A DNA stretch of 56,606 nucleotides, from contig RZZN01000025.1 of assembly GCA_009929855.1 (NCBI GenBank), positions 1 to 56,606 of the forward strand, written 5' to 3'. Every line of letters begins with the position of its first letter. Within the stretch, counting starts at the first letter, position 1. Origin of the DNA: Gammaproteobacteria bacterium (GTDB lineage Bacteria > Pseudomonadota > Gammaproteobacteria > Chromatiales > Chromatiaceae). The notes beneath the pieces were generated by a model. The model made no database searches, had not been told where the DNA came from, and saw nothing but the letters and a program-made list of their open reading frames with translations. The position numbers were made by a program, and so were the translations under genes. Below are positions 1 through 56,606 of the stretch, one piece after another.

Positions 1-66
1 CCTCAGGACGCCGAGCAGGCTCGCGATCTTCGGAGTCGAGAAATATTTTAACCCATTGTTCTGCAT
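1..66 (-). other. GC-rich junction sequence downstream of truncated hsdS
   Basis: Base composition switches abruptly near position 50 from the AT-rich hsdS body to GC-rich sequence. On the minus strand an ATG at 66 opens a frame that runs to the window edge (starting MQNNGLKYF). A second minus-strand frame is also open, so the coding frame cannot be decided. It may be the end of an inserted element or the start of another gene. I do not recognise the peptide. Confidence 0.25.
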
Positions 67-469
67 GAATAAAGCGGTTTCCGTTCAGGCACTAAATAAC
101 GTATAACACTTGGGTGTGCTTTTATTTGATAGTCAAATGCAATATTTTGATGCTGAAGATCAAAGCAATAGTAAATAAATCTAATGTTCCACCTTAATGA
201 GTCAATACGCATATAGCCCGATACGTTAGTAACAGAGAACTTGTGCTTAGGCCGATAAAATAACTTTCCCCCGCCATCTATAGACCATGTAACCAATTCT
301 TCATCAAACATGTAGCTTCCATACCTTCCAAACTCGCCAGACCCTTGTGCGGAAGATGAATATATTGGATAAATACCAGGATTTTTTTCAATGTCTTTAG
401 TCGAGATGATGTTTCCTCGACCAAGCTGAATTGTCCCTTTCTTGATCTCAGAATCAAGCGAAACTACCT

Positions 470-473
<4 letters not shown>
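48..473 (-). pseudogene. hsdS: Type I restriction specificity subunit HsdS, truncated after TRD1
   Basis: HsdS selects the DNA target of a type I restriction-modification complex (HsdR2M2S). The ATG at 473 overlaps the hsdM stop in an ATGA, the usual hsdM-hsdS coupling, which fixes the start; an upstream in-frame start at 584 would lie inside hsdM. The 141 residues look like a single target-recognition domain: N-terminal KKGTIQLGRGN-type segment, central glycine-rich loop near residues 55-75, HPSVIR motif near residue 120. A full HsdS has two such domains and conserved repeats in about 400 residues, so this copy is cut short. The last ten or so residues (ERKPLYSCRTMG) do not resemble an HsdS spacer. 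The gene is strikingly AT-rich beside GC-rich hsdM, as expected of an exchanged specificity cassette. Specificity is probably lost unless the rest lies elsewhere. Confidence 0.6.
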
Positions 474-3190
<2,717 letters not shown>

Positions 3191-3375
3191 GCCGGCGCCA
3201 GTCTTGGATCCTGAGTCGTCACTCGGTGCATCGGGAAGGCTTGAGCCCTAGGGTCATGGTAGCGCCGCCTTGGCAGTCTGTCCCGTACCTTTGGCCGGAT
3301 CACCCGGCGGTGTCGGGCTTGCGGCCTCGGGGCGGCGATCCCACCTTCACATGCAATCACCACCGAGACCGCGCC

Positions 3376-4143
3376 ATGACCAAGACCCCGCGATCCGCTC
3401 CCTCATCCGCTGCGCGTCCACTCGCCCTGGCGCTCTGGCTGCTGTGGGCGGCCACTGGCGCCTGGGGCGAGACCACACCGGACCATCCTGGGACGGATGA
3501 TCCAGATGCCGAGGATCCCTGGATGCTGTTCGACTTGGAAGAGCGGATCGCCGCGGTGAACGAAGGTGCGCTCCAGTTCCTGCCGGACGCGCCCGATGAC
3601 GCGCATCGCCATCTCAATCAGATCGAGATTCTGCCGGAGAGCCTGGGGTCGGGCTGGATTCGTCTCACCCAATGTCATGAGCAGCTCGATGCCGTCGCGG
3701 CGGCCCAGATCCTGTTCAATCCCGACGGGATTCGCGACCTGCGCGTGCTCAGCACCCGCCAGATCGGGCAGGCCGAGGTCGAGGGCCACACGATCCAGTT
3801 GCGCGACATCGGGACGGATGCCGAGCTGTGCATCAGCGGCGAGAGCCGCGCCCTGCTCGATCTCGGCGAAGGACGCTATCGCTTGCGCAACGGCCCCTAC
3901 ATGCGCCGCTTTCTCGATGGCTATTATCCGCTGCACGTGCGGTTGGAGGTCTCCTACCCGCCCGCGGACCTGAGGTTCATCCGGCACCAGCCGGAATCAC
4001 AACCCGGCTTCGAGGTGAGTCTGCAACCGGGGCGGGTGACCCTGAACGCCACCTTCGAGGGCCGTCTCCACACCTGTCTGGACTTCTGCCAGTCCGCGCA
4101 GCCCAACTGCGGCTTCGCGCCCACCGCCTGCGCGGATCCCTGA
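3376..4143 (+). CDS. Exported hypothetical protein with signal peptide
   Basis: No family recognised. The chosen start at 3376 gives MTKTPRS followed by a hydrophobic stretch (LALALWLLWAATGAWG) ending in an Ala-X-Gly-like cleavage region near residue 31, so the product is likely periplasmic. The mature part (about 224 residues) is acidic and contains several paired cysteines, including two near the C-terminus (CLDFC and a final NCGF...C), which could form disulfides after export. An upstream in-frame ATG at 3226 would place 50 residues ahead of the signal peptide and is unlikely. It stands alone between hsdM (divergent) and a TonB receptor gene; its relation to either is unclear. Confidence 0.6.
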   Translation: MTKTPRSAPSSAARPLALALWLLWAATGAWGETTPDHPGTDDPDAEDPWMLFDLEERIAAVNEGALQFLPDAPDDAHRHLNQIEILPESLGSGWIRLTQCHEQLDAVAAAQILFNPDGIRDLRVLSTRQIGQAEVEGHTIQLRDIGTDAELCISGESRALLDLGEGRYRLRNGPYMRRFLDGYYPLHVRLEVSYPPADLRFIRHQPESQPGFEVSLQPGRVTLNATFEGRLHTCLDFCQSAQPNCGFAPTACADP

Positions 4144-4183
4144 CTCGCGCCATGCCAAGCGCGCATGCCGAGAAGACCTGTCG

Positions 4184-4201
4184 GGGCGAATGCATTCGCC
4201 C
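4184..4201. repeat. Perfect 18-bp palindrome, REP-like
   Basis: GGGCGAATGCATTCGCCC is a perfect inverted repeat lying 40 bp after the exported-protein stop. GGCGAAT-type palindromes of this kind are common dispersed intergenic elements in gammaproteobacteria. It could also act as a transcript-end hairpin, but no T-tract follows. Confidence 0.5.
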
Positions 4202-4430
4202 TGACACAGCGTTGGATCACCGCACACCATTGGCTCCCTGACTCGAGCAGGCGGCTCGACAAGGTGGTCTCGACCGCCGCCGGCCGGTCTGCAACATGAG
4301 GCTCTGATCGCTGATTTCCCAGGGTGAATCACACTCAATAGGGTCGCCGGTTGCGTGCCTCTGGGAGGATCAGCATCGGCTATACTCATTTCGCCATTGC
4401 ATTAGTGTCATCGACGATCCATCACGCAAC

Positions 4431-6494
4431 ATGATCAATCCTCCCTGGCCATGCCTGAGTGCAGGCGGTCCGCTTCATCTGGTCACGACCTCGCTGGCCT
4501 TGGTGCTGTGTACCGCCATGCTGGCTTCAATGGCTCGGGCCGAGACATCCGATGAGGCCACCCCTGAAGCGGCCCCGCTCGAGAGCCTGCTGACACTGCT
4601 GGAACAGGAGACCGAGCTGGCCACCCGCAGCGGGATGAACGCGGACTTTGTGCCCGGTATGGCGACCATCCTGTCCGGTGACGATCTGCTGGTGCGTGGT
4701 GTGCGCAATGTCGGTGAAGCGCTCGCGCTGGTGCCTGGTATCAGCGAGGGGCTGGAGATGACGGGTGAGCGTCAGATCCTCAGCCGTGGTGTCGGCTATG
4801 GTTATGCCTCTGGCAACATCAAGATCCTGCTCGATGGCGTGTCGATGAACTCCACGCTCTATGCCACCGCCAATCCGGTACTGAACATCCCCATCGAGCA
4901 GGTGGAGCGCATCGAGGTGATCCGTGGGCCGGGGGCATCGGTGCATGGCGAGTTTGCCTTTGCGGGTGTGATCGACGTCATCACGCGCAAGGATCAGCGC
5001 AGTGTCCATCTCCAGGGGATGGACGGAGGCGACGCTGGCGGTGGTGGCATCTGGCACTGGCGCGACACTGAGCGCGACCTGCTCTTCTCGGTCAACGCAC
5101 TTGGGCTCGACGGCGACGCCGGGGTCGAGGTTGCCGAGGACGCTCTCCATGTCAACGGTCTGCCAGAATTGTCGAATGCACCGGGCGACTCCAACGAGTC
5201 ACGGCGCTATCGCGGACTGTTCGCGGATCTGACTTGGGGGGATTTCTTCGCCGCGCTCAAGATCCTCGACGACGACTATGGGGACCATTTCGGCATCAAC
5301 CATTTTCTCCCGCCCGATGATGGTCGGCTGGCATCGCGACAAGGCTATGAATCCATCCAGATCGGCGGCAATCTTGCGCTCGGCGAGCAGCTGAGTACCC
5401 GGCTTCGCCTGGAGGCGCTGCGCTACGAGCGTGACCGCGACGACCTCTATGTCTCGCCGGCCGGCTATTTCGTCAAGGATGAACCGGTGTTCATGAGTCA
5501 GGGCTATCGAGAGACCCGTTACCTGGCCGCCGCGGACACCCATTGGCGTCCCAATCCCCATCATGAGGTGCTCTTGGGCCTGGAGGCGAGCCATGTCGAG
5601 GTGGACTGGGCGACCTGGGATTGGCCGGCGGTCTTCGCCATCGACTATCCCTGGCTGGACGAGGATCGCAACCGGCGCATCCTGAGCCTGGTGTTGCAGG
5701 ATCAGCTGAGCGTGACCGACGCGGTCACGCTGACCGGCGCGCTGCGCTACGATGACTACAGCGACGTTGGCTCGCATGTCAGTCCACGACTGGCCGCGGT
5801 CTGGCGTATCGATGATGAGAACATCCTGAAGCTGCAATATGCCCGAGCCTTTCGGCCGCCAACCTTCTACGAGCTCCAATATCCGGGGAAGGGTCCCGTG
5901 GATGCCGCCGAGATCGACACCTATGAGCTCGGCTACATCCTGAAGAAACCACGCTGGGAGACCCGGCTGATCCTGTTTCAGTCCAACCTGACCGATCCGA
6001 TCATCTTCGCCAACCGCGACAGCGGTTACGTCAACAGTGACGATGCGCGTCTGCGCGGTGTGGAACTGGAATACACGCAGCGCCTGCTCGGCACCCTGAA
6101 GCTCGATGCCAATCTCTCGTTCGTCGATAGCCTCGATCGCAGCACCGATCGTCCACTGGCCGGCGGTACCGACCTGCTCGCCAACCTGGCTCTGCTCTGG
6201 CGACCGCTGGAGGCATGGACCGCGGCACTGCAGCTGCGTCATGTCGGCGCGCGCGAGCGCCGGCCATTGGATGCGCGACCCGCCCTGGATGGCTACACCA
6301 CGGCCGACTTGACCCTGAGCTATGCACGGTCAGCGCGCGGCCTGTTCGCTCGCTTCGGGGTCAAGAACCTCACCGACGCCGATGTGCGCTATCCAGATCA
6401 GGAGGCCACCCGCGGCGGGATCCCCTGGCCCTATCCAGATGATTATCCGCGCCCGGGACGTCGCTGGTGGATGTCGATCGGCTACGCCTTCTGA
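4431..6494 (+). CDS. TonB-dependent outer-membrane receptor
   Basis: Outer-membrane gated channel for a scarce ligand, energised by TonB. A signal peptide covers about residues 1-37 (ends MARAETS). The plug domain spans about 65-185, with the typical sequence of RNVGEALALVPGI, ILLDGV and VERIEVIRGPGAS, then DVITR. The remaining about 500 residues form the predicted 22-strand barrel, ending in an aromatic Phe (SIGYAF) as required for BAM insertion. At 687 residues it is typical of cobalamin/siderophore-type receptors; the substrate cannot be read from sequence. Its stop overlaps the next start by 1 bp (TGATG), and a diguanylate cyclase follows, so it may serve as a sensor or be co-regulated with c-di-GMP signalling rather than act only in uptake. 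No Fur box was found by eye. Confidence 0.9.
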   Translation: MINPPWPCLSAGGPLHLVTTSLALVLCTAMLASMARAETSDEATPEAAPLESLLTLLEQETELATRSGMNADFVPGMATILSGDDLLVRGVRNVGEALALVPGISEGLEMTGERQILSRGVGYGYASGNIKILLDGVSMNSTLYATANPVLNIPIEQVERIEVIRGPGASVHGEFAFAGVIDVITRKDQRSVHLQGMDGGDAGGGGIWHWRDTERDLLFSVNALGLDGDAGVEVAEDALHVNGLPELSNAPGDSNESRRYRGLFADLTWGDFFAALKILDDDYGDHFGINHFLPPDDGRLASRQGYESIQIGGNLALGEQLSTRLRLEALRYERDRDDLYVSPAGYFVKDEPVFMSQGYRETRYLAAADTHWRPNPHHEVLLGLEASHVEVDWATWDWPAVFAIDYPWLDEDRNRRILSLVLQDQLSVTDAVTLTGALRYDDYSDVGSHVSPRLAAVWRIDDENILKLQYARAFRPPTFYELQYPGKGPVDAAEIDTYELGYILKKPRWETRLILFQSNLTDPIIFANRDSGYVNSDDARLRGVELEYTQRLLGTLKLDANLSFVDSLDRSTDRPLAGGTDLLANLALLWRPLEAWTAALQLRHVGARERRPLDARPALDGYTTADLTLSYARSARGLFARFGVKNLTDADVRYPDQEATRGGIPWPYPDDYPRPGRRWWMSIGYAF

Positions 6495-7090
6495 TGCCTC
6501 GGCAGCGACGCGGGACCGCTGTCGCCCAGACTCGGCGGGGTCTGTTGCGCGCCCTGCTCGGGCTGCCGCTCTGGTTGTCCGGCATGGCCGTCACTGCTCA
6601 GACGCTATGGACAGAGGATCTGCAGCGTCTGCGCGTCGGGCTCAAGCTGTTCCCGGCCGCGCTCGGCGCGCTCGAAGGGCTCGATCAGCGGCGCTCGGAG
6701 GATGGCGGTCTGCCCGTGGTGGTGCTCTACAGCGGCTCGCGCGATGCGGCGCGACAGGCCGTCAGCGCGCTGGAGGACGTCGAGCCGGTTCAGGGCATGC
6801 CACTCGAGGTCAGTGCGCTCTCGCTGCAAGAGATCGAGCACTACGAGGGTCCGCGCATCAGTGCCATCTTCATCGCGAGCGTCGGTCTGCAACCGGCGCA
6901 GCTGCGCGGCCTGTCGGAGCGACATCGCACACTGGTCTACTCACCCTTTGCCGGCGATGTGCGCGGCGGCGCCATCGCCGGCGTCCATGTCGCCGACCGT
7001 ATCCTGCCCGCGGTCAATCTGACCCAGGCACGGCGCGTGGGCCTGAGCTTCAAGTCATTCTTCCTCCGGGTTGCTCATCATGAAGAATGA
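6494..7090 (+). CDS. YfiR-like DUF4154 periplasmic regulator
   Basis: 198-residue exported protein. A basic N-terminus with RRGLLRALLGLPLW is followed by a signal-peptide hydrophobic core ending about residue 30 (VTAQT). The body has the pattern of DUF4154/YfiR proteins: a helix-strand unit (LRVGLKLFPAAL, VVVLYSG), and a C-terminal AVNLTQARRVGLSFKSFF-like segment resembling the YfiR end where the nucleotide/ligand fold closes. Known YfiR proteins sit in the periplasm and repress an inner-membrane diguanylate cyclase. The gene lies between a TonB receptor (1-bp overlap) and a membrane-bound diguanylate cyclase (11-bp overlap), which matches that role. The start at 6494 is chosen for the overlap; an earlier in-frame ATG at 6467 is inside the receptor gene. 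Family assignment is by pattern and context. Confidence 0.7.
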   Translation: MPRQRRGTAVAQTRRGLLRALLGLPLWLSGMAVTAQTLWTEDLQRLRVGLKLFPAALGALEGLDQRRSEDGGLPVVVLYSGSRDAARQAVSALEDVEPVQGMPLEVSALSLQEIEHYEGPRISAIFIASVGLQPAQLRGLSERHRTLVYSPFAGDVRGGAIAGVHVADRILPAVNLTQARRVGLSFKSFFLRVAHHEE

Positions 7091-8507
7091 GCGCGGATTC
7101 GTCGGTCAGCACTCGTCGGTCGTGCTTGGGCGCGCGCTTGCGCTGATCTTCGTGATTCTCGGCGTCTTGCTGGCGGGGGTGATGAGCGGCTACTGGGTCC
7201 TGGTGCTGGAGCCGACACTGCGCGCCGAGGCCGAGAGCCGCGGTCGCGCACTCGCCCAGGCCCAGGCCACGACACTCGAGTCGGTCTTTGCCAGCGATGA
7301 GTCGCCACAGTCGCTGATGGCGGAGCTCGATACCCGACTCGACAGCATTCTCTTGCTGAAGGAGTCGGGCGCGGAGGGCCATCCGCTGACCAAGCGGATC
7401 ACGCTCGAGCTCGACCCCGCGGCCACCGGGTTGCCGCCGGAGCGCGCGACCCTGGCGCGCGGCATGGCAAGCTGCTCGACGTGTCTGCTCACCGAGGTCC
7501 CCATCTTTCATCCACGCAGCCGTCAATTGATCGGCATCGCCAGCTTCTACGGCAACACCCAATCACTGGACGATCTCATCGGCGACGTCCGCGGCACATT
7601 GCTGCTGACCGGTGGCATGGTCCTGCTGCTGATCGGCATGGCCTGGCTCGGGGTCTTGCGGCTGTTGCACCGACTGAGCGAAAGCGAGGCCAACCTGCGC
7701 AGTCTGCTGGATGTCGCCCCCTTTGCCATCGTCGTGATCGATCAGGACCAGCCGGTCATCCTCCGCGCCAATCAGGCCGCCACGCACTACCTTCACCTCG
7801 AGTTGAATGCCGCCGGGCATCTCGACAGTCCAGCCTGGCGCTCGCTGCTGGCCGATGGGCTGCCGAGCACGCATGGCGAGCACCGCGAGGCGCAGATACA
7901 GGACGGCGACGGCACCACCCACTGGGCCATGCTCTCGGTCACCAGCATCAGCGTCTCCGGCCTGCCACACCGCCTGGTGTCGCTGGTCGACGTCTCGGAG
8001 CTCAAGGCCATCCAGCAGCGGCTGCATCAAGCCGCGAACACCGATGGACTGACCAAGAGCTACAACCGCCGCTATCTCTTCGCACGACTCAGCGAGGAGA
8101 TGCGCCGGGCCGATCGCGATGGCCATCCACTCTCGATCATCCTGTTCGATCTCGATGCGTTCAAGGGCATCAATGACACCTTCGGCCATGCGGTGGGAGA
8201 CGAGGTGTTGGTGAAAGCAGCCGCGACCATGCGCGAGAGCGTGCGCATGGCCGGTGTCTGCGGGCGCTACGGCGGGGAGGAGTTTCTGGTCATCCTGCCC
8301 TTTGCGACGCGCCATATCGCCGTGGAGATCGCCGAGCGCATCCGCCTCGCGATCAGTGCCTTGACCTGGTCGCACGCTGGTCTACAAGTGACCATCAGTG
8401 GTGGCATCGCCGAGTATGCCGAGCATGACATCGACTCGCTGCTCGAGGTCGCCGACCGCAAGCTGTACGGCGCCAAGCAGTCCGGACGCAACCGGGTGTT
8501 CGTCTAA
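7080..8507 (+). CDS. Membrane-bound diguanylate cyclase with PAS-like and GGDEF domains
   Basis: Makes c-di-GMP from two GTP. Residues about 17-40 form a first membrane helix, a periplasmic segment runs to about 165, and a second helix lies at about 167-190. A PAS-like domain follows (about 205-325), then the GGDEF domain (about 335-475). The active-site loop is GGEEF (398-402), an active signature, and the metal-binding FDLDAFKGIND motif precedes it. The product-inhibition I-site RxxD normally sits five residues before the loop; here it reads RMAG, so feedback inhibition is probably absent. It overlaps the YfiR-like gene by 11 bp, the layout of Yfi-type systems in which the periplasmic partner holds the cyclase off. 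The ATG at 7080 is preferred over a TTG three codons upstream. Confidence 0.92.
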   Translation: MKNERGFVGQHSSVVLGRALALIFVILGVLLAGVMSGYWVLVLEPTLRAEAESRGRALAQAQATTLESVFASDESPQSLMAELDTRLDSILLLKESGAEGHPLTKRITLELDPAATGLPPERATLARGMASCSTCLLTEVPIFHPRSRQLIGIASFYGNTQSLDDLIGDVRGTLLLTGGMVLLLIGMAWLGVLRLLHRLSESEANLRSLLDVAPFAIVVIDQDQPVILRANQAATHYLHLELNAAGHLDSPAWRSLLADGLPSTHGEHREAQIQDGDGTTHWAMLSVTSISVSGLPHRLVSLVDVSELKAIQQRLHQAANTDGLTKSYNRRYLFARLSEEMRRADRDGHPLSIILFDLDAFKGINDTFGHAVGDEVLVKAAATMRESVRMAGVCGRYGGEEFLVILPFATRHIAVEIAERIRLAISALTWSHAGLQVTISGGIAEYAEHDIDSLLEVADRKLYGAKQSGRNRVFV

Positions 8508-8585
8508 TCACGCCTTCGCGCGCCGCGGCGGGGTTGGAAGCCTCGTCCCCCTTGGGGCGATGCCAGGATGCGAGCGGGCGATCGA

Positions 8586-8603
8586 GCCGGGTGACGACCC
8601 GGC
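8586..8603. terminator. Hairpin between convergent genes
   Basis: GCCGGGT, a 4-nt loop, then ACCCGGC forms a 7-bp GC stem 80 bp after the diguanylate cyclase stop and 12 bp before the convergent response-regulator stop. There is no T-tract on either strand, so it may be a bidirectional mRNA 3' stabiliser rather than a classical intrinsic terminator. Confidence 0.35.
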
Positions 8604-8614
8604 CCCGAGCATGC

Positions 8615-9040
8615 TCAATCGTCACCCAGACCCAGGATATCGGACAGCACGGTATGGATCGCGGTCGCGAACTCGTCGAATGAGTGTGGCTTGACGAGAT
8701 AGTCGTCCACCTCGTACCGGAAGGCCGCCGCGCGATCACCGGATTCGTTCGAGGAGGTCACCACGATGACAGGCAGGTCGCGCAGGAGCGGATCGGCGCG
8801 CAGTCGGTCGAGAAATTGAATCCCGCTCATCTGTGGCAGATTCAGATCGAGCAGGATCAAGGCCGGCGGCGGATCGATCTTGCTCGCGCCCTCGCCGCGC
8901 AACATCGCCAAGGCTTCAGTGCCGGTGCGCGCCACATACAGCGGATTGAGGATCGCGTGCTTCTTCAGTGCGCGTTGCACTGTCATCACATCGACGCGGT
9001 CGTCCTCCACCAAGAGAATGCCCGCCTGTTCGTCGATCAT
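8615..9040 (-). CDS. Single-domain response regulator (Rcp1/CheY-like)
   Basis: 141-residue receiver domain without output domain. The acidic pocket is VEDD (residues 11-14), the phosphoacceptor is Asp65 in LILLDLNLP, followed by Thr95 (VVTSS) and Lys117 (LVKPHS). The long alpha5 and the PPPALILLDLNLPQMSG segment match the Rcp1-type regulators that pair with phytochrome-like histidine kinases. It lies 35 bp downstream of a CHASE histidine kinase on the same strand, almost certainly its phosphodonor. The start at 9040 gives a normal receiver N-terminus; a longer frame to 9334 overlaps the kinase and carries no domain. Confidence 0.9.
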   Translation of the reverse strand: MIDEQAGILLVEDDRVDVMTVQRALKKHAILNPLYVARTGTEALAMLRGEGASKIDPPPALILLDLNLPQMSGIQFLDRLRADPLLRDLPVIVVTSSNESGDRAAAFRYEVDDYLVKPHSFDEFATAIHTVLSDILGLGDD

Positions 9041-9075
9041 CTCTACTCCGGCCCCGCGGGGGGCAGACTGTCGGA

Positions 9076-11064
9076 TCAAGTATGGTCTTGGCTCGCTGGA
9101 TGCCGCGGCCAGGTGAAGACGAATCGGCAGCCCCGTCCCGGACCTGAATGAAGCTGGATGCGCCCTCCGTGCTCCTCCACCAGCTTCTTGACCAGCGCGA
9201 GACCAATTCCGGTGTCGCCCTGCAGGTCCTTGACCTTGAGCGTCTGAAACATCAGAAAGACTGTCTCGTGCAGCTCGGGTGGGATCCCCGGTCCATCGTC
9301 GGCGACGCTGAACTCGCAGCGCTCGCCCGCGCACTGGACCCCGACCTGGACCAGCCCCTCGGAGCGATCGTGATGCTTGATCGCATTGCCGATGAGGTTA
9401 CCCAGAACCATGCTCAAGGCCAATGGGTCGCCGTGCAAATTGGGTAGATCGGATGTGACCTCCACCTTGAATCCGGGCGGTGGCGCCAGCGAGTCGATCG
9501 TCTCGGCGAGCAGGCGCGCCAGATCGATCGGCTCGGCGGCACCAGGGACCCGGCCGATGCGTGAATAGGTCAACAACCCCTCGATCAAGGCGTTCATGCG
9601 CGCCACCCGGTCGCGCATCAAGGCGAGCTGCTCAGCGATCTCGGGGGTGAGTCGATCCTCGAGATCCTGGCTGAGCCAGGTCGCCAGGTTGGCGATTCCG
9701 CGCAGCGGCGCCTTGAGGTCATGCGAGGCGACATAGGCAAACTGCTCCAGATCACGGGCGCGCCGCTCCGATTCGGCAGTTCGTTTCGCAACCTCTTGCT
9801 CGAGGGTGAGATTCAGCAGCTTCAGTGCCTCCTCGGCCTGCCAGCGGACCTTGATCTCGCTATTCAAGGCGGCGTTCGAGCGCTCCAGCTCCAGGGTCCG
9901 CTCGGCGACCAGACGCCGCACCTGGCGGGCCTTGCCGATCATGCTCCAGAGATAGATGCAGGCCAACAGCGTGAAGGCGATCCCCGAACCCAGGATCAGC
10001 GTGCTGTTCGAGAGGTCGGACTCGAAATGTCCCGGGACCGACATCCCGACCAGGGTCCAGATCTGATCGCCCACCTCGAGCCGGTCGGTGAAGGTCAGGG
10101 GCAGCGCGGGCGGCACGCTTGGACGCATGGCCGTGTCGGCGAGCGCGCTCACCCGTGAGCGATGGACATACACTGGCTCCACATCCGTGGTCGCCTCGCC
10201 AGCATAGAGAGAGAGATCGATGCCAGCGGGGCGCAGGTTGGACAGCGCGGTGGCAACGATATCCTGGATGCTGAAGATCCCCCCGGCAAAGCCACGGGGT
10301 GCCACCTGCGTCTGCACCGGCGCCTGATCAGCGGACCGCCGCGGGGTCGACTCGTCTGCGTCCGTCTGATCATAGACCGGGATGAAGGCGGCAATCACCA
10401 TCACCGCACGCTCCCGCGCCTCCATGGGACTCGGAAAGGGCGCGGAGACTTGGGGCGAGCGGTCCGTGGCGGTCCGCAGCAAGGCCGGGAGGATTTCTGG
10501 CAGCGCGCCGAGATCGGCCCCGAGCAAATCCTTGTTGCTTGTATAGGGCTGGACATAGAGGATCGGAAAGAGCCTAGCGGGTGCGGCGACCGAGTCGGCG
10601 GAGACCTGACCCGGGCGTGCCAGTGAACGGATATCGAAGGGCGGAAAGGACTGACGTGCCTGATGGATGAGCGCGGCACGGGAGGCGGCATCGATCTGCG
10701 GCGCCCACAGTAGGGCTTGGGTGCCAGGATAGCGGCTCAACATCGGATCGACGAACTCGCGAAATTGGCGACGGGTCACTTCCTGCGAGGCGCCAAAGAA
10801 GCTCGCGATGTGTCTGACGCTGCCCAAGACATAGCCGGTCTCGCGACGCAGCGCCCAGAGACGATCGCGCGCGGCGTCATTGAAGGCATTACGCGCATGC
10901 TGACGCTCGACACCCGAGACATACCCGAACAAGAATCCGGTGGCGAGGATCCCCAGGATGGCGACCAGTGCGATGGGGGCATAGCTCGGCCAACGCGTCG
11001 ACTTGGGGACGGCCGGGGCCGCATCACCGGCGGTGGAGCGCACGGATGCGGTCCATTCTCTCAT
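9076..11064 (-). CDS. CHASE-domain sensor histidine kinase
   Basis: 662-residue inner-membrane kinase. A first membrane helix at about 28-50 is followed by an extracytoplasmic CHASE domain (about 80-300), a second helix at about 354-376, a coiled linker (380-440), and a HisKA domain with His448 in ASHDLKAPLRG. The HATPase domain has an N-box around 556-565 and G1 box DDGPGIP (589-595), with GIGLAL near 619-624. CHASE domains bind small extracellular ligands; the ligand is unknown. The DLKAPLRGI phosphorylation-site type is typical of kinases paired with single-domain regulators such as the one 35 bp downstream. Its ATG overlaps the stop of the 2-phosphoglycerate-kinase-like gene (ATGA), which fixes the start at 11064 rather than 11121. 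Confidence 0.92.
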   Translation of the reverse strand: MREWTASVRSTAGDAAPAVPKSTRWPSYAPIALVAILGILATGFLFGYVSGVERQHARNAFNDAARDRLWALRRETGYVLGSVRHIASFFGASQEVTRRQFREFVDPMLSRYPGTQALLWAPQIDAASRAALIHQARQSFPPFDIRSLARPGQVSADSVAAPARLFPILYVQPYTSNKDLLGADLGALPEILPALLRTATDRSPQVSAPFPSPMEARERAVMVIAAFIPVYDQTDADESTPRRSADQAPVQTQVAPRGFAGGIFSIQDIVATALSNLRPAGIDLSLYAGEATTDVEPVYVHRSRVSALADTAMRPSVPPALPLTFTDRLEVGDQIWTLVGMSVPGHFESDLSNSTLILGSGIAFTLLACIYLWSMIGKARQVRRLVAERTLELERSNAALNSEIKVRWQAEEALKLLNLTLEQEVAKRTAESERRARDLEQFAYVASHDLKAPLRGIANLATWLSQDLEDRLTPEIAEQLALMRDRVARMNALIEGLLTYSRIGRVPGAAEPIDLARLLAETIDSLAPPPGFKVEVTSDLPNLHGDPLALSMVLGNLIGNAIKHHDRSEGLVQVGVQCAGERCEFSVADDGPGIPPELHETVFLMFQTLKVKDLQGDTGIGLALVKKLVEEHGGRIQLHSGPGRGCRFVFTWPRHPASQDHT

Positions 11065-12311
11065 GTCGAGCGCCGGATCAGGTCGGCATGCATGCCCGCG
11101 GGACGCGCGGTGCTGCTGCACAATTGGCCCGGCAGACCACTCGGGCTCGGCGGGAAGCGCGCGCTCACACGTCGCATCACCTCGAACATCACCGAGCTGA
11201 CCGTTTCCTCCGCCCCCCGCACGGCGATGACTGGGATGCCGGCGCGCTCGGCCTGATCGATCATGTAGCTCTGCAGTCGCCAGATCTCCTCGAGCTTGCG
11301 CCGTTGCCCAGCCGAATCGCGATCCGGTTGCTCGCTCACACGTCGCGTCAGATGCTCTTCCAGCCGATCACGTGTCGTCAAAGCCAAGATCAGCGGAATG
11401 ACCAGGGCCTTGTCACTGATCGCCTCCAGATTCAACTGCGAGGGCAGGACATGCACGCCCTCGATGATCAGATGCTCGCGCTCCTTGACGGCACGACTGA
11501 TGGTCGCCTCGATGGCGACCTTGACATTGCCGAATTGCGCGAGAAAACCCGAAACGACCAGCGGATCCGGGATCGGCCGGTCATCCCGCGCATCGCTCCC
11601 CGGCAGCCCGCGCCAGGCATCGAAGCTCGAATACGCGAGGGTCGGTACCACGTGCGGCATGAGATAGCACCGAATGATCTCGCGCATCATGTCGGTGGAC
11701 TGGATCCGCACGATATCGAGCAAACCGGCCAGACGTGTGGCCGTCGTGCTCTTGCCGACACCGGTCGCGCCGCCAATCAAGAGGATCAGCGGCAGATTGC
11801 TCTCGCGGAAGCGACAACGCGAGACATAACGATCGGCCACGTCCGGCCGGGTCGACTGCAGGATATCGAAGACGATACGCCTGAGCGCGTCGCGCTCGAT
11901 CACCAGATCGCCGCGTCGAGACAGCGTCTCCTCGACCAATCGCGCGACATGCTGGGATTCTTCATAGTGTATACCGCAGCCCTCGAGACGGCGTGCCAGC
12001 ACACCGACCGAGAAGGCCTCCTCGCGTTGACCGGTCCGCACCTTCGGCTGGCGACGCTTCGCCTTGCCGAGCACGTAGGCCAGCCGGGTCTGAGCCCCGA
12101 AGCGCTGCTCGAGCGTGTCAGCGACCAGTTCGCGCAGACGCTTGCCATCGATCTGCCCCCCCGCCGTCTCGATCATTCCCCGGATGTGCTGAGCGACCTC
12201 GTAGGCCTCGGCGAATGAGAGACCGACGCTCACCAACGACTGGACGAGGATACCGCCGAGAAACGGGCTGACATGCCCGCTTTCTGAATCGCGGACCAAG
12301 AGCTTGGTCAT
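11061..12311 (-). CDS. ATP-cone plus 2-phosphoglycerate kinase-like protein
   Basis: 416-residue protein with two parts. Residues about 1-165 resemble ATP-cone regulatory domains (VRDSESGHVSPFLGGIL start, typical of nucleotide-sensing cones). The rest is a P-loop kinase: Walker A GGATGVGKSTTA at about 197-208, a DMMREIIR segment following, and LIIEGVHVLPSQ further on. This combination matches 2-phosphoglycerate kinase (2PGK) relatives. In archaea 2PGK makes 2,3-bisphosphoglycerate for cyclic 2,3-bisphosphoglycerate; the role in bacteria is unsettled and the substrate here is inferred from family only. It is unusual to find it 4-bp-overlapped with a sensor kinase. The start at 12311 (MTKLLVRD) is chosen on sequence character; no clear ribosome-binding site is seen, and a start at 12344 remains possible. 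Confidence 0.75.
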   Translation of the reverse strand: MTKLLVRDSESGHVSPFLGGILVQSLVSVGLSFAEAYEVAQHIRGMIETAGGQIDGKRLRELVADTLEQRFGAQTRLAYVLGKAKRRQPKVRTGQREEAFSVGVLARRLEGCGIHYEESQHVARLVEETLSRRGDLVIERDALRRIVFDILQSTRPDVADRYVSRCRFRESNLPLILLIGGATGVGKSTTATRLAGLLDIVRIQSTDMMREIIRCYLMPHVVPTLAYSSFDAWRGLPGSDARDDRPIPDPLVVSGFLAQFGNVKVAIEATISRAVKEREHLIIEGVHVLPSQLNLEAISDKALVIPLILALTTRDRLEEHLTRRVSEQPDRDSAGQRRKLEEIWRLQSYMIDQAERAGIPVIAVRGAEETVSSVMFEVMRRVSARFPPSPSGLPGQLCSSTARPAGMHADLIRRST

Positions 12312-12573
12312 GGATGAGTCACGCCTGTGCTGGCGCGCACGCACGCCATCGCCTGATCGCCAGCGGGCGATGCCAAGTGTAAAGGGTCGAGCGGTTGCAC
12401 GGTTGCCGATGCCGAGTCACGAAATTGGCAGCTATCTTAATCCCTTTCGCGCGGGCGATCATAGGCGGGGAGTCGCGCCGGGTGGTGGATGCTCGTGCGG
12501 TCTCCTCGGCCTGCCGCGCATGCGCAATCGGCAGCGCTGCCCGGTCATTGCCTGACTCTTCCGATCGTTGCGA

Positions 12574-12936
12574 TCATGTCCGCTCCAGACCGGTTCGCCA
12601 TTCGTCCACGAACAGCTCGATGGACTCGATGAAATCCGGCTCGTGCTCGGTGCGATTGATGGTGCAATGCACCAGCACGCCATCTGGCTCGGCCGTCACC
12701 GTCCAAGCCAGCGCGTTCGGGCAGCCGGGAAGGGTGAAGCGCACTCCGTCGCGGATGGCCTCGCGCCTCACCGCGAATTGCCCCCAAAGACAGTAGATCT
12801 CGCCTGCATCAAGGTCCACATCCCACTGGAGCACCCGGTCGATCGAGGTACAGCACTCGGCCAGGCGTGGTCCGGTGATCCGCTCGCGCAGCTGATCCGC
12901 GGACGCGACGAGGCGAGCGATGGCGAAGAATTCCAT
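12574..12936 (-). CDS. Small conserved-looking hypothetical protein
   Basis: 120 residues starting MEFFAIARLV. The start at 12936 has GGAG 8 bases upstream; the longer frame to 13224 is arginine-rich shadow sequence. The body contains a GEIYCLWGQFAVRREAIRDG segment, three or four cysteines, and an acidic C-terminal helix (IESIELFVDEWR). No known domain recognised. It is a soluble, cytoplasmic-looking protein. It sits alone between the 2PGK-like gene and the PitA/DUF47 operon. Confidence 0.5.
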   Translation of the reverse strand: MEFFAIARLVASADQLRERITGPRLAECCTSIDRVLQWDVDLDAGEIYCLWGQFAVRREAIRDGVRFTLPGCPNALAWTVTAEPDGVLVHCTINRTEHEPDFIESIELFVDEWRTGLERT

Positions 12937-13241
12937 GGGCAAGGCTCCGAGAAAACAGGCGAGGCAAGCAGATGAGCAGCTCGCGGACTCGGACAATTCT
13001 CTCATGGAATCCGCTGGCCATGACCACGTCACGTCGCGTTGTCCCGCGGATGGGACCCCATGCTCGGCCTCGCCACCAGGCGTCCGCAGCCGGCCCGGAG
13101 GTGTCATTGCGCGCGCTCGGCAACTCACCGGTCTGGTGAGCGACGAGTCGCGACACCTCCGGAGGCGGCGCTCATCGAGGCGGAGTTGGCCGCACCCGAC
13201 CCGAGCGACGCGCTCGCGGCTCACCCTTCGTTCACGGCCGC
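12937..13241. other. Non-coding gap, no feature recognised
   Basis: About 305 bp between the small hypothetical gene and the DUF47 gene, both on the minus strand. Open frames here are GC-skew shadows. No convincing promoter or terminator was seen. Confidence 0.4.
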
Positions 13242-13940
13242 TCAGGCAATCTGAACGATGATGTCATGCAGCACGCTGGCGGCGTGCTCGACACGGTCCG
13301 CGCCGTTGGAGAGATGGCGATAGATCTCGCGACGCTTGAAGACCTCGATCACATAGGACATGGCATTGACCTCGGCGTCCTCGGCCTTGGTGCGCAACGC
13401 CTCGATCTGATCCCCGGCATGGAAGAGCGACTTGAGCGCGCCGCGATAGACCTTCTCGGTGCGCCGCTCGGACTTGCGCGCGGCCGCCGCATGGACATCC
13501 GCCCCCTTGGGGTTGGTCGAGATCATGGCATACCCGTCACGCAAGGCGCGGGTGCCCTCGTAGATCAACTGCGCCATCTCGGCCATGTGCTCGTCGGGCT
13601 TGATCTCCAGGGCTTCGACCTCGCGCACCGCGGTCTTGGCGTAGTTGAGGATCTCGTCGAGCGTGACGATGGCGCGATAGATGTCCTCGCGATCCATCGG
13701 GGTGGCGAAGGCCCGGTTGAGGATCTCCATGCTACGCGCCTTGAGCTCGTCGCCTTCTTTTTCCATAGCGCGCACGCGCTCGCCGGCCGCGGCGTCGCCG
13801 GTCTCCATGAATTGCACATAGACCTCCATGGCACGGCACAGTTGATCGCACTGGAGATTGATCAAGCCATAGAAATCGGGCATGCGTGGAAAGACCCGAT
13901 CGACGATGCGAGTGACGACTGAGTTGGATGAACTGCCCAT
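13242..13940 (-). CDS. DUF47 (PhoU-like) partner of PitA
   Basis: 232-residue helical protein of the DUF47/YkaA family, structurally PhoU-like: bundles of helices with metal-binding E/DxxxD-type repeats. Visible are AMEKEGDELKARSMEILNRAF and DREDIYRAIVTLDEILNYAK, the standard DUF47 signatures. Such proteins are nearly always encoded next to PitA-type phosphate transporters and are thought to regulate them. Here it lies 96 bp downstream of pitA on the same strand, last gene of a pitA-pitA-DUF47 row. The ATG at 13940 has GGAG about 11 bases upstream. Confidence 0.9.
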   Translation of the reverse strand: MGSSSNSVVTRIVDRVFPRMPDFYGLINLQCDQLCRAMEVYVQFMETGDAAAGERVRAMEKEGDELKARSMEILNRAFATPMDREDIYRAIVTLDEILNYAKTAVREVEALEIKPDEHMAEMAQLIYEGTRALRDGYAMISTNPKGADVHAAAARKSERRTEKVYRGALKSLFHAGDQIEALRTKAEDAEVNAMSYVIEVFKRREIYRHLSNGADRVEHAASVLHDIIVQIA

Positions 13941-14036
13941 GCTGGTTGTGCTCCGAGTGGATCAGGTAGAGGTCTAGGGTCGCTCGACGCGCTGCTGGGC
14001 CAGCTCGCGGGTGTGCCCCGCGGACTGGAACCAGAC

Positions 14037-15077
14037 TCAATTCAAACCGAACGAAAGATTGACGATGAAATAGGTGACGGCCGCGACGAGACCCGCCCCA
14101 GGGATCGTGATGATCCAGGTGCTGACGATCTCTTGCGCCTTGGCCCAGCGGACGGCCTTTGGTCGCTCCGAAGCGCCGATGCCCATCAGCGACGAGCTCA
14201 CCACATGGGTGGTCGAGACTGGCGCACCGACCATCGAGGCGCTGAAGATGATCGAGGCCGCGGTCAATTGACCATTGAAGGCATGGATCGGACGCACCTT
14301 GAAGATGCCGAAGCCAATGGTCCGAACGATGCGCCAGCCACCTGACAGGATGCCGAGCGTGATGGCGATGGCGCAGGACAGCACTACCCAGAAGGGCACG
14401 CTGAACTCACTGATGAAACCGCCGCTCAGCAACACCAGAGTGATGATGCCCATGCTCTTCTGCGCATCGTTGGCCCCATGCGAGAAGGCCAGGCCGGCAC
14501 AGGAAAAGATCTGGATGCCCTTGAAGAAACGGTTGACGCCGGGCTTGGCCCCGCGCATCAGGAAGAACACCAGTCGATGAACCAGGAAACCGGCCCAGAA
14601 CCCGATGAGCGGCGAGAGAAATAGGGCCATCAAGACCTTGGTGACGCCGGTCAGGTGGCCCTCGGCCAGTTGCCCGAAGCCCCAGACCACATGATCGGTA
14701 CCGACCGCCAGGATCACCGCTCCGGCCAAGCCACCGACCAGCGCATGCGAGGACGAGGAGGGGATCCCGAACCACCAGGTGATCAGGTTCCAAAAGATGG
14801 CACCACACAGACCACAGAGGATGATGGTGACCGAGAGCAGGGTCGCCACCTCATCGAGGTCGATGAAATTGCCAATGGTGTTGGCCACCGCGGTCCCGGC
14901 CAACAAGGGCCCGAGGAACTCGAAGGTGGCGACGATCGCCACCGCCTGGATCGGCGTGAGCGCACGCGAGGCGATCGGCGTGGCGATGATGTTGGAGGCA
15001 TCGTGAAATCCGTTGGTGTAGTCGAAGATCAACACCACGGCAACGGCCACTATGACCAGGATGGATAGCGTATCCAC
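14037..15077 (-). CDS. pitA: PitA-type inorganic phosphate transporter, copy 1
   Basis: Proton-coupled phosphate (metal-phosphate) symporter of the PiT family in the inner membrane. 346 residues, about ten membrane helices, with the duplicated PiT signature: FDYTNGFHDASN near the N-terminus and FSHGANDAQKSMG in the second half, each with the conserved Asn/Asp. Start taken as GTG at 15077 (VDTLSILVIV), with GGAGG 13 bases upstream; ATG alternatives upstream in frame would add a charged leader containing the ribosome-binding site. It is closely similar to copy 2 upstream, and both are exactly 346 residues, so this is a tandem duplication. It is followed by the DUF47 partner. Confidence 0.93.
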   Translation of the reverse strand: MDTLSILVIVAVAVVLIFDYTNGFHDASNIIATPIASRALTPIQAVAIVATFEFLGPLLAGTAVANTIGNFIDLDEVATLLSVTIILCGLCGAIFWNLITWWFGIPSSSSHALVGGLAGAVILAVGTDHVVWGFGQLAEGHLTGVTKVLMALFLSPLIGFWAGFLVHRLVFFLMRGAKPGVNRFFKGIQIFSCAGLAFSHGANDAQKSMGIITLVLLSGGFISEFSVPFWVVLSCAIAITLGILSGGWRIVRTIGFGIFKVRPIHAFNGQLTAASIIFSASMVGAPVSTTHVVSSSLMGIGASERPKAVRWAKAQEIVSTWIITIPGAGLVAAVTYFIVNLSFGLN

Positions 15078-15395
15078 GGTTGAATCATGTCCTCCGCGGC
15101 AGAGTGAGCTCGGCATCTCCATGCCACCACGCAAACCAAGCGGCTGGCACCGAGAATGACCTGATCGCAAGCCACGTCCCGATCGGTCGAGGCAAGCACG
15201 GGCGCCGCCCGCGACGGCAGCGCGAATGAGCGAGTGACCCGATCGCAAGGCAGACACCCGCAGCGCCACGGCGCGGGCGCTGACACCTTGGGACGAGGCA
15301 CGCGATCGCTGCCCTCAGGGTGGGCGGGTCTGCGAGGTGTCGTACGCGCGTGTTGTGGTCGATGCGCGCTGTCCGGGCGCCAGTCTCGACATCAT
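15078..15395. other. Gap between tandem pitA genes, no feature recognised
   Basis: About 318 bp between the two transporter genes on the same strand. The length would allow a separate promoter for the downstream pitA, but no convincing -35/-10 pair, hairpin or repeat was seen. Frames in it are shadows. Confidence 0.4.
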
Positions 15396-16436
15396 TCAAC
15401 GCGGCTCCATGAAGAGACTGACGAGCAGATAGGTCAAGGCCGATACCGTCCCGGCTCCCGGAATCGTCAGGATCCAGGTCGTCACGATCTCCTTGGCCTT
15501 GGACCAGCGCACCGCCTTGGGTCGCTCAGAGGCGCCGATGCCCATCAAGGATGAGGTGACCACATGCGTGGTCGAGACCGGGGCGCCGACCATCGAGGCG
15601 CTGAAGATGACCGAGGCCGCGGTCAGTTGAGCATTGAAGGCATGGATCGGACGGACCTTGATGATGCCGAAGCCGATGGTCCGAACGATGCGCCATCCCC
15701 CGGAGAGGATACCGAGTGTGATGGCGATGGCGCAGGACAGCACCACCCAGAAGGGCACGCTGAACTCGCTGATGAAGCCACCGCTCAGCAGCACCAGGGT
15801 GATGACGCCCATGCTCTTCTGCGCATCGTTGGCCCCATGCGAGAAGGCCAGGCCGGCCGCCGTGATGATCTGGATGCGCTTGAAGAAGTGATTCACGTTG
15901 GGTTTGGCGCCACCGAGGAGCCGGAACATGAGCCGGTGGATGGCAAACCCGACCCAAAAGCCGATGATCGGTGAGAGAACCAACCAGATCAGCACCTTGG
16001 TGACTCCGGTCACCTCACCGTGAGCGAGCTGGGAGAATCCCCAGACGACGTGATCGGCGCCCACCCCGACGATCACCGCCCCGACCATGCCACCGACCAG
16101 ACCGTGCGAGGAGGAGGTGGTGATCCCGAAATACCAGGTGATGAGGTTCCAGAAGATGGCGCCGCTGAGTCCGCAGGCGATGATGGTCACCGACAGCAGC
16201 GCATCCACGCCGCTGAAGTCGACGAAGCGACCGATGGTATTGGCGACCGCGGTGCCAGCGAGCAGTGGACCAAGAAACTCGAACACGGCAACGATGATCA
16301 CCGCTTGGATCGGCGTGAGCGCACGCGAGGCGATCGGCGTGGCGATGACATTTGAGGCATCCTGAAATCCATTGGTGTAGTCGAAGACCAACACCACGAT
16401 CACGGTTGCAACAACGAGTAGGGTCAAGGGTTCCAC
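15396..16436 (-). CDS. pitA: PitA-type inorganic phosphate transporter, copy 2
   Basis: PiT-family phosphate symporter, 346 residues. The signatures FDYTNGFQDASN and FSHGANDAQKSMGVITLVLL are intact. Long blocks are identical to copy 1 at protein level (for example LSGGFISEFSVPFWVVLSC), with divergence in the cytosolic loop and N-terminus, so the duplication is not recent enough to be identical. Start is GTG at 16436 (VEPLTLLVVA), preceded by AGGAAGG at 9-10 bases. It is first in a row transcribed pitA2, pitA1, DUF47. A possible Pho-box array lies about 160 bp upstream. Confidence 0.93.
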   Translation of the reverse strand: MEPLTLLVVATVIVVLVFDYTNGFQDASNVIATPIASRALTPIQAVIIVAVFEFLGPLLAGTAVANTIGRFVDFSGVDALLSVTIIACGLSGAIFWNLITWYFGITTSSSHGLVGGMVGAVIVGVGADHVVWGFSQLAHGEVTGVTKVLIWLVLSPIIGFWVGFAIHRLMFRLLGGAKPNVNHFFKRIQIITAAGLAFSHGANDAQKSMGVITLVLLSGGFISEFSVPFWVVLSCAIAITLGILSGGWRIVRTIGFGIIKVRPIHAFNAQLTAASVIFSASMVGAPVSTTHVVTSSLMGIGASERPKAVRWSKAKEIVTTWILTIPGAGTVSALTYLLVSLFMEPR

Positions 16437-16594
16437 GAACGGCGCCTTCCTCTTGGTGGCTTGGTTGTCATGAAGCGTCCGCGATCGGCCGACCATACTG
16501 GCCCGGTGGCTGTCGCCGAACTGCAAGACGATGCCGTCGCGACTCGCGCCCGCCCAGTCGGCACAAGCCGGCGGACAGCGAGCGCTTCATGAAA

Positions 16595-16638
16595 TGGTCA
16601 CCGTACCGTCACGAAATATTCATCTTTGCGTCACACTG
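16595..16638 (+). promoter_or_regulatory. Possible Pho-box array (four 11-bp units)
   Basis: Four consecutive 11-bp units begin TGGTCAC, CCGTCAC, TATTCAT and GCGTCAC, resembling the PhoB-binding repeat (CTGTCAT plus 4 AT-rich bases). Period and core fit; the match to consensus is partial. The array lies 159 bp upstream of the pitA copy 2 start, but the units read on the plus strand, opposite to pitA, so direct control is uncertain. Confidence 0.35.
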
Positions 16639-16693
16639 ACGCAACTGTTTTTTTGCTGCGACAATCGACTCGCATGGACCGCCCACCCACGCA

Positions 16694-17134
16694 CTAGCGC
16701 GGGCGTTTGGTGACCTGTGGATGCCAAACCGACAGCAGGTCAGTGAGACGCAGCCACTCGGTCAGTGAAGACGCGCCATAACGCTCGGACATCAGGATGA
16801 GGCCGTCGAGCAGATTGACGCCGTCCCAATCCGGCCAGAGCAGCTCGTCTAGTCGTCGCTGTTGAGCCGCGGTCAAGGGCTCGAAGCGCAGATAGGCATG
16901 CGGACCGGCCGTGGCCTCGACTCGACAGGTCAATGTCAGCGGCGTCTCGCTCGTCGCGGCGAGTGTGACCTCGACGCCCTGCGTGGGGAACAAGAGGCCA
17001 ACCCCTTCCAACAACAGGGCCTGTCGACCGATCGCATAGGTTCGGCACGCGATCTCCTGAGCGCCTGGACGCCGCAGGATCACCTCGAGCCTGCGGCTGA
17101 CCAGGGTCTCCTCGCCCTCGTATGCATTGCCCAT
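16694..17134 (-). CDS. Hypothetical protein, possibly PilZ-like
   Basis: 146 residues, soluble, mostly beta-strand-like in the first 100 (RRLEVILRRPG, ACRTYAIGRQALLLEG, VEVTLAATSETPLTLTCRV) and helical at the end. The strand pattern and length recall PilZ c-di-GMP-binding domains, but the RxxxR plus D/NxSxxG signature is not convincingly present, so the call is weak. The ATG at 17134 is preferred to a GTG one codon upstream because GGAGG then lies 4-5 bases away. It is divergent from the small gene at 17281, sharing an AT-rich control region. Confidence 0.5.
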   Translation of the reverse strand: MGNAYEGEETLVSRRLEVILRRPGAQEIACRTYAIGRQALLLEGVGLLFPTQGVEVTLAATSETPLTLTCRVEATAGPHAYLRFEPLTAAQQRRLDELLWPDWDGVNLLDGLILMSERYGASSLTEWLRLTDLLSVWHPQVTKRPR

Positions 17135-17149
17135 CACCCCTCCAATCTC

Positions 17150-17215
17150 GATCTTTTTTTTCTAGTCGTCACAATACAGCAATATTTCTGTAATATTACA
17201 AGTGTCCCTTGGTCG
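17150..17215. promoter_or_regulatory. AT-rich divergent control region with 12-bp palindrome
   Basis: A short AT-rich island in GC-rich DNA separates the minus-strand gene ending its 5' side at 17134 from the plus-strand gene at 17281. It contains the perfect palindrome TGTAATATTACA at 17189-17200 and a second AATATT 5 bp before its inner half, a plausible repressor or activator site. No activity is known. Confidence 0.4.
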
Positions 17216-17280
17216 GTATCGTCTGTTGGTTCGCGCCATGGACACCATTCGTCATCAATCAGTGCTGCCGGGGGGCCAAG

Positions 17281-17556
17281 ATGAAAGATTTCGTCGACAA
17301 GATGCGACTCAAGGAGATGGCGGAAGAAGACATCTTCTTCGCCAAGCAGGACATCGAGCTCATCGACGCCTTGCAGAAAAAGAAGCTGGTCAAGCTGGCC
17401 AAGTGTGGTGGCAGCGATGAGAAGCAGCAGGCGGAGGCCTTCCAAGAACGCTTCGAGGCGATCTCCGAAAAACACAAGAAGAAACCGCGCAAGCTGCTCA
17501 AGTCGTATCGCAGGCTGCTCGATGACATCAAGAACGCCTGCAAGCGCCGTGGCTGA
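17281..17556 (+). CDS. Small highly basic hypothetical protein
   Basis: 91 residues, almost entirely charged and helical: an acidic N-terminal helix (RLKEMAEEDIFFAKQDIELIDALQ) and a lysine-rich C-terminal half ending CKRRG. No domain recognised; short Lys-rich helical proteins can bind nucleic acid or polyanions such as polyphosphate, but this is only inference. The start at 17281 is preceded by a GGGGGG run 5-10 bases upstream; the longer frame from 17209 starts in the promoter region. It lies 61 bp upstream of ppk2 on the same strand, so the two may be co-transcribed. Confidence 0.6.
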   Translation: MKDFVDKMRLKEMAEEDIFFAKQDIELIDALQKKKLVKLAKCGGSDEKQQAEAFQERFEAISEKHKKKPRKLLKSYRRLLDDIKNACKRRG

Positions 17557-17617
17557 TGGCTGCCCTGCAGCACACGCCAAGCCGCGGATCCGAAACCCTA
17601 GCGACGGAGAGACCTAG

Positions 17618-18712
17618 ATGACAGAGGATGCCCCTCGTCCCGCGACCGACAGCCCGGAGAATCCCGAATTCACCTCGGTGGAGGATGATGTCCTGATCGA
17701 GCAGGAGGTATTGGACGGCGACGTCAACGGGGAGACCTTGAGCCCGTCCGACACGCTCACCGGGGGGAAGGAGGCGCTCGTCGCCTCGCCGAGCGACAAG
17801 GAGCGCAAGGTCAAGAAGGGCCGCAAGGCGGAGCCGCCGCCCCGGACGACGAGCGCGAACGTCTCGCCGAGCGGCCACGATGCCGAGGCCTACAAGCTCA
17901 AGAAGGCCAAGCGCGAATCGGTGCGCGAGGGACCGCCTGATGACTTGACCGGCACGATCGGCAAGCTCAGCGATGCCGATTACATCGATCTCATGATGCC
18001 CCTGCACGCCGAGCTGGTGAAGATGCAGAACTGGATCAAGGAGCAAGGTCTGCGCGTGCTCGTCATCAACGAGGGTCGCGACGCGGCCGGCAAGGGTGGG
18101 GTGATCAAGCGTTTCGTCGAGCACCTGAATCCGCGCGGGGCGCGGGTGGTGGCATTGGACAAGCCGAGCGACCGCGAGCGCACTCAGTGGTACTTCCAGC
18201 GCTATATCGCGCACCTGCCAAGCGGCGGCGAGATCGTGTTCTTCGACCGGAGTTGGTACAACCGCGCGATGGTCGAGCGCGCCATGGGATTTTGCACCGG
18301 GGCCGAGGTGAAGGAGTTCTTGCGCTCGGTGCCAGAGCTCGAGCGGATGCTGATCCGCTCCGGGGTCAGTCTGTTCAAGTTCTATTACTCGGTCAGCAAG
18401 CAGGCCCAGGCGCAGCGCTTCTCCAAGCGCACCAACGACCCGCTACGCCAGTGGAAGCTCAGTCCAGTCGACCAAGAGTCGCAAGACAAATGGGACGAGT
18501 ACACCCGCGCCAAGGAGGATATGTTCTTCTTCACCTCCACCGCCGACAGCCCTTGGACCATCATCAAGTCGGACGACAAGAAGCGCGCGCGCATCAACGC
18601 GATCCGCTACCTGCTCAGTCACGTCGAATATCCGGGACGGCGCGACGAGCTACTGCGGATTGATCAACGCATCGTCCGCTCGGTCGCCGACGAGATCGGC
18701 GTCGAGGACTGA
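17618..18712 (+). CDS. ppk2: Polyphosphate kinase 2 (class I, single domain)
   Basis: Transfers phosphate between polyphosphate and nucleoside diphosphate (ADP or GDP). The PPK2 domain spans about 115-345 with Walker A GRDAAGKGG (153-161), Walker B FFDRSWYNR (208-216) and lid-module arginines around 217-235. The 110-residue N-terminus is acidic/low complexity and unusual in length; it is probably disordered. The domain order and QWYFQRYIAHLP segment match class I PPK2, which favours ADP phosphorylation. The gene lies close to two phosphate transporters and a PhoU-like protein on the other strand, consistent with a phosphate/polyphosphate neighbourhood. It converges on the TRAP operon across a GC-rich hairpin. 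Confidence 0.93.
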   Translation: MTEDAPRPATDSPENPEFTSVEDDVLIEQEVLDGDVNGETLSPSDTLTGGKEALVASPSDKERKVKKGRKAEPPPRTTSANVSPSGHDAEAYKLKKAKRESVREGPPDDLTGTIGKLSDADYIDLMMPLHAELVKMQNWIKEQGLRVLVINEGRDAAGKGGVIKRFVEHLNPRGARVVALDKPSDRERTQWYFQRYIAHLPSGGEIVFFDRSWYNRAMVERAMGFCTGAEVKEFLRSVPELERMLIRSGVSLFKFYYSVSKQAQAQRFSKRTNDPLRQWKLSPVDQESQDKWDEYTRAKEDMFFFTSTADSPWTIIKSDDKKRARINAIRYLLSHVEYPGRRDELLRIDQRIVRSVADEIGVED

Positions 18713-18735
18713 GCGGGACGGCCCGGCGAGCAAAC

Positions 18736-18771
18736 CTGGCGCCCGCGGCGTATCCTCCCGCGCGGCGCCAG
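18736..18771. terminator. Strong GC hairpin between convergent ppk2 and dctM
   Basis: CTGGCGCC CGCGG pairs with CCGCG C GGCGCCAG: a 13-bp stem with one bulge and a loop of about 9 nt, placed between the two convergent stop codons (18712 and 18781). No T-tract follows, so termination efficiency is uncertain. Confidence 0.45.
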
Positions 18772-18780
18772 CCACCTCGG

Positions 18781-20157
18781 TCAGTGACCGTAGACCTGAC
18801 CGGGTAGCCAGGTGACAAGTCCAGGGAAGGACCAGGCGAGCGCCAGGATGAGGATCTGAATGAGGATGAAGGGGATGACGCCGCGATAGATGGTGCTCGT
18901 CGCAACCGACGGCGGTGCGACCCCGCGGAGATAGAAGAGCGCGAAGCCAAAGGGCGGAGTCAGGAAGGAGGTCTGCAGATTCAGCGCGATCATCACGCCC
19001 AGCCAGAGCGGATCCAGACCCATCGCCAACAGCACGGGCGCGACCAATGGCACCACGACGAAGATGATCTCGATGAAGTCGAGGATGAAACCGAGCAGGA
19101 AGATCACCAACATCACCACCAGGAGCGCGCCGGTCGCGCCGCCGGGCAGTCCGGAGAGTAGATCCGCGATCAGTTCCTCGCCGCCGAAGCCACGGAAGAC
19201 CAAGGAGAAGATGGAGGCTCCGATCAGGATCATGAAGATCATGGTGGTGATCTCGGCGGTGCTTTGGGCCACCTCGCGCAATCGCGCAAGGGTGAGCTGG
19301 CGCTTGAGGATCGCAAGCAGGAGCGCGCCCAGTGCACCCAACGCGGCAGCCTCGGTGGGCGTGGCATAACCGGCCAGGATCGAGCCGAGGACCGCGCCGA
19401 TGAGCATCAGCGGCGGCACCAGCGCGCGCAACAAGCGTCCCCATTCGATCGGACCCAGTGCATGAGGCGGCAAGGCCGGCAGCCGTTCTGGCCGCAGCAG
19501 GGCGAGTCCAACCAGGTAGAGGATGTAGAGTGTGACCAGCAGCACACCCGGAACCAGCGCGCCCACGAACAGGTCACCGACCGATACGGTATCGGGGGAG
19601 AAGATACCCTGGCTCAACTGCGCCTGCTGATAGGCGCTGGACATGACATCGCCGAGCAGGACCAGGACGATCGACGGTGGAATGATCTGGCCCAAGGTGC
19701 CGGTCGCCGCGATGGTCCCGGTCGCGGTACCCGCGTCATAGCCACGGTTGAGCATGGTGGGCAAGGCCAGCAGGCCCATGGTCACCACGGTGGCACCCAC
19801 GATCCCGGTCGAAGCGGCCATCAGCGCGCCGACGACACAGACCGAGATCGCCAAGCCGCCGCGCAAGGAGCCGAACAAACGCGCCATCGACTCCAGCAGA
19901 TCCTCGGCGACCCGTGACTTCTCCAGCACTACCCCCATGAAGATGAACAGCGGCACCGCCAGCATCGTCTGGTTGTTCATGATGCCGAAGAGACGATTCG
20001 GCAGAGCGGTCAGGTAGGCTGGCTCGAAGGTTCCGGTCAGCACCCCGAGCCCGGCGAACAGCAGCGAGACGCCACCCAGCGTGAAGGCGACCGGATAACC
20101 TGCCAACAAGGCCAGGCAGATGGCGGCGAACAGGAGCAGTGACATCCACTCAGCCAT
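18781..20157 (-). CDS. dctM: TRAP transporter large permease (DctM-like)
   Basis: Large membrane subunit of a tripartite ATP-independent periplasmic transporter, driving solute uptake with a sodium gradient. 458 residues, about 12 helices, with typical segments PLFIFMGVVLEKS, GATVVTMGLLALPTM, GTLGQIIPPSIVLVLLGDV and PPFGFALFYLRGV. The ATG at 20157 (MAEWMSLLLF) is preferred to 20166: it overlaps the dctQ stop by 8 bp and gives the standard DctM N-terminus. Downstream of dctQ, it completes a Q-M pair; the binding protein is encoded divergently at 21063. Confidence 0.92.
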   Translation of the reverse strand: MAEWMSLLLFAAICLALLAGYPVAFTLGGVSLLFAGLGVLTGTFEPAYLTALPNRLFGIMNNQTMLAVPLFIFMGVVLEKSRVAEDLLESMARLFGSLRGGLAISVCVVGALMAASTGIVGATVVTMGLLALPTMLNRGYDAGTATGTIAATGTLGQIIPPSIVLVLLGDVMSSAYQQAQLSQGIFSPDTVSVGDLFVGALVPGVLLVTLYILYLVGLALLRPERLPALPPHALGPIEWGRLLRALVPPLMLIGAVLGSILAGYATPTEAAALGALGALLLAILKRQLTLARLREVAQSTAEITTMIFMILIGASIFSLVFRGFGGEELIADLLSGLPGGATGALLVVMLVIFLLGFILDFIEIIFVVVPLVAPVLLAMGLDPLWLGVMIALNLQTSFLTPPFGFALFYLRGVAPPSVATSTIYRGVIPFILIQILILALAWSFPGLVTWLPGQVYGH

Positions 20158-20716
20158 GATCGGCATCCACCCGGGGCGCGCCAGCCGACAACAGATAGGC
20201 CCCCTTGATCACATCGGCGATGCCTTGCAGCAGTAGACTGCACGACAAGATGAGGATGATGCTCTTGTGCAGGTAGACCAGACGCAATCCCCCAGTCTCG
20301 GGTGAGACCTCCCGGATCGACCATGAATTGGCGACATAGTCCCAACTCGTCCAGCCGATGAAGAGTGTGAGCGGCAGCAGCAAGAGGAGATGGCCGAGTA
20401 GATCGATCAATGCGCGCCGCCGGGTCGAGAGTCGCTGATAGAGGATGTCGACACGCACATGCGCATTGCCCTGCAGCGCCCAGGCGGCCGAGCCCATGAA
20501 GACCAATGCGTGCGCGTAGAGCACGGCCTCCTGTAGGGCGGTCGCGCCGATGTTGAAGCCATAGCGCAGCACGACGACGATCGTGGTGCCCAGAACCAGG
20601 AACAGCGTCAGCCAGGCAAGCGAACGTCCCAGACCGGCATTGAGTGCGTCGATTCCCCGCGCGAGACGGAGCAGGGGCGGCAATGACTGGGGGCGTGCTT
20701 GAGACATGCCCGACAT
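20150..20716 (-). CDS. dctQ: TRAP transporter small permease (DctQ-like)
   Basis: Small membrane subunit of the TRAP transporter, 188 residues with four predicted helices (about 32-52, 68-85, 107-127, 150-170). HVRVDILY after helix 2 and the RRRALIDLLGHL cytosolic loop are DctQ hallmarks. It overlaps dctM by 8 bp. The start at 20716 (MSGMSQARPQ) is reasonable; a second Met is at residue 4. The two genes are divergent from the binding-protein gene, with a 346-bp control region between. Confidence 0.88.
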   Translation of the reverse strand: MSGMSQARPQSLPPLLRLARGIDALNAGLGRSLAWLTLFLVLGTTIVVVLRYGFNIGATALQEAVLYAHALVFMGSAAWALQGNAHVRVDILYQRLSTRRRALIDLLGHLLLLLPLTLFIGWTSWDYVANSWSIREVSPETGGLRLVYLHKSIILILSCSLLLQGIADVIKGAYLLSAGAPRVDADHG

Positions 20717-20777
20717 TGTAGCCGAAACACTCGCGGACGCACCGAGCTTCGATTGCGAGCGTCACTCGTTCTATAGT

Positions 20778-20805
20778 GGTCAGGGGTCAGGGGTCAGGGG
20801 TCAGG
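20778..20805. repeat. Tandem repeat GGTCAGG x4
   Basis: Four perfect 7-bp copies of GGTCAGG in the divergent dctQ/dctP intergenic region. Short G-rich tandem repeats of this kind are common intergenic microsatellites and could vary in copy number by slippage. The G-runs might fold as a quadruplex on the plus strand, which is speculation. Confidence 0.7.
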
Positions 20806-21062
20806 GAGAGTGATCTCATTGGCCTGTCATCGTCTTTCAGTGGATGAAAACCAAAATCCGAGGCGCGACGAGCATGGACTTGCACGCCACTGAGTGCTCG
20901 GACCGCAAACCAAGAGACTGGGTGATGGTCCGCTCGATCCGGCCAACCGCCAAGACATCGAGGGTTCGGTGATGATCGAAGAGAGTGACATCGAGCGGTC
21001 GCTCTCTCACACTGGACGCACGACATGGATCGATCCTTGCCATTACCCCCGGAGATGCTGAA
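20806..21062. other. 5' region of the TRAP binding-protein gene
   Basis: About 257 bp following the tandem repeat, up to the binding-protein start. GGAG lies about 9 bases before the ATG at 21063. No clear sigma-70 pair or operator was seen. Confidence 0.35.
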
Positions 21063-22154
21063 ATGAAACGCCGAGATTTGATCACCGCGGCTGGTGTCGG
21101 CCTCGCCGCGACCGCCGTCGCGGGTTGCCAACAGAGCGCGGCCGATTGCGCCAAAGCCGAGGATGGGCCTCGCTTCAACTGGAAGCTGGTCACCTCTTGG
21201 CCGAAGAACTTTCCGGGTGTCGGGATCGGTCCCGAACGCCTCGCGCGCGCGGTCGAGGAGAGTAGCGCCGGGCGCTTGAAGATCAAGGTCTATGCCGCCG
21301 GCGAGCTGGTCCCGGCCATGGAGGTCTTGGATGCGGTCTCGCGCGGCGCCGCCGAGATGGGACACAGCGCGCCCTACTACTGGAAGGGCAAGATCCCCGC
21401 CGCACAGTTCTTCTGCGCCTTGCCATTCGGCCCGAACGCGCAGGAGATGAACGCCTGGCTGCATCACGGCGGCGGACTGGCGCTCTGGGAGGAGGCCTAT
21501 GCGCCCTTCGGCGTGCTGCCAATGGCCTGTGGCGCGACCGGGGTGCAAAGCGCCGGTTGGTTCAACCGTGAGATCCACACCATCGATGATCTCAAAGGGT
21601 TGAAGATGCGGACCCCTGGACTCGGCGGCGAGGTCTTGAGTCGTCTCGGAACCACCGTCGTGAACATGCCTGTCGGTGAGATCTTCACCGCCTTGCAGAC
21701 CGGTGTGATCGACGCGACCGAATGGATCGGTCCCTACAACGATCTGGCACTAGGGCTGCACAAGGTCTCTCGCTATTGCTATTTTCCGGGCTGGCAGGAG
21801 CCGAACGTGACCTTCGAGTTGACCATCAATCGTAAGGCCTGGGAGAGCCTACCACCCGATCTGCAGGCCATCGTGCGCACCGCCGCGCGTGACGTCAACG
21901 CCGACATGCTGGACGATTACAATGCGCGCAACATGGAGGCGCTCGAGCAGCTCATGGCCGATGGGGTGGAGATCCGCCGTCTTCCCGATGAGGTCCTGAG
22001 CACCTTGCAAGCCATCTCGTTCGAGGTCATCGACGCGACCGCCGCCGCCGATGCGGTGGCGAGCCGAGTCTGGGAGCAGCAGCGTGCCTGGCTGAAACGT
22101 CTCTCCGAGTACGGGACTTGGACCGAGCAGGCGCTCTATCGCATGCGCGCCTGA
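21063..22154 (+). CDS. TRAP substrate-binding lipoprotein (TakP-like DctP)
   Basis: Periplasmic solute receptor for the divergent DctQM permease. 363 residues. The N-terminus MKRRDLITAAG is a Tat-like signal, and ATAVAGC at about residue 19-25 is a plausible lipobox, so the mature protein may be a membrane-anchored lipoprotein. The body matches the TakP (2-oxoacid) branch: TSWPKNFPGVG, KVYAAGELVPAMEV, AAEMGHSAPYYWKGKIPAA, LKMRTPGLGGEVL and GVIDATEWIGPYND. TakP relatives bind pyruvate or other 2-keto acids with sodium as tetramers or dimers; the ligand here is not proven. The start is fixed by the twin-arginine-like motif and GGAG nine bases upstream. Confidence 0.88.
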   Translation: MKRRDLITAAGVGLAATAVAGCQQSAADCAKAEDGPRFNWKLVTSWPKNFPGVGIGPERLARAVEESSAGRLKIKVYAAGELVPAMEVLDAVSRGAAEMGHSAPYYWKGKIPAAQFFCALPFGPNAQEMNAWLHHGGGLALWEEAYAPFGVLPMACGATGVQSAGWFNREIHTIDDLKGLKMRTPGLGGEVLSRLGTTVVNMPVGEIFTALQTGVIDATEWIGPYNDLALGLHKVSRYCYFPGWQEPNVTFELTINRKAWESLPPDLQAIVRTAARDVNADMLDDYNARNMEALEQLMADGVEIRRLPDEVLSTLQAISFEVIDATAAADAVASRVWEQQRAWLKRLSEYGTWTEQALYRMRA

Positions 22155-22389
22155 GCGCTCATCGCGCTCGCCATCAGCGGAACCAATGGGCGCGATGACT
22201 GCCCCATCGCTTGGTGGCGCGCGCCGCTGGACAACATGAATCGAGCGGCGCGAGCCTTCAGACCCGCTCCGCGCGGACGCGCGGACCGCTCGATGCGCTG
22301 ACAGTCACGCCGGATCCGAGCTTCTCTCGCGCCGCCACCCTCGAGCACTGTCTCGTGTGGTCTCGGGTCCGACGCTGGAGGGTATGACG

Positions 22390-25101
22390 ATGACCAAAGA
22401 CCTCACCAATCCGACCCCACCGGATGTCTCCTGGCATAGCGAATCCGCCTCATCGGCACTCGCGCGACTCGCCAGCGACGAGGCCCGTGGTCTCACGAGC
22501 GATGAGGCGCGTCGGCGTCTCGCCGAGCATGGCCCCAATCGCCTGCCAGAGCCCAAGCGAGCTGGACCTCTGGCACGGCTCCTGATTCAGTTTCACAACC
22601 CGCTCATCTATGTGCTGTTGGTGGCGGCGGTGGTGACCTTCCTGCTGGAGTATCATGCCGACGCCGCGGTCATCCTGGGCGTTGTGATCATCAACGCGCT
22701 CATCGGATTCGTCCAGGAAGGCAAGGCGGAACAAGCACTCGCTGCGGTGCGGGCCATGCTGGCGAGCAAGGCGACGGTGCTGCGCGACGGCAGCCGACGC
22801 GAGATCGACGCGCTCGAGCTGGTCCCGGGCGATATCGTCCTGCTCGAGTCGGGCGCTCGGGTGCCAGCCGATCTGCGTCTGCTCAAGGTCAAGAATCTGC
22901 GGGTGAACGAGGCCGCGCTCACCGGCGAGTCGGTCCCGGCCGAGAAGGCGAGCGCGGCGGTTTCCGCCACCGCGGTCACCGGCGACCGCATTGGGATGGC
23001 CTACTCGGGCACCGTCGTGGCCTCTGGTCAGGGTCGTGGACTCGTGGTCGCCACTGGCGCGGCGACTGAGATCGGGCGCATCGGCGCGATGGTCGCGGGC
23101 GTGAGCAGCCTAGCGACCCCTCTGACCCGTCGGCTCGAGCAGTTCGCGCGTCAGATCACCTTGGTCATCCTCGCCGTCGGCCTCTCGACTTACGCCTACG
23201 GGCACTGGGTGATCGGCATGAGCGGGACCGATCTATTCCTCGCCGTGGTGGGTCTGGCGGTCGCCGCGATCCCCGAGGGGTTGCCGGCGATCGTGACCAT
23301 CACGCTCGCGATCGGAACCCGTGTCATGGCACGGCAGAAGGGGATCGTACGACGCTTACCGGCGGTCGAGACACTCGGATCGGTCACGGTCATCTGCTCG
23401 GACAAGACCGGTACACTCACCAAGAACGAGATGACCGCGGTACGCTTGCTGCTGCCCGGACGCGCGCTGGAGGTGAGCGGGGCCGGCTACGCGCCAGAGG
23501 GCGGCTTCCACCAGGGCAAGCACACACTCGATCCCCGTCAGGATCAGCAGCTGCTGGAGCTGGCGCGCTGTGCACTGCTCTGCAACGACGCACACCTGGA
23601 GCCTGGTGCGGACAACGGCTGGACCTTGGTCGGCGATCCCACCGAGGGCGCACTCGTGACACTCGCGCTCAAGGCCGGGCTGGATCCGATCGCCGAGCGG
23701 CACGCCTATCCAAGGATCGACGAGATCCCCTTCGAGTCCGAGCATCGCTACATGGCCACCCTGCATCACGATCATGCCGGCCATGCCTTCATCCTGCTCA
23801 AGGGTGCGCCCGAGCGGATCCTCGAGCTCTGCGAGGAGGACGCACTGGGGACGCCACTGAGCCGATCCGACTGGGAGGAGCGGGTGCTCGAGTCGGCGGG
23901 CTCGGGTCAGCGCGTCCTGGCACTGGCGCGGCGCGAGGTCCCGGCCGGCACCACCGCGCTCGACCTCGACGACATCCGGCGCGGTTTTCGTCTACTCGGT
24001 CTCGCCGGCATGATGGATCCGCCGCGGCCCGAGGCAATCGCGGCGGTCGCCGAGTGTCAGGCCGCCGGCATCCGGGTCAAGATGATCACCGGCGACCATG
24101 CGGTGACCGCGGCGGCCATCGCCCGCGAGCTGGGTCTGGGCGAGGGCGAGCCACTGACCGGCGAGGTGGTGGAGCGACTGAGCGACGCAGAGCTCGAAGA
24201 GCGGGTCCAAACAACCGACGTCATCGCCCGTGCCAGCCCCGAGCACAAGCTCAGGCTAGTGGCCGCGCTGCAGGCGCGCGGCGAGCTGGTGGCCATGACC
24301 GGCGACGGCGTCAATGACGCGCCCGCGCTCAAGTCCGCCGAGATCGGGGTGGCCATGGGGCATCGCGGCACCGACGCGGCCAAGGAGGCCTCTGACCTGG
24401 TCCTGACCGACGACAACTTCGCGAGTATCGCGCACGCGGTGAGCGAGGGTCGACGGGTCTTCGACAACATCAAGAAATCGCTGGTCTTCATCCTGCCGAC
24501 CAACGGCGCACAGGCCGGCGTCATCCTGGTGGCGGTTCTCTTGGGTCTGGCCCTACCGATCACCGCCAGTCAGATCCTCTGGGTCAACATGGTCACGGCC
24601 GTGACCCTGGCCCTGGCGCTGGCCTTCGAGCCGGCCGAGGGCGGGGTCATGCGACGTCCGCCGCGCCCGCCGCGCGAGCCCCTGATCACTCGGATCATGC
24701 TGATTCGGATCCTGTTCGTCAGCCTGCTGATGATCGCGCTGACCTTCGGGGTCTACGAGTGGGAGCTGATGCGCGGTCAAAGCCTGGAGGTCGCCCGGAC
24801 CGCGGCAGTCAACATGCTGGTCTGCGGCGAGCTGGTCTATCTCTTCAACGTGCGTCAGTTCACGGCGCCCACCATGGCCCGTGACACACTCTATGGCAAT
24901 CCGGTCGCCTTTTGGGCGAGCCTGATCCTGATCGGCCTCCAGCTGATCTTCACCTACGCCCCGCCGATGCAGGCGATGTTCCATACCAGTGGTCTGGATC
25001 TCGCCGCCTGGGGTGTGATCCTGGCGCTCTCGGTCTTCGCCTTCTTCGCGATCGTCGCCGAAAAAAGCGTGCTGCGCCGCCTGGGGATCACCCGGATGTA
25101 G
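22390..25101 (+). CDS. P-type cation-transporting ATPase (type IIA-like)
   Basis: Ion-motive ATPase of the inner membrane, 903 residues. Actuator domain with LTGESVPAEK; phosphorylation site Asp338 in SDKTGTLT; nucleotide domain with LLKGAPERI; hinge TGDGVNDAPALKSAEIGVAMG; ten predicted membrane helices in the 2+2+6 pattern. Helix 4 carries IPEGLPA as in Ca2+ and Na+/K+ pumps. In helix 6 the stretch NMVTAVTLALALAFEP lacks the acidic residue of SERCA (NLVTDGLPA), so calcium specificity is uncertain. The ATG at 22390 is chosen because GGAGG lies 8 bases upstream; an ATG two codons earlier is too close. No partner genes adjoin it, and it converges on the Mrp operon 22 bp away. Confidence 0.93.
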   Translation: MTKDLTNPTPPDVSWHSESASSALARLASDEARGLTSDEARRRLAEHGPNRLPEPKRAGPLARLLIQFHNPLIYVLLVAAVVTFLLEYHADAAVILGVVIINALIGFVQEGKAEQALAAVRAMLASKATVLRDGSRREIDALELVPGDIVLLESGARVPADLRLLKVKNLRVNEAALTGESVPAEKASAAVSATAVTGDRIGMAYSGTVVASGQGRGLVVATGAATEIGRIGAMVAGVSSLATPLTRRLEQFARQITLVILAVGLSTYAYGHWVIGMSGTDLFLAVVGLAVAAIPEGLPAIVTITLAIGTRVMARQKGIVRRLPAVETLGSVTVICSDKTGTLTKNEMTAVRLLLPGRALEVSGAGYAPEGGFHQGKHTLDPRQDQQLLELARCALLCNDAHLEPGADNGWTLVGDPTEGALVTLALKAGLDPIAERHAYPRIDEIPFESEHRYMATLHHDHAGHAFILLKGAPERILELCEEDALGTPLSRSDWEERVLESAGSGQRVLALARREVPAGTTALDLDDIRRGFRLLGLAGMMDPPRPEAIAAVAECQAAGIRVKMITGDHAVTAAAIARELGLGEGEPLTGEVVERLSDAELEERVQTTDVIARASPEHKLRLVAALQARGELVAMTGDGVNDAPALKSAEIGVAMGHRGTDAAKEASDLVLTDDNFASIAHAVSEGRRVFDNIKKSLVFILPTNGAQAGVILVAVLLGLALPITASQILWVNMVTAVTLALALAFEPAEGGVMRRPPRPPREPLITRIMLIRILFVSLLMIALTFGVYEWELMRGQSLEVARTAAVNMLVCGELVYLFNVRQFTAPTMARDTLYGNPVAFWASLILIGLQLIFTYAPPMQAMFHTSGLDLAAWGVILALSVFAFFAIVAEKSVLRRLGITRM

Positions 25102-25123
25102 TCAGTCAATCGGGATTTGGATA

Positions 25124-26836
25124 TCAGGCGAGCACCAGCCACGCCAGCCCGAATCCGAGCAGGATCAGCATCACCAGCGCGACCTCCCAGCGCAGCAGCC
25201 ACGCCTCGATCGATGCGGCAGGGCCATGCCTGAATGTCGCGATGGCGCCCTGCGACAAGCGCGCGATCAAGCCCTCGCGCCAACTCGGCAGACGCTCCAG
25301 CAAGAGCCGACGCCACCACCGGCGCCACTGGCGCGCGCGTGTCTGACCCCAAGGCGGCAGCGCTGACCGCTCGCTCGGCCACCCACGCCGCCGGACCAAC
25401 CGCAGCGTGACGGCCCAGCCGACCAGGACCAGACCGCCGAGCAGCAGCGCCCAACCCAGCGCAGCGGAATCAGTCGACTCGACCGGCGGCCATGACCACT
25501 GAAGGGCCAACGGATCGGCCAGCCACGCGCTCAATGACATGAGCACGGCCGCCGCCACCAGGATGGCGGCAAGTCCGATCCAGGTGCCTCGCCATGGGTC
25601 GAGGCGCTGCTCGCGAGCCGGCTGCCGCAGCAGCGCAAGCAACCGCCCGAGCAGTAGACTGACCACCAACGCGGGCCAGCGCGGATCCAGGATCTCGGTC
25701 TTGCCCAAGTCCAGCCAACCGGCCAAGATCGGCACGGGTGCGGTCGCACCCAAGAGTGCCGCCGCCCAGGCCAGGACCAGACGCGGCCCTTGGCGCCCCG
25801 CGCCGCTCGCCGTGCCCAGCAACACGAGCGCGGCGAGCGTCATACTGGTCTGCAGACCGAGCAGTGGCAGAGACTGGGCGATCGCTGGAGCCAGCGTCGG
25901 TTGTCGCAGCGCCACCGCCAGGGCCATCAGCCATTGTGCCGTCAACGCCATCAAGACGATCCCTTGCAGCCGATCGAGCGTCGCGCGCCCGAGCCCAGCG
26001 ATCAAGGCATGGAGCGCCGTGGCGAGGGCGAGGGCGCCCAGGACGAGGCCACCGGTCGGCCAGACGATCGCGCCCAGGGGCAACAGACGCAGCCAGCCGA
26101 ACAAGCCCGCGGCCAGGACAAAGGCGATCAGGATCAAGCGCGGCGCCGTCGAGGTCGCGTGCACAGTCGGCAAGAGCCAGACGTGTCCACCCAGGACACC
26201 GGATTTTGCGCCCAACCCGAGCAGCATCAGCAGCAGCAGGGTGTCGCGATCCGCGGCTTCGGCGATGACCTCGCGCAGCGCCGAGAAGGAGGTCGCGCCA
26301 GCGCCGTGGGCGAGGATCAGGATGAGCTCGAACAAGAGCAGGTCGGCCAGGACCAGCACGATGACCAGACGCCGGGCGGCGGCCCGCGCCCCGGCACGCC
26401 GCTCCCGAGCCAGCAGTGCGTAGAGCGCATAGCCCGCAAGGGTCGTGGCGGTGAGCCAGAGCAGCACATCGTCGGCCAGGACCAGCGCGAACAGAGCCAG
26501 CAGGGCCAAGAGCGCCGCGACTGCCGGTCGCCAGCGACCCGGATCACCATGGGTGTCGAGGCGCCAACAGACACCGGCCAGACTCCAGAGCAGCGCGATC
26601 CCGATCAGGACGCTCCCACCCGGCGCATCGAGCGCCAGGGCCGCGCCATCCAGGGTGTAGGGCAACGCCAAGCGCGCCGGGGACGACACTAGACCGAGGA
26701 GCATGGCGGGGAGTGCCGCCCAGGGCAGCAGCGCGATCGCCGTGGACCGCGCGGCCGGCATCGCCAGCAGCGCGGCGAGCAGTCCCGGCCAGGCCAAGAC
26801 GGCGAGCAGGAGCAGCGGTGGCACGTCGATCGTCAT
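25124..26836 (-). CDS. Divergent antiporter-like membrane subunit (Mrp operon, last gene)
   Basis: 570-residue polytopic protein of the NuoL/M/MrpA-D fold, much more divergent than its two neighbours. Alignment by eye to the adjacent subunits: the helix-5 Glu needed for proton transfer is replaced by Thr129 (TATTLAGYAL), the helix-8 Lys is replaced by Ala242 (VLAAGLFG), while the helix-7 Lys is kept (Lys211, GAKSG). A long arginine-rich cytosolic segment (about 455-515) precedes a final helix (about 545-568). Loss of these residues suggests a structural or regulatory role instead of pumping. The start at 26836 overlaps the upstream stop (ATGA), so it is translated as part of the operon. It could alternatively couple the complex to another partner. 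Confidence 0.72.
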   Translation of the reverse strand: MTIDVPPLLLLAVLAWPGLLAALLAMPAARSTAIALLPWAALPAMLLGLVSSPARLALPYTLDGAALALDAPGGSVLIGIALLWSLAGVCWRLDTHGDPGRWRPAVAALLALLALFALVLADDVLLWLTATTLAGYALYALLARERRAGARAAARRLVIVLVLADLLLFELILILAHGAGATSFSALREVIAEAADRDTLLLLMLLGLGAKSGVLGGHVWLLPTVHATSTAPRLILIAFVLAAGLFGWLRLLPLGAIVWPTGGLVLGALALATALHALIAGLGRATLDRLQGIVLMALTAQWLMALAVALRQPTLAPAIAQSLPLLGLQTSMTLAALVLLGTASGAGRQGPRLVLAWAAALLGATAPVPILAGWLDLGKTEILDPRWPALVVSLLLGRLLALLRQPAREQRLDPWRGTWIGLAAILVAAAVLMSLSAWLADPLALQWSWPPVESTDSAALGWALLLGGLVLVGWAVTLRLVRRRGWPSERSALPPWGQTRARQWRRWWRRLLLERLPSWREGLIARLSQGAIATFRHGPAASIEAWLLRWEVALVMLILLGFGLAWLVLA

Positions 26837-28332
26837 GGCCCGATGAACTCCCGCGCGGCGATCAGGTGCCCCCATTCCAGGGGAGAGAAGGGCGCGGCGG
26901 CCAAGAGACCGGCCAGCAATGCCGCGGTCGCCGTGATCAGGGGTGGCCATAGGAGCGCGCGCGCCGTCTCGCGCCGACCGAAATCACGCTCCTGCGGCCA
27001 GTGCGTGGGGGGATCGCGAAACCAAGCGGCATGCAGGATCGGGAGGAAATAGGCGGCATTGAGCAGGCTGCTGGCGGCCAGGACCAGCAGCACCCAGTGC
27101 TGACCTGCATCCAGCGCACCGAGTCCGAGATACCATTTGGTGATGAAGCCGGCCACCGGGGGAGCGCCGATCATGCCGAAGGCCGCGATGGTGAAGGCGA
27201 CCATGGTCCAGGGCATGCGCCGGCCCACGCCATTCATCTCGCTGACCTTGTGGATGCCCAGGGTCTCGGCGAGATTTCCGGCACTGAAGAAGAGCGTGAT
27301 CTTCATCAGTCCCTGATGGACGAGATGGACCAGCCCGCCAACCGTGGCGATCGGGCTGGCGATGGCGACGCCGAGGATGATGTAGGAGACCTGGCTGACC
27401 GTGGAGAAGGCCAGCCGGCGCTTGAGATCGTCTTGGAACAGGGCACGCACCGAGCCATAGATGATGGTCGCCGCGGCGAGGAGCGCAAGGGGGGCGGTGA
27501 CCCCCAGCTCGGTCGCGAATTCGACGCCGAAGACCTCGTAGACGACACGCACGATCCCGAAGGCACCAGCCTTGACGACCGCCACCGCGTGCAGCAAGGC
27601 ACTGACCGGGGCCGGCGCGACCATGGCGCGCGGCAGCCAGGCATGGAACGGGAGCAACGCAGCCTTGACCCCTAGCCCGGCGATCAGACACACGAAGATC
27701 AGCACCAGGGCCGGTCGATGGAGTGGATCCAGCGTGGCGACGAAGCCACCCGGGCTGAAGACGAGCGTTCCAGTCAGGGTGTAGAGCCAGATGATCCCCA
27801 GCAGCAAGAGGGCGCCACCGCCGATCGTGAAGGCGAGATAGATCTGGCCGGCGCGCCGCGCGATCTCGGTGCCACGGTGCACGACCAATGGATAGGTCGC
27901 CAATGTCAGCAGCTCATAGAAGAGCAGGAAGGTCAGCAGATCCGCCGCCATGGCGATGCCGACGGTCGCGGTGACACAGAGGCTGAAGAAACCGAAGAAG
28001 CGACTGCGATGCGGCGCGCCTTCCAAATAGCCGATCGCGTAGATGGTCGTCACCAGCCACAGCAGGCTCGAGAGCACCAGGAAGAGCAGGGCGAGCGGGC
28101 CAGCCCGCAAGGCGAGATCCAGACCGGGCAGGAACGCCAGCCGCACCTCGTATTCACGCCCCTGCGCGACCCCCCACAGCATGATCCCGACAAGGATCAA
28201 CTTGAGGATCGCACCCGACAGGTTGAGCGTGGTGCGCAGCCGCACCCGCGACTCGGCCAGACCGAAGATCAGCAGCCCCGGCACCAACGAGCTGGCGACG
28301 ACGAGCAGCGGGATCCAGGGCTCCGTGATCAT
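26833..28332 (-). CDS. Mrp/complex I-like antiporter subunit (NuoL/M-like)
   Basis: 499-residue inner-membrane subunit with about 14 helices. The helix-5 Glu is present (LLFYELLTLATYPL), as are the helix-7 Lys (GVKAALLPFHAWLP) and the helix-8 Lys (AVVKAGAFG), so a functional proton/cation half-channel is expected. It corresponds to the NuoL/M-like part of MrpA or a second MrpD; a fused DUF4040/MnhB tail is absent because that part is encoded separately at 30279-31223. The start at 28332 (MITEPWIPLL) overlaps the upstream stop by 4 bp; longer starts run into the previous gene. Confidence 0.88.
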   Translation of the reverse strand: MITEPWIPLLVVASSLVPGLLIFGLAESRVRLRTTLNLSGAILKLILVGIMLWGVAQGREYEVRLAFLPGLDLALRAGPLALLFLVLSSLLWLVTTIYAIGYLEGAPHRSRFFGFFSLCVTATVGIAMAADLLTFLLFYELLTLATYPLVVHRGTEIARRAGQIYLAFTIGGGALLLLGIIWLYTLTGTLVFSPGGFVATLDPLHRPALVLIFVCLIAGLGVKAALLPFHAWLPRAMVAPAPVSALLHAVAVVKAGAFGIVRVVYEVFGVEFATELGVTAPLALLAAATIIYGSVRALFQDDLKRRLAFSTVSQVSYIILGVAIASPIATVGGLVHLVHQGLMKITLFFSAGNLAETLGIHKVSEMNGVGRRMPWTMVAFTIAAFGMIGAPPVAGFITKWYLGLGALDAGQHWVLLVLAASSLLNAAYFLPILHAAWFRDPPTHWPQERDFGRRETARALLWPPLITATAALLAGLLAAAPFSPLEWGHLIAAREFIGP

Positions 28333-29789
28333 GGGCGCGCAGCCATCGGGTGAGCACCGAAGGGGTCGCCGAGCCCGAGCAGGGCAAGCAGAGGCGCAAC
28401 GATCAGACCGAGCAGCACCGCGGCCACGGCGAGCCCGAAGGCGACCCACTCCATCAACGCCGGCACGGGCTTGGCCTGATGGGGGTGCTCGGACTGGGTG
28501 AAGGCATAACCCAGGACCTTGAAGACATAGGTTGCAGCCAGGACACCACCGAGCAGGATCACGATCGCCCAACCCCACTGACCCTGATCCAGCGCCGCCT
28601 CCAAGAGCAGCCACTTGCCGATGAAGCCCCCGCTTGGTGGCAGCCCCATGATGCTCACCCCGGCGAGGGCGAAGGCGGCGATACTCAGCGGCAGCCGTTG
28701 CACCACACGGTCCAGGTCGGCGATCCGATCGTGACCGCCAAAACGCAAGAGGTTGCCCGCGGCCAGGAACATCGCCGCCTTGGCCAGACCGTGCGAGACG
28801 GCGAGATAGAGCGCGCCGGTCCAGGCGGTGGTCGCGGCGCCGATCGCCAATGGAAAGGCGAGGAAGAGATAACCGATCTGCGCCACCGTGGAATAGGCGA
28901 TCAGGAGCTTCAGTCGTGACTGGATCAGTGCCTGCAAGGAGCCCCACAGGACCGCCGCGGCGCCGAGCAGACCAAAGAGGATCGAGGCCACCCCGGCCAG
29001 GCCGCCGAACAACTCCAGCCACAGCCGCAGCAGCAGATAGAAGGAGCCCTTGACCACCAGTGCCGAAAGCAGTGCGCTGACCGGCGCGGCCGCGCTCGCA
29101 TGCGCCGCGGGTAGCCAGAAATGCAGCGGAAACAAGGCGGTCTTCAGAAGCAGCCCGGCACTCATGAGCCCCAGCGCAGCCCAAGCCGCGGGCGCGGGCG
29201 CGATCCGCTCGCTCAGCAGGATGAGATCGACCGTCCCGTAGGCGTGATACAGCAAGGCGACCCCGAGCAGATAGGCGAGCGAGCCGAGCAGGCTCACCAG
29301 CAGATAGCGCATGGCCGCGACCAGCGCCTCGGCCCCGCCCGCCAGTGCGGCGAGCGCCACCGCCGCCAGTCCCAGGATCTCCAGCGTGACATAGAGATTG
29401 AAGATATCGGTGGCCAGAAAGAGCGCATTCAGACCGGTCAAGAGGAGCAGCCAGAGCGGCCAGAAGGATGCGACCAGGCGCGGCTGGCCGCTGAAATAGA
29501 CCGCCGAGTAGAGACTGATCGCGAGCCCCACCGCGGCCGTCATCAGCAGCATCGCGAGGCTCAGCCCATCCAGGCGCAGACCGACCCCTAGGGGGGCATC
29601 CCAGCCGCCGATCGCCAGCGCCCGCGAGCCGGTCTCCAGCAGTCCGGGGACCAACCCGGCCAGCGCGATCACCAACATCAGCATGGTCAGCAGACCGATC
29701 GGCCGTGCCCAGCGGCGCAGCAGGAACGCCAGCAAGGCCCCGAGCAGGGGGATGAGGATGGGTGCGATCAGCGCGTTGTCAGCCATCAT
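28329..29789 (-). CDS. mrpD: Mrp antiporter subunit D-like
   Basis: 486-residue Na+/H+ antiporter subunit of the MrpD/NuoM type, about 14 helices. Conserved charged residues are in place: Glu in VTLEILGLAAVAL (helix 5), Lys in LLKTALFPLHFWLP (helix 7) and Lys in LVVKGSFYLLLRL (helix 8). It follows mrpC after an unusual 148-bp gap but overlaps the next gene by 4 bp. The double ATG (29789 and 29786) precedes MADNALIAPIL; the first is used. Upstream sequence in frame is arginine-rich and non-membrane, so is not part of the protein. Confidence 0.9.
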   Translation of the reverse strand: MMADNALIAPILIPLLGALLAFLLRRWARPIGLLTMLMLVIALAGLVPGLLETGSRALAIGGWDAPLGVGLRLDGLSLAMLLMTAAVGLAISLYSAVYFSGQPRLVASFWPLWLLLLTGLNALFLATDIFNLYVTLEILGLAAVALAALAGGAEALVAAMRYLLVSLLGSLAYLLGVALLYHAYGTVDLILLSERIAPAPAAWAALGLMSAGLLLKTALFPLHFWLPAAHASAAAPVSALLSALVVKGSFYLLLRLWLELFGGLAGVASILFGLLGAAAVLWGSLQALIQSRLKLLIAYSTVAQIGYLFLAFPLAIGAATTAWTGALYLAVSHGLAKAAMFLAAGNLLRFGGHDRIADLDRVVQRLPLSIAAFALAGVSIMGLPPSGGFIGKWLLLEAALDQGQWGWAIVILLGGVLAATYVFKVLGYAFTQSEHPHQAKPVPALMEWVAFGLAVAAVLLGLIVAPLLALLGLGDPFGAHPMAARP

Positions 29790-29937
29790 CGAGACCTGGG
29801 TCCGCGGCGACGCGCGCCCATCGCAGTCGTCACCCAGGCGCTGCTCGCGCACACACCAAGGCCGATCTGGCCGGCGTCGGCGGGCAGCGTTCGACCGCCG
29901 GTCGCTGTCTGGCATCCGCCCCCGTGGCACTGGCCTG

Positions 29938-30282
29938 TCATGGTCGCTCACCCTGCTCGGTGTCGCCATCCTCATGGCACGCGCCCGCCGCGCCAAGCTC
30001 GGCTCGGCCGGTGACCGCGGCGACCCGCAGCATCAGACTCAAGGCCAGTGCCGTGGCGGCGATCGCCACCACGATCCCAGTGATCACCATCGCCTGCGGA
30101 ACCGGATCGGGAATCCCCGACGGGGTCCGGCGCGCCAACGCGGCCAACACCAGAAAGACACCGCTGCCCATGACATTGAAGCCGAGGATCTTGCGCAGCA
30201 GGTGGGCGCGCAGGATCAGGGCATGCAGTCCGATGACGAAGAGTCCCGCGCCGGTCAGTGCATAGAGGATCGCGACGCTCAT
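29938..30282 (-). CDS. mrpC: Mrp antiporter subunit C (NuoK-like)
   Basis: 114 residues, three membrane helices (about 4-22, 29-49, 63-85), matching MrpC/MnhC, homologous to NuoK of complex I. LRKILGFNVMGSGVFL and DPVPQAMVITGIVVAIAATA are diagnostic. It overlaps the preceding mrpB-like gene by 4 bp (ATGA). The C-terminal 25 residues are hydrophilic. Confidence 0.9.
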   Translation of the reverse strand: MSVAILYALTGAGLFVIGLHALILRAHLLRKILGFNVMGSGVFLVLAALARRTPSGIPDPVPQAMVITGIVVAIAATALALSLMLRVAAVTGRAELGAAGACHEDGDTEQGERP

Positions 30283-31223
30283 GGCTGATCCTCCTCCGGT
30301 TGGGCGCCGAGGAACAGCAACGCCAATGTCGCGCCAATGGAGAGACTGGCGGCGATCTCGATCAGCAGGATCAGGGTGCCGGACCAGGCCGCTGGATGGT
30401 CCAGCCAGGCCGCCCCGAGCCCAAGCGGGATGGCACCGACGACGAGGAAGAGCAGCACGCCCATGGCCAGGAGCAGACGCAGTGGCCAGCCGACCAGCGC
30501 CGTGGGCAGGCGCCAGCCGCTGAGGATCAGCACCACGCCCGCGGCACCGAGCACGGCCCCGGCCTGGAAGGCCCCGCCCGCGGCGCTGCTGCCCGCCCAC
30601 AGCAGATAACCGGCAATGATCAGCATCACAGGCGCATAGAGTCGCGTGAGTCGATCGAGCATGGTCCCAGCCTGCCGATCGGGCCGCGCGTTCACCTTGC
30701 TCAACGACCAGACCCCGACCAAGACCAGCAGCAGCACGACCATCTCCAATAGGGTGTCATAGCCGCGCAGATCGAGCAGCACCGCCGTCACCGGCGAGCC
30801 CACGCCAGTCTCGTCGAGTGCCCCCGCCACCCACTCGGCGAGTCCGCTCGACTCCAGCGGTAAGGACAGGATGGCGAGCGCCAGACCACCCCAGAGCCCC
30901 GCCAACAAGAGCATCAGGAGCAGCTCGCCGAGACGCCCGCGCGCACCTTCATCCCGATCCGTCTCACGCGCGCCGCGCGGCAGACGGGCAAGGGCGGCGA
31001 GCAGCAAGGCACCGGTCAGGCCCGCGCCGATCGCGGCCTCGGCAAGCGCGATGTCGGGCGCCGCGAGCCGGACCCAGACCATCGCCAGGGTCAGGCCGAA
31101 GCCGACGAAGAGCACCACGGATTCCATCAGCTCGGGACTTGCCAAGGCGCGTGCGGCAAGCCAAAGGAGCAGCAGCGCGAGCAGTCCATCGATCGCCCAG
31201 TTCAGGACGGTCATCGGCTCCAT
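30279..31223 (-). CDS. mrpB: DUF4040/MnhB-type Mrp subunit (MrpB-like fusion)
   Basis: 314-residue membrane protein combining an N-terminal DUF4040 (MbhD-like) part (PDIALAEAAIGAGLTGALL, residues about 45-65) with a C-terminal MnhB part (YAPVMLIIAGYLLWAGSSAAGGAFQAG near 210-235). In classical operons DUF4040 is at the end of MrpA and MnhB is separate, so here the split lies elsewhere. The start at 31223 has GGAGG 9 bases upstream; the mrpG stop lies 13 bp inside it. It overlaps mrpC by 4 bp. Confidence 0.87.
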   Translation of the reverse strand: MEPMTVLNWAIDGLLALLLLWLAARALASPELMESVVLFVGFGLTLAMVWVRLAAPDIALAEAAIGAGLTGALLLAALARLPRGARETDRDEGARGRLGELLLMLLLAGLWGGLALAILSLPLESSGLAEWVAGALDETGVGSPVTAVLLDLRGYDTLLEMVVLLLVLVGVWSLSKVNARPDRQAGTMLDRLTRLYAPVMLIIAGYLLWAGSSAAGGAFQAGAVLGAAGVVLILSGWRLPTALVGWPLRLLLAMGVLLFLVVGAIPLGLGAAWLDHPAAWSGTLILLIEIAASLSIGATLALLFLGAQPEEDQP

Positions 31224-31510
31224 GGCGGGATCCTCCGGTGCAGTGCAGCGCGCGCCACCAGGTGACAGGCGAATGAGGAGGCGATCAGCACCAGCAGCCA
31301 GATCAGCACCAGTTTGCCGATCACCGCCCAGGATTCGGCTTGCATGCACAGCCCCGCCACCACCAGCCCGAGACCGAGGTTGTCGGCCTTGGTCAAGGCG
31401 TGGAGCCGCGTATAGACATCGGGAAAACGCAGCAGACCGACGGTGCCGGCGAGAAAGAAGCCACCCCCAACCAGCAACAGCACGGCCGAGACCAGATCAA
31501 GGATCGTCAT
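31211..31510 (-). CDS. mrpG: Mrp antiporter subunit G
   Basis: 99 residues with three helices; GLLRFPDVYTRLHALTKADN is the diagnostic MrpG/MnhG motif. It overlaps mrpF (14 bp) and mrpB (13 bp). Confidence 0.92.
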   Translation of the reverse strand: MTILDLVSAVLLLVGGGFFLAGTVGLLRFPDVYTRLHALTKADNLGLGLVVAGLCMQAESWAVIGKLVLIWLLVLIASSFACHLVARAALHRRIPPWSR

Positions 31511-31778
31511 GCGGCTCCTCCGGTTCGCGCGCCCAGCTGCGGCGCACGAAGGCGACCATGGTCACCGCGGCCAGCAGCGCGAAGACCAGCGCGACATCGC
31601 GCACCGCGGGTTGATCGGCACTCTGTGCCAGCAGCAGGAGCACGGCGACGGCGGTGGTGCCAAAGAGCTGGGCCGCGAGCATGCGATCGGCCGGCGTCGG
31701 CCCGCGCAGGATGCGCCACAATCCCGCTGCCAGGCTCAAGAGCAAGATCAGTCCGAGTGCCAGGTAGAGGATGTTCAT
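31497..31778 (-). CDS. mrpF: Mrp antiporter subunit F
   Basis: 93 residues, three helices; RILRGPTPADRMLAAQL and DVALVFALLAAVTMVAF are MrpF/MnhF signatures. The ATG at 31778 (MNILYLAL) is chosen for the helix start; the longer frame to 31994 lies in mrpE. It starts 13 bp after mrpE and overlaps mrpG by 14 bp. Confidence 0.92.
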   Translation of the reverse strand: MNILYLALGLILLLSLAAGLWRILRGPTPADRMLAAQLFGTTAVAVLLLLAQSADQPAVRDVALVFALLAAVTMVAFVRRSWAREPEEPHDDP

Positions 31779-31791
31779 GGGATCGGAATGC

Positions 31792-32373
31792 TCAGGAGCG
31801 CTGGACTCGAGACCGCATGCGCCCAGATCGATCCACGCAAGGCACGGCGTCCGGCGACACCAGGTCATTGGATCGCTGGGCAGCGGCCAGGTCGATGCGG
31901 AAGATCGCGGCGACCCGGGTCTCCAGATCGGCCAGATCGTTGAGGATCGGCGCCCGCCCGTCGAGCACATGGATGTGGAGCCGATTGCGTGCAAGCTCAG
32001 CGCTCAAGGTGCCGGGCAGCAGACTCACGACCGCGGTCATGAAGACACGCGCCCGTCCGGGCGGCAAGCGGAGTCGATAGCTCATGATGACAGGGGCGAT
32101 CGGCAGGCTCGGCCAGCAAGCCCGCCATGCGACATCCAACCCGCCGCGCCATGAGCGCAGCAGAAAGAAGGGCAGGAAACGCGCGAGACCGATCGCCGAC
32201 CAGGGTGTCGGCCGGGACAGGATCAAGCTGAGGCCGCTCGCCGCGAAGACCACGAGCCCACCGATCAGCCAGGCATCGGGGCGACCCTCGGTCAACACCC
32301 ACCAGAGTAGGGCAAAGAGTGCCAGACGCAGGAGGAGCGCGCGGACTCGGAGAGACGGGTCGGTCAGCCGCAT
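31792..32373 (-). CDS. mrpE: Mrp antiporter subunit E
   Basis: 193 residues, MnhE family: two N-terminal helices (about 10-28, 36-52), then VAWRACWPSLPIAPVIMSY and a soluble ferredoxin-like tail with TAVVSLLPGTLSAEL and LHIHVLD. First gene of an operon transcribed E-F-G-B-C-D-NuoL/M-like-divergent subunit. The operon lacks a full-length MrpA, as in the rearranged 'group 2' Mrp layout. The complex exchanges sodium (or potassium) for protons across the inner membrane. Confidence 0.9.
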   Translation of the reverse strand: MRLTDPSLRVRALLLRLALFALLWWVLTEGRPDAWLIGGLVVFAASGLSLILSRPTPWSAIGLARFLPFFLLRSWRGGLDVAWRACWPSLPIAPVIMSYRLRLPPGRARVFMTAVVSLLPGTLSAELARNRLHIHVLDGRAPILNDLADLETRVAAIFRIDLAAAQRSNDLVSPDAVPCVDRSGRMRSRVQRS

Positions 32374-32497
32374 CAGGCCTCGCGGGTGAATGGATCCTGA
32401 AGCATCTGGCTATGATGCCACATCGGCAGGGGCCTGGTCAGTGTGCATCGGACCGGACTCCCGGATCAGGATCCGATCGCCGAGTGCAGGTCTCGCG

Positions 32498-32527
32498 TTG
32501 CTGTAACCAGTCATTCGTCGGTATAGT
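32498..32527 (+). promoter_or_regulatory. Candidate sigma-70 promoter for the DUF2298 gene
   Basis: TTGCTG (32498-32503) and TATAGT (32522-32527) are separated by 18 bp in the divergent region between mrpE and the DUF2298 gene. Predicted start near 32534, leaving a leader of about 60 nt. Based on consensus only. Confidence 0.4.
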
Positions 32528-32593
32528 GAATGCCTATCAGCAGCCAGTTTGAATCGGCCCGTTGACGGATCAAGCGTTCCACTGAGCAACCCC

Positions 32594-34846
32594 ATGATCG
32601 ACGACTTGATTGCCGCCGCTTGGTTGTATCTGATCGTCAGCGCGCTCGCCCTGATCGGTACCGCGATCTGGGTGGCGGCGGGCGAGCGCAAGCTCGCGCT
32701 TTATCATTATGTCACCGGCAAGCTGCTCGGCTTGATGCTGGTTGGCTGGGTCGCCTGGTGGGGCAGCTCGCTGAGCCTGGCGCCCTTTGCCTCGCCGGTC
32801 TATCTCTGGACACTGGTGCTGATGCTCAGCGCGCTGGCCGTGGCGCTGCTCTGGCGCGCACGCCCCCGCCCAGCGGCCGGCCGGTGGCGCGCGCTGGCCG
32901 CGCAGATCCTGCGTCTGGAGCTGGTCTCGCTGGTCTGTTTCCTGGGTTATCTCTATCTGCGGGGATTCAATCCGCATCTGGAGTCGACCGAGAAGTTCAT
33001 GGATCTGGCGCTGCTGACCGCGGCCGCGCGCACCGAGGTCTTTCCCTTCTTGGATTTCTGGCGCGCCGAGCTGCCGATCAATTATTACTACTATGGCTAT
33101 GTCTTACTGGCCTTGCCGCTGAACCTCGGCGGGATCATCCCGGCGTTGGGCTACAACATGCTGCTGGGCCTGATCTTCGTCCTGGCCTTGCAGTTGAGCT
33201 ATCTGCTGGTGGTCCTGGCCAGCGGCTCGCGCCAGGCCGGGCTGCTCGGCGCGCTGTTGGTCGCACTCGCGGGCAACCTGCATTATGCCACCTGTTATCT
33301 CTCCAACATTTGGACCCAGACAGGGGTCGGCACGGCCTGCTATTACCCGAAGGCCACACGTATCCATGAGAACGCGCTGACCATCAACGAGATCCCGTCC
33401 TACAGCTTCCTGCTGGGCGATCTGCATCCGCATGTCATCAGCATCCCCTTCTTCTTGACTGGACTGCTGGTGCTTTGGCATCTCTGGCGAGCCACCCGGC
33501 TGGAATGGCCAGTCATGGCGCTCGTCCTGTTCACCCTGGCCAGTATCGCAACCGTGCATGTCTGGGATTTCATGACGCTCGGCACCCTGCTGTTCGTGCT
33601 GCTGGTGGCGCGACTGCTCATCCCAGTGGTGGTGGGATCGCGATCCGGCGCGGCGCCCCTGACTGCCACTGGACTGACCAGCGGGTGGCAATGGCGCGGC
33701 CTGGCACGGCAGGCTGGCGTCTCCGCCGCCTTTCTGTTCGCGGTCGCCATCTCGCCCTTCATCCTGTTCCAACCCTTCTTCGGCCAGTTCGAGAGTCCGG
33801 TCGCCGGCTTGGGTTTCGCCCCGACCTTCGTGCGCGTCGCCAACCTGGTGGGGACCGCGCAGTATCCGGCCGAGCCGATGTTCATGCTCGGCCTCTGGGG
33901 CGCCTTCGCGATCCTGATCGGGTTGAGCCTGATCATCCTCTGGGGACGCTGGAGCCTGTTCGGACCTGGGATCCAATACGCGCTGCTGCTGGCCGGGATG
34001 GCGGTCGGCCTGATCATCTTCACCGAGCTGTTTTTTTTCCGGGATTTCTTCCATCTGACCAACCCATCGCACTTTCGCACCAACACGGTCTTCAAGCTCG
34101 GTTATCACGCCTGGATGCTGCTGGCCATCGCGACCGCGATCCTGCTCCATGCCGCCTGGCGGCTGGCCTTGCGCGAGGAGCCCGCGGCCGAGCGCATCCT
34201 GAGCGTGGCAGGCTTCATGCTGCTCAGCGCGGTGCTGATCTTTCCGCTGGAAGGCGCGCGGCAGGTGTTCGCGCCCGTGCCGCCCTGGTCCTTGGGCGAG
34301 CGCAATCTGACACTCGAGGGTGGTCGCTTCATCGCGGACAAGAACCCGGATGATTGGGCGACCATCCGCTGGCTGAGGGACAACATCCAGGGTCGTCCGG
34401 TCCTGCTCGAGGCGGTGGGCAATTCGTACAGCTATGGAGGGCGGATCGGGGTGTTCAGTGGTGCGATCAACCCGATCAACTGGTCCTTTCACCAGTGGAC
34501 TTGGCGTTTCTCCTATCCGCCAGACGCGACCAGCTGGGAGCAGGCTCGCGCGCGCGCGCAGGAAACCGGCATCGAGCCGGCGCGCGCCGTCGAGGCGGAC
34601 GTGCGCGCACTCTACGAGGCGCGCGAGCGCGGGGTCGCGATCGAGCTGAGTCGGACACTCGGATTGGACTATCTCTACATCGGCGATCTGGAGCGCTCGA
34701 CCTACGCGGGACTGAACGAGCCGCTGCTGCGCACACTCGGACCCGTCGTCCACTCCAGCGGCGACAGCCTGCTCATTCGGGTGGACCCCGACGTCATGTT
34801 GGAGACGGAGCTCCAACCGGCCGCGACCGCTGACCCGATCCAATGA
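32594..34846 (+). CDS. DUF2298 ('YYY' domain) polytopic membrane protein
   Basis: 750 residues with a dozen or more helices. The diagnostic motif is INYYYYGY (about residues 172-179) after FPFLDFWRAELP, followed by HENALTINEIPSYSFLLGDLHPHV. Members are distant GT-C-like membrane enzymes, thought to transfer sugars from lipid carriers, but the reaction is not established. A C-terminal extracytoplasmic part (about 560-740) resembles a soluble sensing or binding domain (DDWATIRWLRDNIQG, YGGRIGVFSGA). It converges on a three-gene operon for a polyprenyl-phosphate sugar transferase, a flippase-like protein and an FAD oxidoreductase, supporting a role in surface glycan or glycolipid synthesis. The ATG at 32594 is chosen; a TTG at 32549 is in frame and less likely. 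Confidence 0.8.
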   Translation: MIDDLIAAAWLYLIVSALALIGTAIWVAAGERKLALYHYVTGKLLGLMLVGWVAWWGSSLSLAPFASPVYLWTLVLMLSALAVALLWRARPRPAAGRWRALAAQILRLELVSLVCFLGYLYLRGFNPHLESTEKFMDLALLTAAARTEVFPFLDFWRAELPINYYYYGYVLLALPLNLGGIIPALGYNMLLGLIFVLALQLSYLLVVLASGSRQAGLLGALLVALAGNLHYATCYLSNIWTQTGVGTACYYPKATRIHENALTINEIPSYSFLLGDLHPHVISIPFFLTGLLVLWHLWRATRLEWPVMALVLFTLASIATVHVWDFMTLGTLLFVLLVARLLIPVVVGSRSGAAPLTATGLTSGWQWRGLARQAGVSAAFLFAVAISPFILFQPFFGQFESPVAGLGFAPTFVRVANLVGTAQYPAEPMFMLGLWGAFAILIGLSLIILWGRWSLFGPGIQYALLLAGMAVGLIIFTELFFFRDFFHLTNPSHFRTNTVFKLGYHAWMLLAIATAILLHAAWRLALREEPAAERILSVAGFMLLSAVLIFPLEGARQVFAPVPPWSLGERNLTLEGGRFIADKNPDDWATIRWLRDNIQGRPVLLEAVGNSYSYGGRIGVFSGAINPINWSFHQWTWRFSYPPDATSWEQARARAQETGIEPARAVEADVRALYEARERGVAIELSRTLGLDYLYIGDLERSTYAGLNEPLLRTLGPVVHSSGDSLLIRVDPDVMLETELQPAATADPIQ

Positions 34847-34880
34847 TGCGCGGATCCTCCCGGCACCCCGACACCACCCA

Positions 34881-36221
34881 TCATCGCGTGCTCGCGCGCT
34901 CGGCGAGCAGGTGCCGGGCGATTTGCCGACCCTCGCGAATCGCGTAATTGGTCCCTCGATCCTCCGGATAGATCTGCGCCATGGTCGCGATCGACACGCC
35001 CGCGATCGGGGTGCTGCGAGCGGGGATCATGCGGCTGTAGTGACGCTCGACGATCGGCTGTGAATAGGCCGCGCGCCAGACATGGGCCGCCTGGATCCAG
35101 TCTCGCGCGAAGGCCGGAAACATGCGGCGAAGATGCACGAGCGTGAAATCGATCAGCTCGGCATCCGGCATCCGGTAGAGCTCATCGGAGGCCGGCAGAT
35201 ATTTCGAGAGATAGACGATGTGACGGCCGCCGTAGGTCGCTGGTGGCTCGAAGTTGGTGTGCTCGATCACCGCAACGAACGGAAAACCTGGATCGTTGAC
35301 GTTGAGCCAATAGGTCGAGGAGAGGCTGCGGTCGAGCTCGAGCACGATGCAGAGGTTGGCCAAGTAACGAACGCGCCGCAGCTCGGCGAGATACCCAGCG
35401 CTGGCATGTGGCGCCAAGAGATCGGTGATGATGGGTAGGGCTGTTGTCAAGATGACGGCCTTGGCCGGGATCAGCAGGTCACCGACCCACACGCCAGTCA
35501 CCCGACCATCGGACACGGCGAGCCCAGTGACCGCGCGGGCGGTGTGAACCTGACCGCCCAACGCGCGAATGGCCTCGCTCAGCGCCTCGGCCAATGCCGC
35601 AAACCCCCCGCGATAATAGGCCAGGTGTTCAGCGCCGCCCTTTCCCCGGCTGCCGCCGCGCAGCTTGAGCTTGTTCCACATCCAGACCGCCGAGACATCC
35701 GCGGCGGCGTCGCCGAACTTGCCCCGCAACAAGGGCTCCCAGACCACGCGATAGACCTCCTCGCCACCGAGGTCGCGCAGCCATGCGGCGGCGGTCATCC
35801 CTTCCAACGCCCGCCAGTCCCGGACACCGCGTGCCCGCACGGCGAGCCAGCCCAAGCGCAGCCGCGCGCCGAGCGACAGTGGCTTGAAGCGCAGCAGGTC
35901 GAGTGGACTCGAGAGTTTGAAGAAGCGGTTGCCGTAATACACGCCGGTTCGGGTCGGGCGCACCATCACTCGGTCGTCCAGCCCCAGATCGCGAATCAGC
36001 TCCACCACCGCTCGGTCATTGGTGAACCAGTGATGGTAGAACTTTTCCAAGGGCGCGCCGCGCACCATGAAGCTCCCGGCCAGCCCTCCGACTTGCTCAT
36101 CGGCCTCGAGCACAGTCACCGCGACACCTTGTCGGGCCAATTCATAGGCCGCGGCCAGACCGCAAAAACCGCCCCCGACGATGACCACCTCGGCGGCCGA
36201 TGAAGAGATCGCTGGACTCAT
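34881..36221 (-). CDS. NAD(P)/FAD-dependent oxidoreductase (amine-oxidase-like)
   Basis: 446 residues. The N-terminal dinucleotide fold is clear: VVIVGGGFCGLAAAYELA (about 12-29) with the second-strand acid VLEADEQVGG, and a flavin-proximal C-terminal motif (AIREGRQIARHLL). Related to protoporphyrinogen-oxidase/UDP-galactopyranose-mutase-like oxidoreductases; substrate unknown. It starts 2 bp after the flippase-like gene and ends the GT2, flippase, oxidoreductase operon. It may act on a lipid-linked intermediate. The start at 36221 (MSPAISSSAAEVV) puts the Rossmann motif at a normal distance. Confidence 0.82.
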   Translation of the reverse strand: MSPAISSSAAEVVIVGGGFCGLAAAYELARQGVAVTVLEADEQVGGLAGSFMVRGAPLEKFYHHWFTNDRAVVELIRDLGLDDRVMVRPTRTGVYYGNRFFKLSSPLDLLRFKPLSLGARLRLGWLAVRARGVRDWRALEGMTAAAWLRDLGGEEVYRVVWEPLLRGKFGDAAADVSAVWMWNKLKLRGGSRGKGGAEHLAYYRGGFAALAEALSEAIRALGGQVHTARAVTGLAVSDGRVTGVWVGDLLIPAKAVILTTALPIITDLLAPHASAGYLAELRRVRYLANLCIVLELDRSLSSTYWLNVNDPGFPFVAVIEHTNFEPPATYGGRHIVYLSKYLPASDELYRMPDAELIDFTLVHLRRMFPAFARDWIQAAHVWRAAYSQPIVERHYSRMIPARSTPIAGVSIATMAQIYPEDRGTNYAIREGRQIARHLLAERASTR

Positions 36222-36223
36222 GT

Positions 36224-37237
36224 TCAAAAGCGCTCCGTGGAGGTGCGCGCGGCCCTGCCGCGCTGGCCGAGCCGGCTCCCAGCCACCGCCAGATACCCTA
36301 GACCGAGCAGGGTCAGCGGAACCCAGAGGATCAGATGCACGGCGATGGCGATGGCGGCGGCCTGGGCCACCGGGGCGCCGCTGGCGATCAAGCCCTGCAT
36401 GGTGAAGTAATCGAAGGTTCCCAGATAGCCGGGTGAGCTCGGCAAGAGGGTGGCGAGGGTTCCCAAGGACATGGCCAGCCAGCCCGCATAGCCATGCAGC
36501 GCCTGCACCGAGGAGGTCACCAGGACCGCGAAGATCGCCCCCTCGAACGTCCAACAGGCGATGGAGCAGACGACCAGCACCAGGGCATGACCGGGCGAGC
36601 GCAGGAGCGCGAACGACTCGATCAGATGGGTTCCATGGGTCTCGATCCGGCTCGCCCAGCGCCCCCACCAGCCCCCGTCAGGACGCGGCTTGCGCAGCCA
36701 CTCCAGCAGGGCCGGGGCGCTCAGGATCAGCAGCAGCAACAGCAAGACCCCGGCGCCGGTGAGCCAGGTGGCCGCGACGACGAAGGTGCGTGGCAGACTG
36801 GTCGGCTGCAACAGCCACAAACCGACGAAGAAAAAACCGAGCAAGGTCAGCAGATCGAGCAAACGCTCGATCAGCAGCGTCCCAAGGACACGCATCGCCG
36901 GCGCACGCAATTGCTGCCTGAAACCGAGCACGCGCAACGCGTCGCCAGCACGCAAGGGCAGCACATTGTTCACCGCGATGCTGCTGATCAAGGGCCAGGC
37001 GGTGGCGCGCAGCGGCAGATCGGTGGCGAGCGCCCGCAGCATGAGCCACCAGCGCAGGATGCGTAGACCATACCCGGCGGCGAGCAGGAGCAGACCCAGG
37101 ATCCAGGCCCACCAGGGGATCGCCGCGAAGGCCGCGCCCAGACTCGCTGGATCCACCGCGCGCGCGACCAGCCAGATGAACAGCAGGGTGATGAGCAGAC
37201 CCAGGATCAGCCGCGGCCAGCGGGTGGTCTTGATCAT
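36224..37237 (-). CDS. Flippase-like / LPG-synthase TM-domain protein
   Basis: 337 residues with about eight helices, family PF03706 (lysylphosphatidylglycerol synthetase transmembrane region, UPF0104). Diagnostic: SIAVNNVLPLRAGDALRVLGF (about 86-106), LGTLLIERLLDLLTLL and LATLLPSSPGYLGTFDYF. No aminoacyl-transferase domain is attached, as in free-standing members proposed to flip lipids. The start overlaps the GT2 stop by 4 bp, so it is probably coupled to that enzyme, perhaps flipping the lipid-sugar it makes. Confidence 0.85.
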   Translation of the reverse strand: MIKTTRWPRLILGLLITLLFIWLVARAVDPASLGAAFAAIPWWAWILGLLLLAAGYGLRILRWWLMLRALATDLPLRATAWPLISSIAVNNVLPLRAGDALRVLGFRQQLRAPAMRVLGTLLIERLLDLLTLLGFFFVGLWLLQPTSLPRTFVVAATWLTGAGVLLLLLLILSAPALLEWLRKPRPDGGWWGRWASRIETHGTHLIESFALLRSPGHALVLVVCSIACWTFEGAIFAVLVTSSVQALHGYAGWLAMSLGTLATLLPSSPGYLGTFDYFTMQGLIASGAPVAQAAAIAIAVHLILWVPLTLLGLGYLAVAGSRLGQRGRAARTSTERF

Positions 37238-38265
37238 GTCTCTGGATTCACCGCGCCGCCCGGGCGCCGCTTGGACACGGTGCCGAGCGATTCACTCACC
37301 AGATAGAGAGGCCGGCGCTTGACCTCGCCATAGACACGCCCGAGGTACTCTCCGATGATTCCGAGACAGATCAACTGGACCCCGCCAAGAAAGAGCACGG
37401 CGATGAACAGCAGCGTCCAGCCAGTCACCCAGGTCGCGGTGAAGAGTCGCAGGACGAGCGCGTAGAGGATGCCGAGCAGGGCCAATCCAGACACGGTGAA
37501 GCCCATGTAGACCGCCAGCTGCAGCGGCCGGATCGAGAATGAAAGGACCGCATCGGTGGCGAAGCGCAGCATCTTCTTGAGCGGATACTTGGTCTCGCCC
37601 GCGACGCGCGCGGCCCGCCGATAATGAACCGGCTCTTGGCGAAAGCCGAGCCAGGCCACCATCCCGCGGATGAAGCGATCGCGTTCCGGCATGCGTAGCA
37701 AGGCGTCGACCACCTTGCGGTCCATGAGCCTGAAATCACCCGTATCGAGCGGGATCTCGGTATCGGACAGACCCCGGATGGCCCGATAGAAGAGCTTCGC
37801 GCTCAAGAGCTTGAAGGCGGACTCACCAGCCCGGTCGGTGCGCACCCCGTAGGCCACGTCCACCCCCTCGCGCCAGCGCGCCAGCATGGCGAGGATGACC
37901 TCGGGCGGATCCTGGAGATCGGCATCGATGAGCACCACCGCGTCACCACGGGCCGCCTCCAGTCCAGCCGTGACGGCGATCTGATGGCCGAAATTGCGCG
38001 AGAGACCGATCACCCCGACGCGCGGCTCGGCGGCTTGGATCAGGCGCAGTCGCTCCAGGGTGGCATCCCGACTTCCGTCGTCGACGTAGAGGATCTCGAA
38101 GGGCATCCCGGCACCCTCCACCAGCACATCGAGTAGACGCCGATGGGTCTGCGCGATGACCTCCGCCTCGTTGAAGCAGGGAACCACGACCGAGAGCAGT
38201 CCAGTGGCCGCCGCCCCATCGGCTCGGCCATCACCCTGATCGGCGTCCCGCGAGCATGCTGTCAT
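37234..38265 (-). CDS. Family 2 glycosyltransferase (polyprenyl-phosphate type)
   Basis: 343 residues. GT-A catalytic domain (about 22-260) with VVVPCFNEAEV, VDDGSRD and the metal-binding DADLQDPPEV; two C-terminal helices (about 250-272 and 285-310) anchor it to the membrane. This is the GtrB/ArnC/DPM type that transfers a sugar from a nucleotide donor to undecaprenyl phosphate. RPLQLAVYMGF and GIIGEYLGRVYGEVKRRP are typical. First gene of a three-gene operon with a flippase-like protein and an FAD oxidoreductase. Confidence 0.9.
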   Translation of the reverse strand: MTACSRDADQGDGRADGAAATGLLSVVVPCFNEAEVIAQTHRRLLDVLVEGAGMPFEILYVDDGSRDATLERLRLIQAAEPRVGVIGLSRNFGHQIAVTAGLEAARGDAVVLIDADLQDPPEVILAMLARWREGVDVAYGVRTDRAGESAFKLLSAKLFYRAIRGLSDTEIPLDTGDFRLMDRKVVDALLRMPERDRFIRGMVAWLGFRQEPVHYRRAARVAGETKYPLKKMLRFATDAVLSFSIRPLQLAVYMGFTVSGLALLGILYALVLRLFTATWVTGWTLLFIAVLFLGGVQLICLGIIGEYLGRVYGEVKRRPLYLVSESLGTVSKRRPGGAVNPET

Positions 38266-38709
38266 GCGAATACCTTCGGAAGCGGCGCGGACGCATCCGC
38301 GCGCTGTTCAGACCCATCGCACCTGACGCGGGCGCCGCGCGCGCCCGGATGCGCCCGGATGCGCGGTCGGCCGCGAGCCAAGACGCGCGCCGGTCCAAGA
38401 CTAGCACAAGCGATCCCCGCCAGCCTCACGCACGCCACCATCGACCACAGGCAACAGCCGAACGCGTGTCGCACCGCGACCCTGGCCTGGGCCATCCGGC
38501 GCCGGGCGACCCGCGGCGCATCCAGCCATGACCAGACACGGCTGGCGCGAGCAGGGATGCGGTCTCGCCATCGTCCGGAGCGGCGCGCGGACCCGCCACC
38601 AGCCGAGGCGGAAAAGCCGAAATCCCCGCACGACGAGTATATACTGAGCACCCATGCGGAACGCCGCGGCGCGGCGCGAATCCGGTCGTCTCTCCACCGC
38701 CGGCATCTC
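38266..38709. other. 444-bp intergenic region before the hybrid kinase
   Basis: Divergent region between the glycosyltransferase (minus) and the hybrid kinase (plus). It is GC-rich with open frames on both strands that lack domain character. A TATACT at 38640-38645 could be a -10 box for the kinase, but no good -35 element lies 16-18 bp upstream. Confidence 0.35.
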
Positions 38710-41151
38710 ATGCAGATTCGTACCAAACTCGCGCTCGGGCTGATCCTCATCCTGATCATCAATCTGGCGGCTGGACTGTATGGATTCCATCTGCTGACAG
38801 ACGCCGCCGAACGCCGCTCGATCGTGCGCGAGACCAGCTCGAGCATCGTCACCACCGCGCTCCTGGCGCAGGTGCATTTCAAGAAACAGGTCCAGGAATG
38901 GAAAAACGTCCTGCTGCGTGGGGCGGATCCGGCACTCTTCGATGACTATTTCACGCGCTTCGAGCAGGAAGAGGCACGGACACGCGCGTCCGTGGCTGAG
39001 CTGATTCGAATCCAGACGGGCACTGGGCACTCGCATGCCATCTCCAGTCGTTTCCTGGAGGCCCATCACCAACTCGGCGAGGCCTATCGCGCGGCGCTCG
39101 CGCGCTACCGGCCAGAGGATCCTCGCACTCAGCGGGCGGTCGATGATCAGGTGCGCCACATCGACCGCGCGCCGGCCGACCTGATCGATCAGATCGTCAC
39201 CACGGCGTGGGAGGACAAGCTCGCCATACTCGCCGAGATCGACGCCTCGACCCACCATCTGCACCGCCAGATCCTGCTCTTGATGGCTGGCATCATGAGT
39301 AGCGCGGTCCTGCTGGTCGTCTGGTGGATCGATCGCACCATCGGACAGCCCATCGCCATGGCCACGGTGGTTGCCCGGCGAGTCAGCACGGGCGATTTCT
39401 CCACCCCGGTCAAGGTCAGCGGCAACGACGAGCCGTGGCAAATGCTGGCGGCCCTGCGAACGATGCAGGAGAGTCTCAGCCGCTTCCAGGAGAGCTTGCG
39501 TCAAAGCGAGGCGCGTTTTCGGCTACTCCTGGACTCGACCGACGAAGGGATCTTCGGGGTCGATACGGACGGGATCTGCACCTTTTGCAACCCCGCGGGC
39601 GCGCGGATGCTCGGCTACGCGAGCGCGCATGAGCTGCATGGGCGCCATATGCACGATACGGTGCATCATGCGCGCGAGGATGGCTCACCCATCCCGCCCG
39701 AGCAGTGTCGTGCCACCGCGGCCTATCGTGAAGGCCGTTCGGTGCGTGTCGATGACGAGGTCTTCTGGCGCGCGGATGGTCGCCCATTCCCAGTCGAATA
39801 TCACGCCAACCCCATCCATCAGAACAGCCGCCTGGTCGGAGCCGTCATCACCTTCTCAGACATCACCGCGCGCAAGGAGGCCGCGTCGGCCTTGCAAGCG
39901 GCGCACGCGGCGCTCGCCGCGGAGCGTGCTCAGCTCGCCGAGCGGGTCCTCCAGCGCACCCTCGAGCTCGATCGTGCCAATGCCGAGCTAGGCCGCAGCG
40001 CGCGCGCCAAGGACGAGTTCCTCGCCGCCATGAGCCATGAGTTGCGCACCCCGCTCACCTCCATCCTCGGGCTCTCCGAGACCATGGGTGACGCCTTGCT
40101 CGGGCGCCTGAGCCCGCAACAGGAACGGGCCATCCACATGATCCACGAGAACGGGGTCCACCTGCTCGCGCTCATCAACGATATCCTGGACATGTCACGG
40201 GTGGCCTCTGGGCAGATGCAGATGCATTGGGACCAGGTCCCGGTCTTCCAACTCTGTGATGCCAGTCTGCGGCTCACCGCACCGGCGGCCAAGCGCAAGG
40301 GGCTGACGGTCACCAAGTCGATCGACCCCGCCGCGCGTCTGGTCCGGGGTGACAGTCGTCGGCTCAAGCAGATGCTGGTCAATCTATTGGACAACGCGGT
40401 CAAGTTCACGCCGGAGGGCGGAACCGTCGGGCTAGAGGTGACGGCCCACGCGGCGACTGGTCAGCTGCACCTGCGGATCTGGGATACCGGTATCGGCATC
40501 CCTCCCGATCAGCTCGAGCGGTTGTTCCAACCCTTCGTCCAGCTCGACAGCCGGCCCACGCGTCAACATGACGGCACCGGACTCGGACTTGCGCTGGCTG
40601 CCGGGATGGCCGATCTGCACCAGGGACGCATCGAGGTGCACAGCGAGGTCGGCCGGGGCAGCTCTTTCAGGATCGTCCTGCCCTGGGATCCGCAGGCCCA
40701 GAACGCCGAGCAGATCCGCGACACGCCGGACATCGCCCAGGCTCCGGCAGGCGGGCGCAAGACAGCTCGGCGTCCACGTGTCCTGCTCGCTGATGATCAC
40801 GAGAGCACCTTGGAGATGCTCTCGACCTATCTGCGGATCAGGGGTTGCGCGGTGATGGCCGCCCGCAATGGACTCGAGGCCATCGCACACGCCCGCGCTC
40901 ACCCACCCGATGTCATCCTGATGGATGTTCAGATGCCCGAGCTAGATGGGCTGGACACGACGCGGCGACTGCGCGCCGACCCAGTGCTGAGGCACACCCC
41001 GATCATCGCACTGACCGCGCTGGCCATGCCGGGTGACCGCGAGCGCTGTTTGGAGGCTGGGATGGATGATTATCTGAGCAAGCCGCTTGGCTTGAAGGAG
41101 CTCTACGGGACGATCATGCAATGGGTCGAGCGCGCGCGTGCGCGGGTGTGA
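38710..41151 (+). CDS. Hybrid sensor histidine kinase with PAS and receiver domains
   Basis: 813 residues. Helix 1 (about 7-28), an extracytoplasmic helical sensor region (about 30-185), helix 2 (about 188-206), HAMP (about 207-260), PAS (about 262-388) with a FSDITARKEA tail, a coiled linker, HisKA with His443 (AAMSHELRTPLTSILG), HATPase with DNAVKF (561-566), DTGIGIP (592-598) and GTGLGLAL, and a receiver domain (about 690-805) with Asp739 (ILMDVQMPELDG) and Lys791. No HPt domain is fused, so an HPt protein would be needed downstream. The chosen ATG (MQIRTKLALG) opens directly on helix 1; a very long upstream extension in frame is rejected. Confidence 0.92.
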   Translation: MQIRTKLALGLILILIINLAAGLYGFHLLTDAAERRSIVRETSSSIVTTALLAQVHFKKQVQEWKNVLLRGADPALFDDYFTRFEQEEARTRASVAELIRIQTGTGHSHAISSRFLEAHHQLGEAYRAALARYRPEDPRTQRAVDDQVRHIDRAPADLIDQIVTTAWEDKLAILAEIDASTHHLHRQILLLMAGIMSSAVLLVVWWIDRTIGQPIAMATVVARRVSTGDFSTPVKVSGNDEPWQMLAALRTMQESLSRFQESLRQSEARFRLLLDSTDEGIFGVDTDGICTFCNPAGARMLGYASAHELHGRHMHDTVHHAREDGSPIPPEQCRATAAYREGRSVRVDDEVFWRADGRPFPVEYHANPIHQNSRLVGAVITFSDITARKEAASALQAAHAALAAERAQLAERVLQRTLELDRANAELGRSARAKDEFLAAMSHELRTPLTSILGLSETMGDALLGRLSPQQERAIHMIHENGVHLLALINDILDMSRVASGQMQMHWDQVPVFQLCDASLRLTAPAAKRKGLTVTKSIDPAARLVRGDSRRLKQMLVNLLDNAVKFTPEGGTVGLEVTAHAATGQLHLRIWDTGIGIPPDQLERLFQPFVQLDSRPTRQHDGTGLGLALAAGMADLHQGRIEVHSEVGRGSSFRIVLPWDPQAQNAEQIRDTPDIAQAPAGGRKTARRPRVLLADDHESTLEMLSTYLRIRGCAVMAARNGLEAIAHARAHPPDVILMDVQMPELDGLDTTRRLRADPVLRHTPIIALTALAMPGDRERCLEAGMDDYLSKPLGLKELYGTIMQWVERARARV

Positions 41152-41286
41152 GGTGAGGGCCGGCAGGCCGGGACGTCTGGTCACTGGACTCATGCGGTCA
41201 GCCTTCAAGCAGCCGCGACGGATCGAGCGTGCTGGATCCTCCGACACAGGGCGCCCACCTCGCTCCCGATCCAGCCCGGAAAAATC

Positions 41287-41316
41287 GTCAACCGATCCGC
41301 AACCGCTCGATATACT
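41287..41316 (+). promoter_or_regulatory. Weak candidate promoter for typA
   Basis: TATACT at 41311-41316 lies 78 bp before the typA start, with GTCAAC at 41287-41292 as a poor -35 box (18-bp spacer). Based on consensus only. Confidence 0.3.
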
Positions 41317-41394
41317 GTCGCGCCGGGCTGGCACGGCGTGCACCAGCCCAGCGCTCAACCGCGCCACCACTGACCCCTGTTCCGGAGCCCCCTC

Positions 41395-43209
41395 GTGATC
41401 GAGACCCTACGTAATATCGCCATCATCGCTCATGTCGATCATGGCAAGACCACTCTAGTGGACAAGCTGCTGCAGCAGTCTGGCACACTCGGAGAGCGCT
41501 TCGGCCCGGTGGAGCGGGTGATGGACTCCAATGCACTGGAGCGCGAGCGTGGCATCACCATCCTGTCGAAGAACACAGCGCTGCGCTGGCGCGACTACCG
41601 CATCAACATCGTGGACACGCCAGGTCATGCCGATTTCGGCGGCGAGGTCGAGCGCGTGCTCTCGATGGTGGATTCGGTGCTGTTGCTCGTCGATGCCCAG
41701 GAGGGACCGATGCCGCAGACCCGCTTCGTCACCAGCAAGGCCTTCGCCCATGGCCTGCGTCCGATCGTGGTCATCAACAAGATCGACCGACCCGGCGCCC
41801 GTCCCGATTGGGTCATCGACCAGGTCTTCGATCTGTTCGACCGTCTCGGCGCGAGCGACGAGCAGCTCGACTTTCCGATCGTCTATGCCTCGGCCTTGAA
41901 CGGCTACGCCGGACTCTCGGAAGATGTGCGCGTCGGTGACATGACCCCGCTGTTCGAAGCGATCGTCCAGCATTGCCCGGCACCCGAGGTCGACCCGGAC
42001 GCGCCCTTCCAGATGCAGGTCTCCACGCTCGACTACAGCTCATTCGTCGGGGCCATCGCGGTCGGTCGCATCCGTCACGGCAGCATCCGGCCCAATCAGC
42101 AGATCGTGGTCGTCAAGCGCGACGGTGATCGCCACCGCGCCAAGATCGGCCTGGTCTACGGCTATTTGGGGTTGGAGCGCCACGAGGTCCCGGTGGCCAG
42201 CGCTGGCGACATCGTCGCCTTGACCGGGATCGATGCGCCAAACGTATCGGATACGCTGTGCGATCCGGACCATGTCGAGGCACTGCCCGCACTGACCGTC
42301 GACGAGCCGACCGTGACCATGACCTTTCAGGTCAACACCTCGCCCTTCGGCGGGCGCGACGGCAAATATCTGACCTCGCGCCAGCTCAAGGAGCGGCTCG
42401 AGCGCGAGTTGATCCACAATGTCGCCTTGCGGGTCGAAGAAGGCAATGACCCGGAGAAATTCAGGGTGTCAGGACGCGGCGAGCTGCATCTCTCGATCCT
42501 GCTCGAGACCATGCGACGCGAGGGCTATGAGCTGGCGGTCTCGCGGCCCGAGGTCATCTTCCGCGAGATCGATGGCCAGATCTGCGAGCCCTACGAGCAG
42601 CTCACCGTCGACATCGACGAGACGGCCCAAGGGTCCATCATGCAAGCGCTCGGCGAGCGGCGCGGCGAGCTCAAGGACATGATCCCGGACGGCAAGGGCC
42701 GGGTCCGGCTCGACTACGAGATCCCATCGCGCGGCCTGATCGGCTTTCAGACCGAGTTCATGACACTGACCTCGGGCACTGGACTGAAATATCACGTCTT
42801 CGACCGCTACCGCGCGGCCAATCCAGGCGGTATCGCCCCGCGACGCAACGGCGCGCTCATCGCCAACTCGACCGGCAAGGCACTTGGCTATGCCCTGTTC
42901 AATCTCCAGGAGCGCGGGCGCTTGATGATCGGGCCGGGCGAGGAGGTCTACGAGGGTCAAGTGATCGGGATCCACTCGCGCGACAATGACCTCACGGTCA
43001 ACCCGCTCAAGGCCAAACAGTTGACCAACATCCGCGCGGCCGGGTCGGACGAGAACATCCTGCTGACCCCGCCGATCCGGCTCACCCTGGAGCAGGCGCT
43101 CGAATTCATCGAAGATGACGAGCTCGTGGAGATCACCCCCAAGGCGATCCGGGTGCGCAAACGGTTTCTCAAGGAGCATGAGCGCAAGCGGGCCAATCGA
43201 GCGGCCTGA
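41395..43209 (+). CDS. typA: Ribosome-associated GTPase TypA/BipA
   Basis: Translational GTPase of 604 residues involved in ribosome assembly and stress or low-temperature growth. G1 is AHVDHGKTT (12-20), G2 has RGIT, G3 is [16 protein letters not shown] and G4 is [10 protein letters not shown]. Domain II, two alpha/beta domains, and the BipA-specific C-terminal domain ([43 protein letters not shown]-like) are all present. Starts at GTG 41395 with GGAG 8-9 bases upstream. It is followed 79 bp later by dtd. Confidence 0.97.
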
Positions 43210-43288
43210 GCCAGATGCACGCCACGCGATCGCGGCGCGCACCGCGCCCGACTCGGCCACCAGGCGGCGCTAGAGCGGAGGATCCGAC

Positions 43289-43726
43289 ATGATCGGTCTG
43301 CTCCAGCGCGTGAGCCGCGCCGAGGTCTGGGTCCAGGGCGAGACCATCGCCGCCATCGAGCGCGGCTTGTTGGTATTGGTCGGTGTACAACGTGGCGATA
43401 CCAGTGCGCGCGGCGAGCGTCTGTTGGAGCGGCTGCTCACCTATCGCGTCTTTCCGGATGCCGATGATCGGATGAACCACAGCCTGCGCCAGATCGGTGG
43501 CGGTCTGCTGCTCGTGCCGCAATTCACGCTCGCGGCCGACACCAAGAAAGGCACCCGCGCGAGCTTCACCTCGGCCGCGCCGCCCGAGGAGGGCGCACCT
43601 TTGTTCGCCGAGCTGGTCGCGCGTGCTCAGACCCAACACACGCCGGTCGCCGCCGGGCGCTTCGGTGCCGACATGCGGGTGAGCCTGATCAATGAGGGGC
43701 CCGTGACCTTTTGGTTGGAGACCTAG
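43289..43726 (+). CDS. dtd: D-aminoacyl-tRNA deacylase
   Basis: 145 residues, full length. Hydrolyses D-aminoacyl-tRNA (and Gly-tRNA-Ala), proofreading chirality in the cytoplasm. Typical segments: IGLLQRVSRAEV at the N-terminus, PQFTLAADTKKGTRASFTSAAPP in the catalytic region (given here as two overlapping motifs, LAADT and GTRASF), and the cross-subunit Gly-Pro motif NEGPVTF at the end, where Asn-Ser-Gly-Pro is the commoner form. Last housekeeping gene before the accessory island. Confidence 0.95.
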   Translation: MIGLLQRVSRAEVWVQGETIAAIERGLLVLVGVQRGDTSARGERLLERLLTYRVFPDADDRMNHSLRQIGGGLLLVPQFTLAADTKKGTRASFTSAAPPEEGAPLFAELVARAQTQHTPVAAGRFGADMRVSLINEGPVTFWLET

Positions 43727-43727
43727 G

Positions 43728-44080
43728 GAAACCCTGATCTAAACGGCTTTAGCCGCCCCGAGTAACGTATCGTGTGATTTTTTGCTTCGCAATCCCTAAA
43801 AATCCACATGACAGCGACTTTGGAGGCGATCTTGACCGTCGTTTCGATGAGTTCGGCCGGTTGACCCTGTCTTCGGGCAAACCAACCCATCAGTTCATGC
43901 CAGCCACCGCTTTCGGACCAGAAATAGGTTCGCCAAGGCAAACAGCACCTGGCACTGCGCGTGGTTTTTCTCCAGGCCCTTGTCGCGCACAGTCTTAAAG
44001 CCGAACAGGGTCTTGATGACATGGACGGGATGCTCGACGCGGGCACGCATCTTGGCCTTGAGCCGCTCCAACTCGATTTA
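43728..44080 (-). mobile_element. IS5-family insertion sequence remnant
   Basis: The 3' end of an IS5-type element. The transposase tail lies at 43895-44077 and the non-coding end runs to about 43728, just after the dtd stop. The outer end begins GGAAACCCTGATC, similar to terminal repeats of IS5 relatives. The opposite end and most of the transposase are missing, so it is dead. It marks the left boundary of the NACHT/caspase island. Confidence 0.65.
43895..44077 (-). pseudogene. IS5-family transposase, C-terminal fragment
   Basis: About 60 residues up to a TGA: ELERLKAKMRARVEHPV, then VIKTLFGFKTVRDKGLEKN and ALANLFLVRKRWLA. This is the typical IS5 transposase end, containing the catalytic Glu region (RARVEHPV) of the DDE triad. 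The N-terminal part with both Asp residues is missing, so no activity is possible. Confidence 0.75.
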
Positions 44081-44132
44081 TCATCATCGCCTACCGCAAC
44101 TCGCTCGTGACGGAAATCGGAGAGGGCGTCAC

Positions 44133-47100
44133 ATGACGGAACCATCGGGCACCCAACTGACCGGCGATGGCGCGACTGCCGCCGATTCCTCGACGGCACT
44201 CGGCGCCGGCGCCGCCATGGTCGACGGCAACAACTCCGGTGACATCAACACTGGACGCAAGGTCGTCGTCGGCGAAAGTGGTCAGGTCGTCTACGCGGAG
44301 CAAGGTGCCACCGTCGTCATCGGCGATGCGCCGATCAGGATGACAGCGGTGGAGCGCCAGAGCCTCCTCGGGCGATATCTTCAGCACCTCATCAGCCAGA
44401 ACCGCTACCTGCAGCTGCAGGGCATCCGTTCGGGCGGCCGCATCGTCAACATCGAGCTGGATCGGATCTACATCACCCTGCGCACCACACGCATTCCGGA
44501 AGAGCGGATACAGACCGACTGGCTCGCGGGTGAGGTCCTCTTGGCACCTGGAGAGCTGCATCGGCATCGTCGGGATGAGCCGCAGCGTGACCTCAGGCAT
44601 GTAACAGTGAATCAGGCACTTGCGGAACATCGGCGCCTCGTGGTCCTGGGCGACCCCGGCTGCGGCAAGACCACTCTCCTACGCTATCTCGGCTTGCTTT
44701 ACGCGAAAGACCGTGCGGAAGGCACCGGGCTGGCTCGGGAGAATCTTGGCCTGACCGAACCGGGAACGCTGCCGATCCTCATGCCCCTGCGCCAGATCGG
44801 GCGTTACCTCAAAGAGCACCGACCCAAGGACGATGGGACCGAGGGGCACTCACTCCTACTCCAGTTCCTGACGCGGGTGCTCGCCGCCGAGCGGATCGAG
44901 GTCCCCAGTGACTTCTTCGACGACTGGCTGACAGCCGGGAAGGCCGCTGTCCTGCTCGATGGACTCGATGAGATCGCCGAGCCGGATCTGCGTCGCCGCG
45001 TCGCAAGGCTCGTCGATGCCTTTACGCGCGCCTACCCGGAGTGCCGCTATGTGGTCACCAGTCGCATCCGCGGATACACCGACGCCTCGCGGCTGGGCGA
45101 AGGCTATGCCACGACCACCGTGCGCGATTTCTCGCCCGAGGACATCCGCCTTTTTCTCACCCAGTGGCATCGTTTGGTCGCCATTGGGCAGCATGGTCCC
45201 GGCGAGGCGGCCGAGACGCTCGCCGCGGCTCAGACCCGGCAGCTGATCGATGCGATCGACCAGAACGCGCGCGTCGGTGAGCTCGCCATCAATCCGCTGA
45301 TGCTGACCGTGATCGCCCTGATCCACCGTGATCAGATCAAGCTTCCGGACCGTCGCGCCGAGCTCTACCAAGAGGCGGTCGATGTCCTGCTGGGCAAATG
45401 GGACGAGGCGCGCGGCGTTCCCGAGTCGCGGGTCCTGAGCGACCGCGTGTTCGATGCGGGCGACCGCCGGCTCGTCTTGCAGCAGGTTGCCCTTGCCATG
45501 CACGAGCAGAACAGCAAGGAAATCGACGTCGGACCCTTGAAAGAGCTGCTCGCAGAGGAGCTTTGCAGCGCGATCAACGATGCTCGTGAGCTGGAGGCAA
45601 CCGTGGGTCGCTTTCTCGACGTCATTGCCGAGCGCACGGGCTTGTTGATTGCGCGCGGCGAGGGGACCTATGCCTTCTCTCATCTGACCTTCCAGGAATA
45701 TCTCGCGGCGTTGGCCGTTGCCGGGCGGGAGGACTATCTCGAATACACCTTGGCGCGCGCTTCGGATCCATGGTGGCGCGAGGTGATCCTGCTCGAAGTG
45801 GGCCACCTCAGCACCCAGAACAAGCAACGGACGACTCGACTCATCCGCGCCATCGCCGATTCCAAGCGCGAGCCGGAGCCCTACCACAACCTCGTCCTGG
45901 CAGCCGAGTGCCTGCGCGATGCCGGTGCCAACCGGATCCAGGGCGAACTCGAGAGCGAGCTTCGTAGGCGCTTGCAGCGCGAGCTCGACGCGCGTCCCCT
46001 TCGGGGGCCGTTAGGCATCGTGCACACGCTTCTCACAAGACGCATGACCCCGGAGCAGGCGGTGCGCCGACGCATTGCGGCGGCCGAGGCGCTGAGCCGG
46101 ATCGGCGGCGCACGATTCTGGTCGCGGCCGCACGGAGAGCCAGAGTGGGTCCGCATCCCGGCCGGCGACTTCATCATGGGTGAAGGCGCTGATGCGCACC
46201 GCGTCTCGCTCGCGGAATTCCGGATTGCGCGCGTACCCATCACCAATGCCCAATATTCACTCTTCATCGAGTCATCAGGCCATGAGACGCCCCGCGATTG
46301 GAATGGCCGGCGTCCGCCGCGGAACCGAGGGTCTCACCCGGTCACCGGAGTCCGATTTCAGGATGCCTTGGCCTATTGCCGTTGGCTTGCCGAGGCGACA
46401 GGGAAGTCGATCACACTGCCGAGCGAGGCAGAGTGGGAGAAGGCGGCACGGGGCTCCGAGGACGCGCGTGACTATCCATGGGGAGACGTCTTCGATGCGT
46501 TGAAGTGCAATGTCTGGGAGTCGAGATTCGACGGGGCGACGCCTGTCGGTATCTTTCTGAATGGTGCCAGTCCATACGGATGCCTGGATATGGCGGGCAA
46601 CGTCTGGGAGTGGACGCGTAGTCTCTGGGGCAAGGGCTTTCAAACGCCCGACTTTGGATATCCTTACGACCCGGCGGATTCCGCAAGAGAGGCGCTCGAT
46701 GCTGGAGGCGATGTCTACCGGGTCGTGCGCGGCGGCTCGTGGTCCGACCATCTAGTCCTCGTGCGCTGCGCCTCTCGCTACGGGGATTTTCTCGACCACC
46801 GGGGCTTCGACCTGGGCTTTCGTGTGGTGTTGCGCGCCTCCCACGTTCTTCTGCCTCTTCTTCTGGTCCCGCTCCCGAGCTGGACGACGCGCCGGGACAC
46901 CCGTGCCGAACGTCGAGCTCTACGCGTGGAAACGCGCCATCATCGAGCGCCTGGCAGGCGACCGGCTCCGGATCCACGAGACCGCGGCACAGGTGCTGCC
47001 GAAGCGCTGCGGAATTCCCTGGCTGGGCTTCGTCGTCTATCCGACGCACCGGCTCATCAAGCGCCGGAACGCCGTCAAATTCACCCGGCGCTTCGAGTGC

Positions 47101-47507
47101 AACCTCGACGCCTACCAGGCCGGGCGCATCTCTTTTGCGGAGCTCGACGCCAGCGTGCAGGGCTGGATCAACCATGTCCGCTACGGGGACACCTGGGGGC
47201 TGCGCGGGCATCTGTTTGCTGGCCACCCGATTCCCCGCCAGGAGCGCTGAGCAGGCCCGAGACGGTGGGCGTGAAGCCGCGCTGCACGCGGCGAGGGAAG
47301 GCTCCCCCGCACCCCCTCCGGAGTCCGGAATCCAGAGTTTCGGAGGTCGGAGCACCAGAGACCGGAGTCAGGAAACAGGGGAGGCGCGCAACACCACCCG
47401 AAAGCCCAGGGAGCCGTGCCGGAAGTCGGGGCGAGCCCAGAAGCGAAAGGCGCAGCGCGCTACGTCAGGATGGTAGTACCACGAGCCGCCGCGCACGACC
47501 CGGTTGA
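44133..47507 (+). CDS. NACHT ATPase with DGR-variable FGE-sulfatase/C-type-lectin-like domain (3' read-through)
   Basis: STAND-type sensor candidate. From the ATG at 44133 (GGAGAGGG upstream): Gly/Asn-rich repeat module (about 10-65, [18 protein letters not shown]); linker; NACHT ATPase with Walker [10 protein letters not shown] (173-181), Walker B VLLDGLDE (273-280) and the C-terminal [12 protein letters not shown]; helical region; FGE-sulfatase domain (about 671-903) with [13 protein letters not shown] and GNVWEW. The variable part is 867-903, after RVVRGGSW. In other DGR targets this fold binds ligands with its variable surface. Homology to the second NACHT protein stops at about residue 903. 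The frame then runs on for about 220 low-complexity residues, out of frame through an RT fragment, to 47507. That tail looks like an accidental read-through caused by a deletion. An upstream start at 43980 lies in the IS remnant and is rejected. Confidence 0.85.
46605..46842 (+). repeat. Inverted repeat, left arm (238 bp)
   Basis: From TGGGAGTGGACGCG to GCGCCTCCC, the end of the first NACHT-FGE gene matches the end of the second on the opposite strand (47379-47616). The arms are of identical length, without gaps by eye. Matches are dense except in the last third, the variable region. Spacing between arms is 536 bp and contains the RT fragment. Confidence 0.8.
46719..46842 (+). repeat. DGR variable repeat VR1
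   Basis: 124 bp from CGGGTCGTGCGC to GCGCCTCCC. Flanks match VR2 almost perfectly; the core (46743-46813) differs at about 24 positions, of which about 21 fall in codon positions 1 or 2, so nearly all change the residue. This pattern is that of adenine-specific mutagenesis from an AAY-rich template repeat. The GC-rich 3' end, where an initiation-of-mutagenic-homing site would lie, is conserved. Confidence 0.75.
46906..47250 (+). pseudogene. DGR reverse transcriptase, C-terminal fragment
   Basis: About 114 residues in the +1 frame relative to the NACHT gene, ending at TGA 47248-47250. Signature of the thumb and C-terminus of DGR-type RTs: [75 protein letters not shown]. The fingers and palm with the YxDD catalytic motif are missing, as are any Avd accessory gene and template repeat, so the unit is dead. 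Its orientation right after VR1 matches a normal DGR order (target, Avd, TR, RT) from which the centre has been deleted. It shares the region with the read-through tail of the NACHT gene. Confidence 0.8.
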
Positions 47508-50271
47508 CGGCGTCTCCAGCATTGATTGCCTCTCGCATGGAATCGGTTGGGTCGTAAGGATATCCAAAGTCGGGCGTTCGAAAGCCCTTACCCCAGAGAC
47601 TGCGCGTCCACTCCCAGGTATTGCCGAGTAGATCATGGAGACCGAACCCGTTGGGCGGGAAGCATCCAACGACCGAGGTCTCATCGATTCCCGAGTCTGA
47701 ATAGTTTGCGCGATTCGGATCCGGGTCATCACCCCACGAGAAGATGGTATCCAAGCGGCCGCCTCGTGCCGCCTTCTCCCACTCCAACTCGCTCGGCAGC
47801 GCGACCTGCCATGCCTTGTCGCGCACCAAGGTGGCCGCGGCGCATCCGGCCAACGCCGGTGCGCCAGCCAACTGCTCATGCAGCCAGTGGCAATAGGCCA
47901 AGGCTTCGTGCCAATCGATCCAGCGCACGGGCCGGCTGTCGGGATCGCGCAACGCATCCGTGTCGCCCGGCCGGAATCCGGTCGCCGTCACGAAGGCGCG
48001 GAACTGCGCCACCGTGACTGGATAGCGTGCGATGTGGAAGTCGGGCGTTGGAGTCAGTGCGTCGTTGAGCTCGTATCGGGGAACCGCGTACCCGACGACC
48101 TTGGCGACCCGCTGCGCGTCCGAGTGGCGTGTGCCGATCCGAAACGCGGAATCGGCCGGGACATGAACGAATCCGAGCCAGTCATCGGCTGGTAGATAAA
48201 AGCGGTCAGGGTCGAAACGGGGATCGCCGAGCTCGGCGAGCACATCCCCCGCCAGAGCGCGCGCTTGCGCGGACATGCCGCCATCATCCGGGTGGACCGG
48301 CAGCGACGCGGCGAGCCAGCTCGCGACCCGTGTCTTGATGGCGCGTGTGCGATCGCGCGTGTCGACGGCGCCGACACCGATCTCGCGGAGCTGGAGTCCA
48401 GCCATCAAGGCACAATGCCAGTCGGCGGCGCCCAGTTGCCCTTGTGCTCCAAGCTTGGTGATCGAGGTCCCGCCGACCAGCTCGTCGGCCGCGCTGGAGC
48501 CGCGCTCGACCTTCGCCAGTCGGGCGGCCAGCGGCAGCACGACCTGCCAATGACCCGGCGCCAGGCGGGCTACGCGAACGCACTCGGCGGGGAAATCATC
48601 CTGTGCTTGCAGATGACAGGCCGCGAGGAACTCCTGAAAGGTGCGATGCGGAAAGCTGAACTGCCGCTCGCCATCCTTCTCGCCTTGGCCGATCAGCAGA
48701 CCGGCTCGCTTCTCGATATAGTCCACGACCACGGCGGCCTTGTCCCGGCTGTCCCGCAGCAGCGGCCGCAGGGCACGAATCAAACGGTCTTCCCCGATAT
48801 CCGCCGTACGGTCCGCCGCGGGGTCCGCCAGGCGCGCGGGACTGCTGCTCTCGTCATGCAGCTTGAAGGCAAGCTCTTCGAGCGCCCCGCGCAGATCCGC
48901 GAGCTTGAGGGTTGGAATGGCCAGCTCGTCGAGCAGCGCCTTGTCGGCACCGATCTGGCGGTTCCAACGCAGCATCAGCAGCTCGACCGATTCGTTGTAG
49001 AGATCGGCCCGATCGTCCGGTAGACGGCCGCGGTTGGTGTGGAGGGTCGCCATCAGTGTCAGCAGCAGCGGATTGCGGGTGAGCGGCTCGAGGTCCGGGC
49101 GGTTGCGAGCGGCGAGCAAGTCGATGCGCTTGCGATCGGCGTCGCCCGGCGAGCGCCATCCGCGCCGGACCAGTGCCCGGTACCAAGCCTCGATGAACTG
49201 CTCGATCCGCTCATCGCTCAAGTCGTCCAGCGCGTAGACGCCGCGCCGCGGATCGGCCCCGCTGGGCCAGGCATAGGGCCGCGCGGTCAGGAGGAAACGG
49301 CACTTGGGGCCGGCGGTGCGCATCAGCTCTCGGACGGCACCCATCACCCGCTCGCGTGCGTTGCCGGCGCCGCATTCGTCCAGCCCGTCCAAGAGGATGA
49401 GTGCACCGCTACAGCGTGCGATGCGCTGCACATAGTCCAGTGTCTTCGCCGAGAGTCCGTAGCCGCTGGATTGGAGCTCGTCCCCGATGTGAGCCCAGAG
49501 GTCTCCAGCCCGTACCGGTCGACCGCTATCCGGAAGCCGGTCGGCGAATCGTCGCAGGACGACCCGGATCGGGAGCAGGGGGCCGTGTGTCCAGGTCTCT
49601 CCGAGCGCGTCGAGCTGGTCTTGATGTCCTTGCCAGGCTTGCGCGAGCGCGAGTAGGACATGGGCGCCGAAGGTGCTCTTGCCGCTGCCTGGCTTGCCAA
49701 GCAGCGTCAGCTCGCGATGCACCGCCAGCGCTTCGAGTGCCGAAACCCGGCGCTGCTCGCCGGGCTCGCGAGGCTGGTCGCGCGTACCGTCCCGCTCGCG
49801 CGCGAGCCACTCAGGAAGGGTGACGTCTTCGGGTATCGCAAGACTGGTGTCGAGCGGGACGTAAACATCGGCGAGCTGCAAGGGCTCGCGGCTCGGATCC
49901 TGCGCGGCGGCATCGATCTCGCCGAGCTTGAGGCCGGCCAAGTCGGCCGCCAACGCATGCAGATAGAGCGCGATGACCGACTGTGCTTCCGCCGGATCCT
50001 CGCCGCCCTGAACGGCCTGCGTGATGATCTGGATGAAGTCGCGGCCGATGAAATGACCATTGGGCACCTGGACCGAGCCCTCGATTGCGGCGCCGCCTTG
50101 GGTCGCGATGCAGGGCGCGGACGAGTCGGGGCGAGCGTCGTCCCCGCCGTGCTGGCTTGATCGGACCGTTTGCGGATTTGTCGCTTCAGCCGACGCCAGC
50201 TTGGCTTGTAGCTCGGCGATCTGGCGCCGCAACGCCTCGATGTCGGTCGGGTCATGAGGCTCCGCTGTCAC
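47368..50271 (-). CDS. NACHT ATPase with DGR-variable FGE-sulfatase/C-type-lectin-like domain
   Basis: 967-residue STAND-type sensor. A coiled N-terminus (about 5-35) is followed by a Gly-rich adaptor module (57-90, GGAAIEGSV then GHFIGRDFI), a helical segment, NACHT ATPase with Walker A GKPGSGKST (192-200), Walker B LILLDGLDE (291-299), a sensor Arg in LLTARPYAW, FPHRTFQEFLAA and helical repeats. The FGE-sulfatase-like domain covers about 744-967: [28 protein letters not shown]. The variable positions are about 932-955, ending GFRVVLRAS and a normal stop, unlike its opposite neighbour. The start is GTG at 50271, overlapping the caspase stop (GTGA), so sensor and effector are translationally coupled. 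The known role of such pairs is to sense a target with the variable domain and activate the effector; the ligand is unknown. Confidence 0.88.
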   Translation of the reverse strand: MTAEPHDPTDIEALRRQIAELQAKLASAEATNPQTVRSSQHGGDDARPDSSAPCIATQGGAAIEGSVQVPNGHFIGRDFIQIITQAVQGGEDPAEAQSVIALYLHALAADLAGLKLGEIDAAAQDPSREPLQLADVYVPLDTSLAIPEDVTLPEWLARERDGTRDQPREPGEQRRVSALEALAVHRELTLLGKPGSGKSTFGAHVLLALAQAWQGHQDQLDALGETWTHGPLLPIRVVLRRFADRLPDSGRPVRAGDLWAHIGDELQSSGYGLSAKTLDYVQRIARCSGALILLDGLDECGAGNARERVMGAVRELMRTAGPKCRFLLTARPYAWPSGADPRRGVYALDDLSDERIEQFIEAWYRALVRRGWRSPGDADRKRIDLLAARNRPDLEPLTRNPLLLTLMATLHTNRGRLPDDRADLYNESVELLMLRWNRQIGADKALLDELAIPTLKLADLRGALEELAFKLHDESSSPARLADPAADRTADIGEDRLIRALRPLLRDSRDKAAVVVDYIEKRAGLLIGQGEKDGERQFSFPHRTFQEFLAACHLQAQDDFPAECVRVARLAPGHWQVVLPLAARLAKVERGSSAADELVGGTSITKLGAQGQLGAADWHCALMAGLQLREIGVGAVDTRDRTRAIKTRVASWLAASLPVHPDDGGMSAQARALAGDVLAELGDPRFDPDRFYLPADDWLGFVHVPADSAFRIGTRHSDAQRVAKVVGYAVPRYELNDALTPTPDFHIARYPVTVAQFRAFVTATGFRPGDTDALRDPDSRPVRWIDWHEALAYCHWLHEQLAGAPALAGCAAATLVRDKAWQVALPSELEWEKAARGGRLDTIFSWGDDPDPNRANYSDSGIDETSVVGCFPPNGFGLHDLLGNTWEWTRSLWGKGFRTPDFGYPYDPTDSMREAINAGDAVNRVVRGGSWYYHPDVARCAFRFWARPDFRHGSLGFRVVLRASPVS
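47379..47502 (-). repeat. DGR variable repeat VR2
   Basis: 124 bp, same length as VR1. It differs from VR1 at codons 1, 2, 4-7, 11, 13-17, 19 and 21-23 of the core, while the codons for Arg-Cys-Ala, two Arg and Leu-Gly-Phe-Arg are kept. It ends 9 bp before the stop codon of its gene, the usual DGR position. Confidence 0.75.
47379..47616 (-). repeat. Inverted repeat, right arm (238 bp)
   Basis: Partner of 46605-46842. Both arms encode the same C-terminal FGE segment in opposite orientation; intramolecular recombination between them could invert the RT-fragment segment. Confidence 0.8.
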
Positions 50272-51770
50272 TGTGGCTCATCTCCAAGACCTTGGAGTCG
50301 TGCCAGGACAAACTTCGTCACCGGTCCGGCGACACCCGCCAGAATGGGATTCCCGAAGGCACTGACGATGGCACCGATCGCGCCCGGCACCATGTTCGCG
50401 AGGCCATCGATGAGCTTGGCCAGCCGACCATCCTGATCGGGAAGGGGGCTTGCCAATTCGGCCTTGATCCGCTGCACCTGTTGGCTCGCGGTCTCCAACC
50501 GCGTTGCGGATGCACCTCGAGCGACACTGTGCTCCAGGCGCGCGAAGAGTGCATCGAGCTCGGCGGGCTGGATACCGGACGACGCCGCCGCCCGTGCGCT
50601 GCGCCCGATGGCGTTAACCGAGCCGCGAATGGAGTCCACCGTCGTCTGATCGCCAAAGAGGATCTTGTCGCGACCGACGAAATCCCCTCCACTGGTCACA
50701 CTGCCACCGACATGGGCGCCGCCCCTTGTATCGATCCGCGTTCCGGTGTTGATGGCCCCGGTGTTACTGCCGCGCACCAGCACACCGCGGGCACCTACCG
50801 CTGCCGCGCCTGGCCCTTGCGCAATTGCGCCGTCTCCGTTCAAGGTTGCATTGTCGGTGTCCCCGGTCTGCTGAAGGATCTGGCGGAGCCTCGCCTCTGC
50901 TCGAGCGGGCGCGATCTCGCGGGTAGCGGTGCCCTCGGGGAGGTCCGCGGAGCGGTCGAATGTCCCGAGCGCCGTCGAGCCGCGGTAGAGTGCGACCGCG
51001 ATGGATCCGACCCCTTTGAGCAGGGTCAGCTCCGGCTCTTGCGATTGGTTGAATTGGGTTCGCACCCCTTCTTCGACACTGAAATAGATATGCGTGTAGA
51101 GGTCGAAGGCGCTGACGTAGCCGCGGCTGCTCACTGTGCCCGTGCCCCGCAATCCGTCCACCAGTGCCTGCGTGAAGAGGGTCAGAGGACCGGCGCCGAT
51201 GTATGAGACTTGCCCCTCGCGGCAGGCCGTGATGATGATGCGCCCTTCGCCCGTCGCGAGGATGGCGGCGGCGGTGGCGTCAGGAAGTGGATGACCGCTT
51301 AAGCTTTTCCGGCCGGTCTCCAGGGTCGGCGAAACCTGGCCTGAATGGCAGGCGTTGATCAAAAGGAGTAGCCGCTTGGCCTTGATCGCGCGCAGCTTCT
51401 GGATCAACTCCCCTTGGCGCAGCCCACTGCCGACGGCAATCTGGTTTCCCTGCAATCGTGTGTCGTGGGTGGTGAGGTAGTAGTCACCGTCCGCACCATA
51501 GTCTCCGTGACCACAGAAGAAGAGAAAGACCGTGTCGTCGGCGCCGGCATGGAGAGCAAGCTGATCCAATGCTTCGATGATCCCGGCGCGCGTCGCCACT
51601 GAATCATGCAGAACCGCGACCTGATCCGGTGGATAGGCGCAACAATCTGGATCCACGAGCACCGCGGCGACAGCCTCGGCGTCGGCGGCCGTGATGGGAA
51701 CGTCGAGTTCAGGCGCATGGCAATAGGACCCGATGCCAATGAGCAGCGCTCGACCTTGACTGAACGGCAT
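50268..51770 (-). CDS. Caspase-like (C14) protease with adaptor modules
   Basis: 500 residues. The start at 51770 (MPFSQGRALLIGIGSY) has GAGGAGG 6 bases upstream, clearly better than 51815. The p20-like caspase domain spans about 4-260, with catalytic His88 in FFCGHGDYG and Cys141 in LLINACHSG, both intact. Residues about 308-375 form a Gly-rich repeat tract: NGDGAIAQGPGA then GSNTGAINTG (module A), followed by GGAHVGGSV and GGDFVGRDKI (module B). A helical C-terminus (about 395-500) contains a hydrophobic stretch (MVPGAIGAIVSAFGNPILAGVAG). Module A resembles the N-terminus of the plus-strand NACHT protein; module B that of the minus-strand one. The stop overlaps the NACHT GTG. The inferred role is a death effector triggered by the NACHT sensors. 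Confidence 0.9.
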   Translation of the reverse strand: MPFSQGRALLIGIGSYCHAPELDVPITAADAEAVAAVLVDPDCCAYPPDQVAVLHDSVATRAGIIEALDQLALHAGADDTVFLFFCGHGDYGADGDYYLTTHDTRLQGNQIAVGSGLRQGELIQKLRAIKAKRLLLLINACHSGQVSPTLETGRKSLSGHPLPDATAAAILATGEGRIIITACREGQVSYIGAGPLTLFTQALVDGLRGTGTVSSRGYVSAFDLYTHIYFSVEEGVRTQFNQSQEPELTLLKGVGSIAVALYRGSTALGTFDRSADLPEGTATREIAPARAEARLRQILQQTGDTDNATLNGDGAIAQGPGAAAVGARGVLVRGSNTGAINTGTRIDTRGGAHVGGSVTSGGDFVGRDKILFGDQTTVDSIRGSVNAIGRSARAAASSGIQPAELDALFARLEHSVARGASATRLETASQQVQRIKAELASPLPDQDGRLAKLIDGLANMVPGAIGAIVSAFGNPILAGVAGPVTKFVLARLQGLGDEPQ

Positions 51771-52172
51771 CGCAACCTCCTCGGGGTGTCGACCAGAGAC
51801 CGGCCGAGCGACCACTCCATCGAGACGCTCGCCAACAAGGCCAGAGCTTAGTTCACCCGCGTGCGAAAGTGAACACGCAAACGGGCAACGTCTCTTGGGC
51901 GTCTGCTTTGCGCTTCAATCTTGCCAAACGGCGATCATGCTCTTTCGATGGGTTACGACCGGCTCGCCGGTTCTATCGGCGCGAGTCCTGTGACGGCTCA
52001 TGGGCCACCGCCGCAGCTCGGTGCGTCTGGATTTGGGTCTCGACAAAGACGATGGCGGCCGAGTCGTCGGAATCAGCTGATCCTGGATGTTCCGCCACTC
52101 GCCCCGTCATCGGATGCCGTGGGACTGTCCGCAGAGTCAGCGGTGAGGAAAGTCGCGATCCGATTGGGCGCA
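51771..52172. other. 402-bp gap between caspase gene and helicase gene
   Basis: Region upstream of the caspase gene and downstream of the helicase stop. It holds an interrupted inverted repeat GTTCAC/GTGAAC (51851-51856 and 51869-51874, 12-nt spacer) about 80 bp before the caspase start, a possible operator. Around 51930-52080 on the minus strand, a short stretch reading AAIVFVETQIQT then, after a frame change, ELRRWPMSRH, vaguely recalls a transposase fragment; this is not firm enough to call. Confidence 0.35.
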
Positions 52173-54968
52173 TCACCATCCCCGCGACAACAACTCCTGC
52201 ATCGAGAAACCATTCAAAACCGTCGCGCAGGTCTCCCAGTCGGCATCCGCGACCTTGCTGTATTTCACATCGAAGGGATTGCGCGTGGCGGTTGTCCGGT
52301 CGATGAGTTGATCGGCGGCCTGCTCGTCCTTGAGCGCCATCTGGACCCAGACTCCTTCCAGGGTGTCAGGGATCTGGCCGAACAGGTCATGAATCGCTTC
52401 CAGACGATCCGCCAGCACTTGATGAACACGATCTTCGACCGAATCGCGATAGCGTAGATTGGCGATCCAGACCTCGTCGCGCGCTTGGCCGATGCGCTGA
52501 ATACGGCCCTTGCGCTGCTCCAGCCGGGTCGGGTTCCACGGCAGGTCGATATTGATGAGCGTGCCAAGACGCTGGAGATTCAGCCCTTCAGATGCTGCAT
52601 CGGTGCCCAGCAGCAACTTGAGATCGCCCGCGCGGACACGCTCTTTCAGGACATTGCGATCGCAGCGCTGAAAGGTGCCATCACGCCACCATCCGGAACG
52701 ATGGCTACCGGCGTAGAGCCCAATATCCACGCCGACAAACTCGGGGCGCTTGGCCAGTTCATCGCCGACCCAGCGGACCGTATCGTAATACTGCGAGAAG
52801 AGGATGCAGCCCAACTCCAGCCAGGGGCGAGAAACAGCCGGATGCGTACCGCGTAGATAGCCAATCAGTGCCTCCAGCTTGGGATCGTTGTTGCCCCCCT
52901 CGCGCAACAGTTTGAGACAGCGCTCCAGCGCGGCGCGCTCTTCGTCGGTGAAATTCTTGAAATCGCTGGCGCCCGATGCCGACCGACCGACGGCTGGGAT
53001 CTCTTCTTCGGCGTCATCCTCATCCTCATCGTCCGGCGGCTCGACCTCTCCAACGAGGAGTTTGCTGATCGTGCGGCGTCCGGCTTCCATCGAGCTCCCC
53101 AAACGCCGTAACAACAATGTCTTGAAGAAGCCCGCGCCCTTCACACGTTGCTGCAAGAGTTGGGAAAACCGCTCGGCTTCCTCATAGGCTTCGTGGAGAT
53201 AGCCGCCTAGGACGAGCGCCCCGGTCTCGTCCTCGCCAAACAGCTTCACCCTGACCTTGGGCAGAAAATAGCTCCCGGTCGCGGGGTTGACAGTCGCTTC
53301 GAGATAGGCGCGGGTGCGGCGCACGATGCAACGCAGGAGCGGATTGAAGCGCTCCCCATAGCCCGGCAATAGCCCCTGCTGGAGTTGCACCCGCTGGATG
53401 GCCTTCGGCAGTTGCTCCAAACTCTCGGGGGTGAACTGCCAGCGCGTGTCGCCGGCATTCAGGCGACGGCGGATGCGCTCAAACCCTGGATCTTCGTGCC
53501 GTGACGGTAGCGGATCGCGGACATACTGCCAGCCATCACGCACATCGTCGATCGGGATCGTCACGTCGCCCGTGGCGATGTCCAGGCAATGGCTGGCACG
53601 GAACCAGGGGCTGGTCTGCGTCCATCCGCCGAGCACGCCCTCATGGCCGTGAGACAGGATATGCAGCAGATCCCACGCCTCGACCGGATGCAGTTGGACC
53701 GGCGTCGCGGTCGCCAGGAGCAGGCTTTTGGTCTTCGGCCCGATCTCACGCAGAAACGTCATGAGCTTGTTCGGTTCCGCGCGCTCGTTGATTTCATCGG
53801 CCTCGGCGTCCACGCGCGGCACTTTGCGGCGACGGGCGCGATGCGCCTCATCCACGATCACGCAGGTATAGCGTCGCCCCAGCAGTTGATTCAGTGCCTC
53901 CGGCAACCCGCGCACCACCAGCCCTTGCGAGACCAGCCCGATCCGGCGCGGGCATTTGCCCAGCGATTTCACCCCGTCACCTGGATATTCCAGATCGTTT
54001 TCATCGATCCAGGCACGCCCATTCCAGCGCGCGGACGGTAACCGTAACAGCTCCATCAATTCGTCCTGCCACTGCTGGAGCAGCGGCTTGGGAGCCAGTA
54101 CCAGGATCGGGCCGCCCTCGGGATCGTCGAGCGCCATCAGCAGCGCGGCCATCGCCAGTTGGACGGTTTTCCCCAGACCGACCTGATCGGCTAGCAACAG
54201 GCGCGCGCCGCCGAGTCGATGCCGTTCCAGTGCCAGACGGGCAAAATACTTCTGATGCGGCCACAGCCCCTGATCGCGGCGATAGACCGGCATTTCGACG
54301 GCGACCGCGGCCGCCGCCTGCCCCGGATCGGCCAACGTCGGCACCTCGGCCGGTTCGATGACCCGGCGTGTGATGATGCGCCGCACGTCCTGCGCGATGA
54401 ACGGACAGCAGGCGAGATCCAGGGCGCGGGCATCGTTCCAGAGCGCGTCGAATTCCTCCTGCACCCAGGCGATGGTTTCGGGGTCGTCGTCTTCCCACAG
54501 CAGCTCGTAGTTCAGTGTCCAGGCCGTGGCGCTTTCGTTGACACTGCCGAGAAAGGCCGTGGCCGAGCCATCGGCTCGCCGCACGATGCCGGCCTTGCCG
54601 TGGATCAGGCCAAAAGCCGTATCGGGCAGGACCCGGATCGCGATGCGTTGGTTGGTCAGGGCTTCATAGAGTGCTTGGTAGCGCGGGCGCGCATTGGGGG
54701 GCGCGTCCTCCGGTTTGCCCGCGCACCAGCTTCGACGCAGCGCCGCCTGAGCGGAGGTCGCGGTGGCCAAATCTTGCGGGTCGAGGTCGGAGTTGCAGAT
54801 GATCCGCACCGGTCCCTTAACGCCGGCGAGTGCTTCCCCGGCAATCTCGAACAGGCTGGAGCGGAAATAGCCCGCGATGCGGTCGTAGGACACCGCTCCA
54901 TCCAGACGCTGCTTCAACAGGGTCTGATCGAGTCGGTGACGGCGGCTGGAGTGGCGCTTGAGCGTCAT
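52173..54968 (-). CDS. Anti-phage SNF2-type helicase with N-terminal PLD-like domain
   Basis: 931 residues. The N-terminal phospholipase-D-like nuclease domain (about 10-190) has one HxK motif, IHGKAG (His123, Lys125), with FLGSVNES (139-146). The SNF2/HepA-like superfamily 2 helicase follows: Walker A ADQVGLGKT (260-268), DEAH in VIVDEAHRA (371-378), LLATATPVQ, and C-terminal motifs TDAASEGLNLQ and GRIQRIGQ. Proteins of this build occur in defence islands next to DUF1156 DNA methylases. The ATG at 54968 follows the DUF559 gene after 32 bp. A charged insert (about 640-670, EPPDDEDEDDAEEE) splits the two helicase lobes. Not recognisably a type I HsdR. Probable role is restriction or translocation on phage DNA. 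Confidence 0.88.
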   Translation of the reverse strand: MTLKRHSSRRHRLDQTLLKQRLDGAVSYDRIAGYFRSSLFEIAGEALAGVKGPVRIICNSDLDPQDLATATSAQAALRRSWCAGKPEDAPPNARPRYQALYEALTNQRIAIRVLPDTAFGLIHGKAGIVRRADGSATAFLGSVNESATAWTLNYELLWEDDDPETIAWVQEEFDALWNDARALDLACCPFIAQDVRRIITRRVIEPAEVPTLADPGQAAAAVAVEMPVYRRDQGLWPHQKYFARLALERHRLGGARLLLADQVGLGKTVQLAMAALLMALDDPEGGPILVLAPKPLLQQWQDELMELLRLPSARWNGRAWIDENDLEYPGDGVKSLGKCPRRIGLVSQGLVVRGLPEALNQLLGRRYTCVIVDEAHRARRRKVPRVDAEADEINERAEPNKLMTFLREIGPKTKSLLLATATPVQLHPVEAWDLLHILSHGHEGVLGGWTQTSPWFRASHCLDIATGDVTIPIDDVRDGWQYVRDPLPSRHEDPGFERIRRRLNAGDTRWQFTPESLEQLPKAIQRVQLQQGLLPGYGERFNPLLRCIVRRTRAYLEATVNPATGSYFLPKVRVKLFGEDETGALVLGGYLHEAYEEAERFSQLLQQRVKGAGFFKTLLLRRLGSSMEAGRRTISKLLVGEVEPPDDEDEDDAEEEIPAVGRSASGASDFKNFTDEERAALERCLKLLREGGNNDPKLEALIGYLRGTHPAVSRPWLELGCILFSQYYDTVRWVGDELAKRPEFVGVDIGLYAGSHRSGWWRDGTFQRCDRNVLKERVRAGDLKLLLGTDAASEGLNLQRLGTLINIDLPWNPTRLEQRKGRIQRIGQARDEVWIANLRYRDSVEDRVHQVLADRLEAIHDLFGQIPDTLEGVWVQMALKDEQAADQLIDRTTATRNPFDVKYSKVADADWETCATVLNGFSMQELLSRGW

Positions 54969-55000
54969 CTAAGGCGCGTGCTGGGTGGCGATCGGCGCCC

Positions 55001-55480
55001 TCATTCGTCGCCGGCCAACGGCGCGCGTGGTGGCACCCGATCCAGAATGCTCCGAAATGCCGCCGGATCGGCGCGATCGTTTAAGCCCCTCTCCCCCGCG
55101 GGGAGAGGGGTTGGGGTGAGGGGGCGCCCGCATCGATCCGCCAACACCTGAACAATCGACTCAAGAACCGTCTCGCCCTGCTGTAAAACCTCGTTGTTCC
55201 AGTAACGCAAGACCCGATACCCCTGGCTTTTCAGAAATTGCGTGCGTCTGTCGTCGTAATCCCTCTGTTGCTGATGCTGGGAGCCATCGATCTCGACCAC
55301 GAGCTTGCACTCGCGACAGAGAAAATCCACGATGTATTGACCAACCGGCACCTGGCGTCGGAATTTCTGGCCGAGCAACTGCCGGTTGCGCAGGCGTTGC
55401 CACAGCCAGCGTTCGGCGTCGGTACTGTTTTGGCGAATTTCTCGGGCGCGTTGCTGTTGCAGCGGTGGGTTCTTGTGCAT
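55001..55480 (-). CDS. DUF559 (VSR-like) endonuclease-fold protein
   Basis: 159 residues. The DUF559 core (about 12-115) belongs to the PD-(D/E)XK/VSR superfamily: TDAERWLWQRLRNRQLLG, FRRQVPVGQYIVDFLC, LVVEIDGSQH and FLKSQGYRVLRYWNNEV. The DF, E and DG acidic residues fit the nuclease centre. The natural C-terminus seems to be near residue 118; it continues with PLTPTPLPAGERG, the translation of a dispersed repeat, then 28 more residues to 55001. The start at 55480 (MHKNPPLQQQ) is typical; the longer frame also runs through a repeat. It sits between the DUF1156 methylase and the helicase genes on the same strand, but DUF559 genes are mobile hitch-hikers and it may not belong to the system. 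Confidence 0.85.
   Translation of the reverse strand: MHKNPPLQQQRAREIRQNSTDAERWLWQRLRNRQLLGQKFRRQVPVGQYIVDFLCRECKLVVEIDGSQHQQQRDYDDRRTQFLKSQGYRVLRYWNNEVLQQGETVLESIVQVLADRCGRPLTPTPLPAGERGLNDRADPAAFRSILDRVPPRAPLAGDE
55085..55128. repeat. Dispersed C-rich palindromic repeat inside DUF559 gene
   Basis: CCCCTCTCCCC/GGGGAGAGGGG hairpin followed by TTGGGGTGAGGG. It matches the repeat at 55524-55562 and is widely known as a scattered element in proteobacterial genomes. It lies in the 3' end of the DUF559 frame and is read as PLTPTPLPAGERG. Confidence 0.75.
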
Positions 55481-55523
55481 GATGGCTGTCTGTCTGCGAG
55501 CGCTGAGTGTTCCGAGAGATTCT

Positions 55524-55612
55524 CCCCTCACCCCAACCCCTCTCCCCGCTGGGGAGAGGGGCTTTTCTCCCTTCTCCCCTGGGGGAGAAGGGCCGGGGAT
55601 GAGGGGGAGAAG
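55524..55612. repeat. Pair of dispersed C-rich palindromic repeats
   Basis: CCCCTCACCCC, then CCTCTCCCCGCTGGGGAGAGG, a short spacer, and TTCTCCCCTGGGGGAGAAGG with GGGGATGAGGG. Two hairpins of the same element type as at 55085, placed between the DUF1156 methylase stop and the DUF559 start. They may act as mRNA structure between the two genes. Confidence 0.7.
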
Positions 55613-55630
55613 CGACAAGGCACAGCGCAA

Positions 55631-56606
55631 TCAAGCCTGATCATTCCGGAGGCGTCCGGCCAGAATCCGCGCCGCTTCGGAGTCGGCGGCCCATTCGCTC
55701 ATTCCCGCGCCGTTGCCGAGCGTGGCCAGCCAGTCGAGCAGACGCATGAAGCGCTCACGCTGGCCCCAGTAGCCCTGACCGAAGGTGTCGTATAGATATT
55801 GGCGACCGGGCTCCGGGCTGTTGTCGGCCCTGGCCGTTTCGCGGATGGCAAACAGCAGATGGCGCAGCGGCGAGGTGGCGAAGGGATGCGGGCCGCTTGC
55901 ACTGGCGCGACCGCGACGTGTGGGCAGCGCCGATGTGGCAGACGCCGCGCCTTCAATGGGGCCGAGCAGACTCGCGCCGAGCCCGGACGGCGTGAACATG
56001 CGCGTCCCGTTGGCCTTGTCGCTTTTGAGCAGCGGGCGGATGTCGGTCAAGCCAAAGCCCCGCGCCAGCTCTTCGTACATGCCCTTGCGCCGTTCGCCAC
56101 GGCTTTCGATGTCGAGGGCGCGCAGGACGTAGCGTTCCACCAGCGACAGGTCGCGCCAGGACTGGTCCAAGCCGCGCGGGATGAGGGTGTCGCAGGCGAT
56201 GCCCAGCGCGCGCTCGATGACGATCTGGAAGTCGCTTTTCTCGGTCCGAGCGCGCACGGCGAAGACTTCGTGCTCGACGTCCTTGCCATCGAGTGTGCCG
56301 TATTGGGTCAGTACCTTGAGGGCGGCGGCGTAGGCGGCCAGTTGATAGTCGGCGTCGTTGAAGTTGGGTTCACCATCTTCGTCGAGCGCCTGCATGGCGT
56401 CGATCTGGCGTTTCACCTCGTCCTCGACCAGCGGATAGACCTCGTCGAGAAAACCGGGTTCGTTGGCGGTGCGCTTGCGCAGGACGAGGCAAACGGTGCC
56501 CTGCACATAACTACCCTTTTTAAATCCTGCTACATCGCTTTCGGTGCTTACCGTCCAGGCAGCGGTAGCCTTGAGTCCAGCGGCCCAGAGGATCATGCCG
56601 AGATCG
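55631..56606 (-). CDS. DUF1156-type anti-phage DNA methylase, C-terminal part (runs off the window)
   Basis: At least 325 residues, partial; the 5' end lies beyond 56606. No internal start is claimed. The recognisable segments are the C-terminal region of DUF1156 proteins: LYPLV-like EDEVKRQIDAMQ, ADYQLAAYAAALKVLTQYG, ALGIACDTLIPRGLDQSW and ERYVLRALDIE, and GRQYLYDTFGQGYWGQRERF. DUF1156 proteins carry an adenine-specific methylase domain, expected upstream outside the window. The family is found with PLD-SNF2 helicases, DUF499 and DUF3780 proteins in anti-phage islands; the helicase two genes downstream fits. Confidence 0.8.
   Translation of the reverse strand, partial: DLGMILWAAGLKATAAWTVSTESDVAGFKKGSYVQGTVCLVLRKRTANEPGFLDEVYPLVEDEVKRQIDAMQALDEDGEPNFNDADYQLAAYAAALKVLTQYGTLDGKDVEHEVFAVRARTEKSDFQIVIERALGIACDTLIPRGLDQSWRDLSLVERYVLRALDIESRGERRKGMYEELARGFGLTDIRPLLKSDKANGTRMFTPSGLGASLLGPIEGAASATSALPTRRGRASASGPHPFATSPLRHLLFAIRETARADNSPEPGRQYLYDTFGQGYWGQRERFMRLLDWLATLGNGAGMSEWAADSEAARILAGRLRNDQA

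Follow-up and report, generated by a model that had tools for sequence, protein, structure and literature searches.

The closest described systems are those of Dore et al. 2024 (PMC10907252), the relevant passages of which report NACHT/STAND-CLec targets in pairs, degenerate loci and action in trans in Thiohalocapsa, as well as a population in which broken variants of a locus occur together with intact ones. Our searches for literature on DGRs together with Chromatiaceae found only this paper, and a search for degenerate DGRs found none; this is no claim that the literature lacks recombination between a variable repeat (VR) and a template repeat (TR) as a way in which DGRs die. Here we examine a stretch of 56,606 nucleotides (hereafter the window) from a draft Chromatiaceae genome, which very probably holds a relict DGR that died in at least two events, a VR1-TR recombination and a deletion of about 1.2 kb, and left behind two fixed sensor ends. 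The same genome carries two type-II reaction-centre genes (PF00124), whose presence and adjacency suggest that the host is a purple bacterium. The features of the window that matter are listed below; L078 (genome G149) and L079 (genome G079) are DGR loci of the same family.

44133 to 46841, + strand: gene 1, putative NACHT-FGE sensor, as far as its homology to intact relatives reaches (Pfam NACHT, E=1.3e-11; FGE-sulfatase, E=7.1e-50)
46719 to 46842, + strand: VR1, fossil variable repeat (gap-free alignment to VR2, comparison of codon positions and of template adenines)
46842 to 46907, + strand: 3' flank of the template-repeat type fused to VR1 (aligns to the sequence 3' of the L078 TR; its first bases are TR-type, not VR-type)
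46842 to 47507, + strand: read-through of gene 1, 221 codons after loss of the stop (ORF list; stop at 47505-47507)
46908 to 47250, + strand: C-terminal remnant of a DGR reverse transcriptase (RT), with YVDD and everything before it missing (83% identity to the G149 RT; equivalent to residues 319-419 of the 427-aa L079 RT)
47368 to 50271, - strand: gene 2, putative NACHT-FGE sensor of 967 aa with its own stop shortly past the VR (Pfam NACHT, E=2.4e-9; FGE-sulfatase, E=4.1e-45)
47379 to 47502, - strand: VR2, fossil variable repeat with a normal VR-type 3' end (same comparisons as VR1, and comparison of 3' ends)
50268 to 51815, - strand: gene for a caspase-fold protease, immediately upstream of gene 2 (Pfam Peptidase_C14, E=3.7e-18; PADLOC caspase, E=9.5e-20)

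The original prediction, made from the bare sequence, placed two VRs at the 3' ends of two opposed NACHT-FGE genes. This is indeed the arrangement: genes 1 and 2 are convergent, both score above the Pfam cut-offs for NACHT (PF05729) and FGE-sulfatase (PF03781), and each combines a NACHT NTPase with a C-terminal FGE domain that carries the VR. The folds were assigned through Pfam and through sequence similarity to proteins of known structure, including that between the gene 2 domain and the FGE-type domain of TvpA from Treponema denticola (PDB 2y3c; sequence search, E=1.6e-11). TvpA is a DGR-varied protein that is not known to be fused to a NACHT domain. As the start of gene 1 we chose ATG 44133, the first likely ATG (the ORF list, 43980-47507, starts at TTG 43980); at its other end the read-through crosses the RT remnant in another frame. 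For gene 1 PADLOC returned two weak matches, the better at E=0.0017; for gene 2 it returned none. Both genes presumably encode sensors, and these would probably signal to the neighbouring caspase-like protease, which by its position is the likely effector.

VR1 and VR2 align over 124 columns without gaps, at 80% identity. The prediction had described equal-length 124-bp repeats with near-identical flanks and about 24 core differences, some 21 of them at codon positions 1 and 2 and nearly all residue-changing, and its counts were right: there are 24 differences in the core, none in the first 24 nt and one in the last 31 nt. The core differences are not spread evenly in the gap-free alignment but number 8/13/3 at codon positions 1/2/3, and all 16 changed core codons are non-synonymous. 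Homology extends upstream of the VRs, so that the whole is a 252-nt inverted repeat (81%). In the 123 nt of gene directly 5' of the VR, however, the 20 differences are distributed 7/5/8 over the codon positions, which indicates that the pattern is limited to the repeat. Near-identical repeat ends beside a flank with this many differences are expected if one template overwrote both repeats.

Adenine mutagenesis from a template, the mechanism originally proposed, predicts where in the repeat the differences should lie. Because the genome itself provided no template for comparison, the templates of related genomes were used as reference. Nineteen of the 25 VR1-VR2 differences fall on adenines of the L078 TR, which has 25 of them (P=1.1e-11 over 114 columns, P=1.5e-11 over 112; these and the following P values assume independent sites, and the true ancestral template may differ from the L078 TR). 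At core codon positions 1 and 2 alone, 17 of 21 differences are on L078 adenines (23 adenines among 46 sites, P=1.4e-4), and with the templates of four further relatives 15 to 18 of the 25 differences are on A (P 1.3e-7 to 5.0e-6). Most of the differences thus sit on adenines of a relative's template; the six that lie off L078 adenines (46753, 46760, 46762, 46788, 46792 and 46823) count against the relict reading. At four of these VR1 has T and VR2 has C, and at 46762 and 46792 all five templates compared (L078, L079, L080, L081 and L083) have C where VR1 has T. This pattern would fit drift since the repeats were last rewritten, chiefly in VR1, unless the ancestral template was different.

Differences off template adenines would also fit an account in which there had never been a DGR at the two genes. 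Their FGE domains would then be ordinary paralogs on which diversifying selection had acted, and the repeat ends would have undergone gene conversion. FGE domains are indeed widespread, and variability of the C-terminal loop is a general feature of them. Yet a DGR-type RT remnant between the genes and a template-type flank on VR1 already contradict this account; moreover, the adenine match holds even within codon positions 1 and 2, and third positions take 3 of the 24 core differences as against 8 of 20 in the upstream flank. We give it practically no chance. The location of most differences on relatives' template adenines, the RT remnant between the repeats and the template-type flank of VR1 instead support VR1 and VR2 as genuine DGR variable repeats by origin.

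The sequence beside VR1 preserves a trace of how the locus may have come apart. Immediately 3' of the repeat VR1 reads CCCACGTTCTTC, the same as the L078 TR, and the 3' end of VR2 reads CCCCTGTTTCC, which is close to the L078 VRs and is a variable-repeat end; at that spot the TR has A and the VR has C in four of four relatives compared (L078, L079, L080 and L083). The likeness to the TR flank begins at 46842 and continues to about 46907, where it jumps to the interior of the RT. We infer from this flank that VR1 is joined to the former 3' sequence of the TR. The remnant itself is a 112-residue stretch (46912-47247) between the repeats, 108 residues of which align to the G149 RT at the identity listed above, and alone it gave no Pfam match at E<=0.01. 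Compared with L078 it has a dN of 0.155 and a dS of 1.37 over 101 codons, values that speak for purifying selection across the entire divergence rather than for present function. Parts of the machinery, namely the RT C-terminus and the TR-type flank, are therefore still in place between the two genes.

The prediction had implied live diversification, and this the assembly does not bear out. When VR1 and the L078 TR were searched against the whole of its 4.81 Mb, only VR1 and VR2 themselves rose above noise, and a search of the assembly for a template-like pattern (exact and narrow) found none; in a control, nine of nine VRs taken from relatives found the TR belonging to them at E<=5.4e-23 (local blastn, database size set to 4.8 Mb). 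A full RT query (E<=1) recovered only the remnant between the repeats, and the N-terminal part of the RT (E<=0.001) had no match in the genome. An Avd query gave nothing at E<=1 in the assembly, a search without a positive control in this genome, although this query did recover Avd at many loci of relatives. No RT with a palm and YxDD was found in the assembly, where residues 319-419 of the 427-residue reference remain. The proposed check for a template in the genome thus came up empty, which tells against present activity but not against a DGR origin. Nothing in this assembly points to a working DGR; the VR diversity of both sensor genes looks frozen now, and activity is presumably lacking in the living population as well.

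It could be argued that the DGR is intact in the organism, and that misassembly joined VR1 and TR through their common 3' end of about 30 nt while RT, Avd and TR were left on dropped contigs. The draft consists of 414 contigs, so a template or RT could sit on a lost one, a point that weighs against the relict reading too, and the near-identical VR and TR ends seen in relatives can be crossed by short-read assemblers. However, the junction at 46907/46908, where TR flank meets the inner part of the RT, has in the alignment no repeat by which the two could have been joined falsely; the whole-assembly RT and TR searches find nothing else in an assembly with a completeness of 100% and a contamination of 3.18%; and broken RTs are common among the closest loci, as described below. 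We regard such a misassembly as quite improbable.

Rewriting of the VRs might also be continuing, either through a TR and RT that act in trans from another place or in other cells of the same population. Trans action and coexisting intact variants are both reported, in the passages at hand, for Thiohalocapsa PB-PSB1 (PMC10907252), and where intact and broken variants coexist sister cells may still be active, which is a further point against our reading. The gene-1 ortholog of G149 is likewise a case of a VR on a different contig from its TR. In the window's own assembly, though, there is neither a TR-like sequence nor another DGR RT, and the T of VR1 at 46762 and 46792 should have been erased by fresh rewriting, unless the template had T. 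Ongoing rewriting seems very improbable to us.

Orthologs of gene 1 were found at 72% in G149 (contig C216) and at 73% in G145 (contig C140), over 670 aa searched, and an ortholog of gene 2 at 66% in the same G145 contig. The VR of the G149 ortholog differs from the TR of that genome, on another contig, at 18 sites, 17 of them adenines, from which we conclude that it was probably written from a distance. In G145 the orthologs of gene 1, caspase and gene 2 form a row on the same strand (L136, 773-7855), both sensor genes end in VR-like repeats, and no match to RT or Avd was found in the 12 kb fetched; the row is a possible conserved three-gene module. A comparison of its two VRs shows 18 differences, of which 14 are on L078 adenines (P=2.8e-8), whereas against the L078 TR itself 10 of 19 and 9 of 20 differences are on adenines, a poorer fit which indicates that their template was another. 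From these comparisons it looks as though two sensors and a caspase make up a DGR target set with or without an RT beside it.

Two further observations concern the surroundings of the sensors. Near them lies a PLD-helicase gene (52173-54968, - strand), with a full-length PADLOC match to PLD_Helicase of 783 bits, and the area looks like a defence island. A 41-nt inverted repeat (55083-55123 and 55524-55564, 98% complementary) occurs around a small ORF (55001-55630, - strand), which by eye we take to resemble a DUF559-type nuclease.

A family-wide search with the RT remnant matched 27 of 210 genomes, its own included, and 14 stretches around such matches were fetched and scanned for repeat pairs. 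The differences on TR adenines are 20/21 in L078 (VR1), 20/21 in L080, 19/24 in L081, 18/18 in L084, 11/11 in L085, 11/13 in L086, 6/6 in L087, 6/6 in L088, 18/18 in L090 and 12/12 in L091; where these adenines read as T on the printed strand, they are 19/20 in L079, 11/12 in L083, and 18/20 and 15/20 in L089. The scan gave no clear repeat pair for L082. Convergent (inverted) VR pairs around a TR are present in 5 of the 14 loci scanned (L078, L079, L080, L081 and L083), and Avd is antisense to the RT in L079, L081 and L083. The full order in relatives is target, TR, antisense Avd, RT, convergent target.

On the model of these relatives, we propose that the ancestor had target 1, TR, antisense Avd, RT and convergent target 2 in that order, and that its DGR, by error-prone copying, wrote an adenine-rich template into two NACHT-FGE sensor genes at their 3' ends. 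The DGR would then have died by at least two events, the order of which we infer. In one, VR1 and TR recombined in their common 3' end, with the loss of the end of gene 1 and of the template core; VR and TR are themselves direct repeats and able to recombine. In a second, a deletion would have taken out Avd together with the RT up to about residue 318, its size of ~1.2 kb being an estimate on the L079 map from ~66 nt past the TR to RT codon 318, with the whole antisense Avd included, in an ancestor whose spacing may differ. The outcome would be two different and now fixed sensor ends.

Among the closest RT loci, 14 with the window included, four cover 343-346 of the 346 RT core residues and ten are broken, covering 27-267. 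All of these share at least 45% identity with the remnant, a cut chosen after the list was seen that left out 21 of 36 rows, and the family search used a C-terminal RT query, which favours loci that keep the C-terminus. An A-type TR-VR pair is kept in five of the ten broken loci (L078, L080, L081, L085 and L088) and absent in four (the window, L142, L143 and L144), and L082 is doubtful; for L143 (G054) the repeat pair was read directly. With ten of 14 loci broken, it is conceivable, if unlikely, that DGR loss is a recurrent and perhaps selected end state in this RT group, in which useful NACHT receptors are fixed by VR-TR recombination and RT deletion. If true, this would mean that a diversifying system turns into fixed sensors.

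Broken RTs as a general rule we rejected, as they characterize the closest group only: most of the loci below 45% identity that were examined, and most of the 27 loci outside the family, have an RT match over nearly the whole core, the exceptions being partial matches, several of them at contig ends. Nor do we claim that the RT C-terminus is kept for a reason, given the C-terminal query. A search with the N-terminal part also found N-terminal-only pieces (L139, L140 and L141, some at contig ends), so both kinds of remnant exist; this search caught many other RTs, and its matches were not counted.

Individual loci offer details of their own. In L080, sequence with an ORF (7675-8256, + strand) that by eye is transposase-like, presumably akin to a REP-associated transposase, has replaced the 5' part of the RT, and the ORF occupies the expected place of this part and of most of Avd. 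In L082 a TR-like sequence rich in Asn leads almost directly into RT residue ~274 (8975-9250, - strand), a TR-to-RT deletion resembling that of the window. Of the 27 loci outside the family, the one that matches the remnant best is L051 (6224-8312), from a Chloroflexota MAG of the Anaerolineae, where an RT with 77% identity, higher than in any family match except G149, is accompanied by an antisense Avd; judged by this similarity, horizontal transfer of the RT between phyla is likely.

Together with its relatives the window makes up a graded series, from complete loci through loci with the RT broken and the TR kept to loci with both lost. L079 resembles the window in its convergent targets, between which its TR and RT lie, but is complete, with a 427-aa RT, a 117-aa antisense Avd, a TR and two VRs. 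L078 has an RT 83% identical in the common part and likewise truncated (residues 287-419), convergent VRs and part of Avd; unlike the window it has kept its TR, and of the 21 differences between this TR and its VR1, 20 fall where the TR has A. The locus shows a route from hypermutating immune-like sensors to fixed genes, and the graded series makes it testable whether such sensors stay under selection once diversification stops.

By target architecture as PMC10907252 describes it, the window appears akin to the clade 5D STAND/NACHT-CLec loci, e.g. DGR 3 and DGR 6 of Thiohalocapsa sp. PB-PSB1, which have a peptidase gene nearby and two targets, each with a STAND NTPase in the middle and, at the C-terminus, a CLec domain (FGE in DGR 6) bearing the VR. 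The peptidase is caspase-fold in the window, trypsin-like in DGR 6 and of the S8 family in DGR 3, and unlike both of these loci the window's assembly gave no TR, Avd or complete RT. Its loss resembles that of the degenerate PB-PSB1 loci, among which loss of the RT or TR is included, but differs in mode: the window has a VR-TR recombinant end and a truncated RT, whereas the passages concerned stress transposons and MITE-like arrays and mention deletion too (PMC10907252). Measured against what those passages set out, the window holds a relict of a known class, and what it adds to that class is a locus whose machinery was found nowhere in its assembly and in which a VR-TR junction is visible.
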